The notes under the pieces are model-generated. The model worked only from the letters and a program-made list of their open reading frames with translations. It was not told the origin of the DNA and ran no database searches. A stretch of DNA of 59,239 bases from a virus, in the IMG/VR virus record IMGVR_UViG_3300034064_000298, positions 1 through 59,239 of that record; one strand, 5' to 3'. This document shows positions 1 through 59,239 of the stretch, piece by piece. The first letter of the stretch is position 1; each line of letters opens with the position of its first letter. Position numbers and translations under genes: made by a program.

Positions 1-3000
1 ATTAACTTAGTAGCTTCTGATACGGTATATACTGGTAATGTCTCTGCTTCTGGTAATATTACTTCTAATATTATCACTGCGTCGAGTGCCAATATTACTA
101 CAGGCGAAGTTGGTAACTTAACAGTTAGTGGCACAACTAGTTTGGCTGGTAATATTATTAGTGACGTGGTTGTAAATGCCAACGTTACTGCGAATTACTT
201 TATAGGCGATGGTAGTCAGTTATCGAATATCTCAGCTAGTGGACTAGTGGGCGGATATACTAACGCTAATGTCGCGGCATACTTACCGGTATATACTGGC
301 AATATTACTGCAAATATTATTAGCACAACGGGCAATATTACCGGCGCGAATCTCAATACTGATGGTTCAATATTTGCTAATATATTATCAGGTAATACCA
401 TAAGCTCGTCTGGTAATATAGTATCAAACGGCACTTTTATTGGTACTAGCTTGCTTGTAAATGGTAATGCGAGCATTACTGGCAACGTTGAAATAACTGG
501 TAACTTAAACTATAATAGCGCACAAGATCTAATAGTAAGCGACCCGCTTATATTCATCGGCGCAAATAATACTGCGGATTTGCTTGACTTAGGCACGATT
601 GTAGAGTATGATACAGGTACGCAGCAATACGGCGGGTTTGTCCGAGATCACACTGATGGCACATGGCGCCTTTTCAGCGACTTGGTGACGATGCCGACTA
701 CGACTGTTGACTTTGCGAACGCCTCATACGCGCCTATCCAAGCCAGCGCGTTCATAGGCAACGGAGCCCAACTCACTGGCTTTGCGAACGTGGCTTTCAG
801 CGGGGAATATAATGACTTAGCGAATATACCAGTAATACCAACGACGACCAGTAACCTTATCAACGACTCGGGATATATTACTATCGGGAATGTTGCCAAC
901 TATTTGCCCACGTATGGCGGCAATATAAGCGGCACTATTACCACGAATAATCAACCATATATCAACCAGTTGGGCGTATTGTCGACTCTGAACGTAAGTG
1001 GGCTAACCACCACACACGCACTGTCGGTAACGGACCAGGCTACGGTGGGCAACTTAGTCGTCACTGGCAACGTGACACTGCCGGGCAACATCAACCAGAT
1101 ATCGGGCAACCAAGGTCAGTTCTTCGGTGACATATATGGCTTCGGCGCACTTTACGCTGGTGTGCCCTCTGGCTACGCAAACTTACCGGCTACTGTATTC
1201 CAAGTAACTGCTGACTACCCAGACTACGCCCAGATCAACTTCCAGAATATCAACCCTGGCAACGGCGCGAGTGCTGATTACGTGGTCACTGCCGACAACG
1301 GCACAAACAGCACCTACTTCGCTGACTTTGGTATAGCGTCTAGCGCGTTCGATGGGCTATCTCCAAACGCACTAGGCAACGTGGTCAAGGCAAACGACGC
1401 GTATCTCTACACGCTGGCTGACGGCAGCGCGAACGCTGGTGGCAACTTGATATTGGCTGCGGCTACCCCGACACGTTCAGTGATCGTAGCGGCAGGCGGC
1501 GGCACTTCGTCTGACGTAGTTGCTACCTTTAGCCCTGGTAACCTAAGTGTTACTGGTAATATAACCGGCTCATACTTATTCGGCAACGCTGCCTTCTTAA
1601 CTGGTTTACCAACACAATATAGTAATGCAAACGTAGCGGCATACTTACCGATATACACGGGCAATATTACGGCGAATACTATTAGTGCATCTGGCAACGT
1701 AACTGGCGCTAACTTAACAACAGCTGGTTTGGTTACTGCATCTGGTAATGTAACTGGCGGCAATATCAATACTGCTGGTTTAATATCAGCTAGTTTGGCT
1801 ACCGTATCTGGTAACGTTATAGGCGGTAACATAGTAACTGGTGGTTATGCTACTATTACTGGCAACGTTATTGCAGCGAATATTACTACAGGTGGTTTGA
1901 TATCTGCTGCGGGTAATATATTGACACTTAGTAACGCTTTGGTTAGTGGTTATGCTACTATTACTGGCAACGTTATTGGCGGTAATATTACTACAGCTGG
2001 TGAAGTAACTGCAACTGGTAATGTAACTGGTTCAAATATCAATACTGCTGGTTTAGCCACTATTACTGGTAATGTCATTGGTGGCAATATCAATACTGCT
2101 AATATAGTAACCGCCGGTGGTAATATTATTGGCGCTAACTTTGTAACTGCTGGCTTAGTAACTGCAGCTGGTAATGTAACTGGTGCAAATATCAATACTG
2201 CTGGACTAATAACTGCAACTGGCGGCATTACTGGCGGTTCATTCTCAACAGCTGGTTTTATTACTGCAACTGGCAATATTACCACTGCAGCGAACGTAAC
2301 TGCGTTGGGAGAGGCTAATATAACTGGCAACGTTATTGGCGGGAATATCACTACGGCTGGCTTAATAACTGCAACTGGTAATATCACCGGCGCTAACTTA
2401 GTAACAGCTGGAATAGCCACCATTACTGGTAATATACTGACAGCTAGTAACGTATTGGTTAGTGGTTATTCATCAACAACTGGTAATGTAACAGGCGCAA
2501 ATATCAATACTGCTGGCTTAATAACTGCAACTGGTAATATCACCGGCGGCAATATTATTACAGCGGGTGTATTATCCGTTGGTGGTAATATTATTGCCCC
2601 ATATCATATTGGTAATCTGGCAAATGGTACTTCTAGTATCAATATCGCTTCAGCGAATGCCAATATTCAGTTCATTGTTGCTAATACCAACGTAGGTACA
2701 CTATCTACTAATGCAGTCGCATTTGGTAATGGTGCAGGTGCAATACTACAAGGTAATACTAGTATTGCAATTGGTAATGCAGCAGGAAGCAATACTCAAG
2801 CTGCTAGTGCGATCGCTATTGGTAATAATGCAGGTGTTACTACACAGGGTGCTAATGCAATAGCTATTGGTAGATTAGCAGGCAATAATACCCAAGGCAC
2901 AAATGCTATTTCTATTGGACATAATTCTGGTAATGCGTTCCAGGGTGCAGGCGCTATAAGTATCGGTTCAGGCACAGGCTCGAATATTCAAGGCATAAAT

Positions 3001-5448
3001 TCTATTGCTATTGGTAATACCGCGGGTAATTATGTCCAACAAGGCAATAGTATTGCGATTGGGTATAATGCAGGTAATATCAACCAAGCCCAACTTAGTA
3101 TTGCTATGGGCTGGAATGCAGCAGGGTCTACTGTAACTGCAAATGGTAATGTGGTAGAGTTTAATGGTACTACGATGTCGATTCGAGGTACTTATGATAG
3201 AAACTTCATCGACACTATGTTACTATCGGGTAATGGCCTGGCAAATGCAACATACGTTACCGGCGTTTCTACTGGTGTATTCTCTAATGTGAAAATTGTT
3301 GGGAATGTACTTACATTAGCAGGGACGTTGACCAACTTCTACGCTCCGGTTGGTACGGTATTCTCTGGTAATACTATCACATTAGGAACGGTTGTAAGAG
3401 ACGTCAAGATAGCTACCATGCCTAACGCTTCCCTTAACGGCACTACACTGTCTGCTGGCACCGGAACCTCAGGTGAGCCTATTAGCGTTGGTATGTACCT
3501 AAACGCTTCAGGGTTAAGCCAAGGAGTTTACATTGTAAACAACATCAGTGGCAGCGGCGATAACTCTACATGGCAAGTTAGCCTATCTGGCGTCCTTTCG
3601 GCTAGAGCCTTTACCGGTAGATACTGGATAGTTGAACCTTCGCAGACCGTGAACGGGGTTAGTGCAAACATCATAAATTACGCGGTTAACCCAGCACATA
3701 CTGCAAATATAGCCAACGTTACAGGCTACACCGGCCAGGGAGTTCGCAGTATCGCTATCGGAGTCAGCGCCGGCGCAACATCGCAGCAATATAATTCAGT
3801 GGCTATCGGCTGGGCAGCTGGTCAAACAAACCAAAATTACAGCGCGGTTGCCATTGGACAAGGAGCTGGATCAACTTCTCAAGGAACTAACACGGTTGCA
3901 ATTGGCATAGGGGCCGGTGGAACTAATCAAGCAGGATCTGCGGTTGCAATTGGCCCTCAGGCTGGTGCGAACGCGCAAGGAGTTAACTCGGTTGCGATTG
4001 GTATCAACGCAGGAATCACAGGACAAGGACAGAACTCGGTAGCAGCAGGCACTAACGCAGGTTACACTAATCAAGGTATCCAATCGGTTGCTCTGGGACT
4101 AGGAGCTGGACAAACAACGCAAGGAGCGAGTTCGACTGCAGTTGGTGTATATGCCGGACAAACTGCACAAGGAGCGCAATCGGTTGCAATTGGAACCAGT
4201 GCAGGCACAGGTTCCCAAGGTGCCAGCTCAGTAGCTGTTGGCACAAATGCAGGAGCATCAGCTCAAGGAACATCTTCCGTTGCGATTGGACCCTTTGCAG
4301 CATATGTCACACAAGGTATATTCTCCACCGCGTTGGGTTCATATGCCGCATATGCAAACCAAGGTGCTCAAGCACACGCGATCGGATACACTTCAGGATA
4401 TCAAAATCAAGGATCTTCGTCAATAAGTATTGGCCATCAGGCCGCAACTTACTACCAGCTACCAAACTCGATAGCAATTGGGTTCCAAGCCGGTCAGAAC
4501 TATCAAGGAGCTCAGTCGATAGCCATCGGCACAGGTGCTGGTAAAGTGCCACAAGGCAATAATAGCATCGCAATAGGAACAGGAACTTGTTTTGCTGCGC
4601 TGAGTGCTTACGGCAACGTGTCTAACATTTCAGGCAACTTGTTGTCTATGGGAGGCAACCTATTCGCTGGTAACATCACGGTAGGCATGACAGTAACTGG
4701 TGCAGGTATAGTTGGCGGAACAAGAATCACTGCTCTTGGCACAGGTACAGGTAATGCTGGTACATACTTCGTGAACATATCGCAGAATGTTGCCAATACC
4801 ACTATTACCACTTACACAACTCAGGGTTCCAATACTGTATCGCTTGGATATCAAGCAGGGTATCAAGATCAAGGCAACAACGCTGTTGCTATCGGCTACC
4901 GAGCAGGTTATGCCAACCAATCAGCTAACTCAATAATCATTAACGCTGCCACAAACGCGCTGGATAGTACCTCTCCAGGACTATACGTCAATCCAGTACG
5001 CAGTGATTCTAGCAATACGACCAACTTTGTGTTCTATAATACTTCCTCAAAAGAGGTAAGCTATTCGAATGTTATAACTAATATCGCTGCCAATAGTATA
5101 ACAGGTACTGCTGCCAATAACGCGGTTACTATCGTAAGCTACAAATATGTTGTAACTACATCCTCGTATTCTGCGATATACACACCTGATCTAAGTGTTG
5201 GAACGGTGTTCAAGCTGACGTTGACGAATAATATTACCTTCAATAACTTTGGAGGCACTCCGCAAGCAGGTCAGTATGCGACATTTATATTCACTCAAGA
5301 TGCGACTGGTAATCGCACACTGACTTCGACGATGAAATTTGCAGGGGGTGTTAAGACACTGAGTACAGCAGGAGGAGCAGTAGATATTATGTATGTGTTC
5401 TTTGATGGAACAACATACTACGCAACATTAATGAAAGGATTCTCGTAA
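1..5448 (+). CDS. Giant repetitive tail fibre/adhesin, 5'-truncated by window edge
   Basis: The frame is open from base 1, so the start lies to the left; about 1815 residues are visible. Sections in order: short beta-helix-like repeats (SGNITG / NINTAG type, bases 1-500); a unique region with the fibre motif FSGEYNDLANIP (520-1540); many 13-16 residue repeats of the type TGNVTGANINTAGLITA (1560-2600); two long blocks of YadA-head-like repeats SIAIGxxAGxxxQG (about 2700-3120 and 3740-4590, with a short third at 4840-4920), separated by inserted beta-rich domains (3120-3730 and 4590-4830); and a C-terminal region ending TTYYATLMKGFS. Such repeats form trimeric beta-rolls in adhesins and fibres, so a receptor-binding fibre is inferred. 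No peptidase S74 chaperone domain is evident. Codon use differs between blocks, suggesting mosaic assembly. Convergent hairpins follow. Confidence 0.85.
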   Translation: MNLVASDTVYTGNVSASGNITSNIITASSANITTGEVGNLTVSGTTSLAGNIISDVVVNANVTANYFIGDGSQLSNISASGLVGGYTNANVAAYLPVYTGNITANIISTTGNITGANLNTDGSIFANILSGNTISSSGNIVSNGTFIGTSLLVNGNASITGNVEITGNLNYNSAQDLIVSDPLIFIGANNTADLLDLGTIVEYDTGTQQYGGFVRDHTDGTWRLFSDLVTMPTTTVDFANASYAPIQASAFIGNGAQLTGFANVAFSGEYNDLANIPVIPTTTSNLINDSGYITIGNVANYLPTYGGNISGTITTNNQPYINQLGVLSTLNVSGLTTTHALSVTDQATVGNLVVTGNVTLPGNINQISGNQGQFFGDIYGFGALYAGVPSGYANLPATVFQVTADYPDYAQINFQNINPGNGASADYVVTADNGTNSTYFADFGIASSAFDGLSPNALGNVVKANDAYLYTLADGSANAGGNLILAAATPTRSVIVAAGGGTSSDVVATFSPGNLSVTGNITGSYLFGNAAFLTGLPTQYSNANVAAYLPIYTGNITANTISASGNVTGANLTTAGLVTASGNVTGGNINTAGLISASLATVSGNVIGGNIVTGGYATITGNVIAANITTGGLISAAGNILTLSNALVSGYATITGNVIGGNITTAGEVTATGNVTGSNINTAGLATITGNVIGGNINTANIVTAGGNIIGANFVTAGLVTAAGNVTGANINTAGLITATGGITGGSFSTAGFITATGNITTAANVTALGEANITGNVIGGNITTAGLITATGNITGANLVTAGIATITGNILTASNVLVSGYSSTTGNVTGANINTAGLITATGNITGGNIITAGVLSVGGNIIAPYHIGNLANGTSSINIASANANIQFIVANTNVGTLSTNAVAFGNGAGAILQGNTSIAIGNAAGSNTQAASAIAIGNNAGVTTQGANAIAIGRLAGNNTQGTNAISIGHNSGNAFQGAGAISIGSGTGSNIQGINSIAIGNTAGNYVQQGNSIAIGYNAGNINQAQLSIAMGWNAAGSTVTANGNVVEFNGTTMSIRGTYDRNFIDTMLLSGNGLANATYVTGVSTGVFSNVKIVGNVLTLAGTLTNFYAPVGTVFSGNTITLGTVVRDVKIATMPNASLNGTTLSAGTGTSGEPISVGMYLNASGLSQGVYIVNNISGSGDNSTWQVSLSGVLSARAFTGRYWIVEPSQTVNGVSANIINYAVNPAHTANIANVTGYTGQGVRSIAIGVSAGATSQQYNSVAIGWAAGQTNQNYSAVAIGQGAGSTSQGTNTVAIGIGAGGTNQAGSAVAIGPQAGANAQGVNSVAIGINAGITGQGQNSVAAGTNAGYTNQGIQSVALGLGAGQTTQGASSTAVGVYAGQTAQGAQSVAIGTSAGTGSQGASSVAVGTNAGASAQGTSSVAIGPFAAYVTQGIFSTALGSYAAYANQGAQAHAIGYTSGYQNQGSSSISIGHQAATYYQLPNSIAIGFQAGQNYQGAQSIAIGTGAGKVPQGNNSIAIGTGTCFAALSAYGNVSNISGNLLSMGGNLFAGNITVGMTVTGAGIVGGTRITALGTGTGNAGTYFVNISQNVANTTITTYTTQGSNTVSLGYQAGYQDQGNNAVAIGYRAGYANQSANSIIINAATNALDSTSPGLYVNPVRSDSSNTTNFVFYNTSSKEVSYSNVITNIAANSITGTAANNAVTIVSYKYVVTTSSYSAIYTPDLSVGTVFKLTLTNNITFNNFGGTPQAGQYATFIFTQDATGNRTLTSTMKFAGGVKTLSTAGGAVDIMYVFFDGTTYYATLMKGFS

Positions 5449-5460
5449 TAGTCATTATAT

Positions 5461-5489
5461 CGGGTTAAGGTATTTAATATCTTAACCCG
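5461..5489. terminator. Hairpin after the fibre gene
   Basis: Inverted repeat CGGGTTAAG / CTTAACCCG extends to almost a full stem with one G-U pair. It begins 12 bases after the fibre stop codon. There is no clear T-run, so it may act as an mRNA 3' stabiliser or a weak terminator. Confidence 0.45.
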
Positions 5490-5565
5490 AATCAATGTTT
5501 CGATCTAAGTGAAAGACGAGAAGTTATTAACTGCTATAACAATACATAGTGGCAACTATGCGACT

Positions 5566-5603
5566 CCAGAACTGAAGACTACTCTGAGTCTTCAGTTTTC
5601 TGG
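5566..5603 (+). terminator. Rho-independent terminator between convergent genes
   Basis: ACTGAAGACT, loop ACTCTG, AGTCTTCAGT, then TTTTC; outer bases CCAGA/TCTGG extend the stem. It lies between the plus-strand fibre gene and the minus-strand genes ending at 5638. The T-run favours termination of fibre transcripts. Confidence 0.65.
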
Positions 5604-5637
5604 TTATCCAGTAAAATCTTCATGATTTCCAGTCGCG

Positions 5638-5874
5638 TCAGTCGCTCACCCTTTCGACAATCCAGCCCATTTCCTCACAGAACGCCACCGCTTCTTCTTT
5701 AGAATCAAACGAATCAAACCAAAACCCGTTCGAATCGATATCAGCCCCGTCAATTACTGCCCACTGAGGTTCACCTAGATCGTGGTTATAGTCGATGAAT
5801 ACAGTGAAAGCGGTACGTCCTACTCTCTTTAAGGCTTCTTTGTACGTAGAGCTAGATATAACATCGTTTGCCAT
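5638..5874 (-). CDS. Small acidic protein of unknown function
   Basis: 78 residues, not recognised. The start is supported by GGAG seven bases upstream of ATG. The middle and C-terminus are acidic and aromatic (FWFDSFDSKEEAVAFCEEMGW), with the look of a small alpha/beta domain. It is the last gene of a short early unit that begins at the promoter near 6250, and it faces the fibre gene's terminator. Its place among small early-promoter genes suggests a host-takeover accessory role, but nothing in the sequence defines a function. Confidence 0.75.
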   Translation of the reverse strand: MANDVISSSTYKEALKRVGRTAFTVFIDYNHDLGEPQWAVIDGADIDSNGFWFDSFDSKEEAVAFCEEMGWIVERVSD

Positions 5875-5891
5875 ACAGTTACTCCGGTAGC

Positions 5892-6206
5892 TTATAGGTA
5901 GTTCATGATTTCTGAGTTATAGCGCTGAGTTGTCTCAGCATCGAAACTCCAGTTTCTCCAGCTGAACTCTGCCAATGTCAGTCTTTTGACTCTTTTCGTT
6001 TCGTATTTTGGTCGAATGGTGACGCGTTTCTCAGTTATCTGAACGATCTCGCCAGTGTATGCTAGGTTGAAAGAATCGTAGATCGCTGTGTCGCCAATCT
6101 CAAACATCGTAGGAGTAGAACCATTTCGGCTTACGCTGATCCACTTTTTAGGCTCAAATTCAACCGTGTATGTCTCGCGACCGTCGCAGATAGTGATATT
6201 GGGCAT
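5892..6206 (-). CDS. Early small protein of unknown function
   Basis: 104 residues, not recognised, predicted beta-rich (alternating segments such as YTGEIVQITEKRVTIRP, reminiscent of a small SH3-like barrel). Start chosen from CTGGAGAAAGAAA-ATG. It carries the same promoter-leader module (TTGACA, TATACT, ACACCCATAGA leader) found repeatedly 45 kb away in the MORN-like array, so it belongs to the same early regulon. Confidence 0.75.
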   Translation of the reverse strand: MPNITICDGRETYTVEFEPKKWISVSRNGSTPTMFEIGDTAIYDSFNLAYTGEIVQITEKRVTIRPKYETKRVKRLTLAEFSWRNWSFDAETTQRYNSEIMNYL

Positions 6207-6239
6207 TTTCTTTCTCCAGTTGTTTGTCTCTATGGGTGT

Positions 6240-6267
6240 AGTATAGCAGGTGGCGAAGAGGTGTCAA
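6240..6267 (-). promoter_or_regulatory. Sigma70-like early promoter
   Basis: TTGACA (6262-6267), 16-base spacer, TATACT (6240-6245). Drives the gene starting at 6206; followed by the reiterated leader ACACCCATAGAGACAAAC. Confidence 0.75.
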
Positions 6268-6270
6268 ACT

Positions 6271-6471
6271 TTATTTTGAAGAATTTACATCCCAAATGTT
6301 TGGGACTTCCTTGAACTTGCGACCGGAGCGATCAATATTCATTCCTTTTGGTAGTAACCGTAGTTCATTGTTTGCCACGTAGGCATATATTTTAGTTTTG
6401 GAGTCCTCGAAAATATAGATGTGGTTTGGAGTGCTACCAGGCCATTGTGTTATTTCTTGGAGTGCGATCAT
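6271..6471 (-). CDS. Small protein of unknown function
   Basis: 66 residues, unrecognised, mixed beta/alpha (HIYIFEDSKTKIYAYVANNE). Its ATG overlaps the TGA of the preceding 44-residue gene (ATGA), so translation is probably coupled. The stop codon lies a few bases before the next promoter's -35 box. Confidence 0.7.
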   Translation of the reverse strand: MIALQEITQWPGSTPNHIYIFEDSKTKIYAYVANNELRLLPKGMNIDRSGRKFKEVPNIWDVNSSK

Positions 6472-6602
6472 GCGAAAATCCTCTGGTCCGAAGACCTAGA
6501 CTGATGTTTAGGTCTTCGTTGGTATGTGTTTTTCCTATCACGTTGAACAGTTGCTTTGTTGAACTGTCTAGCGTATTTTGCTACCAGGTTTTTTACTTTC
6601 AT
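6468..6602 (-). CDS. Short basic protein (44 aa)
   Basis: ATG preceded by GGAGAAAAGCG (good ribosome site) and a sigma70-like promoter directly upstream. The product is very basic (many Lys/Arg, KYARQFNKATVQRDRKN), so nucleic-acid or ribosome binding is possible but unproven. It ends in an ATGA overlap with the next gene, which supports it being real. Confidence 0.65.
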   Translation of the reverse strand: MKVKNLVAKYARQFNKATVQRDRKNTYQRRPKHQSRSSDQRIFA

Positions 6603-6631
6603 CGCTTTTCTCCATTGATTAATTTCTGTCT

Positions 6632-6660
6632 AGTATACAGACAAGATCATGGATTGTCAA
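6632..6660 (-). promoter_or_regulatory. Sigma70-like early promoter
   Basis: TTGACA (6655-6660), 17-base spacer, TATACT (6632-6637), upstream of the 44-residue gene and downstream of the clpP stop. Confidence 0.75.
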
Positions 6661-6668
6661 CCTATAAG

Positions 6669-7262
6669 TCAAAAACTGTTGCGATCAGTGATGACTTTGT
6701 CTGCCAGTCCATATTCAACGGTTTCGGTAGCTGGCAATACCGTATCCCTATCCATGTCTCGTTCAAGAACGTCGTATTCTTTGCCGGTGTTGCCGACGTA
6801 AATCTCAGTCAGTCTCTTTTTCAGTCGGACTATTTCGTTGGCTCTGATAACGATGTCTGACGCTTGACCCTCTGCTCCACCCATTGGTTGATGAATGAGA
6901 TGGCTGGCATTGGGTAGTATGTACCGTTTGCCCTTCGCACCAGAACTTGCAATGACTGAGCCCATTGATGCAGCTTGGCCATATACCACGGTCACGACGT
7001 CGCATTTTATGAAATTCATAGTGTCTACTATACCCAACCCTGCGGTTACATGCCCACCTGGACTGTTGACGTATAGGATGATATCGCTATCAGGATCTTC
7101 GGCCTCAAGGAATAGCAGCTGCGACACGATCAAGCTGGCACTCTGGCTATTGACGTCTGTGTCTAACATCACGATGCGATCCTTCAGAAGCCTACTATAA
7201 ATATCGTATGATCGTTCACCCTTGCTAGTCTGCTCGACGACCATTGGCACTAAACTTGGCAT
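6669..7262 (-). CDS. clpP: ClpP-like serine protease
   Basis: 197 residues, the normal length for mature ClpP. The catalytic triad is visible: S99 in GQAASMGS, H124 in HLIHQPMGG, and D173 in [11 protein letters not shown], followed by the typical [10 protein letters not shown] end. The oxyanion-hole segment NSPGG (66-70) is intact. ClpP forms a tetradecamer fed by ClpA/ClpX-type unfoldases; none is encoded here, so host ATPases would be the partners. Other phages use ClpP-fold proteases as prohead proteases, but this copy is not next to capsid genes and has its own strong early-type promoter. A phage ClpS is encoded 5 kb away, which makes modulation of host proteolysis the more attractive reading. 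Confidence 0.93.
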
Positions 7263-7300
7263 AAAATTCTCCTTAAATAGATTGTGGGAAAGCCCCTGTC

Positions 7301-7329
7301 ATTATACAACGACAAGGGCGCAAAGTCAA
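7301..7329 (-). promoter_or_regulatory. Strong sigma70-like promoter of clpP
   Basis: TTGACT (7324-7329), 17-base spacer, TATAAT (7301-7306). The stop codon TGA of the upstream gene lies inside the -35 hexamer. Confidence 0.8.
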
Positions 7330-8900
7330 GAGTATTTTACAAGATATTGAAGACGGCGGAGCGAGGACTCATTGAGTGCATCTTCGTCCGGTTCAGGCAG
7401 TGACTCAGTTTCGTCACTCGGCTTTTCTCCTGCTACCTTTTTATTGAGTGGCGCAGGTTCAGCTTTTGGAATATCCAACTTTTTAGGAACGTCGGGAGAT
7501 TTTTCTTTTGCTACGGTAGATTCTTTTTGGTGATATGCAAATGCTCCAACGTCCTCAAGTTCTTGTTTCATTTTCTTCATGCTGCTTACCATACCCTTCA
7601 TGAGAGTTCGATCGTAGGCATCTGCGTTTTGCAATTCTTTCGTTTTGTCTTTTATACCAGAGGACATAGTGGTGAAGACTTTTTCAAACTTTTTATCCAG
7701 TTTAGGTGGAAGATTCATTCGGATAGATTTGTATGCTTGGAATAGAGACGAATATTCGTCTTTGAGTTCCGCTAGTATCTTCAGCGAGTCTTGTCGCTTT
7801 TGCGATCTGATTTCCATTTCTTCGCCTGTTCTAGCACCTTTTAGTCCGAGTGCAATGTAACCATCAGGATAAGCAAATGTTCCTCTACCTCTACTCAGTA
7901 CCGGCTGCATTGCAGCATTGTCTGGAATAGTATCACCGTCGACGAAGTTGCAGTACTCGAGGGTATGAACGTTCTTAGTGTTGATTATAAGAACGCTATC
8001 CCATCCACTGTTTGCCTTATTCATGTTGACTACGGAACTTGACCATACCTTATCGGCGTCGCTTGAACCCAACGACTTGAGAACCTTTCTAGCCATTTCG
8101 GACGAGTCTTTGACCTTGTAAATCTTGGAAATGTAGTCGTTCATCAATCTGACTGCAGCGTCTTCGCCCTTGCTTTTTTCTAGCTTTTTCCAAAACTCTG
8201 GAAACCATCCTTTGGTTAGTCGAGGCGATTTATCCGTGTCTTCCAGCTGCCATCCATTCTTGTTAGCTATCTCTTTCAGACCATCGTTTAGCGTGTCAGC
8301 CACGCGACTCTCCGCGCCCTGGCCCGCCTTTTCATCACTAGCTGAACTCTTCAGTCCACTACCTGTGCTTTTTATCTCCAGGTACCAGCCATCCAAACTG
8401 ACATCAGCACCTTCCGCACTCGGAACCTTAGAAGCATTCAAGCCATAGATCAGAAAGAACAGCTCACCTGCCCCCTGTCCACTAGCTGTAGCCGCAGAAT
8501 ATTGCATGATATCGGGAAGGGTTTCTTGAAACACCTCATTGCTTCGCATCTTGGATGGAACCAACTCTAGGATACTTCCCTTGCCGGATTTCTCGAAGTG
8601 CGAAGGTCCTATCTTCATGCTGGGATCGTTCAGCAGCACAAAGTATTCCTTTAGACTTTTATATCCAAAATGCTTGGAGTTGATAGTCCTATTGAAGAAG
8701 TCCCAACTCTTAGAGTCAAGATTGCTCAACGCCTGTTTTTTGATCAAGCTGATATTATCATCGACTTCGGACCTACGAAGATGCGTCTCGATGCTACTCA
8801 GAGTTTTTGCATCCTCGATATCGTCCAACTTGCTTATTAGCTCGATGAGTTCAGACTTAGATATTTCAAATAAATTGTACAACTTATGATCTCCATTCAT
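7326..8900 (-). CDS. Late-promoter PD-(D/E)XK-like nuclease candidate
   Basis: 524 residues from the ATG at 8900, chosen because a GATAAATA late motif ends five bases before it; there is no Shine-Dalgarno, so other starts (TTG at 8915, or TTG six codons downstream behind GGAG) remain possible. Around residues 141-185 it shows GQGAGELFFL (E146), D166/D170, then YLEIKSTG (E175, K177): the order E...D...ExK of PD-(D/E)XK nucleases. The rest is helical, with a low-complexity Pro/Lys/Glu tail. It lies immediately downstream of a Dam methylase. A late-expressed nuclease-like or virion-associated protein is inferred; exact function unknown. Confidence 0.6.
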   Translation of the reverse strand: MNGDHKLYNLFEISKSELIELISKLDDIEDAKTLSSIETHLRRSEVDDNISLIKKQALSNLDSKSWDFFNRTINSKHFGYKSLKEYFVLLNDPSMKIGPSHFEKSGKGSILELVPSKMRSNEVFQETLPDIMQYSAATASGQGAGELFFLIYGLNASKVPSAEGADVSLDGWYLEIKSTGSGLKSSASDEKAGQGAESRVADTLNDGLKEIANKNGWQLEDTDKSPRLTKGWFPEFWKKLEKSKGEDAAVRLMNDYISKIYKVKDSSEMARKVLKSLGSSDADKVWSSSVVNMNKANSGWDSVLIINTKNVHTLEYCNFVDGDTIPDNAAMQPVLSRGRGTFAYPDGYIALGLKGARTGEEMEIRSQKRQDSLKILAELKDEYSSLFQAYKSIRMNLPPKLDKKFEKVFTTMSSGIKDKTKELQNADAYDRTLMKGMVSSMKKMKQELEDVGAFAYHQKESTVAKEKSPDVPKKLDIPKAEPAPLNKKVAGEKPSDETESLPEPDEDALNESSLRRLQYLVKYS

Positions 8901-8905
8901 TCTGG

Positions 8906-8913
8906 TATTTATC
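8906..8913 (-). promoter_or_regulatory. T4-type late promoter motif
   Basis: GATAAATA followed by CCAGA then ATG; the preceding TGA of dam is part of it (TGATAAATAC). Confidence 0.65.
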
Positions 8914-9829
8914 AAAAAATCAGTAATCTGTCAGTGGGTGATTGTTCATGGACGAAATTTCTAACGAAATTTTCTTTTACATTGTTCAGGCTTTTGCCTC
9001 TGCCTGCTGTATATTTTACATCAAATAAATGAATCTCGAAACCTTTTAGATGCTCTTCGAAGAAACCATCGCCAATTTCTTTGTTACTCAGCGATACGCT
9101 TGCTCCAAGAGAGTCGGCGTATTTGAAAAATTCACACAATCTGATTTGCTCGACATCTCCAAACCCCTCAGAGGTATAGATAGTAGAGCTGTCACGATAA
9201 GGAGGATCAAAGTACACATAGGAATCGCTGGTGATATAGTCCTTAACTCCTTCAAAGTCACCATTTAGTATGGTACACTTATCGTTGAAGAACTGCGAGT
9301 GAGAGCGTATCAATGAGGTATTGATGAACGGTCTAGTTTCTGCTTGTACGCCAGGGGGTGTAGCATAACGACCTCTAGAGTACGAGTACACTTTCCACCA
9401 ACCATTGAAGCTGGTTTTCATCATGAAATACAAATGACTGCTAACTTCTGTAGGTGTCATATTTTCCCAGTCGTTGATATATCTCATCTTGAGACTGGTA
9501 TAAAAAGCATGTCGTTTGATCTTGCGCTCTGCCGTGTCCTTATCATTGATATTCAAATATTCTTCCTCGAACGACTGACAAAGACGAAGAAATTCATCCA
9601 CGTCGTCTCTTATGGTACTATATAACTGGATCAGCTCTGAGTTTTGATCGTTTATTACAAATTTGGCATCTGGATAGCGGTCGGTGACCCAATGAGATAT
9701 TGCGCCACCGCCGTAGAATGCGTCAATGAATGTTGTGAACTTTTTAGATGGCCAAAATAAATCGCCATACTTCTCCTTCATTTTTCTTTTGCCGCCCGTC
9801 CATTTGAATAAAGGCTCCAATTTTGCCAT
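8912..9829 (-). CDS. dam: DNA N6-adenine methyltransferase (Dam family)
   Basis: 305 residues. N-terminal LFKWTGGKRKM (7-17) and FIDAFYGGGA (34-43) match the SAM-binding region of D12-class methylases, SFNGWW (140-145) is Dam-typical, and the catalytic motif IV DPPY is at 208-211. T4-like phages use Dam to methylate their own DNA (GATC in the classic case) against host restriction; the target cannot be read from sequence. It is in the transcript with the exported protein genes upstream. The start has AGGA spaced eight bases from ATG. Confidence 0.92.
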   Translation of the reverse strand: MAKLEPLFKWTGGKRKMKEKYGDLFWPSKKFTTFIDAFYGGGAISHWVTDRYPDAKFVINDQNSELIQLYSTIRDDVDEFLRLCQSFEEEYLNINDKDTAERKIKRHAFYTSLKMRYINDWENMTPTEVSSHLYFMMKTSFNGWWKVYSYSRGRYATPPGVQAETRPFINTSLIRSHSQFFNDKCTILNGDFEGVKDYITSDSYVYFDPPYRDSSTIYTSEGFGDVEQIRLCEFFKYADSLGASVSLSNKEIGDGFFEEHLKGFEIHLFDVKYTAGRGKSLNNVKENFVRNFVHEQSPTDRLLIF

Positions 9830-9855
9830 GCTTTATGTCCTGATAGTGTCTTGGT

Positions 9856-9915
9856 TCAATCTAGTACCAACCACACGAATGTGATTAGCACCGAGATAGT
9901 CATTATTATTGCCAT
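9856..9915 (-). CDS. 19-residue membrane peptide
   Basis: A strong ribosome site AAGGAG seven bases before ATG, then MAIIMTISVLITFVWLVLD and stop: a single hydrophobic segment. It fits between two genes with no wasted space. Tiny membrane peptides of this kind recur in the window (20491, 20565, 18229). Function unknown; could be a leader peptide. Confidence 0.45.
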   Translation of the reverse strand: MAIIMTISVLITFVWLVLD

Positions 9916-9926
9916 GTGCGTTCTCC

Positions 9927-10295
9927 TTAAGGGCAGACGTTTACGTTACGTGGATTGCCATATTGGTCGTATACAGTTTGCATCTGGCAGTTGTTGCCAC
10001 GCTGAAGATCGTAAGTCGTACCTTGCTGAGGCTGAACCTGGCCTTGGTTTACATAGATTACCTGAGGTTGCTGTTGCTGGACTTGGACGGGCTCAGGTCG
10101 ATTCATCGCATTCACCAAACCACCGATGATCGCTACGCCCGCTGAAGCCACACCGGCACCAAGTGCGCTTGAGTACCAGTTAGTGCTGCCATACTGTTGG
10201 TTCATCGTGTACTGCTGATTGTATTGTCCGTATTGCTGGGCAGAGGCGGAGACTGATGCAGCGGCCAGAAGTGCGAAGGCTATTACTTTTTTCAT
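9927..10295 (-). CDS. Exported Gln-rich low-complexity protein
   Basis: 122 residues with a textbook Sec signal peptide (MKKVIAFALLAAASVSASA, cleavage before QQ). The mature part is rich in Gln, Tyr and Asn (QYGQYNQQYTMNQQYG), has a Gly/Ala hydrophobic stretch (GAGVASAGVAIIGGL) that may insert in a membrane, and two Cys near the C-terminus. AGGAG precedes the start. The neighbour 10363 has the same layout with a Gly/Tyr-rich mature part. Periplasmic or cell-surface action in a Gram-negative host is inferred; function unknown. Confidence 0.8.
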   Translation of the reverse strand: MKKVIAFALLAAASVSASAQQYGQYNQQYTMNQQYGSTNWYSSALGAGVASAGVAIIGGLVNAMNRPEPVQVQQQQPQVIYVNQGQVQPQQGTTYDLQRGNNCQMQTVYDQYGNPRNVNVCP

Positions 10296-10327
10296 GTTTG
10301 TATCTCCTGTTTTCTTTCTATGCGGCT

Positions 10328-10356
10328 ATTATACCAAGAAATCTTGTTCAAGTCAA
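10328..10356 (-). promoter_or_regulatory. Sigma70-like promoter
   Basis: TTGACT (10351-10356), 17 bases, TATAAT (10328-10333); serves the exported protein gene at 10295. Confidence 0.8.
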
Positions 10357-10362
10357 CTCTTT

Positions 10363-10650
10363 TTATCGATTAGGATACTGATATTGCTGTTGGCGAGGTT
10401 GACCTTGTGGTGGCAGGTTGATGATGATAGGCGGACTTTGCTGAATCACTGTGTTGTAGGTGAACGATGGTCCTTGTATCGGATATCCACCATAACCATA
10501 ACCACCGTAGTAGCCTATAGGTCCGCCGTAGTAGCCCATTCCACCACCGTAGTAACCCATCGGGACACCAAAGTTTGCTCCGTAACCACCGTACCATGCA
10601 GACGCCGTTGAACTTGCTATCATTAGTGCTGCGAATAGGAACTTTTTCAT
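10363..10650 (-). CDS. Exported Gly/Tyr-rich protein
   Basis: 95 residues. Signal peptide MKKFLFAALMIASSTASA, then repeats of GYYGG (about residues 20-60), followed by a Pro/Gln-rich end (PPIIINLPPQGQPRQQQ). AAAGGAG lies in front of the start and it has its own promoter. GYYGG repeats resemble structural or adhesive low-complexity proteins. With its neighbour at 9927 it forms a pair of phage-encoded exported low-complexity proteins; no family assignment is possible. Confidence 0.8.
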   Translation of the reverse strand: MKKFLFAALMIASSTASAWYGGYGANFGVPMGYYGGGMGYYGGPIGYYGGYGYGGYPIQGPSFTYNTVIQQSPPIIINLPPQGQPRQQQYQYPNR

Positions 10651-10674
10651 CTCGTTCTCCTTTATGTTGGACTA

Positions 10675-10703
10675 AGAATACATCATTACGCGATGCGCGT
10701 CAA
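10675..10703 (-). promoter_or_regulatory. Sigma70-like promoter
   Basis: TTGACG (10698-10703), 17 bases, TATTCT (10675-10680). The upstream gene's TGA stop is inside the -35 box. Confidence 0.7.
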
Positions 10704-11242
10704 GTCTCAATCAGAGATAAAACGCTAGAAATGGTATCTTTGTTAAGATTCTCCAATGAAGCCAAATCTTTTCGTAAATCTTCTTCGTGATCAATGATGA
10801 CCCATTCGACGTTTGGATGAGATTTGATGACTTCGTTGACTAGGCCGAAATAGTGGTTGGTTTTTTCATCGGTCAATGGTTGATCGCACCAGTTAAATCC
10901 CATCAATATTACGATATCACTCACCGCAGCGGTTAGATGAAATGCGATGATTTCTTCGGGGTTATTCACCTCATGTGAAAACCCACCAGCAAACGCTTTC
11001 ATGTTTTTGGTGGGATTTGTTATATTCACAAGAGCTTCTCTAGGCACGTACAGATTGCACAGCTCGTAGAATTTTTGAGTTACCAATTTGTATGCTTGGT
11101 CGACTTCGTAGCAGATGACGTTGTCAGTGCTGCACGACTTCCAAGATTGCCAGCCACCCCAAAAACTACCGATAGATTTCAATTTTTCTAAGTCGGCATG
11201 TGGAATCGAGTGATTGTTTGAAACTACCAGATTTATATTCAT
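10700..11242 (-). CDS. Unknown protein, alpha/beta fold
   Basis: 180 residues, not recognised. The centre has an alternating beta/alpha pattern (SDIVILMGFNW, then VEWVIIDHEEDL) like a Rossmann-type or nucleoside-processing fold, but no diagnostic motif can be named. It overlaps the upstream gene by four bases (ATGA) and they are probably co-translated. Confidence 0.7.
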   Translation of the reverse strand: MNINLVVSNNHSIPHADLEKLKSIGSFWGGWQSWKSCSTDNVICYEVDQAYKLVTQKFYELCNLYVPREALVNITNPTKNMKAFAGGFSHEVNNPEEIIAFHLTAAVSDIVILMGFNWCDQPLTDEKTNHYFGLVNEVIKSHPNVEWVIIDHEEDLRKDLASLENLNKDTISSVLSLIET

Positions 11243-11592
11243 TTCTGTATGTAATATGACCAGCTATCTGGAAGTTCTGAACTGCTCAATGTTTCTACCC
11301 TACTCAACAGTTCATCATAGAATGTATCCAACTCGCCGCCCCATTTACCGTATAGATTTGCTATTTTTGATTTACATTCTTTCCATGATCTAGAACGGTA
11401 GTCTTCCAATAACATATTATGAAGAGTTATTTGATTTGTTGATTCTGCGATCTCCTCGAATGGAATATTCTCGACTACGCAGTATGACTCAATAACTAAC
11501 CCAGTTTCATTGAACTTGAGGGTATCAAGTTCAAGAACTACATATTTTTGAGATAGACTCTCAGCTCTTTCTTTGCCTAAAATAATATTCAC
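11239..11592 (-). CDS. Unknown protein with GTG start
   Basis: 117 residues if started at the GTG at 11592, which has AAGGAGAAACA directly in front. A longer reading would run antisense into the phosphoesterase gene and is not supported. The product is unrecognised, with a mixed helical C-terminus (WKECKSKIANLYGKWGG). It is divergent from the phosphoesterase at 11621, with only 28 bases between the starts, and the late motif for that gene overlaps this gene's ribosome site. Confidence 0.65.
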   Translation of the reverse strand: MNIILGKERAESLSQKYVVLELDTLKFNETGLVIESYCVVENIPFEEIAESTNQITLHNMLLEDYRSRSWKECKSKIANLYGKWGGELDTFYDELLSRVETLSSSELPDSWSYYIQK

Positions 11593-11604
11593 TGTTTCTC
11601 CTTT

Positions 11605-11612
11605 GATAAATA
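11605..11612 (+). promoter_or_regulatory. T4-type late promoter motif
   Basis: GATAAATA, then TATTTACT and ATG (eight-base gap), in front of the plus-strand phosphoesterase. Confidence 0.6.
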
Positions 11613-11620
11613 TATTTACT

Positions 11621-12415
11621 ATGGTATTTAGCTTCGACATAATTAGTGATTTACACTGTGACGCCAAGAATTCTGGAATTAACTGGGATGGCTTTGCCAC
11701 AAGTCCATTCTGTATTGTGACCGGTGATGTCGCTCGTAACAGACAAAGTTTGATTAAGACTCTTTCCCGCGTTGCCGATAGTTATCCAGGTGGAGTGTTT
11801 TACATCGATGGCAATGATGAACATCGAGACTACTACAGCGACGTCGTTGATAGTTATCAAGATTTATCTCAATCGCTCAAGAAAATAAATAACCTGGTTT
11901 ATCTCCATGACAATATTGTCGTTATAGACGGAGTAGCAATAGTCGCAGTCAATGGATGGTGGACATATGACTTCAATCCGGAAGTAGACGTCGCTGCGAC
12001 ATTTGAGTGGTTCGATGAATACGCGAACACTACAAGAATGCAGTCAAACAACCTAGTGAAATTGGCCTACGCCGACGCGGCATATCTGGTAAACAGCGTC
12101 AAGAGACTACAGAAACATCCTAGCGTGAAGAAAATTGTGATCGTGTCACACACTCTGCCCGCTCCATGGTTAGCATCACATGATATCGATCTAGTCAATA
12201 CTTTTAGATTCAACTGCTTAGGAAATCAGTATCTTCAGCTGGCACTCGAAGAAGATACTGAACACAAAATAGATACTTGGGTATTCGGTCATTATCACAA
12301 ACCAGTCGACCAAGTAAGGGATGGCATCAGGTATGTAAGTAACCCACGCGGGAGACCGAATACTCCCTGGTCACAAAATCCATATTATCCAAGAAGGATA
12401 GATATAGAAATTTAG
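11621..12415 (+). CDS. Calcineurin-like metallophosphoesterase
   Basis: 264 residues from the ATG at 11621, chosen because it follows the late motif and begins just before the family's first motif. Metal-binding motifs are in order: DIISDLHCD, TGDVARN, GNDEH (GNHE variant), VSHTLP and GHYHKP. The family hydrolyses phosphomono- or diesters with two metals; the substrate is unknown. A lone plus-strand gene among minus-strand genes, it converges on clpS with a four-base overlap and no terminator, so mutual antisense transcription is likely. Confidence 0.88.
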   Translation: MVFSFDIISDLHCDAKNSGINWDGFATSPFCIVTGDVARNRQSLIKTLSRVADSYPGGVFYIDGNDEHRDYYSDVVDSYQDLSQSLKKINNLVYLHDNIVVIDGVAIVAVNGWWTYDFNPEVDVAATFEWFDEYANTTRMQSNNLVKLAYADAAYLVNSVKRLQKHPSVKKIVIVSHTLPAPWLASHDIDLVNTFRFNCLGNQYLQLALEEDTEHKIDTWVFGHYHKPVDQVRDGIRYVSNPRGRPNTPWSQNPYYPRRIDIEI

Positions 12416-12720
12416 TGAACATCTGGTTCTAGCTTTACCTGTAATGGGTAATTCTGAGACCTAGCGGCCATCGTGATTTCCACTCCTTTCTGCTCGGCGA
12501 TCTCGTATGGCAACACTGCTACCACAGCTGACCCGTTTTCGTGAATATCATAAGTAATATCCATAGCAGTTTCTTCGGAGTAGTTGAAGAAGTCTATCAA
12601 TGATCCACTTACAAATTCCATTGACGTCAGGTTATCGTTGAGATAGATAATCTTATATAATGGAGGTTCCTTGACCTCTAAGTTAGTTTTGATCTTCGTA
12701 ATCGATTCTACATGTGCCAT
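12412..12720 (-). CDS. clpS: ClpS adaptor (N-degron recognition)
   Basis: 102 residues, matching ClpS along its whole core: PPLYKIIYLNDN, SMEFV, YDIHENGSAVV, then PLQVKLEPD. Key substrate-pocket residues of E. coli ClpS (N34, D35, H66) correspond to N28, D29 and H60. ClpS binds the ClpA N-domain and delivers N-degron proteins to ClpAP. The N-terminal extension (residues 1-18), which controls ClpA engagement, is present and of normal length. A phage copy is unusual; with the phage ClpP it suggests redirecting host proteolysis. It lies downstream of hsp20. Confidence 0.92.
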   Translation of the reverse strand: MAHVESITKIKTNLEVKEPPLYKIIYLNDNLTSMEFVSGSLIDFFNYSEETAMDITYDIHENGSAVVAVLPYEIAEQKGVEITMAARSQNYPLQVKLEPDVH

Positions 12721-12740
12721 TTTAGTACCTTTGTGTGATA

Positions 12741-12772
12741 GTAGGGGAGAAATCTCCCCTACGTTATTTATT
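12741..12772 (-). promoter_or_regulatory. Hairpin and possible late motif in front of clpS
   Basis: GTAGGGGAG / CTCCCCTAC forms a nine-base-pair stem with a four-base loop at 12741-12762. On the minus strand CAATAAATA precedes it, a weak match to the late motif. A protective 5' stem-loop on clpS mRNA is possible; on the minus strand no T-run follows, so a terminator is less likely. Confidence 0.35.
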
Positions 12773-12782
12773 GATTCAGTAT

Positions 12783-13229
12783 CTAGTTAATGTAGGTAAT
12801 GCTGATGTTTTTTGGTTTGGATTCTTCTGGAATAATACGTTCCAATCTGACGGAAAGTATTCCATTGGTTGCGACTGCGTCGATCACTTCTACACGATCA
12901 GCCAAGCTGAATGTTCGAATAAATCGTCTAGAGCTGATACCATGATGGATATATTCCACTGGTTTTTCTGATGAATTTTCAGATTTCTCTCCAGAGATTA
13001 TCAAAACTCCCTCTTGCACGATGGCAGTTACCTCACCTGGAGTGAATCCTGCTATGGCGACTTGTACCTCGAATGAGTTCTCGGCTGTTTTTATGATGTT
13101 ATATGGAGGATAAGTTCCATTACCATTGTTGTTAGCCTCCATCTGGTTGATCACGCGATTGAGAATATTGTCGATGCCAATCGTGTTGCGATAGAACGGA
13201 GTCAGGTCCGCGGTTGTTAGTCTTGTCAT
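12783..13229 (-). CDS. Small heat-shock protein Hsp20 (IbpA-like)
   Basis: 148 residues, typical length. It has an alpha-crystallin domain from about residue 42 (PPYNIIKTAENSFEVQVAIAG) through LIISGEKS, a loop with RRFIRTFSLAD, and GILSVRLERIIPEE, where the domain's last strand lies next to the tail. The tail motif is KNISITYI (I-x-I) for oligomer contacts. Hsp20s hold unfolding proteins for DnaK and GroEL; the gene sits in one chaperone block with groES and dnaK. The start has AGGAG. The leader contains an element shared with the dnaK leader. Confidence 0.9.
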   Translation of the reverse strand: MTRLTTADLTPFYRNTIGIDNILNRVINQMEANNNGNGTYPPYNIIKTAENSFEVQVAIAGFTPGEVTAIVQEGVLIISGEKSENSSEKPVEYIHHGISSRRFIRTFSLADRVEVIDAVATNGILSVRLERIIPEESKPKNISITYIN

Positions 13230-13260
13230 TTCGTTTCTCCTATATTAAGCAAGTTACACG

Positions 13261-13280
13261 ATGCGAGCCCGATATCGGCA
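13261..13280 (-). promoter_or_regulatory. Shared chaperone-leader element (hsp20 copy)
   Basis: GTGCCGATATCGGGC on the minus strand, containing the palindrome CCGATATCGG; the dnaK leader has GTGCCGATTTTCGGGC at a similar place. It could be an operator or a small RNA hairpin. Confidence 0.35.
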
Positions 13281-13305
13281 CTTACACCGTAGGTTTACGT
13301 GGATA

Positions 13306-13602
13306 TCAATCTTGGCCGATGATTGCCACGATTTCTTCTTCGCGTAGAATGTGATATTCTACGCCATCAACTTTGAGAGTTTGTCCCGCATGTTTCGAGA
13401 ACAGAATCCTATCTCCAGGTTTCACTACCAATGGAACGACTGTCCCATCTTTCGCAAATCCACCTGAACCTACTTCTACTACTTCTCCCTGCGTGGGTTT
13501 TTCTGATGCAGAGTCGGGAATAATCAGACCGAAAGCAGTCACTGCTTCTGATTCAATTAGTTTGACTGCGATACGATCTCGAAGTGGTTTTAGTTTACTC
13601 AT
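13306..13602 (-). CDS. groES: GroES co-chaperonin (Cpn10)
   Basis: 98 residues, standard GroES length. It has the opening KPLRDRIAVK, the mobile loop that contacts GroEL (about residues 17-33, EAVTAFGLIIPDSA, with GLII in place of the usual GIVL), GEVVEVGSGG, KPGDRILFSKHAG and the closing EEEIVAII. No GroEL is seen, so it must cap host GroEL, as T4 gp31 does for folding of the major capsid protein; unlike gp31 it is plainly bacterial-type. It has its own promoter. Confidence 0.94.
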   Translation of the reverse strand: MSKLKPLRDRIAVKLIESEAVTAFGLIIPDSASEKPTQGEVVEVGSGGFAKDGTVVPLVVKPGDRILFSKHAGQTLKVDGVEYHILREEEIVAIIGQD

Positions 13603-13627
13603 TATTACTCCTTGGTTGATATTTTAT

Positions 13628-13656
13628 ATGGTAGCAGATGTTAACGGAGTTGTCAA
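13628..13656 (-). promoter_or_regulatory. Sigma70-like promoter of groES
   Basis: TTGACA (13651-13656), 17 bases, TACCAT (13628-13633). Confidence 0.65.
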
Positions 13657-13675
13657 CATCTGCTACTGGTTTTAG

Positions 13676-15565
13676 TTACGCTGCTTCAGTGAACTGTGCA
13701 TCGACGACAGCATCATCGGCGGGGGAGGCACTCTCCGTCTCGTTTTTAGGAGTTGCATCCCTAACGATCTTACTAGCATCGAGAAGCTTTTCCGTTGCTT
13801 TCCTGATCTGCTGAAGGTCGTCACCAGACGTTGATTCCTCGACCTCCGAAAGGGCAGTCTCGATCTGATCAATATCGTCCGAACTAAGCCTGTCCTTGAC
13901 TTCAGAGAGTTCCTTCCTGATTTGATGAACATGTTGCTCTGCATGGTTTCTTGCCTCGATCAGTTCTTTCAGTTTCTTGTCAGACTCTGCGTTCATTTCA
14001 GCTTCATTTATCATACGCTTAATTTCAGCATCTGTCAAGCCAGAATCACTCTTAATTGTGATTTTATTTTGCTTACCAGAGGACTTGTCCTTTGCAGATA
14101 TATTCATAATGCCGTTGGCATCGATGTCAAACGTGACTTCAATTTGTGGTGTACCACGAGGCGCAGGTGGAATACCATTCAGGTCGAACTTGCCGAGTTG
14201 TTTATTGTAGCTGAACAATTCGCGTTCGCCCTGTGCTACGTTGATCGTCACAGCAGCCTGGTTATCCTCGGCTGTTGAAAATACCTGACTTGCCTTGGTA
14301 GGAATAGTGGTATTCTTTTCGATGAGTTTGGTAAATACACCTCCCATCGTTTCGATGCCTAAGGACAGAGGAGTCACGTCAAGTAACAATACATCTGTTT
14401 TTGTACCACCCAATACCGCGCCCTGTACCGCAGCACCAGCAGCAACAGCCTCATCTGGGTTCACATCTTTGCGAGGTGCCTTGTCAAACAGCTTTTCAAC
14501 TGCTTCTTGGACCTTGGGCATTCTAGTTTGCCCGCCAACCAATATAACCTCGTCGATATCTTTGGACGTAACTCCAGCATCTTTCAGTGCAGTTTTGCAT
14601 GGCGCAATGGTTCGCTCGATCAGATCTTCTACCATCGACTCGAACTTGGAGCGCGTGATGGTGATATCTAAATGCTTAGGTCCACTTGCATCCGCGGTAA
14701 CGTATGGTAGATTGATGCTTGTTTGTTGCGTACTCGATAGCTCAATCTTGGCTTTCTCTGCGGCATCTTTCAGACGTTGGAGCGCGAGCGTGTCATTCTT
14801 CAGATCGATGCCAGAGTCTTTCTTGAACTCGCTTACCAGATAGTCCATGAGGCGCTGGTCGAAGTCTTCACCGCCAAGCGCAGTGTCACCGTTGGTGGAT
14901 AGAACCTCAATCTGCTTTTCGCCATCGACGTTAATGATATCAATGATGGAGACGTCGAAGGTGCCGCCGCCTAAATCCCAGACCGCAATCTTTCGATCTT
15001 TTTTGTCTGCTTTGTCGACACCGTAGGCTAGAGCAGCTGCAGTAGGCTCATTGATGATGCGTAGAACCTCGAGTCCTGCTATTCTTCCAGCGTCCTTAGT
15101 AGCTTGACGCTGACTGTCGTTGAAATATGCAGGTACCGTGATAACCGCCTGTGTTACCTCGACTCCAAGATAGTCTTCGGCAGTCTTCTTCATCTTGCGT
15201 AAGACTTCAGCGGACACTTGCGGTGGGGCCAGTTCTTGTCCATTGGCTTTTACCCAAGCATCACCATTCTTCGCTTCGACAATCTCGTAAGGCATGAGGT
15301 CGATGTCTTTCTGGACCGCTTCTTCGGTGAACTTACGTCCGATCAAACGCTTTACGGCGTACAGGGTGTTCTTGGGGTTTGTTACTGACTGTCTTTTTGC
15401 GGAAGCACCTACCAATACTTCGTTGTCCGAGTATGCGATGATGGATGGAGTGGTTCTTGCGCCTTCTGCATTTTCGATGACTCGAGCGGAGCCATTTTCA
15501 AGAATTGCGACGCAGCTATTTGTAGTCCCGAGATCGATTCCCAGGATTGGGGTTGATTTGCTCAT
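13676..15565 (-). CDS. dnaK: Hsp70 chaperone DnaK
   Basis: 629 residues from the ATG at 15565, which has AGGAG eight bases upstream and starts [16 protein letters not shown]; a longer frame upstream lacks a ribosome site. The ATPase domain has the phosphate-1 loop [15 protein letters not shown] motifs [10 protein letters not shown] and [12 protein letters not shown], and linker [16 protein letters not shown] complete substrate-binding domain and helical lid follow (to about residue 600), with an acidic tail ending FTEAA. The protein is full length. No DnaJ or GrpE is seen, so host co-chaperones would be used. A role in folding virion proteins or in replication (as for host DnaK with phage lambda) is inferred. 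Confidence 0.96.
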
Positions 15566-15602
15566 TTTGTAGTCTCCTATTTTGTAGCAAGATTTAGTTA
15601 TA

Positions 15603-15620
15603 GGCCCGAAAATCGGCACC
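15603..15620 (-). promoter_or_regulatory. Shared chaperone-leader element (dnaK copy)
   Basis: GTGCCGATTTTCGGGCC in the dnaK 5' leader, nearly the same as GTGCCGATATCGGGC before hsp20; short stem CCGA/TCGG. Confidence 0.35.
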
Positions 15621-15645
15621 TCATGTTTTGTACACCATCTCTAAC

Positions 15646-15674
15646 AGTGTACTCTTATTTAGACAACTATTCAA
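15646..15674 (-). promoter_or_regulatory. Sigma70-like promoter of dnaK
   Basis: TTGAAT (15669-15674), 17 bases, TACACT (15646-15651); gives a leader of about 75 bases that contains the shared element. Confidence 0.5.
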
Positions 15675-15702
15675 GTGAAAAGTTGCCCGAATTCAGTAAT
15701 AT

Positions 15703-16833
15703 TTAGTCAAATTCTCCAGACTCGACTCTAGCAATGAACTCTGGTTCTGTCCATGGCAATTTTTCGATCTGCCCACGTTGAAACATTTTGCGTTGTTCCT
15801 TCAGAGTCGTATGTGTATTTATCATTTTCCATATCTTGGAAGCCTTTTTGTAGTTGTGATGCTCTTCTTCCTCATCGTCGTCATCATCGACAACCGTTAT
15901 ATCTACCTCTTCAAAAAACGCGGTAGGTGGTCCCTCTCGATCTAGTCTTGCGTCTACTATATTGTCAACTACGTCACAGTCGTGATTAGGACAATCTTCG
16001 GATGAGTCTTCGGTATCGCCGGTTTCATATTGAACATCGTCGCTGATTTCTGGCTGATTATCAACTGCCTTTCTGCGTTCTCTTTCCCACTTCATGCTCT
16101 CTGTTGATGCAAGTACCATCATGATTGCAAGAGGATCAAACACCATCACCAATAGTATAATGACCCATCGTACTGCTCTTTCCAGCAAGTTGCCATCTGG
16201 ATTATCGCCGTAGATAACAGCAGCCAGATATTTTATAGGACCTACTTCCGCTTCAACCTTGCGAAGAGTGCTTGCTATAGGCGCTCTTTCGTCATTCAAT
16301 GCCGCGATGCGATCCTGTGCTTTGGCGATATCATTCTGCAAGCTCGCTCGTTCCTTTGCCTGAGACTTTCGCAGTTGAACCGCTCGTCCAGCTCCCTGTT
16401 CGCTCGTTGATCTGGCTATTGTCTGATCTACCGTCGCATTTAACTGCGATAGTGCCTGCTTCGATACCTCAATCGTATCCCTTTCCGTTTTTATTTTTTC
16501 GTCGAGTAATGCTATCTTGGCAGCTACATCGGCCGAGGGGACACCTTGATCCAAATGTGCCTTTGACAAGAATCCAAAAATACCCAGACTAGTGATGAAC
16601 ATCAGTAGCAAGACGGCAGGGATCAGATACAGCTTCATCAGTAAGCGGCACTGCGACCAATACTTATGCAGCCAAACGGTAGTCGTCACCTTTGCTATCT
16701 CTAGCGCGATCGACATTATCACCACTGGAATTACCGCAGCGGCAAATATCGCGGTAAGCCCTGCTATACTATAGTACGCAGCTACCGTCGATATCGACAA
16801 TGAAACAAATAAAACAAGATAAGATAAGCCCAT
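15703..16833 (-). CDS. Late membrane protein with coiled coil
   Basis: 376 residues from the ATG at 16833, four bases after GATAAATA; a longer frame would overlap the upstream gene by about 50 bases. Several membrane segments lie in the first 85 residues (LVLFVSLSISTVAAYYSIAG, then an Ala/Ile-rich helix, and LIPAVLLLMFITSLGIFGFL). A long coiled coil follows (about 100-205, IKTERDTIEVSKQALSQL), then a further membrane helix (VIILLVMVFDPLAIMMVLA), and a very acidic cytoplasmic tail with DDDDDEEEE. Similar coil-containing membrane proteins occur in aquatic T4-like phages (from memory). Function unknown; a late envelope-associated role is inferred. Confidence 0.75.
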   Translation of the reverse strand: MGLSYLVLFVSLSISTVAAYYSIAGLTAIFAAAVIPVVIMSIALEIAKVTTTVWLHKYWSQCRLLMKLYLIPAVLLLMFITSLGIFGFLSKAHLDQGVPSADVAAKIALLDEKIKTERDTIEVSKQALSQLNATVDQTIARSTSEQGAGRAVQLRKSQAKERASLQNDIAKAQDRIAALNDERAPIASTLRKVEAEVGPIKYLAAVIYGDNPDGNLLERAVRWVIILLVMVFDPLAIMMVLASTESMKWERERRKAVDNQPEISDDVQYETGDTEDSSEDCPNHDCDVVDNIVDARLDREGPPTAFFEEVDITVVDDDDDEEEEHHNYKKASKIWKMINTHTTLKEQRKMFQRGQIEKLPWTEPEFIARVESGEFD

Positions 16834-16837
16834 TAAG

Positions 16838-16845
16838 TATTTATC
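16838..16845 (-). promoter_or_regulatory. T4-type late promoter motif
   Basis: TGATAAATAC, with TGA being the stop of the upstream gene, then TTA and ATG at 16833. Confidence 0.7.
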
Positions 16846-17371
16846 AGAACCACGTGCGGTGTTTTTCAGCAACCCATTCAAAACCATTGTGTTCATGAAT
16901 AGTCCACTGGACGTTAGATGGCACTTTTACTATTTTCAGTGAAGCATGATTTCCCTCAGCTTTGATACCTAGTTCTTTCACTATATCTATCAGGATTGGA
17001 TCGTCTCTTTCGAGACGTTTGCAGTCCCAAGCTACGCCATTGGACAATATTAGATATGGTCCAAATTGTTCGTCTGAAAATCTATCCGACCTATGTTGTA
17101 TTGTGTAAGGTATCTTGGCTCGATCGAGATACGTTCTTTGAGCAATAGGCGATAGCTCGAAATCACCATAACTCTCGTTGATAACAACTTCGGTAAGTCC
17201 TATGAGATGAGACACAAATTCGTCCATCTCTTGATTTTCCGGAGGACTTACCACAGTCATTATTTTATTCACACAACACGCGCAGATGTAACGATCCCTT
17301 CCGTTGATCTCGATCGTTATGACCTTGTGGGGATTGTTACTAGCGCATATCGTACAAACTATCTTGCTCAT
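16844..17371 (-). CDS. Zinc-ribbon protein fused to a conserved phage domain
   Basis: 175 residues. The N-terminus has two CxxC pairs (C6xxC9 and C31xxC34 region: CTICASNN, CACCVNK), a probable zinc ribbon. The C-terminal about 110 residues are homologous to the whole protein encoded at 52066 (shared VVINESYG.F.LS, DP...IV.ELG, ASLKIV.VP..V.W, EWVAEKHR.W). Its start abuts the upstream stop (TAAATG), implying coupled translation. The domain is widespread in phages but has no known function, to my knowledge. Confidence 0.75.
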   Translation of the reverse strand: MSKIVCTICASNNPHKVITIEINGRDRYICACCVNKIMTVVSPPENQEMDEFVSHLIGLTEVVINESYGDFELSPIAQRTYLDRAKIPYTIQHRSDRFSDEQFGPYLILSNGVAWDCKRLERDDPILIDIVKELGIKAEGNHASLKIVKVPSNVQWTIHEHNGFEWVAEKHRTWF

Positions 17372-17758
17372 TTAGTGAATTGGATCTGCCAATACCGGAC
17401 CAAATATTCTGACGTAATTTTCTTCGATCTTCCATCGTTCATCTGCCAATACCTGATCCTTCTGAGTTTCCCACTTGGTTTTTATCTCGTCTCTTTCATC
17501 TTCGGAGAAGCATGGATCAAAGTCGAACGTGCAATTTACCAGATTTGAAAGACTAACATGAACATTGTCGGTAACCACGCCCGCGTCGAACTTGATATCT
17601 TCTGGATAATCTCTAGCGTCAACGAAAGCATGCCCGTCTTTGTACGTTTCAGTTACTGCCCATCCTCGTGTAAATCCTCCCGACATCTTCTCGAATATAC
17701 TATAAAACGAGTTGACACTGTAATTTTCTATAGGGGTAATGCGATATAAGTTAGCCAT
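17372..17758 (-). CDS. Unknown protein
   Basis: 128 residues, unrecognised, acidic with aromatic clusters (WAVTETYKDGHAFVDARDYPEDIKFDAG). A good GGAG site precedes the start. It lies in a minus-strand run of small genes that appear co-transcribed; no motif suggests a function. Confidence 0.7.
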   Translation of the reverse strand: MANLYRITPIENYSVNSFYSIFEKMSGGFTRGWAVTETYKDGHAFVDARDYPEDIKFDAGVVTDNVHVSLSNLVNCTFDFDPCFSEDERDEIKTKWETQKDQVLADERWKIEENYVRIFGPVLADPIH

Positions 17759-17767
17759 AGTTTTCTC

Positions 17768-18232
17768 CTAGCCTTGAGTTGAAAATTGATCTTTGGTCAG
17801 TTGGCAGACCATCATAAATTGATCGTATGCCGCTCGTACCGCTGGATTCTGTAACATTGTCTCCGCTTCTTTGCACATCGCGTCTATCCCTGCATCTACC
17901 GCTTCTACCGCTGATGGGAAAGCTAGATAGCTCATCTCTTCTCCGTAGGCTTCCTTCAGCTTCTTCCACGCTTTTTGTTGCGTCTCAGTAACAGGAGCGG
18001 TCATAGGCCTAGCCGACGATGCTTCAATCAGAACATCCGTAATTTTGTCTCTGGCATAGCTACCTGCTGCAATCATAGCTGCGAAATTTGGATCTATTGG
18101 TCTTTTGCTAACACTGCCTGGCTTCGCAAAAACTAAGGTAGTTCCCATTCGGTAGCTGTTTGAAAATTCTTCGTCATATTCCGAAATTGGAACATATCTT
18201 CGACCTTTCTTAATATAAAAAGTCGAACTCAT
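17768..18232 (-). CDS. Unknown helical protein
   Basis: 154 residues, unrecognised. The N-terminal third is beta-like (STFYIKKGRRYVPISEYDEEF), the rest helical (VEAVDAGIDAMCKEAETML). Its ATG overlaps the stop of the 33-residue membrane peptide (ATGA). Proteins of this look are common in phages; nothing indicates a function. Confidence 0.7.
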   Translation of the reverse strand: MSSTFYIKKGRRYVPISEYDEEFSNSYRMGTTLVFAKPGSVSKRPIDPNFAAMIAAGSYARDKITDVLIEASSARPMTAPVTETQQKAWKKLKEAYGEEMSYLAFPSAVEAVDAGIDAMCKEAETMLQNPAVRAAYDQFMMVCQLTKDQFSTQG

Positions 18233-18330
18233 ACGAATTTCTCGTAGATATTAAGTATCAACTGCCTAAGCTCAGGGAATAATGCCAATATTAGTATTAC
18301 TGCCACCAACACGTTTAGTATAATTTCCAT
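18229..18330 (-). CDS. 33-residue membrane peptide
   Basis: AAGGAG six bases before ATG, then MEIILNVLVAVILILALFPE and a short charged tail; ends in an ATGA overlap with the next gene. One transmembrane helix. The ribosome site and overlap make it credible despite its size. Function unknown. Confidence 0.6.
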   Translation of the reverse strand: MEIILNVLVAVILILALFPELRQLILNIYEKFV

Positions 18331-18367
18331 TTTGATCTCCTTTGAACCATGACTCTACTGTAACAGA

Positions 18368-18661
18368 TCACTCGTCGTCTGACAACACTGTTGCTCTCTT
18401 TAAGTTTCCTGTCTCTCCATCGAATAACAACCTAATGTTAGGATTTTCCCAGTGTTCGGCAGGTCTGAACACACACTTTCCAGGAACGAGTTCAAGAATA
18501 CCCAACACTACTTCATCAGCTTTAGGCGGTCTGATTCGATATTCAACATCCTCATCCCATGAAGGATTAGTCTCTATCCATTCGCCGGTTACAGTATCTC
18601 GTTCCTCTATGATTCTTCCATCTGCCCAAGCAACAATACAGACTGCGTGTTTGTGTTTCAT
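18368..18661 (-). CDS. Unknown protein
   Basis: 97 residues. It contains the phage-typical segment PSWDEDVEYRIRPP (about residues 33-46), seen, as I recall, in many small phage proteins that carry a W.....YRI.P repeat. AGGAG in front of the start. Function unknown. Confidence 0.7.
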   Translation of the reverse strand: MKHKHAVCIVAWADGRIIEERDTVTGEWIETNPSWDEDVEYRIRPPKADEVVLGILELVPGKCVFRPAEHWENPNIRLLFDGETGNLKRATVLSDDE

Positions 18662-18675
18662 GTTATGTTCTCCTA

Positions 18676-20049
18676 TTAGAATTTGTCACCAGGGTTAAAT
18701 GCTCGGAACCGCACAAATCGAGGGAATCGAAGTGAGTAGCTGCCGTCCTGATTCTGCGTCACCACGTCGGCCATCACCTCTACTACCATATCAATGGTCG
18801 TTTCTTTGTCTTCCCAAATCTGCTGGCGCTGTTCGTCTGTAAGGCCGCTACCGACGTTGACTCGAATGAGTTTGCCATCATCCTCGCCTTCGCATACCAA
18901 CGCGCCCAGCCGCCCCTCATTCTTGCCTGTGCCTTCTTCTAGTCCAACCACTACCAGGTCAAAAGTCGACGTAGGTTTCAGCTTCATCCAAGCATCTGTG
19001 CGCTTAGTCTGATACGGCGCTTCCATATTTTTTATCATGATACCTTCGTAACCGAGCTTCAACGCCTCTTCGAAGTATTCTTGAAGAGTAGTGTTGCCTT
19101 CTTCCATACTAAGATCAACTAGGATACCTTCGGAAATCTGAAGACATTTTGAATTTTCTAAGCTAGGACGAAGCTGCTCCAGTATCTGGATACGTTTTTT
19201 CTGTTGTGCATTCCAGAAACCTCGCTCGAAATCTACGAGTGGAATAACATCGAAGATGTTGTAGATCATGTCGGTTGTTTCGACATCGCTCTTTCGCTGA
19301 GCCTGTTTCATTAGCTGTTGAAAACTCTCACCGATAACTTCGCCGTCCAACACGAAGCCATCATCTAACCATTGGTTTAGGAACGCTTTCAGTTTCGTCA
19401 ACTCTAATATCTCCTTCTCGATCTGAGGGAAGTTATTGAGTGGCTTGCCGTTTCGGCTCATTAGTTCTACCGAATCACGTCTTACTATAGCGAGCATCCT
19501 AACACCGTCGAGTTTGTACTCGAGTCGCTTAATACCAGTCATATTCTTGGGTTTTTTGGTTGAATCTACCGCAAGCTGGCAGCTAAATACTGGAATAGCC
19601 CACTTGGACTTGCCTACGATTTTGTTTATAGTTGATTCACTGAACCCGCATCTTAGGTCCTTCAGGATAACTCTACGGCACATTCTGTTCCACTCGTCCG
19701 AGTCGAACTCTTCGCTCAACAGTCGGATGGCATCTCTTGCCGCGTTTCCAGTTAGGGCTCTGGTTCTAAGTGTGTCACACAATGCCCAGAAGTCATGCCA
19801 GGGGTTAGGTCGATTTGTTAAGCCAACAGTTTCATCTACCTGCCGAACACCATACACGAAAAAGGGATTGTACGCTAGGTAGCAGTTGTAAAGGAATGCC
19901 TCAGCGTTCAAGCTGCCGACGGTGGCGGCGGCAAAGGCTTCCTTGATCACGCTTTCCTTGTGGAGGCGGCTATTGCTTGACTCTAGTTTCTGAATCCAAC
20001 AGTTGGCCAACGTGAAGCCACTATAGTTGGTATTCGCTATCTCTATCAT
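18676..20049 (-). CDS. ATP-dependent DNA ligase (T4 gp30-like)
   Basis: 457 residues, close to T4 ligase (487). The nucleotidylated lysine is in motif I KLDGVR at 179-184; further motifs are SRNGKPL, LDGEVIGESF, GYEGIMIKN and DAWMKLKP. The C-terminal OB part ends RFPRFVRFRAFNPGDKF. It seals nicks in duplex DNA via an enzyme-AMP intermediate, joining Okazaki fragments and serving repair and recombination. It has its own sigma70-like promoter. Confidence 0.94.
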   Translation of the reverse strand: MIEIANTNYSGFTLANCWIQKLESSNSRLHKESVIKEAFAAATVGSLNAEAFLYNCYLAYNPFFVYGVRQVDETVGLTNRPNPWHDFWALCDTLRTRALTGNAARDAIRLLSEEFDSDEWNRMCRRVILKDLRCGFSESTINKIVGKSKWAIPVFSCQLAVDSTKKPKNMTGIKRLEYKLDGVRMLAIVRRDSVELMSRNGKPLNNFPQIEKEILELTKLKAFLNQWLDDGFVLDGEVIGESFQQLMKQAQRKSDVETTDMIYNIFDVIPLVDFERGFWNAQQKKRIQILEQLRPSLENSKCLQISEGILVDLSMEEGNTTLQEYFEEALKLGYEGIMIKNMEAPYQTKRTDAWMKLKPTSTFDLVVVGLEEGTGKNEGRLGALVCEGEDDGKLIRVNVGSGLTDEQRQQIWEDKETTIDMVVEVMADVVTQNQDGSYSLRFPRFVRFRAFNPGDKF

Positions 20050-20081
20050 GTCGTCTCTCCGTTTATTTAAGGTATGAGTGC

Positions 20082-20110
20082 ATAATACACGGATGAAAGG
20101 GGCCTGTCAA
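20082..20110 (-). promoter_or_regulatory. Sigma70-like promoter of the ligase gene
   Basis: TTGACA (20105-20110), 17 bases, TATTAT (20082-20087), four bases after the stop of the upstream gene. Confidence 0.75.
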
Positions 20111-20114
20111 CTAC

Positions 20115-20294
20115 TTAGGGATGAAGATATACTTTGTACGGCCAGTTGATTTTGTCGATGCAGTCTGATACCGACTGACCAGAGTCGGTACATTCCTGCA
20201 TCTCCTTATTCTTGATGTCGGCCTGTCGTTGCCCCACGGTGAATGCCACGATGACAACACAGGCCGAAAAGATAAGCTGAAGTATGAACTTCAT
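20115..20294 (-). CDS. 59-residue membrane/exported protein
   Basis: MKFILQLIFSACVVIVAFTVG forms an N-terminal membrane helix or uncleaved signal; the rest is polar with Cys residues in MQECTDSG and SDCIDKI that could form a disulphide in the periplasm. The ATG overlaps the stop of the upstream gene (TAATG). Function unknown. Confidence 0.6.
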   Translation of the reverse strand: MKFILQLIFSACVVIVAFTVGQRQADIKNKEMQECTDSGQSVSDCIDKINWPYKVYLHP

Positions 20295-20476
20295 TATGCC
20301 GCGATGTCGTCAGACTGAGAGAACTCCAGATCTGCTTTCAGTAAATTTGCAGCCATAGGATGATGCTTGTTGAGATACTTAGTCAACTCCCATAGTGAGT
20401 CGCTATCAAGCCAAGCGATACCTTCAGCCAAATCTTCAATCGCGTCAAATGTGTCAGTTTTAGTTTGAGTAGTCAT
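20294..20476 (-). CDS. Small acidic protein of unknown function
   Basis: 60 residues, helical and acidic (FDAIEDLAEGIAWLDSDSLWELTKYL). It is translationally coupled to the 59-residue membrane protein downstream. AGAGGTAAAT lies in front of the start. Not recognised. Confidence 0.6.
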   Translation of the reverse strand: MTTQTKTDTFDAIEDLAEGIAWLDSDSLWELTKYLNKHHPMAANLLKADLEFSQSDDIAA

Positions 20477-20490
20477 ATTTACCTCTATTG

Positions 20491-20544
20491 TTAAACAGTT
20501 GCCAGTGATACAAGTAGAACGATAGCCAAAACAAAAAGTTCCAT
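20491..20544 (-). CDS. 17-residue membrane peptide
   Basis: GGAG eight bases before ATG, then MELFVLAIVLLVSLATV. It matches the first part of the neighbour at 20565 (MELFILGVILVVAMWTV), so the two look like a tandem duplication. It may be a leader peptide or a true membrane microprotein. Confidence 0.4.
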   Translation of the reverse strand: MELFVLAIVLLVSLATV

Positions 20545-20564
20545 TAAAGGCACTCCAAGTAAGT

Positions 20565-20666
20565 TTAAATCAACTCTTCTGATTCATCCTGTTTGTATTT
20601 TGACTGCGGGATATCCACGGTCCACATTGCTACTACCAATATAACGCCTAATATAAAAAGTTCCAT
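20565..20666 (-). CDS. 33-residue membrane peptide
   Basis: GAGGT in front of ATG. One hydrophobic helix (MELFILGVILVVAMWTV), then an acidic tail DIPQSKYKQDESEEL. It has its own sigma70-like promoter and is paralogous in its first 17 residues to the 20491 peptide. Function unknown. Confidence 0.5.
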   Translation of the reverse strand: MELFILGVILVVAMWTVDIPQSKYKQDESEELI

Positions 20667-20701
20667 GATGTTTTACCTCGTGTGTTTATGTATGTATCGC
20701 T

Positions 20702-20730
20702 ATATTACTGCTTTTTTCATCGAAAGTCAA
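20702..20730 (-). promoter_or_regulatory. Sigma70-like promoter
   Basis: TTGACT (20725-20730), 17 bases, TAATAT (20702-20707), upstream of the 33-residue membrane peptide. Confidence 0.65.
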
Positions 20731-20800
20731 CGATTAATGCGAATTTTACAGGTAATGAACTGTTTCCTATTAGTAACATATCTATCGAGATTTTAGCCAT
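20717..20800 (-). CDS. Possible 27-residue peptide
   Basis: A weak GAG site, then MAKISIDMLLIGNSSLPVK and a stop eight bases before the -10 box of the promoter. The promoter's -35 box lies within its last codons, a pattern seen elsewhere in this genome. Otherwise unsupported. Confidence 0.28.
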   Translation of the reverse strand: MAKISIDMLLIGNSSLPVKFALIVDFR

Positions 20801-20815
20801 TGTATCTCAAAAGTG

Positions 20816-21079
20816 TCATACACAGACGGATTTGAGATATCCCAGAAACGAGTCGATTAGTCCATGGTGCATCGCAACTCCAGTCAAGTAGATCAACAAC
20901 AATCCACCATTTACTATGGCTATGTTGACTTCTTTGATGCGAATTCCCCAAATCATATACAACAACGCTCCTACATTTAGGAGGTAGACGTTTAGTGGCA
21001 TTATTTTGAAGCTGGTGCACAATGCTCCCGAAAGCGTGAAGCATAGTGCAATCCATTTTATAAAGGTGTTAGTTTTCAT
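20816..21079 (-). CDS. Integral membrane protein, three helices
   Basis: 87 residues from the ATG at 21079, which overlaps the end of the upstream gene; longer frames would run antisense of nothing but lack a start signal. Three hydrophobic segments: FIKWIALCFTLSGALCTSF, VYLLNVGALLYMIWGI and IAIVNGGLLLIYLTGVAM, with RIKEVN in the loop. The arrangement resembles small inner-membrane families of unknown function found in phages and bacteria. Confidence 0.65.
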   Translation of the reverse strand: MKTNTFIKWIALCFTLSGALCTSFKIMPLNVYLLNVGALLYMIWGIRIKEVNIAIVNGGLLLIYLTGVAMHHGLIDSFLGYLKSVCV

Positions 21080-21542
21080 TGAAGTCGAATAAATTCTCGA
21101 AAAGTTTCTCGTCTTCAGTCTTATTGTCGCCACCAAATGAAAAATCATAGGTGAGTGCATCGTGACACACGATATTCTTCTCCACGATATGTCTCAGCTC
21201 TTCGTGTCCACATAGCAGACGATCGCGACATAGGTCGACGTTGTCTTGCATCAAGTCCACACCATACGTGTTGGATAACGCAGTCTCTAGACTTTGTCCG
21301 TTCTCCATCTTCATGATAACAACTTCACTCAGGAACTGACCGTCGCCACATGATGGGTCAAGAAACGTCTTAGTAGGGTCGGTAAATGACTCCGGTGGCA
21401 ATTGCTGAAGTATTTCTTGAACCAAAGGCGTAGGAGTAAATACCTCGCCAGTACTCTTGACTCGATTGCGTTCACGATCAACGCCTGACATGTATTCACG
21501 ATCTCGAAGATGCTTGATGTATTTTTCCAAAGTTTCAGTCAT
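21069..21542 (-). CDS. N6-methylase-like protein lacking the catalytic half
   Basis: 157 residues. GEVFTPTPLVQEIL (32-45) and FLDPSCGDGQFL (60-71) match the SAM-binding start of type I/IIG N6-adenine methylases, and YGVDLMQDNVDLC the acidic loop. Motif IV (N/D)PP(Y/F) is absent: the equivalent place reads CHDALTYDF. This is less than half of a normal methylase. It may bind SAM for another purpose or act as a decoy or inhibitor. Several T4-like phages carry comparable short proteins (from memory). It has its own promoter. Confidence 0.7.
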   Translation of the reverse strand: MTETLEKYIKHLRDREYMSGVDRERNRVKSTGEVFTPTPLVQEILQQLPPESFTDPTKTFLDPSCGDGQFLSEVVIMKMENGQSLETALSNTYGVDLMQDNVDLCRDRLLCGHEELRHIVEKNIVCHDALTYDFSFGGDNKTEDEKLFENLFDFNEN

Positions 21543-21565
21543 TTGTCTCTCCTATGTTGGACTCT

Positions 21566-21594
21566 ATTATCACTCGATGGATCTCGGAAGTCAA
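21566..21594 (-). promoter_or_regulatory. Sigma70-like promoter
   Basis: TTGACT (21589-21594), 17 bases, GATAAT (21566-21571). Confidence 0.65.
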
Positions 21595-21602
21595 CATGTT
21601 TA

Positions 21603-21800
21603 TCAGATATTCTGATCAGAATTTTTCGGCGTTGGGCTTAGTATGGCTCCTTCATCGCATATCGCCGACTTGATATCTTTGTCATGTTTGAACTCTGCCT
21701 GATGAGACGACAAGTAGACTTGACATTCTTGCTTAGACTTAAATTTCTTCACCAGCACGTCGTCGCTGCTGTGAAGACTCAATATTAAAAACCATTCCAT
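21603..21800 (-). CDS. Small protein, paralogue of the 49338 product
   Basis: 65 residues. The pattern MEWFLILSL...DVLVKKFKSKQECQVYL matches MSWILAMYL...DVLAREFSTEKECKQML of the 49338 protein, with aligned Lys/Asp runs after it. A one-domain family of unknown function; the N-terminus is hydrophobic but too short to be a clear membrane helix. Confidence 0.65.
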   Translation of the reverse strand: MEWFLILSLHSSDDVLVKKFKSKQECQVYLSSHQAEFKHDKDIKSAICDEGAILSPTPKNSDQNI

Positions 21801-21805
21801 TTTTG

Positions 21806-22390
21806 TTACCTCTGTGAATAGAAAATATGCTTACCAATATGTGCCCTAACGAACATATCTTTAGACCAACCAGGAGCTTCTATGTAGTCGCCATGATAGT
21901 GGTCAGCCTTTGCTAGTGTAGTTACACGAACTCCTCTAGCAAATGCAGCCGCGGCGTCTTTTGCCTGTACCCAAGATTGACCGTGAGGACGTTCTTCGCG
22001 CATACGTCGAAATTTGGTCCAGCTGAATTGATTCTTCCTGTAGACTACCTTGCACATGGTTTTGCCCCAGTGCTGTTGCTTTAGACGATTGTAGGTCACG
22101 TTGGCAACAGCTATTTTGCCAATATATCCCTCGAATTTGGCCTCGTGATAGATGTTTCTGGACAAGCAATTGAACTCTCTCGGAGTCAATGGCACACGCT
22201 GGTTAGTATTGGTCAATATGGAAAACGTCTTTTCATCAGGTTCTTCACCAAGAGTAGCTGTCACATGACCTCGACTGGGCTCAGACGAAGATTTGTCTAG
22301 CCACCTAGGCAAGTTATACGAAACAACGTAGGAGATGAGCAGCATGATCATACAGATTGCGAATGTCTCGTTCACGGACAGCTTTTTCAT
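21806..22390 (-). CDS. SleB-type cell-wall hydrolase with membrane anchor (probable endolysin)
   Basis: 194 residues. The N-terminal hydrophobic helix (about 9-27, TFAICMIMLLISYVVSYNL) is a signal-anchor. The Hydrolase_2/SleB domain covers about 70-194: FNCLSRNIYHEAKFE with the probable catalytic E83, AVANVTYNR, FSWT, ADHYHGDY (162-169) and a closing HIGKHIFY. SleB enzymes cleave peptidoglycan glycan strands. The anchor suggests SAR-type export by the host Sec system, which would remove the need for a classical holin to reach the periplasm. No holin was identified, although several small membrane proteins lie nearby. Confidence 0.85.
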   Translation of the reverse strand: MKKLSVNETFAICMIMLLISYVVSYNLPRWLDKSSSEPSRGHVTATLGEEPDEKTFSILTNTNQRVPLTPREFNCLSRNIYHEAKFEGYIGKIAVANVTYNRLKQQHWGKTMCKVVYRKNQFSWTKFRRMREERPHGQSWVQAKDAAAAFARGVRVTTLAKADHYHGDYIEAPGWSKDMFVRAHIGKHIFYSQR

Positions 22391-22401
22391 GGTAATATCG
22401 C

Positions 22402-22677
22402 TTATTTGGTGGTATCTACTCGTTGTGCGATCATTGCGTCTGCGATATTGTAGGCATCACGGGCGTAAAGTTTCCAGGTTTCTGGCGTAGTGCCTCTATA
22501 ACCAGAAGGACTTGAGAGTAGTCCCTGAATTGCCGCCAGTGCAAATCGATCTCGCAAACTCACGCCTACTACCTCAGGCAGTGGCATAAGTTCGTCAACA
22601 TTGCTAGAGACGGTCCAGTTAGCTGGTTCAGGACTAGCGATATCTTCAGCTGGTTGTTTAGTTCTAGGTCTTGCCAT
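22402..22677 (-). CDS. Conserved phage protein of unknown function
   Basis: 91 residues. The central part LRDRFALAAIQGLLSS and AYNIADAMIAQR resembles a small phage family built as two helices; the N-terminus is Pro/Lys-rich and disordered. Function unknown. Confidence 0.7.
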   Translation of the reverse strand: MARPRTKQPAEDIASPEPANWTVSSNVDELMPLPEVVGVSLRDRFALAAIQGLLSSPSGYRGTTPETWKLYARDAYNIADAMIAQRVDTTK

Positions 22678-22685
22678 TGGTTTTC

Positions 22686-22871
22686 CTATTGTAGTAGTAA
22701 ATCGGCACCATCAAATGCCATTGGGTTTGTCTTTTGTATATGAGTTATTATAGCATCCATCGCGCAGCATTGTATTAGCGCGAACTCATCTTCTGTTAAG
22801 TTCTCAAAGTCTGAATTCCCGTCATTCCATATAGCCTGTAGTTCTGTTACGCGCTCTGGTGTAATATTCAA
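22686..22871 (-). CDS. Small acidic protein of unknown function
   Basis: 61 residues, acidic, helical, two adjacent Cys (ALIQCCAMDAII). Four-base ATGA overlap with the upstream membrane protein gene. Not recognised. Confidence 0.6.
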   Translation of the reverse strand: MNITPERVTELQAIWNDGNSDFENLTEDEFALIQCCAMDAIITHIQKTNPMAFDGADLLLQ

Positions 22872-23062
22872 TTTTGTGCCTCAATTTTTGAGTAGTTGGT
22901 ACATTCAGGATGATCTTTCGTGATTTCAGAAGTGCATTGCCATTCTGTATCGCGCAGTGTTATCGTGCTTTCATTCCGAGCACCTGAAACTCCTACCCAT
23001 ACAATCAAGTATAGCAATGCAAGTATAACATTTACTTTGGTGAGTTTAGAGAGTTTATCCAT
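22868..23062 (-). CDS. Small membrane/exported protein
   Basis: 64 residues with an N-terminal membrane helix (VNVILALLYLIVWVGVSG), then a polar part with two Cys (EWQCTSEITKDHPECTN) that could be disulphide-bonded outside the cytoplasm. Its start follows the preceding stop directly (TAAATG). Given the lysin at 21806, a lysis accessory or spanin-like role is conceivable, but no spanin signature is visible. Confidence 0.6.
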   Translation of the reverse strand: MDKLSKLTKVNVILALLYLIVWVGVSGARNESTITLRDTEWQCTSEITKDHPECTNYSKIEAQN

Positions 23063-23197
23063 TTAGAATCCTATCTGAGAGTGAGCCGCGTTGGTGAACA
23101 GCGACGCAAAGTATGTTAGTGGGATGAAAAATACAATCACTTCAGCAATCATGTAGGTGTACCAAAAAGATGCGGTCAGTGTGTCGATGTCTTTCAT
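23063..23197 (-). CDS. 44-residue membrane protein
   Basis: AGGAAACTAAA-ATG, then a hydrophobic segment TYMIAEVIVFFIPLTYFASLF. The stop abuts the next gene's ATG. First gene behind a perfect-consensus promoter. A small holin-like protein is possible from size and context, but not shown. Confidence 0.55.
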   Translation of the reverse strand: MKDIDTLTASFWYTYMIAEVIVFFIPLTYFASLFTNAAHSQIGF

Positions 23198-23227
23198 TTT
23201 AGTTTCCTGTGTTTAAGTTACTTGTGT

Positions 23228-23256
23228 ATTATATGATGAATTTCGCCAGCTGTCAA
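23228..23256 (-). promoter_or_regulatory. Consensus sigma70 promoter
   Basis: TTGACA (23251-23256), 17-base spacer, TATAAT (23228-23233): both hexamers perfect. The upstream stop codon is three bases away. Confidence 0.85.
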
Positions 23257-23259
23257 GCA

Positions 23260-23535
23260 CTATTCGTAATATTCTTCGATATATTTTTGTGCCTGTGCGC
23301 TAGGACTGAACTTGGTTTCCCACCGCTCCTGTTCGGTTATTCCATAAGGAGCATGATCGTACTTCGATCCATTGAAGCACCATTCCATCTCGATGCCATT
23401 CGTCCATGACCTACTTATTCTACTCGTCCATCCAGCGTTTCGATTGGCAGATCGCAATCCCTTTCGGGCTGACGATTCTGACCGATAACTTTGAATTTGG
23501 GCACCAGTTGCGATATGAAATAGGACGAATGTCAT
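23260..23535 (-). CDS. Unknown protein
   Basis: 91 residues, basic N-terminal half (SYRSESSARKGLRSANRNAG) and aromatic C-terminal half (ERWETKFSPSAQAQKYIEEYYE). Not recognised. It ends three bases before the -35 box of the next promoter. Confidence 0.65.
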   Translation of the reverse strand: MTFVLFHIATGAQIQSYRSESSARKGLRSANRNAGWTSRISRSWTNGIEMEWCFNGSKYDHAPYGITEQERWETKFSPSAQAQKYIEEYYE

Positions 23536-23544
23536 AATTTAACC

Positions 23545-23742
23545 TCAGTTGACGTATGTGATTTGAACCGCGTTACCTTTTATGTCGGTCCCGCCCACGC
23601 CTACTGCTTTTGATTGTATCAGATCAGCGTAGCATGCCCTTACAGAGGCATTTATTTTAGGATCATCACCAACGCCCCTGGATATTGCATTAGCTGAAGC
23701 GTAGAAACTGACACCGTTCACGATAATTCTTAGCTTTTTCAT
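23545..23742 (-). CDS. Small basic protein of unknown function
   Basis: 65 residues, GGAG before the start; begins MKKLRIIVNGVSFYA. Alternating beta pattern, with a Gly-rich turn SKAVGVGGTD. Not recognised. Confidence 0.65.
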   Translation of the reverse strand: MKKLRIIVNGVSFYASANAISRGVGDDPKINASVRACYADLIQSKAVGVGGTDIKGNAVQITYVN

Positions 23743-23754
23743 TTGCTTCTCCTA

Positions 23755-23958
23755 CTAGTTGGCGTTGTTGAGTTCTTTGACGTGATTTTCCAGAACTTTT
23801 ATTTGCTCCGGTGTCAGCGCGAGAGAGCCTAGAAGTTTTGACATGTCCGATAGCGCGTATCCCAGCATGTAGGCATAGCTTTTGCCACCAACCGATGATA
23901 CTGATTTCCGCTCAGAAGTTTTCTCTATCGTCTCTGCGTACAGTGTTATTTCGTTCAT
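23755..23958 (-). CDS. Small protein of unknown function
   Basis: 67 residues from the second of two adjacent ATGs, which gives GGAG the better six-base spacing. Helical (YMLGYALSDMSKLLGSL; TPEQIKVLENHVKEL). First gene after an early-type promoter. Not recognised. Confidence 0.6.
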   Translation of the reverse strand: MNEITLYAETIEKTSERKSVSSVGGKSYAYMLGYALSDMSKLLGSLALTPEQIKVLENHVKELNNAN

Positions 23959-23988
23959 CATTTTCTCCTTTGCTTACGTTATGGGAGT

Positions 23989-24017
23989 AGTATAACAACA
24001 AGATGCACCACTGTCAA
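23989..24017 (-). promoter_or_regulatory. Sigma70-like promoter
   Basis: TTGACA (24012-24017), 17 bases, TATACT (23989-23994); its ACTCCCATAACGTAA leader matches that of the AAA ATPase gene at 48791. Confidence 0.75.
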
Positions 24018-24020
24018 CTT

Positions 24021-24875
24021 TTATTTTACAGGAATATCGAGTCCTGTTGAAATTCCTGCCTGATCGAACGCGGTCTGGTTTTGTCCTTGTTGTAGGCATC
24101 CTACTACGCACTGTCCAGTGAACGAGGTCATATCCGCGATGGAACGAATGAAGTCATTGCTTCCGCCTGGCTCTACATCCAACCCTCTGCTAGGTAGATT
24201 GCTGATCCAACTAAGCATGACCGTAGCCGCATTACTGTCTAGCGTTGACCAATTTAGAGACGATGCAGCTTGTAAAGATCGTTCTCTTAGGAGCTGATTT
24301 CCCATTTCTGTCCAGTACTGGTTCAAGAGCGATACTGGTCCAGGATATAGCGTTGCTACGTTTGCTATCTCCGTCTGTGCTGACGGTATTAGTCCAGTTG
24401 CAACCGCGCTATCACGAGTCGCGTATGTGCCAGCTGCTGGGTTTCCAGGTGGAATAACCACCGGACCAGTGCCGAATACACCATCCACGACGTTCAGCAT
24501 TGTGACATAAATAGTCGTCAACTCGCCTAGTCCGATGTTGGACATTTGCGATACCGTGTCGACAAATTGTGAAGTGTAGTTATATCCTGCTGCCGTTCCG
24601 AGCGAATCCGAAATGACTATCGTCCCGTTCACGCCTGTTCCTTGTATACCGAATTGATTGGCATAGAAATTGGCTACGCTGGATGGAACTGGCTGTGTCA
24701 ACGAGTTCACCAATGGCAACTCTGCATTTGAACCTATTGCGCTCACCGCCGTGGCAAACTCTGGAAGAGTCATGTTCATTATGCCGGTGACTTGCTCAAG
24801 GCTGACCGACAATGCCTTGTTGGCTACTGCCCATTCTGAAGGTATTATTTGCTGCAATCTATCTAGGGCAATCAT
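24021..24875 (-). CDS. Probable virion protein, second half of a pair
   Basis: 284 residues rich in Ser, Thr, Asn, Gly and Ala, typical of structural proteins. The C-terminal part has EPGGSNDFIRSIADMTSFTG and a paired CVVGC motif. The ATG overlaps the TGA of the preceding gene, and the same frame is open some way further upstream, giving sensible sequence (NQLLVDYAVASLHIEIDS). The two genes may therefore be one ancestral protein split in two, or be joined by frameshifting. Adjacent to a PAAR tip, so a tail/baseplate place is inferred. Confidence 0.65.
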   Translation of the reverse strand: MIALDRLQQIIPSEWAVANKALSVSLEQVTGIMNMTLPEFATAVSAIGSNAELPLVNSLTQPVPSSVANFYANQFGIQGTGVNGTIVISDSLGTAAGYNYTSQFVDTVSQMSNIGLGELTTIYVTMLNVVDGVFGTGPVVIPPGNPAAGTYATRDSAVATGLIPSAQTEIANVATLYPGPVSLLNQYWTEMGNQLLRERSLQAASSLNWSTLDSNAATVMLSWISNLPSRGLDVEPGGSNDFIRSIADMTSFTGQCVVGCLQQGQNQTAFDQAGISTGLDIPVK

Positions 24876-25822
24876 GCTGTCGATCTCAATGTGTAAGCTG
24901 GCAACTGCGTAGTCAACGAGGAGTTGATTGTATTGGTATTGCCGAGATATATGGGTACATACCCATCTGCTGTCACGGTATTCATGGTACCAAAACTGTT
25001 AGGGAATAACTTGTATGGATTCAACAAGTCTGCCATATTACTTATTCCTTTAGTTTTAACACCTAGAACCGAAAGTATCTGTGCCAGATTCTCATCGACA
25101 ACTTGCGACATAGCTATGGTCATTAACTTCTGATCCGAATCTGAGACGCTAACCGTTGGATCATCTAGATTTGCGACGACATCTGAATCGATACCTACTG
25201 CCAAAAATACCAATGAGACAACCGGAAGATTACCTACTACGTTTATTATCTGGCGAACAAGCGCCAATGGACTACCAAGATCGTTTAGGTTGGATAAATC
25301 AATTAGCTGACCAAGGTTAACGAGATCTTCTCCAAAACCTTTTGTGTTCGGGTTAATGGAGGAGATACTTCCTGTCACCGCGTCGGACATCGTACTAAAT
25401 GTATTGCCTAGGTAGGTCTGGCCCACGTTTGAGCTACTGATGAAGTCGGAAGCCTGGCTATTGTATGCGAGTGATATTTCATATGCCTGCGTGAACTTAG
25501 TTAGGTCGCCGTTTCCAAGATACATCGCAGCGGTAGTCGACAGCAGTCCGGTAAAACCAGTCGTCGAGACAGTAATGTTGCCATACGGCGCTGAATCACT
25601 CAGCGCCGGGCAAGTGTTGGAAGCAAGAGTTTCCAGTGTTCCAATTGTCGTGTTGGACAGTATGTTGCCAGTGCTGCCATTCGCAAGAGTTGATAGGAAT
25701 GGGCTGATCAGTGTTGTGCTAGTGTAGCTCGCCATTGCCCCAACGAACTGGGCGTTTGCCGTTAACCCAGTGTTCTGAAGTAATCCTGCCCCTGCGTTTA
25801 GCTGTAATGGAGTTAGTGCCAT
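24872..25822 (-). CDS. Probable virion protein, first half of a pair
   Basis: 316 residues from the ATG at 25822 (MALTPLQLNAGAGLLQ), which lies one base after the PAAR gene's stop; the longer frame overlaps PAAR and is rejected. Ser/Thr/Asn-rich beta/alpha protein with NPYKLFPNSFGTM near the end, a segment I recall in structural proteins of aquatic myoviruses. Likely part of the tail tip/baseplate next to PAAR. Confidence 0.7.
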   Translation of the reverse strand: MALTPLQLNAGAGLLQNTGLTANAQFVGAMASYTSTTLISPFLSTLANGSTGNILSNTTIGTLETLASNTCPALSDSAPYGNITVSTTGFTGLLSTTAAMYLGNGDLTKFTQAYEISLAYNSQASDFISSSNVGQTYLGNTFSTMSDAVTGSISSINPNTKGFGEDLVNLGQLIDLSNLNDLGSPLALVRQIINVVGNLPVVSLVFLAVGIDSDVVANLDDPTVSVSDSDQKLMTIAMSQVVDENLAQILSVLGVKTKGISNMADLLNPYKLFPNSFGTMNTVTADGYVPIYLGNTNTINSSLTTQLPAYTLRSTA

Positions 25823-25823
25823 A

Positions 25824-26090
25824 TTATCCAACGAATACCGAATCGCTACCGTTGATTCTTGCGTGACCACAAGAATCAACGTCTCCTTCGACTACGATAG
25901 GCCTCCCATTCACGAGAACTGAATCGACACTGCCAAAGGTGGTTGCCGCTAGATGATTATTGTAGTGCGAGGTCACTGGATTGCCCGTAACTGCAATAGG
26001 TCTACCGTTTACGAATACCGTGTTATCGCCTTTCATGATCATACCACCTTCGGTATTTACATCCAGCTGTCTCTGAACTTTCTTTCCCAT
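25824..26090 (-). CDS. PAAR-motif spike tip protein
   Basis: 88 residues. Repeated strand-turn units (VFVNGRPIAVTG, VLVNGRPIVVEGD, VDSCGHARINGSDSVFVG) match PAAR proteins, which cap the gp5-type spike (T4 gp5.4) and pierce the outer membrane. The C-terminal CGHA segment may hold the metal site together with H42/H46. This supports a contractile-tailed (myovirus) particle. Confidence 0.85.
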   Translation of the reverse strand: MGKKVQRQLDVNTEGGMIMKGDNTVFVNGRPIAVTGNPVTSHYNNHLAATTFGSVDSVLVNGRPIVVEGDVDSCGHARINGSDSVFVG

Positions 26091-26091
26091 G

Positions 26092-26382
26092 TTAACCCAT
26101 CAATATCTTGTTCGACACTGGTCTGATTCCAGTGGTTGTCTCGATATAGCCATCACGAACGCGATCTTGGCTAGGAGCTATCATTGAAATATGATTCTTT
26201 TGAAGAATGACCATCTTATCCGGATCAGCCGTGAACAAACTCATCACCAACTGAATACCTTGAGGGCCAGGAATAACGGTTAGTGGTGTCTTTACTTCAT
26301 ACTCAGATTCAGTCTCACCGATGATCTTCGTTACAATTTCATCACCGTTGCTCAGCCTAATGGTATAAATTTCATCAATCAT
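26092..26382 (-). CDS. Conserved phage protein with Sm-like look
   Basis: 96 residues. IYTIRLSNGDEIVTKII, a strand pair (EYEVKTPLTVIPG), and KMVILQKNHISMIA follow the strand order of Sm/LSm barrels, and similar proteins are frequent in marine T4-like phages (from memory). RNA binding is possible but unproven. It overlaps the glutaredoxin stop (TAATG). Confidence 0.55.
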   Translation of the reverse strand: MIDEIYTIRLSNGDEIVTKIIGETESEYEVKTPLTVIPGPQGIQLVMSLFTADPDKMVILQKNHISMIAPSQDRVRDGYIETTTGIRPVSNKILMG

Positions 26383-26615
26383 TAATCCTCCTCAAAGTAA
26401 GTTTTCAATTCTGTGTAGCCCCCAATGTAGTTATCATCGAGGAATATCTGTGGTACCGATCTAGCTGACGGCACCGATTCCAACAGTTGTTCCCTTGTCC
26501 ATGGTCCTAGACCAATAATTCGTTCTTCGATATCATATCCTTTGGTCTTCAGCAAGTGTTTTGCTGCGACGCAGTGAGGGCAATTTTCTTTGCTCCACAC
26601 CAGTGCCTCTTTCAT
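26382..26615 (-). CDS. Glutaredoxin
   Basis: 77 residues with a redox CPHC motif at 12-15, the TVP-like cis-proline SVPQIFLDD and GGYTEL near the end. It reduces ribonucleotide reductase after each catalytic cycle, using glutathione; it lies directly after nrdB in the same transcript, as in T4-type phages (T4 nrdC). Confidence 0.92.
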   Translation of the reverse strand: MKEALVWSKENCPHCVAAKHLLKTKGYDIEERIIGLGPWTREQLLESVPSARSVPQIFLDDNYIGGYTELKTYFEED

Positions 26616-26630
26616 AGTTTTCTCCTCTGT

Positions 26631-27731
26631 TTAGATTGTAGGTAATAGATCATAGTCCAAATCATCCGACATGGCCCCAATCACGTAATTGGTACTCTCA
26701 GATTCCTGTAGAGCTGTTTGCTTTTTGCTTGTATCAGTGTGCTTATTGAACCAAGGAATAGGAGTGGTTTTAGGCGCAGGGTGTTGGTACTTGATATTTA
26801 TCTCTTTCAGCGCACCAACGGCAGTATAATCGACGAATTCTTTTAGGATACTCGAGTTCAAGCCTATGACTGGTCCTTTCTTGAACAAGAAATCTGCCCA
26901 TTCCTTTTCTTCCCTGATGACGTCTAAGTACATTGAGTAGACCTCGTCGGCACACTCGTCCTTGATAGCAGCGAATCGCGCATCGTCCTTTGCCACCTGA
27001 TTGATGATATACGCAGTCCATTCCTTGTGCAACAGTTCATCCTGTAATATCAGGCTAATAATGTTACCGTTGCCGATGAAAATTTTGTTCTCAACCATCG
27101 CCAAACTCGTAGCAAATGACACCATGAATCTAAATGCTTCTAGCGCGTAACTTGCGTGTAGTGCGAACCAAATTGTTTTGATGTGTTCCTGCTCGTCAAT
27201 CGCCTCGCCCAAGTCCTTTCGACAGTTGATTTTGTGCAGTCGGTTGTAATACTTACCTACTGAGGATGCCATATCAATAATTTCCTGGGTATCGTGAATA
27301 CTATTGAATATCTCTTTAGGTACGTTATAGATATTGCGGATAATATGCGAGTACGAGCGACTGTGTATGTTTGTTTCAAAGAAAGACCAAGCACTTACTA
27401 AGGCTTCCAGTTCTGGAATACTTATTACCGGACCAAATATCTGAGCTGGGGCTCTTCCTTGAAGGGAATCAAGTGCAGTCTGTCGCAGTAAGTTGGACGT
27501 GAATATATGCTTTACTGAATCACTGGAGTCCTTGAAATCATTCGAATCTTTTGTGAGAGATATCTCCTCTGGAATCCAAAAGAAACCTCGCTGAACAGTC
27601 TCGAACTTGCTAACCTTTGGATACCTGAATTCCTCGAATCTTTGAACCGTTACCGGGCCAGCTGGATCCAGAAACATTTTGCGATTTAGATAATCTGTTT
27701 TAGTTTTTAAATTATATTGCATTGTACTCAT
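26631..27731 (-). CDS. nrdB: Ribonucleotide reductase, small (beta) subunit
   Basis: 366 residues, class Ia type. Metal ligands: D88 (ALDSLQGRAP), E119, H123, then E in LEAFRF, and E/H in QDELLH; radical tyrosine Y127 in HSRSY. Oddity: the sequence is ETNIHSRSY where E. coli has ETIHSRSY, one extra residue between Glu and His, while the spacing from D88 to E119 (31) is unchanged. The C-terminus DLDYDLLPTI should dock on NrdA. It generates the radical needed to make dNTPs for phage replication. Confidence 0.93.
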   Translation of the reverse strand: MSTMQYNLKTKTDYLNRKMFLDPAGPVTVQRFEEFRYPKVSKFETVQRGFFWIPEEISLTKDSNDFKDSSDSVKHIFTSNLLRQTALDSLQGRAPAQIFGPVISIPELEALVSAWSFFETNIHSRSYSHIIRNIYNVPKEIFNSIHDTQEIIDMASSVGKYYNRLHKINCRKDLGEAIDEQEHIKTIWFALHASYALEAFRFMVSFATSLAMVENKIFIGNGNIISLILQDELLHKEWTAYIINQVAKDDARFAAIKDECADEVYSMYLDVIREEKEWADFLFKKGPVIGLNSSILKEFVDYTAVGALKEINIKYQHPAPKTTPIPWFNKHTDTSKKQTALQESESTNYVIGAMSDDLDYDLLPTI

Positions 27732-27744
27732 GTTTTGTGTCCAG

Positions 27745-30054
27745 TTATAGCTTGCAAGCGACGCAATCTTCTTCCTCGTCCTCTGTGCCAGAAGGTAAGT
27801 CTTCTAGGGCGTCAGATTTTGAACCTTTTTTGTTTATTAAGCTGTAGTAAAAAGTTTTGATTCCAAACTTATGTGCCAACATCAGATTAGCGGCGATCAA
27901 CGTTGTGGGTACCTTTCTATCCGGAAAGTGTGCTGGATTGTAGAAAGTATTTGTGCTGATCGACTGGTCGGTATAGGCTGCCAGAACCGCGGCTGTCTTG
28001 ATATATCCCAAACAATCCTTTTGTTCCCACATGAGCTGGTATCTGTTCTTCAATTTATGATATTCTGGTACCACTTGGGTGAATGATCCAGCTTTGGACT
28101 CTTTGATTGATATCAGTGACATTGGCATCTCAATTCCATTTGTGGAATTGATAACAACCGAACTCGACTCTACTGGAGCTATTGCGATCAAAGTCGCATT
28201 TCTTACGCCATACTGTTTCATATTGGCACGAAGCGTTTCCCAGTCTAGTTCGGGGCTGAAGTCCGTTAGCTCATTCACTCCATCGGCCCGTAATTCCCAT
28301 GGGAAAATACCTTGACCATAACGTGTTTTGCTACTGTCCAGACATGCTCCTCGTTCCTTTGCCAACTCGACCGTAGCTTCAGTCAGGAAAAATGCTTGAT
28401 GCTCCATCCAGGACTTGACCTCTGCCAGCGAGTCTTTTTCACCATACTTCAGGTTGCGTTTGGCATGCCAGTAGGCAAGATTCGTGATACCTACGCCAAG
28501 AGGTTGTATTTCATCGTTGCTCAGTTTACTCTGGATGCTCAGGAAGTCTTGGTAGTCAAGAATATTACAAAGGCTACGCTGAAGAATCCGACAAGCGCGA
28601 CGCATGTCTTCCGGATTCCTGAATGCTCCCCAGTTAATTGATCCGAGCGTACACAGTGCAATACGGCCAGAAGAATCATCGAGACGTTTAAAAGGTTTAG
28701 TAGGAAGTAAGATTTCACAGCACAAATTTGATTGGTAAATTGTATGGTATTCTGGATCGAACGGACCCTGCTTCATTACGTTATCAATGAACACTAGGTA
28801 GATACGACCGGTATCTGTTCTTTCCTTTAATATGCCGCCCTTGAATACCTCTTCGGCCGACATTACCTTCTTTCTTAGTCCTGCTTTCTTTTCGTACTTA
28901 AGGTATAACTCCTCAAAGAGAGCAGTGTTTTTATAGAATGCTTCATATAAATCAGGAACTTCGTTCGGGTCAAAAAACGTTATATCTTCCTTGTTTTTGA
29001 AACGGCGCCAGAAGAATGCTGATAAAACGACGCCATAATCCATGTGGCGCACCCGAGTTTCCTCGGTTCCCTGATTGTTTTTCAGCACGATCAGATCATC
29101 GAACTGATGGTGCCATATAGGATAGAATACGGTGGCACTTGCATTTCGGACGCCGCCTTGGCTACAGGAGCGCAAGTCTCCAAACCATTTCTTCAGAAAT
29201 GGTATGAGTCCGGTATGCTCGATCTCGCCACCTCTAATGGGAGACTTCAACGATCTCATTCTGCCAATTTCAAGCCCTATACCTGCTCTTTTACTGGCAT
29301 ACTTGGCCATCATCTCTCCGGAGGCAAATACTGAGTCCAGATTGTCATCCGAACGAATAAGTACGCAAGAGGAGAATTGCTTAGTAGGTGTACCAAGACC
29401 AGCCAAAACAGGAGTTGCCAGCGTAAATAATCCGTCGGAAGCAGCGTTATAGTATTCCTTGATATATCGCATCCTTGCTGAGTTCGGTTCTTCGTTATTA
29501 AAGACGGTTGCAGCAGCAATCATATAGCGAATCTGAGGAGTTTCGTAAATCTGCTTAGTGACTCGATTCCGAACCAGATATTTTTCTATCAGCTGCTCGA
29601 TAGCGGCATACGAATATTGCTCGTCTTTGGAATGATCGATGAAATCATTCATTTTGTTCCAGTCTTCCTCTGAATACCATTCCAAAAGTTCAGGAGTATA
29701 CATACCTGATGCTACGTTGTTCTTAACTATCTCGTAGAGGTGAGGTACATCATATTGACCAAACACATCCTTGCGTAGCATACTGAGTCGCTGTTTGCCT
29801 GCGACGTATTGATAATTGACATGACCTACTGTAGGGTTAGATTCGACGTCAATAAGGTCGACGATAGCTCTGAGTGTGATCTCGTCGATTTCTTTGGTAG
29901 TTATACCATTGTAGAAATGTGGTTGACTCTTGATTTCAACCATAGATTGACTTACGTCAGCGATGCCCTCGCAGATTTTTGCGATTTGACCCTGCCATTT
30001 GTCGATCATCAATGGCTCACGTTGACCATTGCGTTTTAGCACTGAAATTTGCAT
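27745..30054 (-). CDS. nrdA: Ribonucleotide reductase, large (alpha) subunit
   Basis: 769 residues, full length. The N-terminal ATP-cone (KRNGQREPLMIDK) points to allosteric control by ATP/dATP. Active-site residues: Cys in FSSCVLI, the N-x-C-x-E motif in SNLCCEI, and Cys in ALCTLGSIN; paired tyrosines for radical transfer are near FYYSL. It ends CVACKL, the Cys pair that hands electrons from glutaredoxin. Forms a complex with NrdB just downstream. A small hairpin lies in its leader. Confidence 0.95.
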   Translation of the reverse strand: MQISVLKRNGQREPLMIDKWQGQIAKICEGIADVSQSMVEIKSQPHFYNGITTKEIDEITLRAIVDLIDVESNPTVGHVNYQYVAGKQRLSMLRKDVFGQYDVPHLYEIVKNNVASGMYTPELLEWYSEEDWNKMNDFIDHSKDEQYSYAAIEQLIEKYLVRNRVTKQIYETPQIRYMIAAATVFNNEEPNSARMRYIKEYYNAASDGLFTLATPVLAGLGTPTKQFSSCVLIRSDDNLDSVFASGEMMAKYASKRAGIGLEIGRMRSLKSPIRGGEIEHTGLIPFLKKWFGDLRSCSQGGVRNASATVFYPIWHHQFDDLIVLKNNQGTEETRVRHMDYGVVLSAFFWRRFKNKEDITFFDPNEVPDLYEAFYKNTALFEELYLKYEKKAGLRKKVMSAEEVFKGGILKERTDTGRIYLVFIDNVMKQGPFDPEYHTIYQSNLCCEILLPTKPFKRLDDSSGRIALCTLGSINWGAFRNPEDMRRACRILQRSLCNILDYQDFLSIQSKLSNDEIQPLGVGITNLAYWHAKRNLKYGEKDSLAEVKSWMEHQAFFLTEATVELAKERGACLDSSKTRYGQGIFPWELRADGVNELTDFSPELDWETLRANMKQYGVRNATLIAIAPVESSSVVINSTNGIEMPMSLISIKESKAGSFTQVVPEYHKLKNRYQLMWEQKDCLGYIKTAAVLAAYTDQSISTNTFYNPAHFPDRKVPTTLIAANLMLAHKFGIKTFYYSLINKKGSKSDALEDLPSGTEDEEEDCVACKL

Positions 30055-30073
30055 TAAATCCCTCTTATTAGTT

Positions 30074-30089
30074 GTACGCTCAAGCGTAC
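30074..30089 (-). promoter_or_regulatory. Perfect inverted repeat in the nrdA leader
   Basis: GTACGCT-TG-AGCGTAC, seven-base arms, spanning the stop codon of the upstream gene and 20 bases before nrdA. Could be an operator or RNA hairpin. Confidence 0.4.
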
Positions 30090-30499
30090 TTTTGCTTTAC
30101 CTGCTCCGAGGATAGGCGACGATGAATCTGTAATTGTTTTGTATTTAGTATCGACTCGTTGTAGTTCAAAACATAACAGGAGTCGCTTACGGTCACTACA
30201 TTGTAGTCGTCATTTGTTAGTATTAGACTTGCATCGGCTATATCGCCACGATCCATCATGGATAGAGTATACAATATACCTAGACCTCTTGTCAAGTCGC
30301 AATATACGTTATCTTCCAATAATTCCCAAGGATTGGGCCAACGGTCGATATCGTCCCAGTGAAGATAGAAGGCGCTCCATGGAGTTTCCTGCCACCACTC
30401 GTTAATAGCAGTCAATGCTTCGGGTAGAGCCAACGTTTCGGAAGATGCCCTAAGCGCCTGCCAGCTCGTCAGACGCTGCTCAAAAGTTTTGTACCACAT
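30080..30499 (-). CDS. Conserved phage protein of unknown function
   Basis: 139 residues. A Trp-rich core (WWQETPW, WDDIDRWPNPWELLEDN) and CDLTRGLGILYTL make it resemble a family found between structural genes of marine T4-like phages (from memory). No enzymatic motif. It follows the tail spike gene with no clear ribosome site, so it is probably translated by coupling. Confidence 0.65.
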   Translation of the reverse strand: MWYKTFEQRLTSWQALRASSETLALPEALTAINEWWQETPWSAFYLHWDDIDRWPNPWELLEDNVYCDLTRGLGILYTLSMMDRGDIADASLILTNDDYNVVTVSDSCYVLNYNESILNTKQLQIHRRLSSEQVKQKYA

Positions 30500-30501
30500 G
30501 T

Positions 30502-32142
30502 TTATAGATGTTTGATAGAATAAGTCATTGAACCATCGTAGCTTGTGCTACTCGTCGTGTACTGAACGTATATGACGTCAGCGGGTTGAACCACGCTGAA
30601 AGTCACGCCTAGATCACTGGACTCGACAAAATCATCCGACCATGTTGGTGAAGTAGATACCCATTTCGGTGTAACTGTCAATGTGCCTATGCGTGATGCG
30701 GCGCCACGAACTATGCTATAGTCTATGGTGAAAGCGTTTACCAGTGCGGTATTTACGGCCAACTGAGTACCACCAACGCTAGTCACGGTGCTAGGACTTG
30801 TTGTGTTGTCCAACAATTCTGCTATTTGTCCAGACTGACGTATATATGTACCTACCGCTATTTGTGCGCTATTTGTGATCGCGATGCTGGTAGAATCATT
30901 CAGCAGAACTCTAGGGAAACTTGTACCAGGGTCGGCTATTCCAGAATACGCGTCTGTTCTAGCAAACATATCACCAACGCTGATATTGTTATCGCTTCTG
31001 AATTCAATTATAGCATAGCATGGATTTTGCAGTCCCAGTAACTGGTTGCCAACATCGTAGAAGATATTGTAGCCAGAGGCGTTCAACTGTGCTGTGCCTA
31101 TTAGTATACCTTGAGCGTATATGCTGTTGAAAACGTTGTTGGTTATTCTGAACCCAGACGCGCTATTCGTGGTGTCTGCGCCCATTCCAATTACAACTCC
31201 TTGGTGCAGCATGTCAAACGAGCAGCTATCTATACTCACTCCTTGTACGAGTTGCTCAATTCCAGTTGTTGGCTGAGCCGTATTGAACCCGTAGGTGGTG
31301 CCAGAAAATTGACATTCCTTGAAGTTTATATTGCTGGTAGTGATCGCAGGCGTACTGCTGAATCTTATCGCAGCCGTAAAAGGTGACAATATATTCAGCT
31401 GAGATGCTACCAATGCGCCCTGGAAGTTGACCGAGTTTAGACGACAATCAACGACGTTCTCAAATAGGAACACGTCGGATGATGTATTTAGGTTCACAAA
31501 GCTCATGTCAGAGATCGTGATCTGCCTAGGAGAAATTGCGCCGCCTGCACCCATATTCGGACCGGTATACTGATTGCTGTCAGCTGTTCTTGCAACAGGG
31601 ATCAGTGTTCGAATGATGTCCATTTGAATGATCGAGCTTTCGATACCATCACCATATAACGTAGCATAGGGTGGTATTTTAATGCTACTGGTAACGCGAT
31701 ATACACCGGCAGGGAAGAATATGGCTCGTCTGATCTGTGGATTTACGTCCACGCAATATATCTGAAACAGAGCGCGATTGATAGCTGCTGTATCATCCGT
31801 TACGCCATTACCAGTTGCGCCAAAATCTTTTACCGATACCCATTGATCCATCCAGCTCTGAATGCTTTGCTTGATCGGATCACCAGGAGTTGGACCAGTC
31901 TGTGCTATGTATCCTGCCGCTTCACCTTTGAATGTGTATGCCACTGGCACTGCCAGAATGTCGCTGAACTCAGTTAGAATTTCCGTGTTGCCTATAACTG
32001 GAGCACCTTCAGAAATCTCTCCATTGCCTATCCACAGACGCCGAGAATCAATACTCCATCCTAGTTCTGCACCCGCCAATTGAGGCAGGTCGATCTGTAA
32101 TCCCTTTCGGGCAGTAATCTGTGAAATCTGGGTTATAGCCAC
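30502..32142 (-). CDS. Tail spike / pectate-lyase-like beta-helix protein
   Basis: 546 residues, GTG start with AGGAG nine bases upstream. The N-terminal about 65 residues (ISQITARKGLQIDLPQ...GWSIDSRRLWIGNG) are a virion-attachment domain seen in phage spikes. VSVKDFGATGNGVTDDTAAINRAL opens a pectate-lyase-3/beta-helix domain that runs to about residue 390, followed by a beta-sandwich tail. Such spikes bind or depolymerise surface polysaccharide. A late promoter motif precedes it. Confidence 0.88.
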   Translation of the reverse strand: MAITQISQITARKGLQIDLPQLAGAELGWSIDSRRLWIGNGEISEGAPVIGNTEILTEFSDILAVPVAYTFKGEAAGYIAQTGPTPGDPIKQSIQSWMDQWVSVKDFGATGNGVTDDTAAINRALFQIYCVDVNPQIRRAIFFPAGVYRVTSSIKIPPYATLYGDGIESSIIQMDIIRTLIPVARTADSNQYTGPNMGAGGAISPRQITISDMSFVNLNTSSDVFLFENVVDCRLNSVNFQGALVASQLNILSPFTAAIRFSSTPAITTSNINFKECQFSGTTYGFNTAQPTTGIEQLVQGVSIDSCSFDMLHQGVVIGMGADTTNSASGFRITNNVFNSIYAQGILIGTAQLNASGYNIFYDVGNQLLGLQNPCYAIIEFRSDNNISVGDMFARTDAYSGIADPGTSFPRVLLNDSTSIAITNSAQIAVGTYIRQSGQIAELLDNTTSPSTVTSVGGTQLAVNTALVNAFTIDYSIVRGAASRIGTLTVTPKWVSTSPTWSDDFVESSDLGVTFSVVQPADVIYVQYTTSSTSYDGSMTYSIKHL

Positions 32143-32164
32143 TTGCGGTCTCCTGTTGTATCTG

Positions 32165-32172
32165 TATTTATC
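32165..32172 (-). promoter_or_regulatory. T4-type late promoter motif
   Basis: TGATAAATAC upstream of the tail spike gene; the TGA is the stop codon of the upstream exonuclease gene. Here a 22-base leader with AGGAG follows. Confidence 0.75.
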
Positions 32173-32887
32173 AGATCAGGTAGTATTGCTCTAGTCGTTT
32201 CCACCAGCGATCAGCCCACATGTTGAAATCATCTGGTTTTAGGATGAATTCTTGGTATGTTGGTTTACCTTCAATGAGACCATCGCTACTCATCTTGGGT
32301 TTTACAGCCATCAGCACAACTCCCTTCTTGATATTGGTTCCATGAACCTCGTTGTGCGCGAGAGCATACGCAGTCAGCTGAAGATAATAGTCTTCTACCT
32401 GTTCTTCGGTCTTGACTCGGTTGGACTGCTTATAGTCGAGTATAGCTTCATCACCTAGGTGAATACCTATGCCATCCGTTGTGCCAGCATATAGACCTGG
32501 AAAGTATAGCGGAACTTCAACGCCCCAAACTTCGTCCACTTTGGATAGACCTTCTTGAATGACGAGTTCTGCCATCAGGTGACTAGGCCATGAAAATGGG
32601 TTGGAGCCTCTGTCCTTTAAAGCGCCATCCTTGATGTAGTTTTCAAGGTAGGTGTGCATACGAGTGCCTCGATTGGCAGCCTCAGTTGTTATCTTTTGCG
32701 CTCGCTCATGGCCGATACTGTCTCGCCATTTTTGAAGTGCTTCCTTCTTCTTTTTAGGAGTGGTTGCAGATAGCACAGTGGTGACACTTGGAACAGGTGT
32801 TCCATCTGGTGTCATGTATAGGCGTTTGCCCTCGACGGATGATCTCTTGATCGAGATATAGTCGAAGCGGGGTTTTAGTAGACTCAT
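32171..32887 (-). CDS. RecB/Cas4-family PD-(D/E)XK exonuclease
   Basis: 238 residues. Motifs: RGTRMHTYLENYI (H of motif I), GVEVPLYFPGLYAGTTDGIG (D of motif II), EAILDYKQSN (D-x-K, motif III), and DYYLQLTAYALAHNE (QxxxY). This arrangement is that of RecB-type nucleases; T4-like phages use such exonucleases in recombination and DNA processing. Own sigma70-like promoter, so early expression is expected. Confidence 0.85.
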   Translation of the reverse strand: MSLLKPRFDYISIKRSSVEGKRLYMTPDGTPVPSVTTVLSATTPKKKKEALQKWRDSIGHERAQKITTEAANRGTRMHTYLENYIKDGALKDRGSNPFSWPSHLMAELVIQEGLSKVDEVWGVEVPLYFPGLYAGTTDGIGIHLGDEAILDYKQSNRVKTEEQVEDYYLQLTAYALAHNEVHGTNIKKGVVLMAVKPKMSSDGLIEGKPTYQEFILKPDDFNMWADRWWKRLEQYYLI

Positions 32888-32920
32888 TGGACCTCTGATA
32901 AGAGTTAATTTGATGTTTGT

Positions 32921-32949
32921 ATGGTACTAGGCTTGACGACGGAAGTCAA
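32921..32949 (-). promoter_or_regulatory. Sigma70-like promoter
   Basis: TTGACT (32944-32949), 17 bases, TACCAT (32921-32926). The FeoA-gene stop TGA is inside the -35 box. Confidence 0.65.
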
Positions 32950-33173
32950 GACCATGGACGAGTTAATTTGATTTTTTCTGCGTCGTCTCGGCGCATCACG
33001 ATGTCAGTGTGCATGATTTTTACTTGGATAGGATCGTCCAGTGGACCCGCTCGTACCATCGAGACAAGAACACCTATCTTGAACCCTAGGGCGTATAGTC
33101 GAGGATCCCGAGGGCAGTCCTGGATGATACCGGACTGGCCTGTTTGAAGGTCATTTAGAGAGCATTTGTTCAT
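32946..33173 (-). CDS. FeoA-domain protein
   Basis: 75 residues, the size of a stand-alone FeoA. LNDLQTGQSGIIQDC, RLYALGFKIGVLVSMVRAGPLDDPIQVKI and IVMRRDDAEKIKL match the SH3-like FeoA fold strand by strand. In bacteria FeoA is the cytosolic partner of the FeoB ferrous iron transporter; related domains end DtxR-type regulators. A phage copy without FeoB could tune host iron uptake or serve as an unrelated adaptor. It has its own promoter. Confidence 0.78.
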   Translation of the reverse strand: MNKCSLNDLQTGQSGIIQDCPRDPRLYALGFKIGVLVSMVRAGPLDDPIQVKIMHTDIVMRRDDAEKIKLTRPWS

Positions 33174-33187
33174 GATTTACTTTACTC

Positions 33188-33216
33188 ATGATAACTGGTA
33201 GCCAGTCGAAAGTCAA
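33188..33216 (-). promoter_or_regulatory. Sigma70-like promoter
   Basis: TTGACT (33211-33216), 17 bases, TATCAT (33188-33193), in front of the FeoA-domain gene. Confidence 0.65.
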
Positions 33217-33219
33217 CGT

Positions 33220-33543
33220 TTATTTGCGTCGTTTCATCGCCTTTTTAGCATTTGAGTCGACCACGTTTCTGGCCTGATCAACACTCATGTTCTGTGATGG
33301 TTCTTCGTTTCCTTTGAATCGAATTTTATCGGACATAGGATCGAGTGGCTCAACGATGCCACTCATCGGCTCCTGTGACAGTAGATCCGCTAGAGTATCA
33401 GGTGTGACATTTACGCCAAGATTTTTAGCCATATTGATGAACGCTGTCTGGCTAATTTCTTTCTTGGCGGTAGTATCATCCGCACGACCCAGTAGTAACT
33501 GGGTGACGGCTAGTAACTTCTTCGTGGATGCGTTATCGGCCAT
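33220..33543 (-). CDS. Unknown protein in the late block
   Basis: 107 residues, mostly helical, ending in a basic tail (NAKKAMKRRK). The segment MSVDQARNVVDSNAKKAM is reminiscent of a conserved family in marine T4-like phages. It follows the scaffold-like gene closely; a small core or assembly protein is possible. Confidence 0.6.
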   Translation of the reverse strand: MADNASTKKLLAVTQLLLGRADDTTAKKEISQTAFINMAKNLGVNVTPDTLADLLSQEPMSGIVEPLDPMSDKIRFKGNEEPSQNMSVDQARNVVDSNAKKAMKRRK

Positions 33544-33554
33544 GTTGGTTATCC

Positions 33555-35024
33555 TTAGATTCTGTTACGTCCAAGATTTCCAACTGGGACCTCGTCACTA
33601 TCGACGTCGATATCTAAATCGGTATCGATATCTGAGTCGTCGCCTAAGTCTGCGTCGAAATCAAAGTCGTCTTCGCCGCCTAAATCATCATCCATATCAG
33701 GCAGGCCACCGCCCATGTCATCGCCCATGTCACCACCTAAGGGTTCCTGACCGGTAACAACACCAAGGGCTTCTTCCAACTGCTGACGTGACTCTTCTAG
33801 ACTCTGAACTAGCTGAGAAAGGGCTGCGCTTGCGTCTGTTTTGAATTGACCGGCCTGATCGATTCCCATCTCATTTCTAACCTGGCTGACAAGGGCTGGC
33901 AGATCTTTGTACTGCATGGAGGTAGCTTGCTCGATCATCTTCTGAACGTTGTCTACCATGTCCTGTGCTGCCAACACTACCTGCGCCTGTTGAATCTCAC
34001 TTTCACGCAACGCACGACGCAGAGAACGACGTGATTCGTTAGTTGCCGTGTTCGAACTCCATTTAACATCACCGCTAAGAATACCTTCCAGATCTTTCAA
34101 TTGCTTGAGAATATTTGGATCTTTTGACCTGTTGGCACTTAGTCTATCGTGTTTCTTTACCAACTCTTGGTAGACTTTGTACGGTATTCTTTGAAGTCTC
34201 ATTCTTTTTACAAGTTCTTCGTCGCTTGCTTCGGTTTGCATAGGAGAACCCATGGCGGCAGATGCTACTGTTTTCTGTTCGTCGGGTGACAGGTTTTGTC
34301 CAGATTTGGCTTTGGTCATTGCGGTGCGTAGTTTAGGGTCTTGAATCTTCTGGATAGCCTGAGTTTGTGCTGCTTTCATTTTTGCTTGATCGGCTGGATT
34401 CGTAGTACCACCTAAACCAGGAAGTGCATCTTCTTTTACGTCTTTCTTCTTTTTGGCGTTATATTTCTTGTCTGCGTTAATATGTGCTGCTCGTTCCTGA
34501 GCCTCATATTTTGCTGCATAAGTAGCCACAACTTTCCCGTCATCGACGACATTGAACTTGCCAATTGAAGGTACTACTTTTGCTTCGCTTAACTCGGTAG
34601 CGGCTTCTTTTACGTCTTTCTTCTTTTTGGCGTTATATTTCTTGTCTGCGTTAATATGTGCTGCTCGTTCCTGAGCCTCATATTTTGCTGCATAAGTAGC
34701 CACAACTTTCCCGTCATCGACGACATTGAACTTGCCCATTGAAGGTACTACTTTTGCTTCGCTTAAACTAGCCGCTGTTTCGCCAATCAGAGTCGACAGG
34801 ACATTTTCCATCATCATCAGCTTCAAGTACGCAGGATTCTTTTCACTGTGGTGAAAAGAATGAGAACGACGATGTTCCAGTACCAAACCACGAACACGAG
34901 ACAATAGCCCACGCGCCTGGCGATCGGTCAAATTTTCAATTTGAAAGCCCTTACCAAAGTAGCTTTCAAATACCTTAGCGGCTTGCCTTGAAGGTTTAGG
35001 CGCGGACAGTTCGTTCAATTTCAT
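33555..35024 (-). CDS. Scaffold/prohead-core-like protein with internal duplication
   Basis: 489 residues, no recognised domain. It has a basic helical N-terminus, two nearly identical 54-residue units (starting LSEAKVVPS, ending KKKKDVKE) at about residues 87-198, a helical region (EIQQAQVVLAAQDMVDNVQ), and a highly acidic Gly/Asp-rich end (DDDLGGEDDFDFDADLGDD). Long helical, charge-segregated proteins with acidic tails are typical of prohead cores; this role is inferred. Confidence 0.6.
   Translation of the reverse strand: MKLNELSAPKPSRQAAKVFESYFGKGFQIENLTDRQARGLLSRVRGLVLEHRRSHSFHHSEKNPAYLKLMMMENVLSTLIGETAASLSEAKVVPSMGKFNVVDDGKVVATYAAKYEAQERAAHINADKKYNAKKKKDVKEAATELSEAKVVPSIGKFNVVDDGKVVATYAAKYEAQERAAHINADKKYNAKKKKDVKEDALPGLGGTTNPADQAKMKAAQTQAIQKIQDPKLRTAMTKAKSGQNLSPDEQKTVASAAMGSPMQTEASDEELVKRMRLQRIPYKVYQELVKKHDRLSANRSKDPNILKQLKDLEGILSGDVKWSSNTATNESRRSLRRALRESEIQQAQVVLAAQDMVDNVQKMIEQATSMQYKDLPALVSQVRNEMGIDQAGQFKTDASAALSQLVQSLEESRQQLEEALGVVTGQEPLGGDMGDDMGGGLPDMDDDLGGEDDFDFDADLGDDSDIDTDLDIDVDSDEVPVGNLGRNRI
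34431..34766. repeat. Recent 174-base tandem duplication
   Basis: 34431-34592 and 34605-34766 are the same 162 bases with one difference (AATTGAAG versus CATTGAAG), offset by exactly 174 bases (58 codons), inside the scaffold-like gene. Confidence 0.95.
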
Positions 35025-35472
35025 TTGTAAATCCTCTGGTTTGATAAAAGTGAGAAATCATAATACATTTATTCAGACGGGCCTGTATATCGGCCTTATA
35101 CTTAAGTTTACTTTCTAACTTAAAGGTTATACGCTCAACGAGATCAATATCTTTTGATGATTTGGCAATAGCCGACCTAACATGAATGTCGTTGGTTAGT
35201 TCCAACAATCTTCCATCTAGCTGCTTTATTTCCCTGGCTAAATCATCATACTCGTATTTATCAGCGACACACCAGCTCAATGCAGAGCGAGTACTGCCGA
35301 AATAACCTATCAAATCATTATTACGAATAACGCCATAACTACCGTCATGTGGTATTATCCGATATTTTCCAAACACGAAATAACTACCATCTGAGTTGCC
35401 ACACATAGCATTTATTTTGGTATTTTCAAGCTCGTCCTTAAGTATCTTCTTAAATTTCTGTTTATTTTTCAT
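34996..35472 (-). CDS. Late conserved phage protein of unknown function
   Basis: 158 residues. The central part SYFVFGKYRIIPHDGSYGV and GSTRSALSWCVADK is a beta-rich small domain I associate with unknown proteins of T4-like marine phages; the rest is helical and charged. ATG follows GATAAATA by six bases with no ribosome site, so a leaderless start is predicted. It overlaps the scaffold-like gene by 29 bases. Confidence 0.65.
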   Translation of the reverse strand: MKNKQKFKKILKDELENTKINAMCGNSDGSYFVFGKYRIIPHDGSYGVIRNNDLIGYFGSTRSALSWCVADKYEYDDLAREIKQLDGRLLELTNDIHVRSAIAKSSKDIDLVERITFKLESKLKYKADIQARLNKCIMISHFYQTRGFTNEIERTVRA

Positions 35473-35478
35473 TATTTA

Positions 35479-35486
35479 TATTTATC
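35479..35486 (-). promoter_or_regulatory. T4-type late promoter motif
   Basis: GATAAATA, then TAAATA and ATG at 35472. Confidence 0.7.
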
Positions 35487-35895
35487 AAATTTTTTGAAAG
35501 TATAGATTCTGATCGATACCATCGACTACTAACATGTTGGATTTTATTGATTGGTCATCATATACTATCATAGGTACATTTTTGGCGTCGTTTTTCAAAA
35601 TTTCAAATGGGTCAAATTCACTGCCATATACTGAAATATCCTCGACCGAGAATTCAAAATACCATTTAGATTTGTGTTTGACTGGATATACTATATCAAA
35701 TATTTGTGTTCTAAGTGAGATAACCTGAGTAAGGGTTTCCCAGTTTCGTTGTTGATTTCTCGAACGATTCCAACCAGCATTGTTTTCAATAAGTTGACAG
35801 GCTGAATCTTTGTATGGGAGTTTGTGTGGCTGAAAGTATCCCGTTGTATTGGTGAAAGTGATGTCGAATATAGTGGAGACTCTTATGGCATACAT
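35485..35895 (-). CDS. Late conserved phage protein of unknown function
   Basis: 136 residues from the ATG at 35895; the longer frame would include the upstream terminator and is rejected. GATAAATA ends five bases before ATG. Central GWNRSRNQQRNWETLTQVISLRTQ and WYFEFSV suggest a mixed fold. Not recognised beyond a resemblance to marine T4-like phage proteins. Confidence 0.65.
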   Translation of the reverse strand: MYAIRVSTIFDITFTNTTGYFQPHKLPYKDSACQLIENNAGWNRSRNQQRNWETLTQVISLRTQIFDIVYPVKHKSKWYFEFSVEDISVYGSEFDPFEILKNDAKNVPMIVYDDQSIKSNMLVVDGIDQNLYFQKI

Positions 35896-35900
35896 GCAGA

Positions 35901-35908
35901 TATTTATC
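35901..35908 (-). promoter_or_regulatory. T4-type late promoter motif
   Basis: GATAAATA, TCTGC, ATG at 35895; lies just after the terminator of the upstream gene. Confidence 0.7.
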
Positions 35909-35913
35909 GGCAC

Positions 35914-35946
35914 AAAAAAGGCCCGAGAATTACCCCGAGCCTTGTT
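35914..35946 (-). terminator. Rho-independent terminator
   Basis: AAGGCTCGGG, loop GTAATT, CTCGGGCCTT followed by TTTT (minus strand); the stem needs two G-U pairs. Ends the transcript of the 35966 gene. Confidence 0.8.
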
Positions 35947-35965
35947 TCGTGTTACTAGCTTGTTA

Positions 35966-36430
35966 TTAGCAAGGTGCAGTAGCGGTTGAAGCCAAACGGA
36001 ATCCAACGTTGGTCACGGTTGTGCCAGTGAAGTCATAGCCGTTGACAATACCAATACCAGATACCAGAGCAGCCAGAGTCGTTGTAGAGTTGTCTGTGCC
36101 GTCTTGTGCAGTGTTGAACGCTCCGGTGGGGAAAGTAGCAACGCTGAAGTTGTTGGTAGAGGCAGTTGCGTCAACCTGATATACAGCAACAACAGAATAC
36201 TGCTGAATGGTCTGTAACAGAGTCTGAACTGCGCCATTTACTCCAGCCTGTGTGGTAGCAGCATCGCCACCGCCCAGAGTCATGCCGAAAAAGTCTAGCT
36301 TAGGACCGGCAAAGTTAGTAGGAACACCAGCGGGTGCATATGCAACGTTAGCTGATAACTGAGGACCGTTCAGGGTATCAGTTGCGAATACGGGCTGTGA
36401 ACCACCGCTTACGATTTGAATTTGTGCCAT
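35966..36430 (-). CDS. Probable abundant virion protein
   Basis: 154 residues, small residues dominate (Ala, Thr, Gly, Ser, Asn), few charges, no domain recognised: the composition of a head-decoration or tail protein. It is the only gene here with a complete private unit: late promoter, leader with AAGGAG, and strong terminator, which suggests a high product level. Candidate for a decoration or tail-tube-type protein. Confidence 0.65.
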   Translation of the reverse strand: MAQIQIVSGGSQPVFATDTLNGPQLSANVAYAPAGVPTNFAGPKLDFFGMTLGGGDAATTQAGVNGAVQTLLQTIQQYSVVAVYQVDATASTNNFSVATFPTGAFNTAQDGTDNSTTTLAALVSGIGIVNGYDFTGTTVTNVGFRLASTATAPC

Positions 36431-36469
36431 TTTAATTCTCCTTATTTAATGGGCTGTTTGCCCTACATG

Positions 36470-36477
36470 TATTTATC
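36470..36477 (-). promoter_or_regulatory. T4-type late promoter motif
   Basis: AGATAAATACATGTAGGG, followed by a normal leader of about 35 bases with AAGGAG before the gene at 36430. Confidence 0.75.
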
Positions 36478-36492
36478 TTTTTTCACAAATTT

Positions 36493-38310
36493 TCATTTAG
36501 GCGTTTTACCGTCCCACATAGCCCTGTTCCCTGCGCTGAAGTTGAAACGATCTACCAGCTTTGCTCTACCTGACGGTGTTGCCAGTACCCAACCCTCTTG
36601 ACCTGGTTGCTGGTTATTTAACTGTCCAAGCATGTCTGATTTCAATTCATGGAGCAGCAAGAACTCAGTGAATGCTGCGCTCAAACCATCTAGGTTGCTA
36701 CTCGGACTCTGGAGATATTCGACTATGTTGTTGAATTTACCATTTGAAACATTGCCTCTGAGCCATTCGGCAAAGCCAGTCAATAAATCGTCATAGTTGC
36801 TGGAAATACGGCTGTTGATATATCTCTTGCATAGTTTGGGGAAATCAGTTATTCTAGCAGATCGTAGTTCCATTGGGTTGAAGAGTTGGTCGATATCTCT
36901 GCCATGGTTGTCCAGGATATGAGTTATCTGACTGATGATCCTTTCGCATGGCGTCACTGTATGAACCTGGTTGTAACTAGGGTCTATCAGTAATAGGCCA
37001 TTGACGGGGTTGAACGTCATGTTTTTTAGCGGCTGTTCAGGTGAATGAACACCATCGAATCGTGTGTGTACCGCTATGCCTATGTTGCTCTCTCCTATTT
37101 TCTCGCCTAGCAACGTATCTCTGGGTATATTGTACTCTATGAAATTCGGTTGAAATTTGAAAGCTCCTGCTGACTCCGGTGGACGTTGGGTAAATAGCAA
37201 ATCTCCCATCACGAATCCTCTGAACGTGTCGGGTGTTGCTGCCTTTAGTACGGGAAACAGTTGGGTGTACATGTCAATAAGCTCGGCTCGGTCGCCCTTT
37301 CGTCTGCTCATGATAGCGGCCAACTGTTCAGGAGTGGAGGATAGTCCATCGTAGCTCTTGGCGGTGAACCCTGACTTATCGGTTAGCACGAAGTCGCCGT
37401 TTGGCTTTCTTCCCCATACTAACGCGATTCCGTCCCATTTAAGACTTACCGCGTCTGCTACGTTTTCCGCGGAGTGCGCTATGATACTCAATGCTTCCAA
37501 AATACCACGACAACCACGCTCGAACACCAGGTCTTCCAGATGTTCTATTCTCGATGCCTCAACCAGTGGCACCATGCCTTGGTTGACTATTCTATCGCGT
37601 AGTCTAGCCAGGAAGTTAGTGTCGGATTCGGATTCCATGAATGGAATCCCTCTGCTGGCAAATTTCTCGCGGGCATACTTCAACTTTTCATCGCGCTTCT
37701 TGTCGTCCTTGATAGCGTCAAGTATGGTCTCGACGCTGTTCAGATCTTGTTCCGTTGCTGCATCGCCTAGAAGTAGTTTGGCTACTGCGTCAATGTTCGT
37801 GTATGCTTTTTTCTTGGCTGGGTCAATCAGTCCAGCGTTCTGGTTGATTTTGTAGCCTAGACTTTTAGCAATTGAGGTGAGTAGTATTCTTCTTTCTACT
37901 CCGGTATACTCGCTTCCATCTGGCTCGGATAGAAAAAATTTGACAAATTCTGGCTTTTTGGTAAACCAGAAGTCGGTCTGAACGTATCCTAGATTTGGTT
38001 TGCCATTGATAGGGGTTCGCAGGTGAACTCCCATTGGACAGCTTGACACATATGACTTAGGTTTTAGCTTGTTGCTTTCTGCCCACCGTTTTAGATGTGC
38101 CTCGAAGTCATCCTTGTCCACTTTGTTGGAATCAACGACAAGAGTGATACACTCACTGGTGTCATTCTTTCCGGTTTCCCCTGCTATTTTGTTTTGCAGC
38201 GACATGCCAGCAAGAAGCTCCAACCATGCTATCGTGGTCTTGATATCCGTCTGTGCTATTCTGCCGGTCAGCGACTGGTCATCAGCGTTCTTGAAGTCAT
38301 TCCGGCTCAT
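36493..38310 (-). CDS. KWDG nucleotidyltransferase-like protein
   Basis: 605 residues. SLKWDGIALVWGR (289-301) resembles motif I of DNA/RNA ligases (lysine K291), with FRGFVMGDLLF about 70 residues later in the place of motif III. The N-terminal section (about 86-170, HLRTPINGKPNLGYVQTDF) recalls a second nucleotidyltransferase-like region. I recall a broad family in T4-like phages with VKWDGSPA at this place and no known function. Placed among late genes, so it may act on DNA or in particle assembly. Start overlaps the upstream stop (ATGA). Confidence 0.6.
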   Translation of the reverse strand: MSRNDFKNADDQSLTGRIAQTDIKTTIAWLELLAGMSLQNKIAGETGKNDTSECITLVVDSNKVDKDDFEAHLKRWAESNKLKPKSYVSSCPMGVHLRTPINGKPNLGYVQTDFWFTKKPEFVKFFLSEPDGSEYTGVERRILLTSIAKSLGYKINQNAGLIDPAKKKAYTNIDAVAKLLLGDAATEQDLNSVETILDAIKDDKKRDEKLKYAREKFASRGIPFMESESDTNFLARLRDRIVNQGMVPLVEASRIEHLEDLVFERGCRGILEALSIIAHSAENVADAVSLKWDGIALVWGRKPNGDFVLTDKSGFTAKSYDGLSSTPEQLAAIMSRRKGDRAELIDMYTQLFPVLKAATPDTFRGFVMGDLLFTQRPPESAGAFKFQPNFIEYNIPRDTLLGEKIGESNIGIAVHTRFDGVHSPEQPLKNMTFNPVNGLLLIDPSYNQVHTVTPCERIISQITHILDNHGRDIDQLFNPMELRSARITDFPKLCKRYINSRISSNYDDLLTGFAEWLRGNVSNGKFNNIVEYLQSPSSNLDGLSAAFTEFLLLHELKSDMLGQLNNQQPGQEGWVLATPSGRAKLVDRFNFSAGNRAMWDGKTPK

Positions 38311-39281
38311 CCTAGTTTAAATCCCATGAGTTTTAGTAGTTCATCGGCTCCTGGATTTCCTGTAGGTCTTGCCTTATTCGAACCTCCGCTCGCTTCAATC
38401 GTTTTGTCTCCAAGATTTCGCAATGCTGTGTTGGTAATACCTGCCTGAGATAAGTCTCGTATAAGATGCTCGGAATCAATGTCTTGATGAGTATTTTGCC
38501 TACGACCTGATCTTCTGTCAGGTATGTCTGCCATTTTTTGACTCATACTAGCTGCAGTAATCAACTCTGTGAATAACTTTTTTTCATTCGATTCATCTTC
38601 CTCCGATATGATATCCTCGTTGGCTTTGTGGCGAATTAATGGCTGAGTTGCGCGGCCAGTGTCATCTTCGGAATCCTGTGCATATTTTTCACGAGCTGCG
38701 GCTGCCTGTGCTTTCTGCTTATCCAACTCTTGTTGGTATTGTTGCTTGCTTGCACGAATCTCTTCTGGAGTTGGTGGTGTTCTAGTCTGTCCCAATTTCA
38801 GCTGCTTTTGTGCCGGCTGATCTGCTGTGTTCGATGTATCATCTGTTGATTTTGACGATGGAGGTTTATTAGTAACAGGAGCACTTAACTTATTTATGAT
38901 CTTGGCAATATGATCGCCATTGTCCAGACTCTTTAATGGACGATTACCAAGAAAGTTTTTCTGAACAAAGGCGTACAGCTGATTGCGATACAAATTACTA
39001 GTATGGTTTAAGTAGTCTTTTTTATCTTCCGGATCGGTTATGCTCGCTGCGTAACGCCTAACGAATTCTTTCCATACATTATACGATTTATCAGCAATCT
39101 GCTGTATTTGTGCCTGTCGTTTGCTATCTTTGAAATTACCAAGAGAGCCTGCATCCCATGCGCCTTTTACACCGCTGGCAAAACTTTTGGCAGCAGAAGC
39201 CATAGAACCTAGACTTGCTTCGTCTACTATGTCTTCATTTATCCGACTCTTTTTTGCTTGACTTACTTCGTATATTTTCAT
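38307..39281 (-). CDS. Unknown low-complexity late protein
   Basis: 324 residues, largely disordered: helical N-terminus (SYNVWKEFVRRYAASITDPED), Pro/Gln/Lys/Ser middle (KQQYQQELDKQKAQAAAAREK), charged end. In the same transcript as the KWDG protein, ATGA overlap. Assembly or core protein possible; no recognised domain. Confidence 0.6.
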   Translation of the reverse strand: MKIYEVSQAKKSRINEDIVDEASLGSMASAAKSFASGVKGAWDAGSLGNFKDSKRQAQIQQIADKSYNVWKEFVRRYAASITDPEDKKDYLNHTSNLYRNQLYAFVQKNFLGNRPLKSLDNGDHIAKIINKLSAPVTNKPPSSKSTDDTSNTADQPAQKQLKLGQTRTPPTPEEIRASKQQYQQELDKQKAQAAAAREKYAQDSEDDTGRATQPLIRHKANEDIISEEDESNEKKLFTELITAASMSQKMADIPDRRSGRRQNTHQDIDSEHLIRDLSQAGITNTALRNLGDKTIEASGGSNKARPTGNPGADELLKLMGFKLG

Positions 39282-39516
39282 TTGTTTTTCTCACTGATCT
39301 GGTGAACTTACTGGGATCCTTGAGTTTTATGGAATTCAACAACTTCCTAGTCAAATTCTCAGATTGTTCCTCAGTGTAAGTCTCTTCAATTTGTTCGATC
39401 AACCGTATCGCACTGGCAATAATATTCGAGGCCCTACTTTCAATTAGATGTTTGCGATCTCTCTCGATATAAAGAGAGTCTAGTTCCTCTAATATTGATC
39501 TGGTTTTCTTGTGCAT
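39235..39516 (-). CDS. Small helical protein of unknown function
   Basis: 93 residues, helical: LYIERDRKHLIESRASNIIASAIRLIEQIEE, then KLLNSIKLKDPSKFTRSVRK. It resembles a conserved family of marine T4-like phages found next to the replicative helicase. Overlaps the following gene by 47 bases. A late motif lies 23 bases upstream. Confidence 0.65.
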   Translation of the reverse strand: MHKKTRSILEELDSLYIERDRKHLIESRASNIIASAIRLIEQIEETYTEEQSENLTRKLLNSIKLKDPSKFTRSVRKTNENIRSKSSKKESDK

Positions 39517-39539
39517 AGAGTTACCGATTGAGTATTCTG

Positions 39540-39547
39540 TATTTATC
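39540..39547 (-). promoter_or_regulatory. T4-type late promoter motif
   Basis: TGATAAATACAGAATAC, 23 bases upstream of the ATG at 39516, directly after the helicase stop. Confidence 0.65.
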
Positions 39548-39549
39548 AG

Positions 39550-40959
39550 TTATGACTTGTTCTTGATAGACTTGAGCAGCTGGCCTAGCTTCGCGCTCTG
39601 AACTTCGGCAGTCACCCTATGTATCTCACCCGTGTCTTTGTCGACCAGGTCTTCGTTTATTTTACCAGGCGATTTTATGGTGTCCAGAATGTTTGGTTTC
39701 TTAATATACCCAGAACTCTGCTGTTGGTCTTCGCCTAGATCGATGATTCGCATGGTTTCGACATTGTAATCCAGATCGATTTTCTGTCCGACACCGGTAC
39801 TTGAACGAGACTTCATACACTGAATTTGGTACCGTCCTTGTTCTTTCATCGCTCTAGACGTGAATATACCAAATACGTTATCGGCTGTGTTGATCTTACT
39901 GATACCACCTGATATGTGGCTATGGTCAAATTCTATTTCTTCAACCGCCGAGCGATTCAACTGGCTGGCTGTTATCATCAACACATTCAATTCTTTGGCA
40001 AGATTTCTCAGCTCTTCCGATACATATTTGTCCTTGATGAATAGATCATTTGGGTTTACTTTCGCAGTGACTGGCATGAGAAGATCAAGATAATCCACCA
40101 TCACGAAGTCGACCTTTATTCCTGTCTTGATCTGAACTTCTTTTAGATAGCTCCTGATGTCATTGATGTTACTCTGTGCTGGCAATCCCTTGACTCGGTA
40201 CTGGCCCATTTTCTTCGATGCCATCTTCACCCGCAAGCTGGCAGTATCGATGTCTTTTCGGATATCTTTGGTGCTCATTTGCGTGAGCATGGCATCGGTT
40301 CGAAGGCTGGTAAGTTCTTCACTAAGTTCGAGCGTGATATATACTCCGCTTAGGTTTTGCTGCTGTAACCAGTTTAGTGCTATGTTCATCATCACCAGCG
40401 ATTTACCTGAACCTGAACCACCGGCAAAGATGTTCAACTCACCTCGACTAAAACCACCATACAGAATCTTGTCCAACTGAGGCCAACCAGAGGATACCTG
40501 ACCACCTGAACTGAAATATCGGTTGATTCGTTCCGAGGGATTGTCGAAGTAATCTGTTCCCATGTCCTTGGTGAGCGATATTTGGACCGCTGATTTGATC
40601 AGGCTTTCAACAGGACCATAGTCACCCTTTTCCAAGAGATCAGCAGACTTCAAGATCGCTCGCTCAAGCTCTTGACGACGTGTAAATCTCTCGAATTCAG
40701 TGAGGGCCCAGTCGACATGACCCTCGTTCATTTCGTCCACCTGGAATAGTTTCACTCCGGTGGTGACTTCAATTTGCTTTAGCGTCGGTAGGGTGTGATG
40801 CTTGTCGCAGTGTTCCTTTATGAAAGCAGCGGCAGGTCGAATTTTTCGATCAAAGTTCTCCTCGTTGTAAATATTCTGCACACGGACGAATATCTCTGCG
40901 TCCGTCAACATCATTTCCAGAAATAGCTTCTGGATATCAATTCCGTATTCTTTGATCAA
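39550..40959 (-). CDS. Replicative DNA helicase (DnaB / T4 gp41-like)
   Basis: 469 residues. Helical N-domain with HCDKHHTLPTL, then the RecA-type core: Walker A GGSGSGKS (180-187), Walker B VDFVMVDYLDLL, and ITASQLNRSA (sensor Q-L-N-R). DnaB-family hexamers unwind DNA 5'-3' at the fork and bind primase. The primase gene lies directly upstream and overlaps by 23 bases, as expected for a coupled primosome. Confidence 0.93.
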   Translation of the reverse strand: MIKEYGIDIQKLFLEMMLTDAEIFVRVQNIYNEENFDRKIRPAAAFIKEHCDKHHTLPTLKQIEVTTGVKLFQVDEMNEGHVDWALTEFERFTRRQELERAILKSADLLEKGDYGPVESLIKSAVQISLTKDMGTDYFDNPSERINRYFSSGGQVSSGWPQLDKILYGGFSRGELNIFAGGSGSGKSLVMMNIALNWLQQQNLSGVYITLELSEELTSLRTDAMLTQMSTKDIRKDIDTASLRVKMASKKMGQYRVKGLPAQSNINDIRSYLKEVQIKTGIKVDFVMVDYLDLLMPVTAKVNPNDLFIKDKYVSEELRNLAKELNVLMITASQLNRSAVEEIEFDHSHISGGISKINTADNVFGIFTSRAMKEQGRYQIQCMKSRSSTGVGQKIDLDYNVETMRIIDLGEDQQQSSGYIKKPNILDTIKSPGKINEDLVDKDTGEIHRVTAEVQSAKLGQLLKSIKNKS

Positions 40960-41938
40960 GTTTCATCCTCATAAGTTCGATTTTTATTTTACTGGTGTGA
41001 GCTGCTTCCATGATGGCAAGCAACGCACCAAGACGTCCGTATGTTCTGACAGCATCCGCAACGTCTTTGATACCATGATCCCACTGTGGAATACTCACCG
41101 CCCACCCCATTTCGATTGCGCGGCTGATCATGGTTTGGCCCGAGATATCTTGGTCAGGCACTACTATTATATCTCGTCTCAGTGAATTTATCAAGTTGGA
41201 TTGTTCATCATTGACCGTGTTGTGCAACACCGCGAGGCCATTGATTGCAAGGGCGTCGAACACTCCTTCAACCACGATCGCTGATGTCCACTCCGGCATT
41301 TGCAAATCTGCGCCGAATACATATCCAGGTTGAATATCATGAATATATTTTCGTTTTTTGTTGTCCAAGTATCGAGAAGAATGTCCAACGATTCTATTAT
41401 TATGCGTGAATGGTATAACTATTCGATTACCATCTCTAGCGTATTCTCCATTGCCTGTGCCTACCATAAATGGATAACAAGATGGATCAATAGCTCTATC
41501 TTTCAAGTATTTGACAAACTTTTCGTGCGCTGGGTTATTTTGATCAAGTAACTCAGTCTCGTCGGGTAGTTCCTTGCTCTCGAACCTGATCTTACGAGTA
41601 GGCCCAAGGTGCTGTTTGTGTTCCTCTATGATGCCATAAATGCTTTTGTGTCTTAGGCTTTCGAGATTGATATATTCTATCATCGTCTCGTCCACGCCAA
41701 GCCATTCTAGCAGACGTCGTGATTTGAGTGATAGGATTTTCCCTTGAGAGAATCCAGTGACGTATCCGCAGTTGAAGCAGTGCCACTTCCATGAACCGTC
41801 TGTGTCGACTTTTAGTCCACCTCTGCCTCGCTTGTCCGGAGTTTCGCCCATGTGAACACAGCATGGTGCATTCAAAGCCCACCAGCCAGAAGGTGTAGAC
41901 TTCTTTTTGTGTGTTATCAAAGTTAGTATATCAATCAT
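40937..41938 (-). CDS. DNA primase (T4 gp61-like, zinc + TOPRIM)
   Basis: 333 residues. Zinc-binding region C26/C27, H29, C54, C57 (HCFNC), a linker, and a TOPRIM domain: VVEGVFDAL (E224) and VPDQDISG (D261, D263). It makes RNA primers for Okazaki fragments with the helicase downstream. Oddity: the -10 box of its promoter is only six bases from the ATG, so the mRNA is predicted to be leaderless. Confidence 0.92.
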   Translation of the reverse strand: MIDILTLITHKKKSTPSGWWALNAPCCVHMGETPDKRGRGGLKVDTDGSWKWHCFNCGYVTGFSQGKILSLKSRRLLEWLGVDETMIEYINLESLRHKSIYGIIEEHKQHLGPTRKIRFESKELPDETELLDQNNPAHEKFVKYLKDRAIDPSCYPFMVGTGNGEYARDGNRIVIPFTHNNRIVGHSSRYLDNKKRKYIHDIQPGYVFGADLQMPEWTSAIVVEGVFDALAINGLAVLHNTVNDEQSNLINSLRRDIIVVPDQDISGQTMISRAIEMGWAVSIPQWDHGIKDVADAVRTYGRLGALLAIMEAAHTSKIKIELMRMKLDQRIRN

Positions 41939-41944
41939 GCGTCC

Positions 41945-41973
41945 ATGATAACATGATTTTCAAGGGTTGTCAA
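41945..41973 (-). promoter_or_regulatory. Sigma70-like promoter of primase
   Basis: TTGACA (41968-41973), 17 bases, TATCAT (41945-41950). The stop TGA of the upstream gene is inside the -35 box; ATG is six bases after the -10. Confidence 0.7.
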
Positions 41974-43115
41974 CGATAAAATAGATTTACCACGAATCCT
42001 GTAGTGATAGCAACAATCGCTCCCTGATTAGCAGGTGGCACTGGATAAGCGTATGGATTTACACCACCAGCAGGTAGAGGCCAATAACCTGAACCTTGTT
42101 CGGTGACCACGATCTCGGTGACCGTTCCCTGTGCGTTTATAACAGCATACGCAGCAGCGCCCGCACCATCTCCTAGAATATCTACCCTAGGCGGCGCCAG
42201 ATAGCCTGAACCGCCGTTTTGCACTGTGATGCTCTGTAGTTTGCCATCGGTGCAGAAGGCATAGGCCAACGCCGGAACACCAGGAGGATTGGGCGTGGCA
42301 AAAATGCTATTGTTGAAGCACATGCGAAGCAGCGGATACCACCCCTCCACCGTCCAGTGGATAGTGCCTGTGTGGTTCAAGTATGTCTTGCTCTCAGTTA
42401 CGTTGTACCAGAGACTTTGGTAGTTTTCAGCCCACTGAGCTTTGATCGTGCCAGTGTATTGGATTAGATCCATCTGAATCGTGGTTATCGAACTTGTTGG
42501 CTCAATGAAGCTGGAGTAGTATTCTGTGTTCAACCATGAGTTGTAATAGCTACCATTTCCAGACCAGTATTGTCCTGCCCAGTTGGGATAATTTTGGTAA
42601 CTGGTGCCACCATAACTGACCTGACTTGACAGCTCCACCGTAGGAATGGTCAACGGAGCACTCGGCACGAACTGAGGCAATGCAGAGTTCACGATGTCCA
42701 TCATTGCTCTAGCGCCTGCCTGTGCATCGGTGAATACAGCTTCGGTCAGATTGCCAGACTTACGAACTATGGAATAGCTGGCTGGTTGAGCCTGTAGTTC
42801 TACCAGTTCCGGTTGCGTGAATGTCACCTTAGCTCTACCCGTAGATCCATTCAATATAACCATTGCTTTTTCTAGTAGAATCTTGAGGCCATTTGTGGTC
42901 ATTACTCTGAACACAAATGAACTACCGGTAATATTCACCGGTTTTTCATCTTGATTTACAAACTCGAACAATAGAACGTTATCTACTCCGAGATTTAAGG
43001 TTAATTTCTTTGCGTACACGGGTGAATACCTATAGGTGAAAGTATAATCCCCGCTCGTATTCATTAGTAATACACGGGTCTTTTGTTGAAATATATAAAC
43101 TGTTGTAGAGTACAT
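41970..43115 (-). CDS. Late virion protein, baseplate/fibre type
   Basis: 381 residues. The N-terminal about 115 residues (DNVLLFEFVNQDEKPVNITGSSFVFRV...GRAKVTFTQPE) look like a BppU-type Ig-like baseplate domain. The C-terminus has two units of the type NGGSGYLAPPRVDILGDGAGAAAY / EQGSGYW, frequent in phage neck and fibre proteins. ATG is seven bases after GATAAATA and has no ribosome site. A structural role is inferred. Confidence 0.7.
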   Translation of the reverse strand: MYSTTVYIFQQKTRVLLMNTSGDYTFTYRYSPVYAKKLTLNLGVDNVLLFEFVNQDEKPVNITGSSFVFRVMTTNGLKILLEKAMVILNGSTGRAKVTFTQPELVELQAQPASYSIVRKSGNLTEAVFTDAQAGARAMMDIVNSALPQFVPSAPLTIPTVELSSQVSYGGTSYQNYPNWAGQYWSGNGSYYNSWLNTEYYSSFIEPTSSITTIQMDLIQYTGTIKAQWAENYQSLWYNVTESKTYLNHTGTIHWTVEGWYPLLRMCFNNSIFATPNPPGVPALAYAFCTDGKLQSITVQNGGSGYLAPPRVDILGDGAGAAAYAVINAQGTVTEIVVTEQGSGYWPLPAGGVNPYAYPVPPANQGAIVAITTGFVVNLFYR

Positions 43116-43122
43116 GGTTGAG

Positions 43123-43130
43123 TATTTATC
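43123..43130 (-). promoter_or_regulatory. T4-type late promoter motif (divergent pair, left)
   Basis: GATAAATA, CTCAACC, ATG at 43115. The opposite-strand motif starts 14 bases away. Confidence 0.75.
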
Positions 43131-43144
43131 ATTATTTTTTTACC

Positions 43145-43152
43145 GATAAATA
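43145..43152 (+). promoter_or_regulatory. T4-type late promoter motif (divergent pair, right)
   Basis: GATAAATA, CCACAAC, ATG at 43160. Confidence 0.75.
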
Positions 43153-43159
43153 CCACAAC

Positions 43160-43540
43160 ATGAACAACTTAATATTCACCAAATTAGCCGAAAGGTATCC
43201 ATTTATTACATTATGTATCTATGCTTCCGAGGAGTATGTAGGCATAATACAGAACAAGGATGACACCATTACGTCGATGTATGACTTTGGTAGCATAATT
43301 GATATTGAGTTGAAACGACGTTTTATTGAATTAGCTAATATATGGTGGTGGGAAAGTAATCGTTCGATTCCAATCAATATATTCCTGAAAAGAGACTGGG
43401 AAGTATTTCGCCCATATATGAAAACATTTACCAACAAAGATCTGAATATTATTCATGGACCAGTATGCAGTCTAAGTGATCTGGCCAAACTCAGGTCCAA
43501 ACGGCGTAGTATAACTCTCGTCAAGCGTATTGACCAGTAG
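43160..43540 (+). CDS. Conserved phage protein of unknown function
   Basis: 126 residues from the ATG at 43160, chosen for its place after the late motif; the in-frame upstream ATG lies before the promoter. Segments YVGIIQNKDDTITSMYDFG and NIWWWESNRSIPINIFLK recall an unknown family of marine T4-like phages. Plus-strand island; its last 69 bases overlap the oppositely oriented DnaE-like gene. Confidence 0.7.
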   Translation: MNNLIFTKLAERYPFITLCIYASEEYVGIIQNKDDTITSMYDFGSIIDIELKRRFIELANIWWWESNRSIPINIFLKRDWEVFRPYMKTFTNKDLNIIHGPVCSLSDLAKLRSKRRSITLVKRIDQ

Positions 43541-44089
43541 ATTCATGTGAATTTTTGCCAACATGGCGTAACTGATCGCATGCGACTTTCTGAATACAAA
43601 TCCCTTACTGTCATCTCCGTCCCACACTGACTCAAACACCGTAGGCCAAGGCATATTTTGCAGATGCGCCTTCCCTGGTCTAATGATCGAAATTATTGCT
43701 GCCAATCTTGGAATGGAGTCTGGCTTCATTCTTGACAACAGGTCGGGCCTACCACCTATATGAACAATTTGACTTGCCCATTCAGAGTCATTCCATAGTC
43801 GTTCCCATGGTGGCTCAGTTGTGAGCAGTTGTTCGTAGTGATCTTGATCGCGTATCATGGCATAGACGGACATGTTCAACAGATCGATCTTAAAATAGCC
43901 TCGCCTCTCTGCCTCCTCGTAGTCTATTGCTGCACACTTCAGAATAGGATCATACGGGATCTCGGTAGCATATATTCCACTGTTGTGTAATCTAGGTTTT
44001 CCCATGTGACTTTGTCTGGCCGACGTGTGGCGGATCAACCTCAGTAGTTGATTTCTGTCACCAATGTCGATGTCAATATCAGCACTCAT
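43472..44089 (-). CDS. Miniature DnaE-like (DNA polymerase III alpha) protein
   Basis: 205 residues. In order it matches key pieces of bacterial DnaE: DIDIDIGDRNQ (D6, D8; E. coli PDFDVDF, D401/D403), GYFKIDLLN (D69; E. coli KFDFLGL, D555), MKPDSIPRLAAIISIIRPGK (E. coli LQPDCFEDMIALVALFRPG), and FRKSHAISYA (E. coli FNKSHSAAYA). All three catalytic aspartates have counterparts, but the spacing is far shorter and the PHP, thumb and OB domains are missing (DnaE is about 1160 residues). It may be inactive, a regulator, or a minimal enzyme. It sits in the replication cluster, start abutting the upstream stop (TAAATG). Confidence 0.72.
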   Translation of the reverse strand: MSADIDIDIGDRNQLLRLIRHTSARQSHMGKPRLHNSGIYATEIPYDPILKCAAIDYEEAERRGYFKIDLLNMSVYAMIRDQDHYEQLLTTEPPWERLWNDSEWASQIVHIGGRPDLLSRMKPDSIPRLAAIISIIRPGKAHLQNMPWPTVFESVWDGDDSKGFVFRKSHAISYAMLAKIHMNLLVNTLDESYTTPFGPEFGQIT

Positions 44090-44773
44090 TTACCACCCCG
44101 CTTGGCGTAATATATCTTGGGCATATTCTTGATCTTCTGGACGATTGAGCATGATTTTCTGCCAGTACATCGTGTCGATATACGGCCAGATCATTGCTAT
44201 CTGATCGCTGGTTAGTTCCGATAGAAACTTCTGTCCACTGTCACTGGAATATAGCACCCATGGACTTAGACGCCCAGCAACGATCGCGTGAAGATTTGCG
44301 TTCACGTTTCCATACCGTAGAACATCCTTTGCAGGATGTTCGGTTTTTTCTTGCCAAGTTATCGAATACTCCACGGCTCGACTCAGTGCGTCGCTTACGT
44401 CCTCGACACGAAGGTAGTCGATCAAGAAAGCGGTATAGGATGTGTCCTTGCACCAGTGATCGATTTTCTTGTTGTTCTTCAGAAGGTATTCCACGAATCT
44501 CATAGGATTGATAATCTTCGTGTTCACGCTGTATATACCGAACTTGACAAATGCCAAGTAGTATGGACTATTGATGAAATCCATAATCGTTCTCGGTTTG
44601 TGATTGCCAGCAGATATTTCATAGAACTTCAAGAACGCGTAGAAACCTAGCCTTACACCTGGATCATCTTTGGCTAGAAATCTACGTTTCTTCTCGCATG
44701 AATGCGACAATAAGGACGATGGTCTCTTGAACTCTTTCTTGCAATATTCGCAAGTCATGTCCTCCGTTGTCAT
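44090..44773 (-). CDS. Zinc-finger protein of the replication cluster
   Basis: 227 residues from the ATG at 44773, eight bases after the preceding stop; an earlier in-frame ATG lies inside that gene. N-terminal C2H2-like finger (CEYCKKEF...LLSHSC), then KRRFLAKDDPGVRLGFYAFLKFYE and a helical body (INPMRFVEYLLKNNKKIDHWCKD). DNA binding is likely from the finger. A conserved family of T4-like phages is suspected (from memory); function unknown. Confidence 0.7.
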   Translation of the reverse strand: MTTEDMTCEYCKKEFKRPSSLLSHSCEKKRRFLAKDDPGVRLGFYAFLKFYEISAGNHKPRTIMDFINSPYYLAFVKFGIYSVNTKIINPMRFVEYLLKNNKKIDHWCKDTSYTAFLIDYLRVEDVSDALSRAVEYSITWQEKTEHPAKDVLRYGNVNANLHAIVAGRLSPWVLYSSDSGQKFLSELTSDQIAMIWPYIDTMYWQKIMLNRPEDQEYAQDILRQAGW

Positions 44774-44780
44774 GTGTGTC

Positions 44781-44951
44781 TCAGTGAGTAGTTGAATATT
44801 TAACATTCACGGTATTTGGACGTTCAACGTCTGTTGCTTTGCAATCTTGAATTACACCACCATTCGCTAGGAACACTTCCATCTCTTTCTTGATCTGGTC
44901 GGAGTGGCGTTCCTTGAATGTCTTGTTTTCGTCTTTCTTTTTTTCGATCAT
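44781..44951 (-). CDS. 56-residue charged protein
   Basis: GGAGACAACGT-ATG gives a good start. Very charged helix MIEKKKDENKTFKERHSDQ followed by FLANGGVIQDCKATDV and a short tail. Fits exactly between two genes. Function unknown. Confidence 0.6.
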   Translation of the reverse strand: MIEKKKDENKTFKERHSDQIKKEMEVFLANGGVIQDCKATDVERPNTVNVKYSTTH

Positions 44952-44975
44952 ACGTTGTCTCCATTGTGTAGTTGA

Positions 44976-45446
44976 TCAGCCAAGTTCCTTCTTGATTTGT
45001 TCCTTTGTCCAGCCCATTGCTTCGGCCAATTTTTTCAGTTCCTTTACGTCGGTGAACTGTGACATCAGTTTTACATCATCTGCCTTCAGGGAAGGATATA
45101 GCTTCATGAGAAACTTTTCTCCCTTGTTGCTCCCGCCACCTTCCTTCTTTTTCTGTGCGAGCCAGGGATGACGCTGCTTTCCTAACCCTGGACTCACGGT
45201 TGTTGCCATGAGCCATTGTAGCTCAGGATGTTTGTTGACAGCGAAGAAATGCTTATTCAGCCTCTCGTTGGTCGAGATGATATAGAATTCCTGAAGTTCC
45301 GAACTACCCTCTACTGTGACACCCCAAGAAATCATCAGGTAGTTGCTGAATTTCTTCCGATCTTCGTCGGTGAAGTTTTTGTAGTAGTCACGATCCTTTA
45401 GATCGAAGGCTGCCATTTCCGACTGTATGTCTAGTTTGCTACTCAT
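44976..45446 (-). CDS. Possible clamp-loader small subunit (T4 gp62-like)
   Basis: 156 residues from the ATG at 45446, with AGGAAGG seven bases upstream (TAATG overlap with the preceding gene). NKHFFAVNKHPELQWLM, PGLGKQRHPWLAQKK and a C-terminal helical tail (DVKELKKLAEAMGW) resemble the small, fast-evolving clamp-loader subunits of T4-like phages, where a basic core is followed by a short helix. The match is by pattern only. Confidence 0.45.
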   Translation of the reverse strand: MSSKLDIQSEMAAFDLKDRDYYKNFTDEDRKKFSNYLMISWGVTVEGSSELQEFYIISTNERLNKHFFAVNKHPELQWLMATTVSPGLGKQRHPWLAQKKKEGGGSNKGEKFLMKLYPSLKADDVKLMSQFTDVKELKKLAEAMGWTKEQIKKELG

Positions 45447-45961
45447 TACCATGCCTTCCTGTAGTCGACGACCTCACAGTTCCTGCTTATTTCTTTCACA
45501 AAGTACACGCACTCTGGTTTTTCTTTGTCGGTTATAGGAACACATAGCATGTGTCCGTTTTTCATTTTTGGACTGAACCAGGTCACTTCTTGGTACACAT
45601 CCATGATCTCAATATCAGGAAAGGTTGGCGAAAAGCTGCTCAGTGGGTTATACTGAAAGGCTTTGAACCCTCTGTCGTTTATCGACGTGAGCGAAATAAC
45701 TTCCAGATCACCAAGGTCAGGTTCACCTATCAAAATTTGCCAGTCGATCGGCATTTTTACTATGTTTTCGCCAATACGCAACACTAAAGCAGGTGCGGTA
45801 AAACTCTCCAAAAATATAAGAGGAATATAGTAGTAGTCTGGCGATAAAGGATTGCTGTTGTCCAGCACCGCGAAACGTAGATCATCGACGTCAGTGTGAA
45901 GATGATACAGATCGAAAGGTTTATTGTTATCTAAGGTTAATATTTTCAAGAGACTCTCCAT
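45446..45961 (-). CDS. Conserved phage protein of the replication cluster
   Basis: 171 residues: DLYHLHTDVDDLRFAVLDN, YYIPLIFLESFTAPALVLRIG, KMPIDWQILIG, LTSINDRGFKAFQYNP, VTWFSPKMKNGHMLCVP. The whole pattern matches a well-conserved unknown family of marine T4-like phages (from memory). Beta-rich. Adjacent to UvsW-like and possible clamp-loader genes, so a link to replication or late transcription is inferred. Very short leader predicted. Confidence 0.7.
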   Translation of the reverse strand: MESLLKILTLDNNKPFDLYHLHTDVDDLRFAVLDNSNPLSPDYYYIPLIFLESFTAPALVLRIGENIVKMPIDWQILIGEPDLGDLEVISLTSINDRGFKAFQYNPLSSFSPTFPDIEIMDVYQEVTWFSPKMKNGHMLCVPITDKEKPECVYFVKEISRNCEVVDYRKAW

Positions 45962-45972
45962 GTAGTATCATC

Positions 45973-46001
45973 AGTGTACTGTCATCTGTCAATAAAGTCA
46001 A
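45973..46001 (-). promoter_or_regulatory. Sigma70-like promoter
   Basis: TTGACT (45996-46001), 17 bases, TACACT (45973-45978); an overlapping alternative -35 TTGACA is also present. ATG is only 11 bases after the -10. Confidence 0.55.
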
Positions 46002-46004
46002 GTC

Positions 46005-47465
46005 TTAATTTTTCCATTCTAGCTTTTCTTGTGTAAAAGGATACCGAGCATCTTTGTAGAATGCTTTCCTTTTTGAAAGATGGCGTTTGGCAAACTTACA
46101 GCTGGACGTAATATCCCAGATATTGACGAAATCCTTGTCCTCAGCTTTGCGAATACCTCTACCAATACTCTGAATAACTCTCACAAAGCTCTTGCCAGGT
46201 TCAATGAGTACAAGGTTAAATATTCTAGGTATATTGATGCCTACCGCTGCCACGCCATACGTTGCTATAATGATCTTGTCGTCACTAGTAGCGACATCGT
46301 CGTACTCGGTTTGCCTGTCCGATGCTTTGGTGCTACCAGAAACGAAAACTGATCCATCTAGCTGTGTCACTAGAGCTTTACCAGGCGCGACACGATCAAC
46401 CAATACCAGAGTATTTCCAGTCTTGGCGATTTCGCTGATAACTTTAGCCATAGTTTCCAAACGCTCCTTGTTCTCAAGTAGGAACTTCAGCTCCTTCTGA
46501 TAATCCTTGAACTCTACGTGGTCAACCAGTTGAATAATGTTGACGTGACATTGTGCCAACACTCCCTTGTCCTGCAACTCGGCAGCAGATAGATGGCTGA
46601 TCACTGGACCTAGACTTACAGTCAATGCTATTCGGTTGAAGTCTTCCTTTGGTACAGTTCCAGTTAGGCCCCACCGAATAGGAATTTCACCCATAACTCC
46701 AGTGAGTAGTTGCTTCAGCGCAGATGCCTTCGCTTGGTGAGCCTCGTCTATCATGACGCAAACAACGCCCTCGATGAACTCTTGGATAGTTATCGCTGCT
46801 TCTCCATCTCTGGTGTTTTTGAAAAGTTCATTCAGGCTTTGCCATGTGCTTATGGTATGGGTTTTGCCGAACTCTTTTCGATCACCATAGTACACGCCTA
46901 CGTCCAGGCCGAGGTTGATATAGTCCTTTTCGGTCTGCGTTACTAGACTCTTGTTGGGAACTACCACGATGGTCCTGCCGTGTGCTTCGCACCGTTGGCT
47001 TAGGGTAGCCGTGATGAGAGTTTTGCCTGCACCTGTTGCAACCTCCTGAATGCTCTGTGTGTTAGTTAGGAAGTTGTTTACCGTTTCTACCTGGTAGTCT
47101 CGTAGCTTGATTGCCACCCCTTCATTCGGATGACCTTTTGGCCATGTTTTATGTGAGAAGGTATCCTCGGTCACAGGCTCGAAGTTGAACGCGGTATTGT
47201 ATTCTCTGACGTCAACCAAGTCGATATCGTAGCCCTTGTTGGACACTATAGGCAGTATCTCTTCCAAGAGGTTCACATAGGTCGAACCTCCCATCTGAAA
47301 GTAGTTGGTTGAACCATCCCAGCGTCCAAGACGGACACTGGTACAGTATTTCAGTGCGGGATCGATGAATTTGAACTTCTTGGTGAGTATCTTCCTGGTA
47401 TCAAGATCCAACCCCTCAAATTTGCAATTCACCTCATCCTTGACGATCAGTGTACATTGTTTCAT
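46005..47465 (-). CDS. UvsW-like superfamily 2 DNA helicase
   Basis: 486 residues (T4 UvsW 503). N-terminal about 100-residue domain, then SF2 motifs: Walker A EVATGAGKT (141-149), DEAH (240-243), motif III LTGTVPK, and motif VI SIGRGIRK. UvsW remodels branched DNA (R-loops, stalled forks, Holliday junctions) and switches T4 from origin- to recombination-driven replication. Gene order with the replication cluster fits. Confidence 0.9.
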   Translation of the reverse strand: MKQCTLIVKDEVNCKFEGLDLDTRKILTKKFKFIDPALKYCTSVRLGRWDGSTNYFQMGGSTYVNLLEEILPIVSNKGYDIDLVDVREYNTAFNFEPVTEDTFSHKTWPKGHPNEGVAIKLRDYQVETVNNFLTNTQSIQEVATGAGKTLITATLSQRCEAHGRTIVVVPNKSLVTQTEKDYINLGLDVGVYYGDRKEFGKTHTISTWQSLNELFKNTRDGEAAITIQEFIEGVVCVMIDEAHQAKASALKQLLTGVMGEIPIRWGLTGTVPKEDFNRIALTVSLGPVISHLSAAELQDKGVLAQCHVNIIQLVDHVEFKDYQKELKFLLENKERLETMAKVISEIAKTGNTLVLVDRVAPGKALVTQLDGSVFVSGSTKASDRQTEYDDVATSDDKIIIATYGVAAVGINIPRIFNLVLIEPGKSFVRVIQSIGRGIRKAEDKDFVNIWDITSSCKFAKRHLSKRKAFYKDARYPFTQEKLEWKN

Positions 47466-47468
47466 GCG

Positions 47469-47747
47469 TTACTCATAGTTGGTCAAGTCGATGCTAGACC
47501 ATAAGGAAAGTTTCGTCAACTTTTTATTTCTCGCTACATCTATGGCGTCGCTACTGATGACCTCTTCCTGTGTGAGGATTTGTATCATCGCGCAGAGATC
47601 GCCGATTTCCTCTTCAAGGCGTTGCTTGTTGGTTTTACCATTCCACTCGGAGTCTATGCCAAACCTAAATATCTTAGATATGGCTTGCGATACCTCGGCA
47701 CATTCTTCTTGCGTGATGCAAAGGATTTCTTTATTTTGTTTGTCCAT
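47469..47747 (-). CDS. MazG-like NTP pyrophosphohydrolase
   Basis: 92 residues, a one-domain MazG fold: ITQEECAEVSQAISKIFRFG and LEEEIGDLCAMIQIL give the metal-binding E-E-x-x-E ... E-x-x-D pattern. Such phage enzymes hydrolyse (d)NTPs, or possibly ppGpp in cyanophages, adjusting nucleotide pools. It sits next to the UvsW-like gene. GGAG lies nine bases upstream of the start. Confidence 0.82.
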   Translation of the reverse strand: MDKQNKEILCITQEECAEVSQAISKIFRFGIDSEWNGKTNKQRLEEEIGDLCAMIQILTQEEVISSDAIDVARNKKLTKLSLWSSIDLTNYE

Positions 47748-47786
47748 TATTTATCTCCAGGTTGGTTATTTTAGGTGAGGGCAGCC

Positions 47787-48791
47787 TTACGCTGCTCCCA
47801 TCATGCAAGTCATCTTAGCAATGCTGCGCCACTTCTTGGCATTCACCTTAGTAAGGTCGGCAATTTTCAGTGCCATGCGAATCGACATCTCGTTGAGCTT
47901 GTTGCGGTTCTCATCCATGAAGTCGATGATCTCCTCTTCCTGCTCTGGTTCGAGGTTATAGCCTTGGAAGAGGGCGCCTGTCTTATATATCTGCTTTACG
48001 CGAAGGAACTTGTCGCGCATGCTGTTCATTGTCAGGTCAAGGTAGTGGCACCGGCTACCAAGGGCGGCCAAATGGTCTTGGAGCTTCTTGCTCTTGATGT
48101 TGTTGAAGTCAAGGTTAGTGATGAAGATGATGGAAGCCTTGAAGTCGTAGGAGTCAGGAATGTCTTCACGGCGAAGCATGTGGCTGTCGGAGTTCCAGTG
48201 AATCCTACGCTTCTTGCCGGAGTCAAGGGCTGCTTTTAGGATGTTCAAGGACAACTCGTCGTTGAATACGCTATCGCAGTCGTCGAAAACCAATACGTTA
48301 CCAGGTTCGCTGAACTTGTAGAGTTTAGCGTATAGTCCGATCGGGCTGATCGCTCCCTTTACGATGTCATACTTCAGTGGGCGATTCGCTATCACATCAA
48401 ACAAGGATGCTTTTTCCAGCTGTTGCTCTACGCCGTAGCTCTTACCTACACCAGGAGGTCCAACTACGATCATGGAGCGAATGTTGCCCATGATCGCTGC
48501 GTCTGTCATGTCTTCGAGAATCTCGAAGCGTTCGCTGATGCGCTCCATGATCTCGTCGTCGGTTTCGCGCTGAACCGGTTCAACTGGTACTTCTGAAATT
48601 TCGTAGTCGTGGTGGCTGTTGACTCTGATTCGAATATTGTTTCCAGCCTTATCGCCGAATTCTTCGGTTGCCCGGACAGTAATGTAGGCGCCTTTTGCAC
48701 CTTCCTTGTATCCTTTTACCAAAGCAAAGGTCTTGTTGCTGATTGGGTTATTGAGGTAGCTGCCGCTCTTGATGGTAACCGTAGAATTCAT
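47787..48791 (-). CDS. AAA family ATPase of the replication cluster
   Basis: 334 residues. An N-terminal about 65 residues of beta strands (FALVKGYKEGAKGAYITVRA) are KOW-like. Then come Walker A GPPGVGKS (111-118), Walker B VLVFDDCD (167-173), sensor ASIIFITNLD, and a helical lid. It is not a typical clamp loader (no SRC motif). T4-like marine phages have a similar conserved ATPase of unknown role (from memory). Own strong promoter. Confidence 0.82.
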   Translation of the reverse strand: MNSTVTIKSGSYLNNPISNKTFALVKGYKEGAKGAYITVRATEEFGDKAGNNIRIRVNSHHDYEISEVPVEPVQRETDDEIMERISERFEILEDMTDAAIMGNIRSMIVVGPPGVGKSYGVEQQLEKASLFDVIANRPLKYDIVKGAISPIGLYAKLYKFSEPGNVLVFDDCDSVFNDELSLNILKAALDSGKKRRIHWNSDSHMLRREDIPDSYDFKASIIFITNLDFNNIKSKKLQDHLAALGSRCHYLDLTMNSMRDKFLRVKQIYKTGALFQGYNLEPEQEEEIIDFMDENRNKLNEMSIRMALKIADLTKVNAKKWRSIAKMTCMMGAA

Positions 48792-48825
48792 GTCGTCTCT
48801 CTCCGTTTGTTTACGTTATGGGAGT

Positions 48826-48854
48826 AGTATAGCGTCGTTGACCAGAGGTGTCAA
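48826..48854 (-). promoter_or_regulatory. Sigma70-like promoter
   Basis: TTGACA (48849-48854), 17 bases, TATACT (48826-48831), three bases after the stop of the upstream gene. Confidence 0.8.
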
Positions 48855-48856
48855 CT

Positions 48857-49108
48857 TTAATTTGAAAGAAGTGCGACCATGAGGAACCCCTCTAGGTTCT
48901 CCATCATCTCGGAAAGCTCTCTGGTCATTTTCTGGTAGTTGCCGGTGATATTGCCTCGTTGGCGACACCTTACACTCTCTTTGCTCATCTCGGTGAGCTT
49001 CAGGTCGACGGTAGCTATCATCTTCATCAGATCTCGCCTTGCCACTGGATTCTTGATTCCTCTAGCTTGCTGTTGGATATTGTCCAGCTTTTTGCGTTCT
49101 TCAAACAT
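48857..49108 (-). CDS. Small coiled-coil protein
   Basis: 83 residues, almost all helical and charged (FEERKKLDNIQQQARGI; LTEMSKESVRCRQRG), consistent with a coiled coil. Not recognised. In the early transcript that starts near 49565. Confidence 0.65.
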   Translation of the reverse strand: MFEERKKLDNIQQQARGIKNPVARRDLMKMIATVDLKLTEMSKESVRCRQRGNITGNYQKMTRELSEMMENLEGFLMVALLSN

Positions 49109-49126
49109 TAGGTGACATCCGGTAGA

Positions 49127-49345
49127 TTATGACCAGCGCAGCAGAAAGGTAGCCAAGTCTTTTCTTGTAAGGTAGAATACGGAGCCCATGTAGGTGTGAG
49201 GTATTCCACTGCTGAACAGCCAGTCTCGTATCTTACTGATTGTGTCTTTTTCACATTCGAGTACCTCGACTCTGTGAGAGTAGGGATACCTCCCACTCGT
49301 TCTGTATCCTAGGTCAGTTATACTGAGTTTCATGTGGCTACTCAT
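49127..49345 (-). CDS. Unknown small protein
   Basis: 72 residues from the ATG at 49345, which overlaps the previous gene by eight bases; another ATG four codons on is also possible. Mixed alpha/beta (HRVEVLECEKDTISKIRDWLF, VFYLTRKDLATFLL). A second open frame over the same bases is judged a shadow because this frame has coupled start spacing. Not recognised. Confidence 0.6.
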   Translation of the reverse strand: MSSHMKLSITDLGYRTSGRYPYSHRVEVLECEKDTISKIRDWLFSSGIPHTYMGSVFYLTRKDLATFLLRWS

Positions 49346-49517
49346 CGCTGTCACCTATCACAATGCCTGGAGTGCAGGTTAGCTTCTTCAAATCTTTGTT
49401 GTGCTGCTCTTTGAGAGCGATCAAATTCAACATCTGCTTGCACTCTTTCTCGGTGCTGAACTCACGGGCAAGAACGTCAGGGGTAGATACAAGATACATT
49501 GCCAAAATCCAACTCAT
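49338..49517 (-). CDS. 59-residue protein, paralogue of the 21603 product
   Basis: CAGGAGAAAGAAG-ATG. MSWILAMYLVSTPDVLAREF aligns with MEWFLILSL.SSDDVLVKKF of the 21603 product, then STEKECKQML with SKQECQVYL. Early promoter module directly upstream. Function unknown. Confidence 0.65.
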   Translation of the reverse strand: MSWILAMYLVSTPDVLAREFSTEKECKQMLNLIALKEQHNKDLKKLTCTPGIVIGDSDE

Positions 49518-49550
49518 CTTCTTTCTCCTGTTGTTTGTGTCTATGGGTGT

Positions 49551-49578
49551 AGTATAGCAGTTATTGCGAAACAGTCAA
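49551..49578 (-). promoter_or_regulatory. Early promoter module
   Basis: TTGACT (49573-49578), 16 bases, TATACT (49551-49556), then ACACCCATAGACACAAAC. The -35 lies in the last codons of the MORN-like gene upstream (R-L-T-V-S-Q-stop). Confidence 0.8.
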
Positions 49579-50217
49579 CCTTTTATTGAACTCTTCTTCG
49601 GTCATTCGAACTCCTTTCACGTACCATTGTTTATCGCCGTTTGTGAATTCAACAGCAGGCCCATCCTCTCGGTGTATTTCGCCGTTTATGGCCCACAATT
49701 TGCCATGTTTAGCTTCCATGGCAGGTCCATCTTCTCGATGCTGTTTGCCGTTTACCCAATACTCTTTGTGTCCATCAGGATACTCGACGGCAGGTCCATC
49801 TACACGATGACGTTTGTCATTTAGGTACCACTTTTTGGCGCCATCTGCTTCCTCCATAGCAGGTCCATCTACGCGATGAAGTTTGCCGTTTTGATACCAC
49901 TCGTTTGTACCCCAAGAATATTCGATAGCAGGTCCATCTACGCGATGAAGTTTGCCGTTTCGATACCACTCCTTGGTGCCATCTGCATCCTCCATAGCAG
50001 GTCCATCTATCCTGTGAAGTTTGCCGTTTCGATACCAAAACTTGCTGCCATCTGCCCATTCAATCGCAGGTCCATCTACTCGATGAAGTTTGCCGTTTAG
50101 CCGCCACTCTTTGCAGCCATCTGCGTATACAACAGCTGGGCCATCTTCGTTGTGAAGTTTGCCATTGAGGCGCCACTCTGATCTTCCAGCTGTTTCTGAT
50201 ATGGTATATTCGGACAT
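49561..50217 (-). CDS. MORN-like repeat protein, 8 units
   Basis: 218 residues from the ATG at 50217 (GGAG plus seven bases; an ATG six bases earlier is too close). Eight units of about 23 residues of the type WYxNGKLHRVDGPAxExADGTKE, a MORN_2-like repeat, then the family tail MTEEEFNKRLTVSQ. Such repeats make elongated beta sheets that bind partners or membranes. No signal peptide or membrane helix. First and longest of nine relatives up to 55359. Confidence 0.85.
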   Translation of the reverse strand: MSEYTISETAGRSEWRLNGKLHNEDGPAVVYADGCKEWRLNGKLHRVDGPAIEWADGSKFWYRNGKLHRIDGPAMEDADGTKEWYRNGKLHRVDGPAIEYSWGTNEWYQNGKLHRVDGPAMEEADGAKKWYLNDKRHRVDGPAVEYPDGHKEYWVNGKQHREDGPAMEAKHGKLWAINGEIHREDGPAVEFTNGDKQWYVKGVRMTEEEFNKRLTVSQ

Positions 50218-50252
50218 CGTCATTCTCCAAGATGTTTTGTGTCTATGGGTGT

Positions 50253-50280
50253 AGTATAGCAGTTATCAAGGAACAGTCAA
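50253..50280 (-). promoter_or_regulatory. Early promoter module
   Basis: TTGACT (50275-50280), 16 bases, TATACT (50253-50258); the -35 lies in the upstream gene's KRLTVP codons. Confidence 0.8.
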
Positions 50281-50808
50281 CCTTTTGTTGAACTCTTCTT
50301 CAGTCATTTGAACTCCGTTCACATACCACTTTTTATCGCCGTTTGCATACTCAACAGCTGGTCCATCTACTCGGTGTCGTTTGCCATTTACCCAATACTC
50401 TTTGTTGCCATAGGACTCCCATCCTACTTTGCCTGGTGGAACTTCGATAGCTGGGCCATCTTCTCTATGACATTTGCCATCCACAAACCAAATTTTGGTG
50501 CCATCTGCAAGATCGAAAGCTGGTCCATCTACTCGGTGATATTTGCCATTTACCCAATACTCTTTGGTGCCATCAAGACGCTCAAACGATGGTCCGTCCA
50601 CGCGATGACGTTCTCCATTCAACCACCATTCTGTGGTGCCATCTGCACCTTCGACTGCAGGGCCGTCTTCTCTGTGACGTTTGTCATTTACCCACCATTC
50701 CTTTCTGCCATCTGCCCACACCAAGGCTGGTCCGTCTTCTCGATGTCGTTTGCCATTGAAAAGCCACTCCGTCATTGTATCAGTTTCTTTTTTGGTATAT
50801 CCGATCAT
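50266..50808 (-). CDS. MORN-like repeat protein, 6 units
   Basis: 180 residues from the ATG at 50808 (AGGAG, seven bases). Starts MIGYTKKETDTMTEWLFNGK; six NGK.HR.DGPA units, one carrying an inserted PPGKVGWESYGN loop, then the tail QMTEEEFNKRLTVP. Same promoter module. It differs from its neighbours mostly in the edge residues of each unit, which suggests variation of a binding face. Confidence 0.85.
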   Translation of the reverse strand: MIGYTKKETDTMTEWLFNGKRHREDGPALVWADGRKEWWVNDKRHREDGPAVEGADGTTEWWLNGERHRVDGPSFERLDGTKEYWVNGKYHRVDGPAFDLADGTKIWFVDGKCHREDGPAIEVPPGKVGWESYGNKEYWVNGKRHRVDGPAVEYANGDKKWYVNGVQMTEEEFNKRLTVP

Positions 50809-50839
50809 CGCCAATCTCCTAGCTGTTTGCGTTTATGGC

Positions 50840-50867
50840 AGTATAGCAGTCATCAAGGAACAGTCAA
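50840..50867 (-). promoter_or_regulatory. Early promoter module
   Basis: TTGACT (50862-50867), 16 bases, TATACT (50840-50845). Confidence 0.78.
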
Positions 50868-51161
50868 CCTTTTATTGAACTCTTCTTCAGTCATTTGAAC
50901 TCCGTTAACGTACCATTCCTTTCTGCCATCGGCCCAATCGATCGCAGGTCCATCCTCTCTGTGAGGTCTGCCGTTTACCCACCATGATTTAGAGCCATCT
51001 GCGTATTCAGCCGCAGGTCCATCTTCTCGATGTTGTTTGCCGTTCATGAACCAATACTTACTGCCATCAGCCCATTCAATCGCAGGTCCATCTTCTCTGC
51101 CTAGTTTACCGTTTAGATACCAAAACTTGGTGCCAGCTATTTCTTGCATATATGCAGTCAT
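50853..51161 (-). CDS. MORN-like repeat protein, 3 units
   Basis: 102 residues from the ATG at 51161 (AGGAG, seven bases). MTAYMQEIAGTKFWYLNGK, three units with REDGPA, family tail MTEEEFNKRLTVP. Its -10 box (TTCACT) is poorer than in its neighbours, so expression may be lower. Confidence 0.82.
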   Translation of the reverse strand: MTAYMQEIAGTKFWYLNGKLGREDGPAIEWADGSKYWFMNGKQHREDGPAAEYADGSKSWWVNGRPHREDGPAIDWADGRKEWYVNGVQMTEEEFNKRLTVP

Positions 51162-51195
51162 CATCATTCTCCTGTTGCTTTACGACTATGGGTGT

Positions 51196-51223
51196 AGTGA
51201 AGCAGTCATCAAGGAACAGTCAA
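51196..51223 (-). promoter_or_regulatory. Early promoter module, weakened -10
   Basis: TTGACT (51218-51223), 16 bases, TTCACT (51196-51201) instead of TATACT. Confidence 0.6.
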
Positions 51224-51225
51224 CC

Positions 51226-51390
51226 TTATTTTACTTCTCTGGTTGAACCGATTTCCCAATCCTCGACCTTGTACATTGCCTTCATGAGTTGCCTTGCTCT
51301 GACCATATCCGGTGCAGATACTGTGACGTCGATTCTCCCTACGTAATTGGATGTTTTTATGGTTACGGGTGCGGTCCATTGTTTGTTCAT
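51226..51390 (-). CDS. 54-residue protein of unknown function
   Basis: MNKQWTAPVTIKTSNYVGRI, then DVTVSAPDMVRARQLMKAM and a stop just before the -35 of the next module. The pattern (strand, strand, helix) resembles small phage proteins with a YVG.I.V.A motif. Ribosome site weak (GAGAAAGCAC). Confidence 0.55.
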   Translation of the reverse strand: MNKQWTAPVTIKTSNYVGRIDVTVSAPDMVRARQLMKAMYKVEDWEIGSTREVK

Positions 51391-51403
51391 GTGCTTTCTC
51401 TGT

Positions 51404-51730
51404 TTAGATGATTTTTACTTTGTATCCGAGCATCTTCTCGATCTCGGCTAGAGTTAGCTCAACTGGTTCTGATGTTACTGCCTTTAGATTCTGCTGAAGA
51501 ACGCTCTTGGCGAGTCGAAAAGGTAAGGAGAAGTCAGTCTCGCTGTGAATAGGCGGCGTTACGTTCACCCATTCTTTATCATACTCCGAGAATCTCTGTA
51601 GCTTTTTCGTTGCCTCATCCCACTGCAGTTTGGTTCCTTGTTTGAACGTGATTTTCCAGCAACCCGCTGATATTGCAAATGAATTGGTTACGACGTAATC
51701 ACCTGAGGTGGGAAAGGTACGAGTAGTCAT
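51404..51730 (-). CDS. Unknown protein
   Basis: 108 residues, GGAG before the start. Beta-rich first half (GDYVVTNSFAISAGCWKITF), then a helical end (VELTLAEIEKMLGYKVKII). Not recognised. Downstream gene in the unit that starts with the 51998 promoter. Confidence 0.65.
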   Translation of the reverse strand: MTTRTFPTSGDYVVTNSFAISAGCWKITFKQGTKLQWDEATKKLQRFSEYDKEWVNVTPPIHSETDFSLPFRLAKSVLQQNLKAVTSEPVELTLAEIEKMLGYKVKII

Positions 51731-51770
51731 TGTTTTCTCCTAGCTGTTTGTGTCTATGATGTCGTCTAGC

Positions 51771-51998
51771 TTAGTATGCCAACACCTCAACTACCTGTGT
51801 CAGGTATGCCCAATGAGAATCCTTTGTGCCGATATCGATGTAGTCGATGCCAGGCTGGCCGTTTTTGATGTTGCTGTCGGTATAGGTTACCTTAGCTTGT
51901 CTTGCGATACCGTTGCCAAAGTTGCCGCGTACCATCACGAGACTGCCTTCGCGGATGTCCTTGAGTCCTACTGCTTTGGTTTTCTTGAAGGTCATCAT
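51771..51998 (-). CDS. Small beta-rich protein of unknown function
   Basis: 75 residues. LKDIREGSLVMVRGNFGNGIARQAKVTYTD looks like a small barrel (SH3/KOW-like). First gene behind an early module. Not recognised. Confidence 0.65.
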   Translation of the reverse strand: MMTFKKTKAVGLKDIREGSLVMVRGNFGNGIARQAKVTYTDSNIKNGQPGIDYIDIGTKDSHWAYLTQVVEVLAY

Positions 51999-52031
51999 CT
52001 TCTTTCTCCAGTTGTTTGTCTCTATGGGTGT

Positions 52032-52059
52032 AGTATAGCAGTTATTGAGAAAGTGTCAA
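52032..52059 (-). promoter_or_regulatory. Early promoter module
   Basis: TTGACA (52054-52059), 16 bases, TATACT (52032-52037). Confidence 0.8.
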
Positions 52060-52065
52060 CTCTTT

Positions 52066-52335
52066 TTAGTCCCATACGCGATGTTTTTCAGCAACCCATT
52101 CCCTACCATCGTAGTCTTCTATCTGCCATTCAACGTCGTCTGGTACTTCCACGATCTTCAAAGAGGCAAATTGACCACCAGCCACTAGCCCTAGTTCCTC
52201 TACAATCTGAACCAGATATGGATCAGCTCTATCATGATGACGATCTACGTTTTTACCTGTCAATTCAAAGTATCTTTTAGTAGCTTGTTTGGATAATCCA
52301 AATCCACCATACTGAGCGTTGATTACTATTTTCAT
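52066..52335 (-). CDS. Conserved phage domain protein, paralogue of 16844
   Basis: 89 residues: VINAQYGGFGLSKQATKRYFEL, DPYLVQIVEELG, ASLKIVEVPDDVEWQIEDYDG, EWVAEKHRVW. This is the same domain that follows the zinc ribbon in the 16844 protein. The family is common in phages (from memory) and has no known activity. Early promoter module in front. Confidence 0.75.
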   Translation of the reverse strand: MKIVINAQYGGFGLSKQATKRYFELTGKNVDRHHDRADPYLVQIVEELGLVAGGQFASLKIVEVPDDVEWQIEDYDGREWVAEKHRVWD

Positions 52336-52369
52336 TCTTCTTTCTCCAGTTGTTTGTCTCTATGGGTGT

Positions 52370-52397
52370 AGTATAGCAGTTATTGAGAAAGTGTCAA
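52370..52397 (-). promoter_or_regulatory. Early promoter module
   Basis: TTGACA (52392-52397), 16 bases, TATACT (52370-52375). Confidence 0.8.
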
Positions 52398-52403
52398 CCT
52401 TTT

Positions 52404-52865
52404 TTACCAGCTAGATCGATAAGTGACTGTCCAGTTCCAGCCTATATCCTCCCCTAGGTCTTCTAGGAACGATCTAAGCTCTTGTTTCGTGAGTTCAAGA
52501 TCTGCCCAATACCCTTCCGTCATTTCGGAGGAGCCAAAAAAGAATCCCTCGCATGGTGGCAACAACTCGGCGGCCAGCTCCTTTGAGCCTCCTATCTTTT
52601 CTAGGGTACGAAGTAGATCATCCAAATGTTCCAAGGTCACCTCGTATGCCCTACAGTCATCTACGCCATTCTGTACGTTCTTGACAAACCAGTTATGAAT
52701 GGCATTTGCCTTGCGCCAATACATTACTTGATACTCTAGACCTGTCAGCTGCATGCCATACCGAGTGTTTTCCGTGAGTTCCGCTATTTTCTCAATCAAC
52801 TCCTGGTCTTTGGAATTTAGGCTGCTGAGGTATTTGCGAGCGTGAAGATACATATCAAGGCCCAT
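52404..52865 (-). CDS. Conserved MGLDMYL-type phage protein
   Basis: 153 residues with the hallmarks of a widespread phage/bacterial family: MGLDMYLHARKY, YWRKANAIHNWFVKNVQNG, DDCRAYEV and LLPPCEGFFFGSSE. Function of the family is not known to me. Early promoter module (with TACACT -10) in front, so it is likely made soon after infection. Confidence 0.75.
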   Translation of the reverse strand: MGLDMYLHARKYLSSLNSKDQELIEKIAELTENTRYGMQLTGLEYQVMYWRKANAIHNWFVKNVQNGVDDCRAYEVTLEHLDDLLRTLEKIGGSKELAAELLPPCEGFFFGSSEMTEGYWADLELTKQELRSFLEDLGEDIGWNWTVTYRSSW

Positions 52866-52892
52866 TTTCTTTCTCCTGTTTATTTGAGGTAT

Positions 52893-52920
52893 AGTGTAGC
52901 AGTTATTGAGGAAGTGTCAA
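52893..52920 (-). promoter_or_regulatory. Early promoter module
   Basis: TTGACA (52915-52920), 16 bases, TACACT (52893-52898); the -35 is in the KRLTLPQ codons of the gene upstream. Confidence 0.75.
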
Positions 52921-53085
52921 CCTTTTATTGAACTCTTCTTCGGTTATTTGTTCTCCGTTTACCCACCACTCTTTGGTGCCATCAGATCGCTCAACCGCCG
53001 GGCCTGTCGTGTGATGAAGTTTGCTATCTCGATACCGCTCTATAGTGCCATCAGGATAGATGTTTATGGAATGTCCACTCGCCAT
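52903..53085 (-). CDS. Minimal MORN-like protein, 1 unit
   Basis: 60 residues: one degenerate unit (YRDSKLHHTTGPAVERSDGTKEWW) followed by the complete family tail ITEEEFNKRLTLPQ. No promoter of its own; it follows the 53095 gene by nine bases. Looks like a reduced family member kept mainly for its tail, or decaying. Confidence 0.7.
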   Translation of the reverse strand: MASGHSINIYPDGTIERYRDSKLHHTTGPAVERSDGTKEWWVNGEQITEEEFNKRLTLPQ

Positions 53086-53094
53086 ATTACTCTC

Positions 53095-53310
53095 CTACTC
53101 GGCAGTCGGCGAGAGAACTTGAACTAATGAATCGTCGTACCACCCTTCAAAGGTGTAGTAGTTGAATGATGCGACCAGATTGCCTTTGGCAAAACCTAGC
53201 CAGCCATTGATGCGACCGTTACTGTCGTCAAACAACTCTTCATGATCGAAGGTGTCGTCGTCGAACATATCAAAGAAGTCGTCTTCATCATTGTATATTT
53301 CAGTAATCAT
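53095..53310 (-). CDS. Very acidic small protein
   Basis: 71 residues, N-terminal half dominated by Asp/Glu/Phe (DEDDFFDMFDDDTFDHEELF), C-terminal half beta-like (GWLGFAKGNLVASFNYYTF). The acidic part could mimic DNA, as anti-restriction proteins do, but it is short and no family is recognised. Early promoter module in front. Confidence 0.65.
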   Translation of the reverse strand: MITEIYNDEDDFFDMFDDDTFDHEELFDDSNGRINGWLGFAKGNLVASFNYYTFEGWYDDSLVQVLSPTAE

Positions 53311-53343
53311 TGGTGTTCTCCAGCTGTTTGCGTCTATGGGTGT

Positions 53344-53371
53344 AGTGTAGCAGTTATCGAGAAAGTGTCAA
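53344..53371 (-). promoter_or_regulatory. Early promoter module
   Basis: TTGACA (53366-53371), 16 bases, TACACT (53344-53349); the -35 is in the last codons of the upstream gene (E-L-T-L-S-R-stop). Confidence 0.75.
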
Positions 53372-53656
53372 TTCTTCTTCGGTTATTTCAACTCCGTTTA
53401 TATACCAGTACTTGGTGCCATCTGCATATTCCATGGCAGGCCCATCTACGCGATGAATTTTTCCGTTTACCCACCACTCTTTGTATCCATCCTCCCATTC
53501 AACCGCAGGCCCATCTTCTCTGTGCAGTTTGCCGTGTCTATACCAATACTTACTGCCATCTGCATATTCAATCGCAGGTCCATCTTCACGATGAAGTTTG
53601 TCGTCTAGGTACCAAAACTTGTCGCCGTTTATTTCTTTGGTAGTATATCCGGTCAT
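53354..53656 (-). CDS. MORN-like repeat protein, 3 units
   Basis: 100 residues: MTGYTTKEINGDKFWYLDDK, three units with (E/V)DGPA, then a shortened tail EITEELTLSR that lacks the FNKR residues yet keeps the codons forming the next -35 box. Same start module GGAGAAAGAAG-ATG. Confidence 0.83.
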   Translation of the reverse strand: MTGYTTKEINGDKFWYLDDKLHREDGPAIEYADGSKYWYRHGKLHREDGPAVEWEDGYKEWWVNGKIHRVDGPAMEYADGTKYWYINGVEITEEELTLSR

Positions 53657-53689
53657 CTTCTTTCTCCAGCTGTTTGCGTCTATGGGTGT

Positions 53690-53717
53690 AGTATAGCAGT
53701 TATTGAGAAAGTGTCAA
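53690..53717 (-). promoter_or_regulatory. Early promoter module
   Basis: TTGACA (53712-53717), 16 bases, TATACT (53690-53695). Confidence 0.8.
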
Positions 53718-54083
53718 CCTTTTATTGAATTCTTCTTCGGTTATTTGTTCTCCATTTATCCACCACTCTTTGTTGCCATCTGCGTATTCGACGGCCGGTC
53801 CATCCTCTCGTTGGATCTCACCGTTTATATACCAGAATTTGGTGCCATCATAGATTTCAATCGCAGGTCCGTCCTCACAATGTACTAGGCCGTTTAGATA
53901 CCAAAATTTGGTGCCATTGGGGTATTCAATAGCAGGTCCATCCACTCGATGTCGTTTGCCGTTTATATACCAATACTTGTTGCCATCTGCCCATTCGATC
54001 GCAGGTCCATCCTCTCGATGGAGTTCGCCATCAAGGCGCCACTCTGTTTTATACTCGTCTGTAGATATAGTATATCCGGTCAT
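53700..54083 (-). CDS. MORN-like repeat protein, 4 units
   Basis: 127 residues. MTGYTISTDEYKTEWRLDGE, four units, tail QITEEEFNKRLTLSQ. Its first 38 residues are almost the same as those of the 54485 gene, at the DNA level too, so one was copied from the other recently. Confidence 0.85.
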   Translation of the reverse strand: MTGYTISTDEYKTEWRLDGELHREDGPAIEWADGNKYWYINGKRHRVDGPAIEYPNGTKFWYLNGLVHCEDGPAIEIYDGTKFWYINGEIQREDGPAVEYADGNKEWWINGEQITEEEFNKRLTLSQ

Positions 54084-54116
54084 CTTCTTTCTCCAGCTGT
54101 TTGCGTCTATGGGTGT

Positions 54117-54144
54117 AGTATAGCAGTTATTGAGAAAGTGTCAA
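54117..54144 (-). promoter_or_regulatory. Early promoter module
   Basis: TTGACA (54139-54144), 16 bases, TATACT (54117-54122). Confidence 0.8.
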
Positions 54145-54441
54145 CCTTTTGTCGAACTTTTCTTTGGTCATTTGTTTTCCGTCTATGAACCACTTCTTGG
54201 TGCCATTTGCTCGTATGACCGCAGGTCCATCTACCCTGTGAGGTTTGCCGTCTATATACCACTCTTTGGTGCCATCTGCAGCTTCAAACGCAGGTCCATC
54301 TACTCTGTTAAGTTTGCCGTTTCTATACCACCTCTTGGTGCCACTTGCAAGTTCAACCGCTGGGCCGTCTTCTCTGTTAAATTTGCCGTCTAGGTACCAA
54401 AACTTGTCGCCGTTTATTTCTTTGATAGTATATCCGGTCAT
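54127..54441 (-). CDS. MORN-like repeat protein, 3 units
   Basis: 104 residues: MTGYTIKEINGDKFWYLDGK, three units, tail QMTKEKFDKRLTLSQ (a divergent version). N-terminus nearly the same as the 53354 protein. Same promoter and ribosome module. Confidence 0.83.
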   Translation of the reverse strand: MTGYTIKEINGDKFWYLDGKFNREDGPAVELASGTKRWYRNGKLNRVDGPAFEAADGTKEWYIDGKPHRVDGPAVIRANGTKKWFIDGKQMTKEKFDKRLTLSQ

Positions 54442-54474
54442 CTTCTTTCTCCAGTTGTTTGCGTCTATGGGTGT

Positions 54475-54502
54475 AGTATAGCAGTTATTGAGGAAGTGTC
54501 AA
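54475..54502 (-). promoter_or_regulatory. Early promoter module
   Basis: TTGACA (54497-54502), 16 bases, TATACT (54475-54480). Confidence 0.8.
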
Positions 54503-55144
54503 CCTTTTGCTGAACTCTTCCTCAGTTATTTCAACTCCGTTTAACCACCATTCTGTGGTGCCATCTGCCCATTCGATCGCAGGTCCATCCTCTCTGTTAA
54601 GTTTGCCGTTTCTATACCACCTCTTGGTGCCATCTGCCCATTCAGATGCAGGTCCATCTTCTCTGTGTTTTAAGCCGTTTACCCACCATTCTTTGGAGCC
54701 ATCTGCGTATTCAGCCGCAGGTCCATCTTCTCTGTGTTCTTTGCCGTTTACCCACCATTCTTTGGAGCCATCTGCCCATTCAACAGCAGGTCCATCTTCT
54801 CGGTGTCGTTTGTCGTCTATATGCCAAAACTTGCTGCCATTTGCCCATTCGACCGCAGGTCCATCTTCTCTGCCTAGTTTACCGTTTAGATACCAAAACT
54901 TGGTGCCATCTGCCCATTCGACCGCAGGTCCATCTACTCTGTGTCGTTTGCCATTTAGATACCAAAACTTGCTGCCATCTGCCCATTCAGATGCAGGTCC
55001 ATCTTCTCTGTGTTTTAAGCCGTTTACCCACCAATACTTGTTGCCATCTGCCCATTCGATCGCAGGTCCATCCTCTCGATGGAGTTCGCCATCAAGGCGC
55101 CACTCTGTTTTATAGTCGTCTGTAGTTATGGTATATCCGGTCAT
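54485..55144 (-). CDS. MORN-like repeat protein, 8 units
   Basis: 219 residues from the ATG at 55144 with GGAGAAAGAAG in front; a longer frame has no start signal. Eight units; the second and seventh both read VNGLKHREDGPASEWADG, a sign of internal copying. Tail EITEEEFSKRLTLPQ. It has no promoter directly upstream and follows the 55165 gene by 20 bases. Confidence 0.85.
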   Translation of the reverse strand: MTGYTITTDDYKTEWRLDGELHREDGPAIEWADGNKYWWVNGLKHREDGPASEWADGSKFWYLNGKRHRVDGPAVEWADGTKFWYLNGKLGREDGPAVEWANGSKFWHIDDKRHREDGPAVEWADGSKEWWVNGKEHREDGPAAEYADGSKEWWVNGLKHREDGPASEWADGTKRWYRNGKLNREDGPAIEWADGTTEWWLNGVEITEEEFSKRLTLPQ

Positions 55145-55164
55145 CTTCTTTCTCCGCTTATGTC

Positions 55165-55359
55165 TTAGAATTTTTCGGTAGCAGGAGCGCCAACTGCATG
55201 TTTCATGCCATAGGTGTACCACTCTTTGTAGCCATCGGCTTGTGCTGTCGAGGTGTCTTCAGCCCATTCGGTAGCAGGTTCAATATCAGTGTAGGGGTTA
55301 GGTCCGTAGCCTGCAATTTCATACTCGTCGATTTCGTAGGTAGTGATTGCTGCTTTCAT
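55165..55359 (-). CDS. Degenerate MORN-like protein
   Basis: 64 residues. Unique N-terminal part (MKAAITTYEIDEYEIAGYG), then one worn unit ADGYKEWYTYGMKHAVGAPATE, clearly derived from ADG.KEW...GKHR.DGPA. Lacks the family tail. Early promoter module in front; heads the transcript of the 8-unit gene. Confidence 0.7.
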   Translation of the reverse strand: MKAAITTYEIDEYEIAGYGPNPYTDIEPATEWAEDTSTAQADGYKEWYTYGMKHAVGAPATEKF

Positions 55360-55392
55360 TTTCTTTCTCCAGTTGTTTGTCTCTATGGGTGT

Positions 55393-55420
55393 AGTATAGC
55401 AGATGTTGAAGGAGTGTCAA
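55393..55420 (-). promoter_or_regulatory. Early promoter module
   Basis: TTGACA (55415-55420), 16 bases, TATACT (55393-55398); last module of the array, after the glycosyltransferase stop. Confidence 0.8.
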
Positions 55421-55425
55421 CCTTT

Positions 55426-56136
55426 TTAGCGCCAATTTTCAAAAATAATTTGATCATTGATCTGATGTGGCTTAGGCTCGCCGTGGCAAATGATGACGGA
55501 TGTGTCGTTCACGTTTGGAGCAGCGTTGACGTCTCTATAACTCTTCAGTGCGAAGTCGTATCCACCTTGTACCACTTCCCAGCGCCAGGACTTCACTCCA
55601 CCTTCAAAAAATCGTCGACTACTAGTAGGTATAACGTCCGATAAGTAATCCTGATCTCCCTTATACATTCCGGTAATAGTAGGTAAATGGCATTTAGAGA
55701 ATCTCTTCCATATATGATGATATACAGTAGTGTCCCACCACATCATACTCGAGTTGATACCCATGAAGTTAGGTCGCCATAATGCTTTGAAGTCCTTTAT
55801 AGCCCATAAGCAATGAGTAGGTAATTGCCAAACCCAATCAATACTATCGGTTATAACGACATCGAGATCAAAGTATAATAATGGGCCTGAGTAATGCTCG
55901 GAGTTGAATAACTGCATCTTATACCACCAGGCATACTTATCTTGAATCCCATTCCAGGGTATCAGCGAGTGTTTTACCATATACTCAGGTACATCTCTAG
56001 ATTCTTCGGTATATACATGGAATACTACCGGCACAGTTAGGTTTCTACTTACCATATTGTACAGTTTATCCACATATTCCCAGGAATACCCATTCCCATG
56101 TATTACGCAAGCTATGTTTATATTGTAATCATCCAT
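55426..56136 (-). CDS. Glycosyltransferase-like protein (GT-A, DxD)
   Basis: 236 residues from the ATG at 56136, chosen because GCTAAATA ends five bases before it. INIACVIHGNGYSWEYVDKLYNM at the start and LLYFDLDVVITD with the metal-binding DLD make a GT-A nucleotide-sugar transferase likely; later KGDQDYLSDV and ICHGEPKPH fit the acceptor side. Divergent from another glycosyltransferase at 56164. Role: modifying host surface glycans or the virion. Confidence 0.75.
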   Translation of the reverse strand: MDDYNINIACVIHGNGYSWEYVDKLYNMVSRNLTVPVVFHVYTEESRDVPEYMVKHSLIPWNGIQDKYAWWYKMQLFNSEHYSGPLLYFDLDVVITDSIDWVWQLPTHCLWAIKDFKALWRPNFMGINSSMMWWDTTVYHHIWKRFSKCHLPTITGMYKGDQDYLSDVIPTSSRRFFEGGVKSWRWEVVQGGYDFALKSYRDVNAAPNVNDTSVIICHGEPKPHQINDQIIFENWR

Positions 56137-56141
56137 GCTGT

Positions 56142-56149
56142 TATTTAGC
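56142..56149 (-). promoter_or_regulatory. Late promoter motif, CTAAATA variant (divergent pair, left)
   Basis: GCTAAATA, ACAGC, ATG at 56136; CTAAATA is the late-box form in some cyanophages. The opposite motif starts two bases away. Confidence 0.6.
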
Positions 56150-56150
56150 C

Positions 56151-56158
56151 GATAAATA
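56151..56158 (+). promoter_or_regulatory. T4-type late promoter motif (divergent pair, right)
   Basis: GATAAATA, CCCAC, ATG at 56164. Confidence 0.7.
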
Positions 56159-56163
56159 CCCAC

Positions 56164-56871
56164 ATGAATACCGATATAATCCCTATCTTCATAGGTTATG
56201 ACCAAAGAGAGTCAATTGCCTATCATACTTGCTGCAATTCTATCATTAGAAACTCTAGCCAACCAGTAACTATAATACCATTGGCGCTGAATCTATTCAG
56301 TAACTTCTATAATGAAACCCATATCGACGGTAGTAACCAATTCATTTATTCTAGATTCCTGGTACCTTATCTGATGGGTTTTAAGGGCCACGCCTTGTTC
56401 ATTGACGGTGACATGATAGTAAAGGGCGATGTTGCCGAGTTATGGGCTATGCGAAGTCACATGTGCGACGTTCAGGTAGTCAAACACGAATACGAAACAC
56501 GGATGCCTGTCAAGTACTTGGGCGCTAAAAATGAGAACTACCCCAGGAAAAACTGGTCGAGCGTGATTATTTGGAATTGTGGAAGCCACCCAAACAGAAA
56601 ACTCACACCGGAGTTCATTGAGAAGTCAAGTGGTGCCGAACTGCATAGGTTCACTTGGATAGAAGATGAAAGACTGGGTGAGTTGCCAAAGGAATGGAAC
56701 TGGCTTGATCTTGAATACGACGCAAACCCTCAGGCGAAACTCATTCACTACACGTTGGGAATACCTGCGTTCGCTGAGTTTGCCACCGGTGGAATGGCCG
56801 ATGAATGGCACAAAGAAAGAGAGTTTGCTAACTACCCTAAAGCCAATTATGAATATATCAGTATACCATAA
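56164..56871 (+). CDS. Glycosyltransferase, GT8-like
   Basis: 235 residues. IIPIFIGYDQRESIAYHTC at the start, then SRFLVPYLMGFKGHALFIDGDMIVKGDVAELW with DxD (DGD), and WNCG and HYTLGIPAF near the end, as in GT8-type enzymes that transfer a sugar to LPS or proteins. Leaderless late start predicted. The next gene overlaps its last 23 bases. Confidence 0.85.
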   Translation: MNTDIIPIFIGYDQRESIAYHTCCNSIIRNSSQPVTIIPLALNLFSNFYNETHIDGSNQFIYSRFLVPYLMGFKGHALFIDGDMIVKGDVAELWAMRSHMCDVQVVKHEYETRMPVKYLGAKNENYPRKNWSSVIIWNCGSHPNRKLTPEFIEKSSGAELHRFTWIEDERLGELPKEWNWLDLEYDANPQAKLIHYTLGIPAFAEFATGGMADEWHKEREFANYPKANYEYISIP

Positions 56872-57772
56872 GTCAATACCTAACTCTAAAAACAGAGAGA
56901 AAATAGACCTATTGAGATACTTCTCCGATGGGGCCAAGGTACTCAAAGAATCAGTAACGGACGTCCATTCTTATTCTTATAACCCAACTGACGTTGCAGT
57001 ATTACAAGGATGGATATCCGATAAGGTAACTAGGCCCCATTTGGCGTTGCGAAACCAGGTTATTGAAGGTCAGTTGAAGTCTGGGAATCATGTAGTAGTG
57101 GTAGATAGTAACCTATTCTTATACGCCAATACCAATAACCCATTGCATTACCTGAGATATAGTTTCGACGGTGTATTCCCAACTACTGGCAATTACTGCG
57201 ATCAAGAGAATGTGTCGAATACTAGGTGGGAACAGGTATTCAATAACATTGGTATATCATTGAAGTCGGATAGAACCTCGGGTGGTCATATATTGATCTG
57301 CTTGCAGCGCAACGGTGGCTGGTCGATGTCGGGCTGCTCAGTGCTGGAATGGACTGCCAACACTATACTAGAGCTGCGCGAGTACACAGATCGGCCCATC
57401 CGACTTAGGCCGCATCCTGGCGACAAGGCTGCTAGAGGATACTTGGGCGATTTTGAAACGAGTGATCTACTGGCAGGCGTAACCCTCAGTGAGGTAGGGT
57501 CGAGCCTGGTCGACGATTTGCAAGATTGTTGGGCAGCCATAGGCCACAACTCTAGTCCGACTGTGGGCGCAGCCATCGAAGGTATTCCTATCTTTCTCAC
57601 TGATCCCGAACGTAGCCAGTCGCGTGAAGTAGCCAACACTGACCTTAGCCTGATAGAGACTCCGACGTTTTATGACCGAGTACCGTGGGTTGCCAGGTTG
57701 GCGATGAGTCACTGGAACTTCGAAGAACTGAAGAACGGCATGTGTTGGGCTCACATGCGAAAGTTCATTTGA
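56849..57772 (+). CDS. Glycosyl/glycerophosphate-transferase-like protein
   Basis: 307 residues from the ATG at 56849 (a longer frame inside the upstream gene is rejected). C-terminal half ILICLQRNGGWSMSG, PIRLRPHPGDK and CWAAIGHNSSPTVGAAIEGIPIFLTD resembles the GT-B nucleotide-binding half of CDP-glycerol or capsule transferases (H.SS....A...G.P). N-terminal half unassigned. Overlaps the GT8-like gene, so the two probably work in one pathway. Converges with the reductase gene (eight-base overlap). Confidence 0.65.
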   Translation: MNISVYHKSIPNSKNREKIDLLRYFSDGAKVLKESVTDVHSYSYNPTDVAVLQGWISDKVTRPHLALRNQVIEGQLKSGNHVVVVDSNLFLYANTNNPLHYLRYSFDGVFPTTGNYCDQENVSNTRWEQVFNNIGISLKSDRTSGGHILICLQRNGGWSMSGCSVLEWTANTILELREYTDRPIRLRPHPGDKAARGYLGDFETSDLLAGVTLSEVGSSLVDDLQDCWAAIGHNSSPTVGAAIEGIPIFLTDPERSQSREVANTDLSLIETPTFYDRVPWVARLAMSHWNFEELKNGMCWAHMRKFI

Positions 57773-58580
57773 ACTCTTTCAGCTCCTGGAGTTGGGTTTT
57801 ATAGTTTGGTATTTTCAAGTCAATAGAGCGCCTAGTATCAACCAATATCTTATCAACCGGTTTAGGGCCAAAATCCCTACTAACAGTTTTACCTAAGCCA
57901 TATACTTCGTTTATATCACACAATAACTCGTATTTGCTAGTCTTAACCTTATTATCTACCATATGGTATAGGCCAGTTGCAGACGAGTTTATCATATAAG
58001 TATCCAAACATTTTGCGAGTTGTAGCGTAGTAATACCATTCCACCTAGAATTGACCCAGCCTGGAATAATTTTATCCTTGTAATTAAGTGCCCAGTGTAA
58101 TAACCCTGTTCCATTCTTTAGTTCTGGGCCAATGATACTCATTCTAAAGGTTATGTCCTTGTTGTTTATTACTTCGCCTAGTGCTTTTGTTCTACCATAG
58201 TCATTGGTTTCAGTTGGGGCGTTATTTTCATAGTAACTGCCCTGCTGACCGTCGAATACGCAGTCGGTGGATAAATGTATTAGGCGAGTGGGTGATTCTC
58301 TTAGTTTCATCTCTAGGTATCTAGGGAACCAGCTATTGACAATAATAGCCCTGGTTGGGTTATCCTTGCTTGCTTGTACTAGTACTCCTGCTGCGTTAAT
58401 AATGAAGTCATACTTATCCAGTTTGTCGAAGAATTTAGTAACCGATACTGTATCCTCGATATTCAATGTAATATCGGCATCTTTTCTAGCTGCTGTTTCG
58501 ACGTCGTAACCCTGGAGCTTGAGATACTTAGTAATCATATGCCCAGCCATTCCATTACTACCTATTACTAATACTCTCAT
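57765..58580 (-). CDS. RmlD-type NAD(P)-dependent sugar reductase
   Basis: 271 residues. Rossmann GSNGMAG (8-14), INAAGVLVQ, STDCVFDG and catalytic YGRTKALGE (Y-x-x-x-K). Closest idea: RmlD/dTDP-4-dehydrorhamnose reductase or the WbjC/FnlB-type reductase that works with the 4,6-dehydratase/epimerase encoded just upstream. It makes a deoxy-sugar nucleotide. ATGA overlap and GGAGG site support coupling with the upstream gene. Confidence 0.85.
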   Translation of the reverse strand: MRVLVIGSNGMAGHMITKYLKLQGYDVETAARKDADITLNIEDTVSVTKFFDKLDKYDFIINAAGVLVQASKDNPTRAIIVNSWFPRYLEMKLRESPTRLIHLSTDCVFDGQQGSYYENNAPTETNDYGRTKALGEVINNKDITFRMSIIGPELKNGTGLLHWALNYKDKIIPGWVNSRWNGITTLQLAKCLDTYMINSSATGLYHMVDNKVKTSKYELLCDINEVYGLGKTVSRDFGPKPVDKILVDTRRSIDLKIPNYKTQLQELKEFK

Positions 58581-59239
58581 ACTAGAAACCCTCCTCTGAT
58601 AAGTCTATCCTTTATTAACTCGTTGGACATTGTTTCTGTTTTGGAGTCAAACTCTGTATATTGAATATTCGGCAAATCGCCATACTTATTCAATAACTTG
58701 TCATTCATTGCAGGTGGTAGTATTACGAAGTAATGTTCTCCCCAACAGCGAGTAAGTAATGCCTCGTGCTTTGTTACTAATACCTCGTCGAGTTTCTCGC
58801 CTGGCCTAATACCTGTTATGATAGTATCTACCTTACCATAATGATCCATTATTACTTCGGCGAGATTCAGAATATTACAGGCTGGCATCCTCATTACGAA
58901 TGTTTCGCCGCCAATACTATTGACTGTCGCCTCAAATAGTAATAGAATGGCCTCTTCCAACGTAAGAAAGAATCTAGTCATATTTACGTCAGTAATGGTT
59001 ATTGGGCCGCCGTTTTTAATCTGTTCAATAAAGAATGGTACTACCGAGCCGCTTGAGCCCAGGACATTACCACCCCTAACGCAAATGAACTTAGTATCTG
59101 ATATATCATTTGCTTGTATTATTAGTTTCTCGCCTACCGCCTTGGTCATACCATATAGGTTGGATGGCTCGGCGGCTTTATCGGTACTAACGTCAATACA
59201 GTATTCAACGTTATTCGCTATACAAGCCTCAATAATATT
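58577..59239 (-). CDS. UDP-sugar 4,6-dehydratase/epimerase (CapE/FnlA/WbjB-like), cut by window edge
   Basis: 220 C-terminal residues visible; the frame is open to base 59239, so the N-terminus lies outside. STDKAAEPSNLYGMTKAVGEK holds the SDR catalytic Y-x-x-x-K and the family's STDKA motif; VRGGNVLGSSGSVVPFF, MTRFFLT and GIRPGEKLDEVL are typical of CapD/CapE-type enzymes acting on UDP-GlcNAc. With the reductase next to it, a UDP-deoxy-amino-sugar pathway for surface polysaccharide is inferred. Confidence 0.88.
   Translation of the reverse strand, partial: NIIEACIANNVEYCIDVSTDKAAEPSNLYGMTKAVGEKLIIQANDISDTKFICVRGGNVLGSSGSVVPFFIEQIKNGGPITITDVNMTRFFLTLEEAILLLFEATVNSIGGETFVMRMPACNILNLAEVIMDHYGKVDTIITGIRPGEKLDEVLVTKHEALLTRCWGEHYFVILPPAMNDKLLNKYGDLPNIQYTEFDSKTETMSNELIKDRLIRGGFLV

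Follow-up and report, generated by a model that had tools for sequence, protein, structure and literature searches.

A repeated promoter-like cassette and the protein tails that it probably encodes in a family of MORN-fold phage genes

When the last codons of a protein family coincide with the promoter of the next gene, it may be asked whether the peptide, the promoter or the two together are what is copied and kept. The question is raised by a run of small minus-strand genes in a 59,239-base virus record, the whole of which is called the window here. The record is a fragment that carries a UvsW-like helicase, a DnaB-like helicase, a primase and a ribonucleotide reductase, and its replication genes are a T4-like set. 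An assembly artefact of a single record is unlikely, because a second contig (L008) repeats the whole array over 13,530 bp with 7 mismatches, no gaps and none of the mismatches inside the repeated blocks described below.

Eight genes of this cluster, all on the minus strand, were assigned to one MORN-fold family. These are g1 (49561-50223, 220 aa, tail KRLTVSQ), g2 (50266-50808, 180 aa, KRLTVP), g3 (50853-51167, 104 aa, KRLTVP), g4 (52903-53085, 60 aa, KRLTLPQ), g5 (53354-53656, 100 aa, with the shortened tail ITEEELTLSR), g6 (53700-54083, 127 aa, KRLTLSQ), g7 (54127-54441, 104 aa, KRLTLSQ) and g8 (54485-55144, 219 aa, KRLTLPQ). The fold assignment comes from an AlphaFold model of g6 (pLDDT 94, pTM 0.82, 11 input sequences), in which tandem short beta repeats like those of MORN1 are predicted, as expected of a MORN-repeat fold. 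Comparison of the model with the PDB returned MORN1 proteins as the top four matches, including those of Toxoplasma and Trypanosoma, with modest TM-scores of 0.31-0.47. At the sequence level, g1 scored 19.8 bits against Pfam MORN_2, below the cut-off of 29.6, and DUF6745 was found above its cut-off. Searches of PHROGs, Pfam and NCBIfam returned no function for the MORN-like proteins, and a sequence search of solved structures gave no match.

The ends of these genes run into a repeated block of about 68 bp, AAAAGG-TTGACA-N16-(TG)CTATACT-ACACCCATAGA-leader-GGAGAAAG, which consists of an A-tract, TTGACA, 16 bp of spacer, the extended -10 TGCTATACT, a fixed leader (ACACCCATAGA...) and a ribosome site. 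The consensus built from 21 copies, drawn from the window and from other virus contigs, is AAAagGTTGACACTT.cTCaa.A.cTGCTATACTACACCCATAGA.aCAAACAaCtGGAGAAAgaa. Twelve copies lie on the minus strand within 49,551-55,420 (about 5.9 kb), eight in the tails of MORN-like genes and four elsewhere. A first-order Markov null predicts 0.025 occurrences of the exact string TTGAC-N17-TATACT on each strand of the window, whereas ten are present on the minus strand and none on the plus strand. By its match to the consensus the block is a putative strong sigma-70-type promoter: 11 of the 12 copies in the region score 10-11/12 and have TG before the -10, the exception being the 51,223 block, which follows a non-MORN gene and has the degraded -10 TTCACT. 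The promoters would, we infer, be active early with host RNA polymerase. The block was absent from the bacterial genome contigs searched, and blastn against isolated phages gave no match to it.

The eight tail copies, all on the minus strand, lie in g1 (49518-49584, predicted to drive an ORF at 49338-49517), g2 (50224-50286, predicted to drive g1), g3 (50809-50873, g2), g4 (52866-52926, the non-MORN gene 52404-52865), g5 (53311-53377, the non-MORN gene 53095-53310), g6 (53657-53723, g5), g7 (54084-54150, g6) and g8 (54442-54508, g7). The four other copies in the region share this strand and follow non-MORN genes. One with the weak -10 (51168-51229) comes after gene 51226-51390 and is predicted to drive g3; two more, after genes 52066-52335 (block 51999-52065) and 52404-52865 (block 52336-52403, AAAAGG matched at 6/6), have promoters identical to coding copies; and the last (55360-55426), after a gene ending at 55426, is predicted to drive an ORF at 55165-55359. 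A further minus-strand copy at 6206-6273 is remote from the MORN cluster and again follows a non-MORN ORF.

The original prediction had read the Leu-Thr codons of a conserved tail, KRLT(V/L)(P/S)Q, as the TTGAC -35 box of the gene downstream, with a TATACT -10 just after the stop. The first part is borne out without exception: 8/8 MORN-like genes read TTGAC in frame as Leu-Thr, and AAAAGG precedes it in 7/8. All eight genes also stop inside the spacer between the -35 and the -10, the stop beginning 12 or 15 bases past the first T of TTGAC, so the -10 does follow the stop; its sequence is TACACT rather than TATACT in 2/8 of these blocks. The proposed peptide needs the same kind of amendment. 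Leu-Thr is kept throughout, but the endings are LTVSQ (once), LTVP (twice, hence without the Q), LTLPQ (twice), LTLSQ (twice) and LTLSR (once). The short tail of g5, which had been given as ITEELTLSR, reads ITEEELTLSR; it keeps TTGAC as claimed and differs from the others by the in-frame loss of the FNKR codons.

Codon usage sets these tails apart from the genes to which they belong. The tail Arg codon is AGG in 7/7 cases against 4/62 in the rest of the same genes, and the tail Leu codon is TTG in 8/8 against 3/36; the paralogues share descent and are not independent, so these counts overstate the evidence and no probability is attached to them. The choice is nevertheless, judging by the codons themselves, not one of chance. 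In other phages, MORN tails with EEFN..ELT have CTTACT or CTGACG and never TTGAC. The window genes end 6-7 residues past EEFN, and frame-0 translation of AAAAGG-TTGACA-spacer gives those residues. Beyond TTGAC the peptide varies, with V or L, then S or P, then Q, R or nothing, as would be expected of a free spacer. The tail after EEFN thus appears to be mainly translated promoter DNA, and the case for a by-product is strongest for the residues past Leu-Thr.

One comparison is between copies that are translated and copies that are not. The promoters of two coding copies (53,717 and 54,144) and two non-coding copies (52,397 and 52,059) are identical at 28/28 positions, and the 39 bases upstream of the same four promoters match at only 9-11/39. 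The non-MORN genes in front of 52,397 and 52,059 have their stop 9 bases ahead of TTGAC. These copies bear directly on the proposal that tail peptide and promoter are a single dual-coded module, selected together, which the in-frame TTGAC in every family member, short-tailed g5 included, would suit well. It could also draw on the g6 model, where a predicted C-terminal helix (residues 116-125) covers EEFNKRLT, with confidence dropping towards the end, to a mean of 73 over the last seven residues; KRLT may therefore still cap the fold or matter to the protein. We nevertheless regard joint selection of the two as quite improbable, as the block follows non-MORN genes that have already stopped upstream of it, and as the peptide varies past Leu-Thr, even the Q being lost through an earlier stop. 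The proposal that promoter, leader and ribosome site move together is supported; that the tail is part of that module is not, given the non-MORN genes and the other reading frames.

Those other frames are found outside the window. The block is also present in virus contigs L009, L012 and L064-L067, adjoining other genes, and in L009, L064, L065 and L067 it has no MORN gene upstream of it. Two tandem MORN genes of L066 abut the block in another frame, ending ...GIELKS-stop and ...GIEIKG-stop, and their stop codon is the TGA within TTGAC, a position shared by three genes of L012 and one of L009. Between window blocks and those of other viruses, identity is at a background of about 0.25 before -12, rises to 0.65-0.97 between -6 and +6, remains raised as far as about +58 except for a dip in the spacer, and returns to a background of about 0.3 beyond +60. 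The independence of the block from MORN genes and from frame can thus be read from the sequences directly. Related phages had been named in the original prediction as the place to look for constancy of the tail codons. What is kept there is the promoter DNA and, as far as the compared sequences go, not the peptide: a codon-blind search of the viral collection for EEFNKRLT found 9 other loci, none of them a MORN gene, which again speaks against the dual-coded module.

EEFN or EEFI is a common ending of MORN-like proteins in other phages, and in most relatives it is followed by varied extra residues, often 20 or more, which are absent from the window genes. Some of these tails, in MORN genes of L016-L018, L038 and L062, contain ELTL or ELTV, either behind EEFN or within the same tail. 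It is accordingly conceivable that the Leu-Thr pair descends from an older coding tail, and it may do so. A fuller version of this idea, in which synonymous changes in such a tail (...ELTL...) created the -35 box and the completed promoter spread afterwards to other genes, seems to us quite improbable. In L066 the tail of the MORN genes is another one (FTAAEI...), and the block follows it out of frame. A coding origin of the -35 box is further disfavoured because the block has spread beside unrelated genes: it adjoins non-MORN genes in several virus contigs, mostly with an identical start, TTGACACTY, and an identical leader.

Since the leader is in much of its length conserved nearly as well as the promoter, and the repeats span the borders of duplications, the main reason for keeping the repeated DNA might instead be a role in recombination or as an RNA element. 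This we hold to be extremely improbable. Constraint is strongest on TTGACA and TGCTATACT, spaced 16 bp apart and followed by the ribosome site and start codon, which is the architecture of a promoter. RNA folding of single blocks was mostly no stronger than that of shuffled sequences, and the blocks showed no terminator-like stem.

On these comparisons taken together it is very probable that the DNA cassette is the copied unit and that the MORN tails are a frame-dependent by-product of promoter DNA. In the sequence of events that we propose, a cassette of about 68 bp would have been copied before many small genes of the phage lineage. A MORN-fold gene would have acquired it by recombination directly behind its EEFN codons, losing its old end, so that translation would continue across AAAAGG and the -35 box as far as a stop in the spacer and yield the tail KRLT(L/V).... 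The family would have arisen afterwards, when gene and cassette were duplicated together in tandem, with selection holding the promoter DNA and the tail peptide following from the frame. The order given here, joining before amplification, is our reconstruction.

Copies within the array are consistent with such duplication. Over the first 90 nt, g8 and g6 are 97% identical and g7 and g5 are 88% identical; the blocks after g6, g7 and g8 are 97-100% alike, and that after g5 is 84%. The gene order is g8-g7, g6-g5, and, taken together with the intervening blocks, it points most readily to a two-gene unit that was duplicated. Portability extends beyond the window. A gene of L066 (5095-5313, minus strand) has the block and 27 bases of coding start identical to those of g5, followed by an unrelated protein, so that a moved unit can include first codons. 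The suggestion that cassettes are duplicated and shuffled with their signals is upheld by these two cases, and movement of the cassettes together with their predicted expression signals is well supported by the sequences compared.

A promoter overlapping the end of the preceding gene is ordinary in compact genomes. What appears unusual in this cluster is that the overlap occurs in every copy of one gene family, most likely because the family was amplified together with the block. Mobile promoter cassettes termed PeSL were reportedly described in T4-type phages by Arbiol et al. in 2010. In a later account, PeSLs of T4-type phages are mobile regulatory cassettes made of an early promoter and a stem-loop; they sit before many small variable genes and are proposed to permit shuffling with expression signals (PMC3950731). 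Repeated promoter cassettes that enable shuffling are, by that account, already known from T4-type phages (PMC3950731). Our block resembles them in its probable working, as a near-identical early-type sigma-70 promoter is repeated between ORFs (12 copies in 5.9 kb) and copies stand before unrelated genes both in the window and in L009, L012 and L064-L067, as expected of shuffling. It is not classed as a PeSL, however, because the stem-loop or terminator of PeSL, as described there, was not found in the window blocks; the window block moreover adds a fixed leader and a ribosome site, and upstream genes run into its promoter.

Two further systems offer partial parallels. The early promoters of T4 occur in many copies and have a near-consensus -35, an extended -10 (TGn) and a -10 for host sigma-70 polymerase, with an A-rich stretch ahead of the -35 and UP elements described (PMC2988021). 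The window blocks share the many copies, the near-consensus -35, the extended -10 and -10 and the A-rich stretch, so that their sequence architecture is that of T4 early promoters. In the haloarchaeal virus HGTV-1, most ORFs of one genome region have a single motif in front of them, which is proposed to act in transcription and shuffling (PMC3950731). The window block too is repeated before the ORFs of one region, although the HGTV-1 motif is an archaeal TATA-like box with an inverted repeat whereas a bacterial-type promoter is found here.

The cassette reading would mean that a phage can expand a cluster of variable genes by copying a short regulatory block rather than a protein; adjoining genes would have their ends rewritten by the block, and in some cases their first codons too. 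Short conserved tails of phage proteins should thus be checked for a translated promoter before they are called functional motifs.

We also considered the block as a stop signal in all three frames (TGA in the -35, TAA in the spacer and TAG in the leader). Of 13 window blocks examined, 11 have this property; it is not general, as blocks 55,420 and 6,267 have no stop in frame 0 for about 100 bases.

A final observation concerns transcripts that pass from one gene to the next. There is no terminator-like stem between the minus-strand genes, so RNAs from upstream promoters should read through. In several blocks the spacer has CTTTCTC, which in MORN genes is read as part of the tail and which is complementary to GAGAAAG, the ribosome site of the gene that the promoter is predicted to drive. 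Mean unpaired probability of the ribosome site was 0.65 in a block's own transcripts, 0.44 in read-through RNA and 0.52 with shuffled spacers (z -2.8), and spacer/ribosome-site pairing in own against permuted pairs gave p 0.03; these values come from related sequences and depend on a few blocks. The folding predictions could mean that the promoter spacer masks the ribosome site in read-through RNA, and that RNA from the block's own start, which has no spacer, is translated, each cassette being translated chiefly from its own promoter and insulated from its neighbours with no terminator; we think this unlikely. If true, masking would allow neighbouring promoters to be insulated by simple means.

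The product of a non-MORN gene in the window (51404-51730) ends in ...ELTLAEIEKMLGYKVKII, a segment that resembles the C-terminal motifs of the MORN-like genes in three other phages (L016, L017 and L038). The window gene and these MORN-like genes share a common C-terminal segment on different protein bodies. In L066, another virus contig carrying the promoter-leader block, a gene at 5095-5313 (minus strand) has a MORN-type start, MTGYTTKEI, followed by an unrelated remainder, and was apparently produced by the joining of the block and first codons onto another gene.

The block-carrying contig L012 contains an ORF of 584 aa (7989-9743), in which linkers such as EEFNEATPKKSTSDD separate repeat groups, and which looks like an end-to-end fusion of several MORN-like genes. 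A 64-aa ORF in the window (55165-55359) contains a decayed MORN-like stretch, DGYKEWYTYGMKHAVGAPATEKF, and is perhaps a remnant of this family.

In several blocks (window 49551-55420, L066 and the virus contig L009), the downstream ribosome site is complementary to the promoter spacer. The phage also bears a full-length Hsp70 (DnaK-like) gene at window positions 13676-15619 (Pfam E 5e-259).
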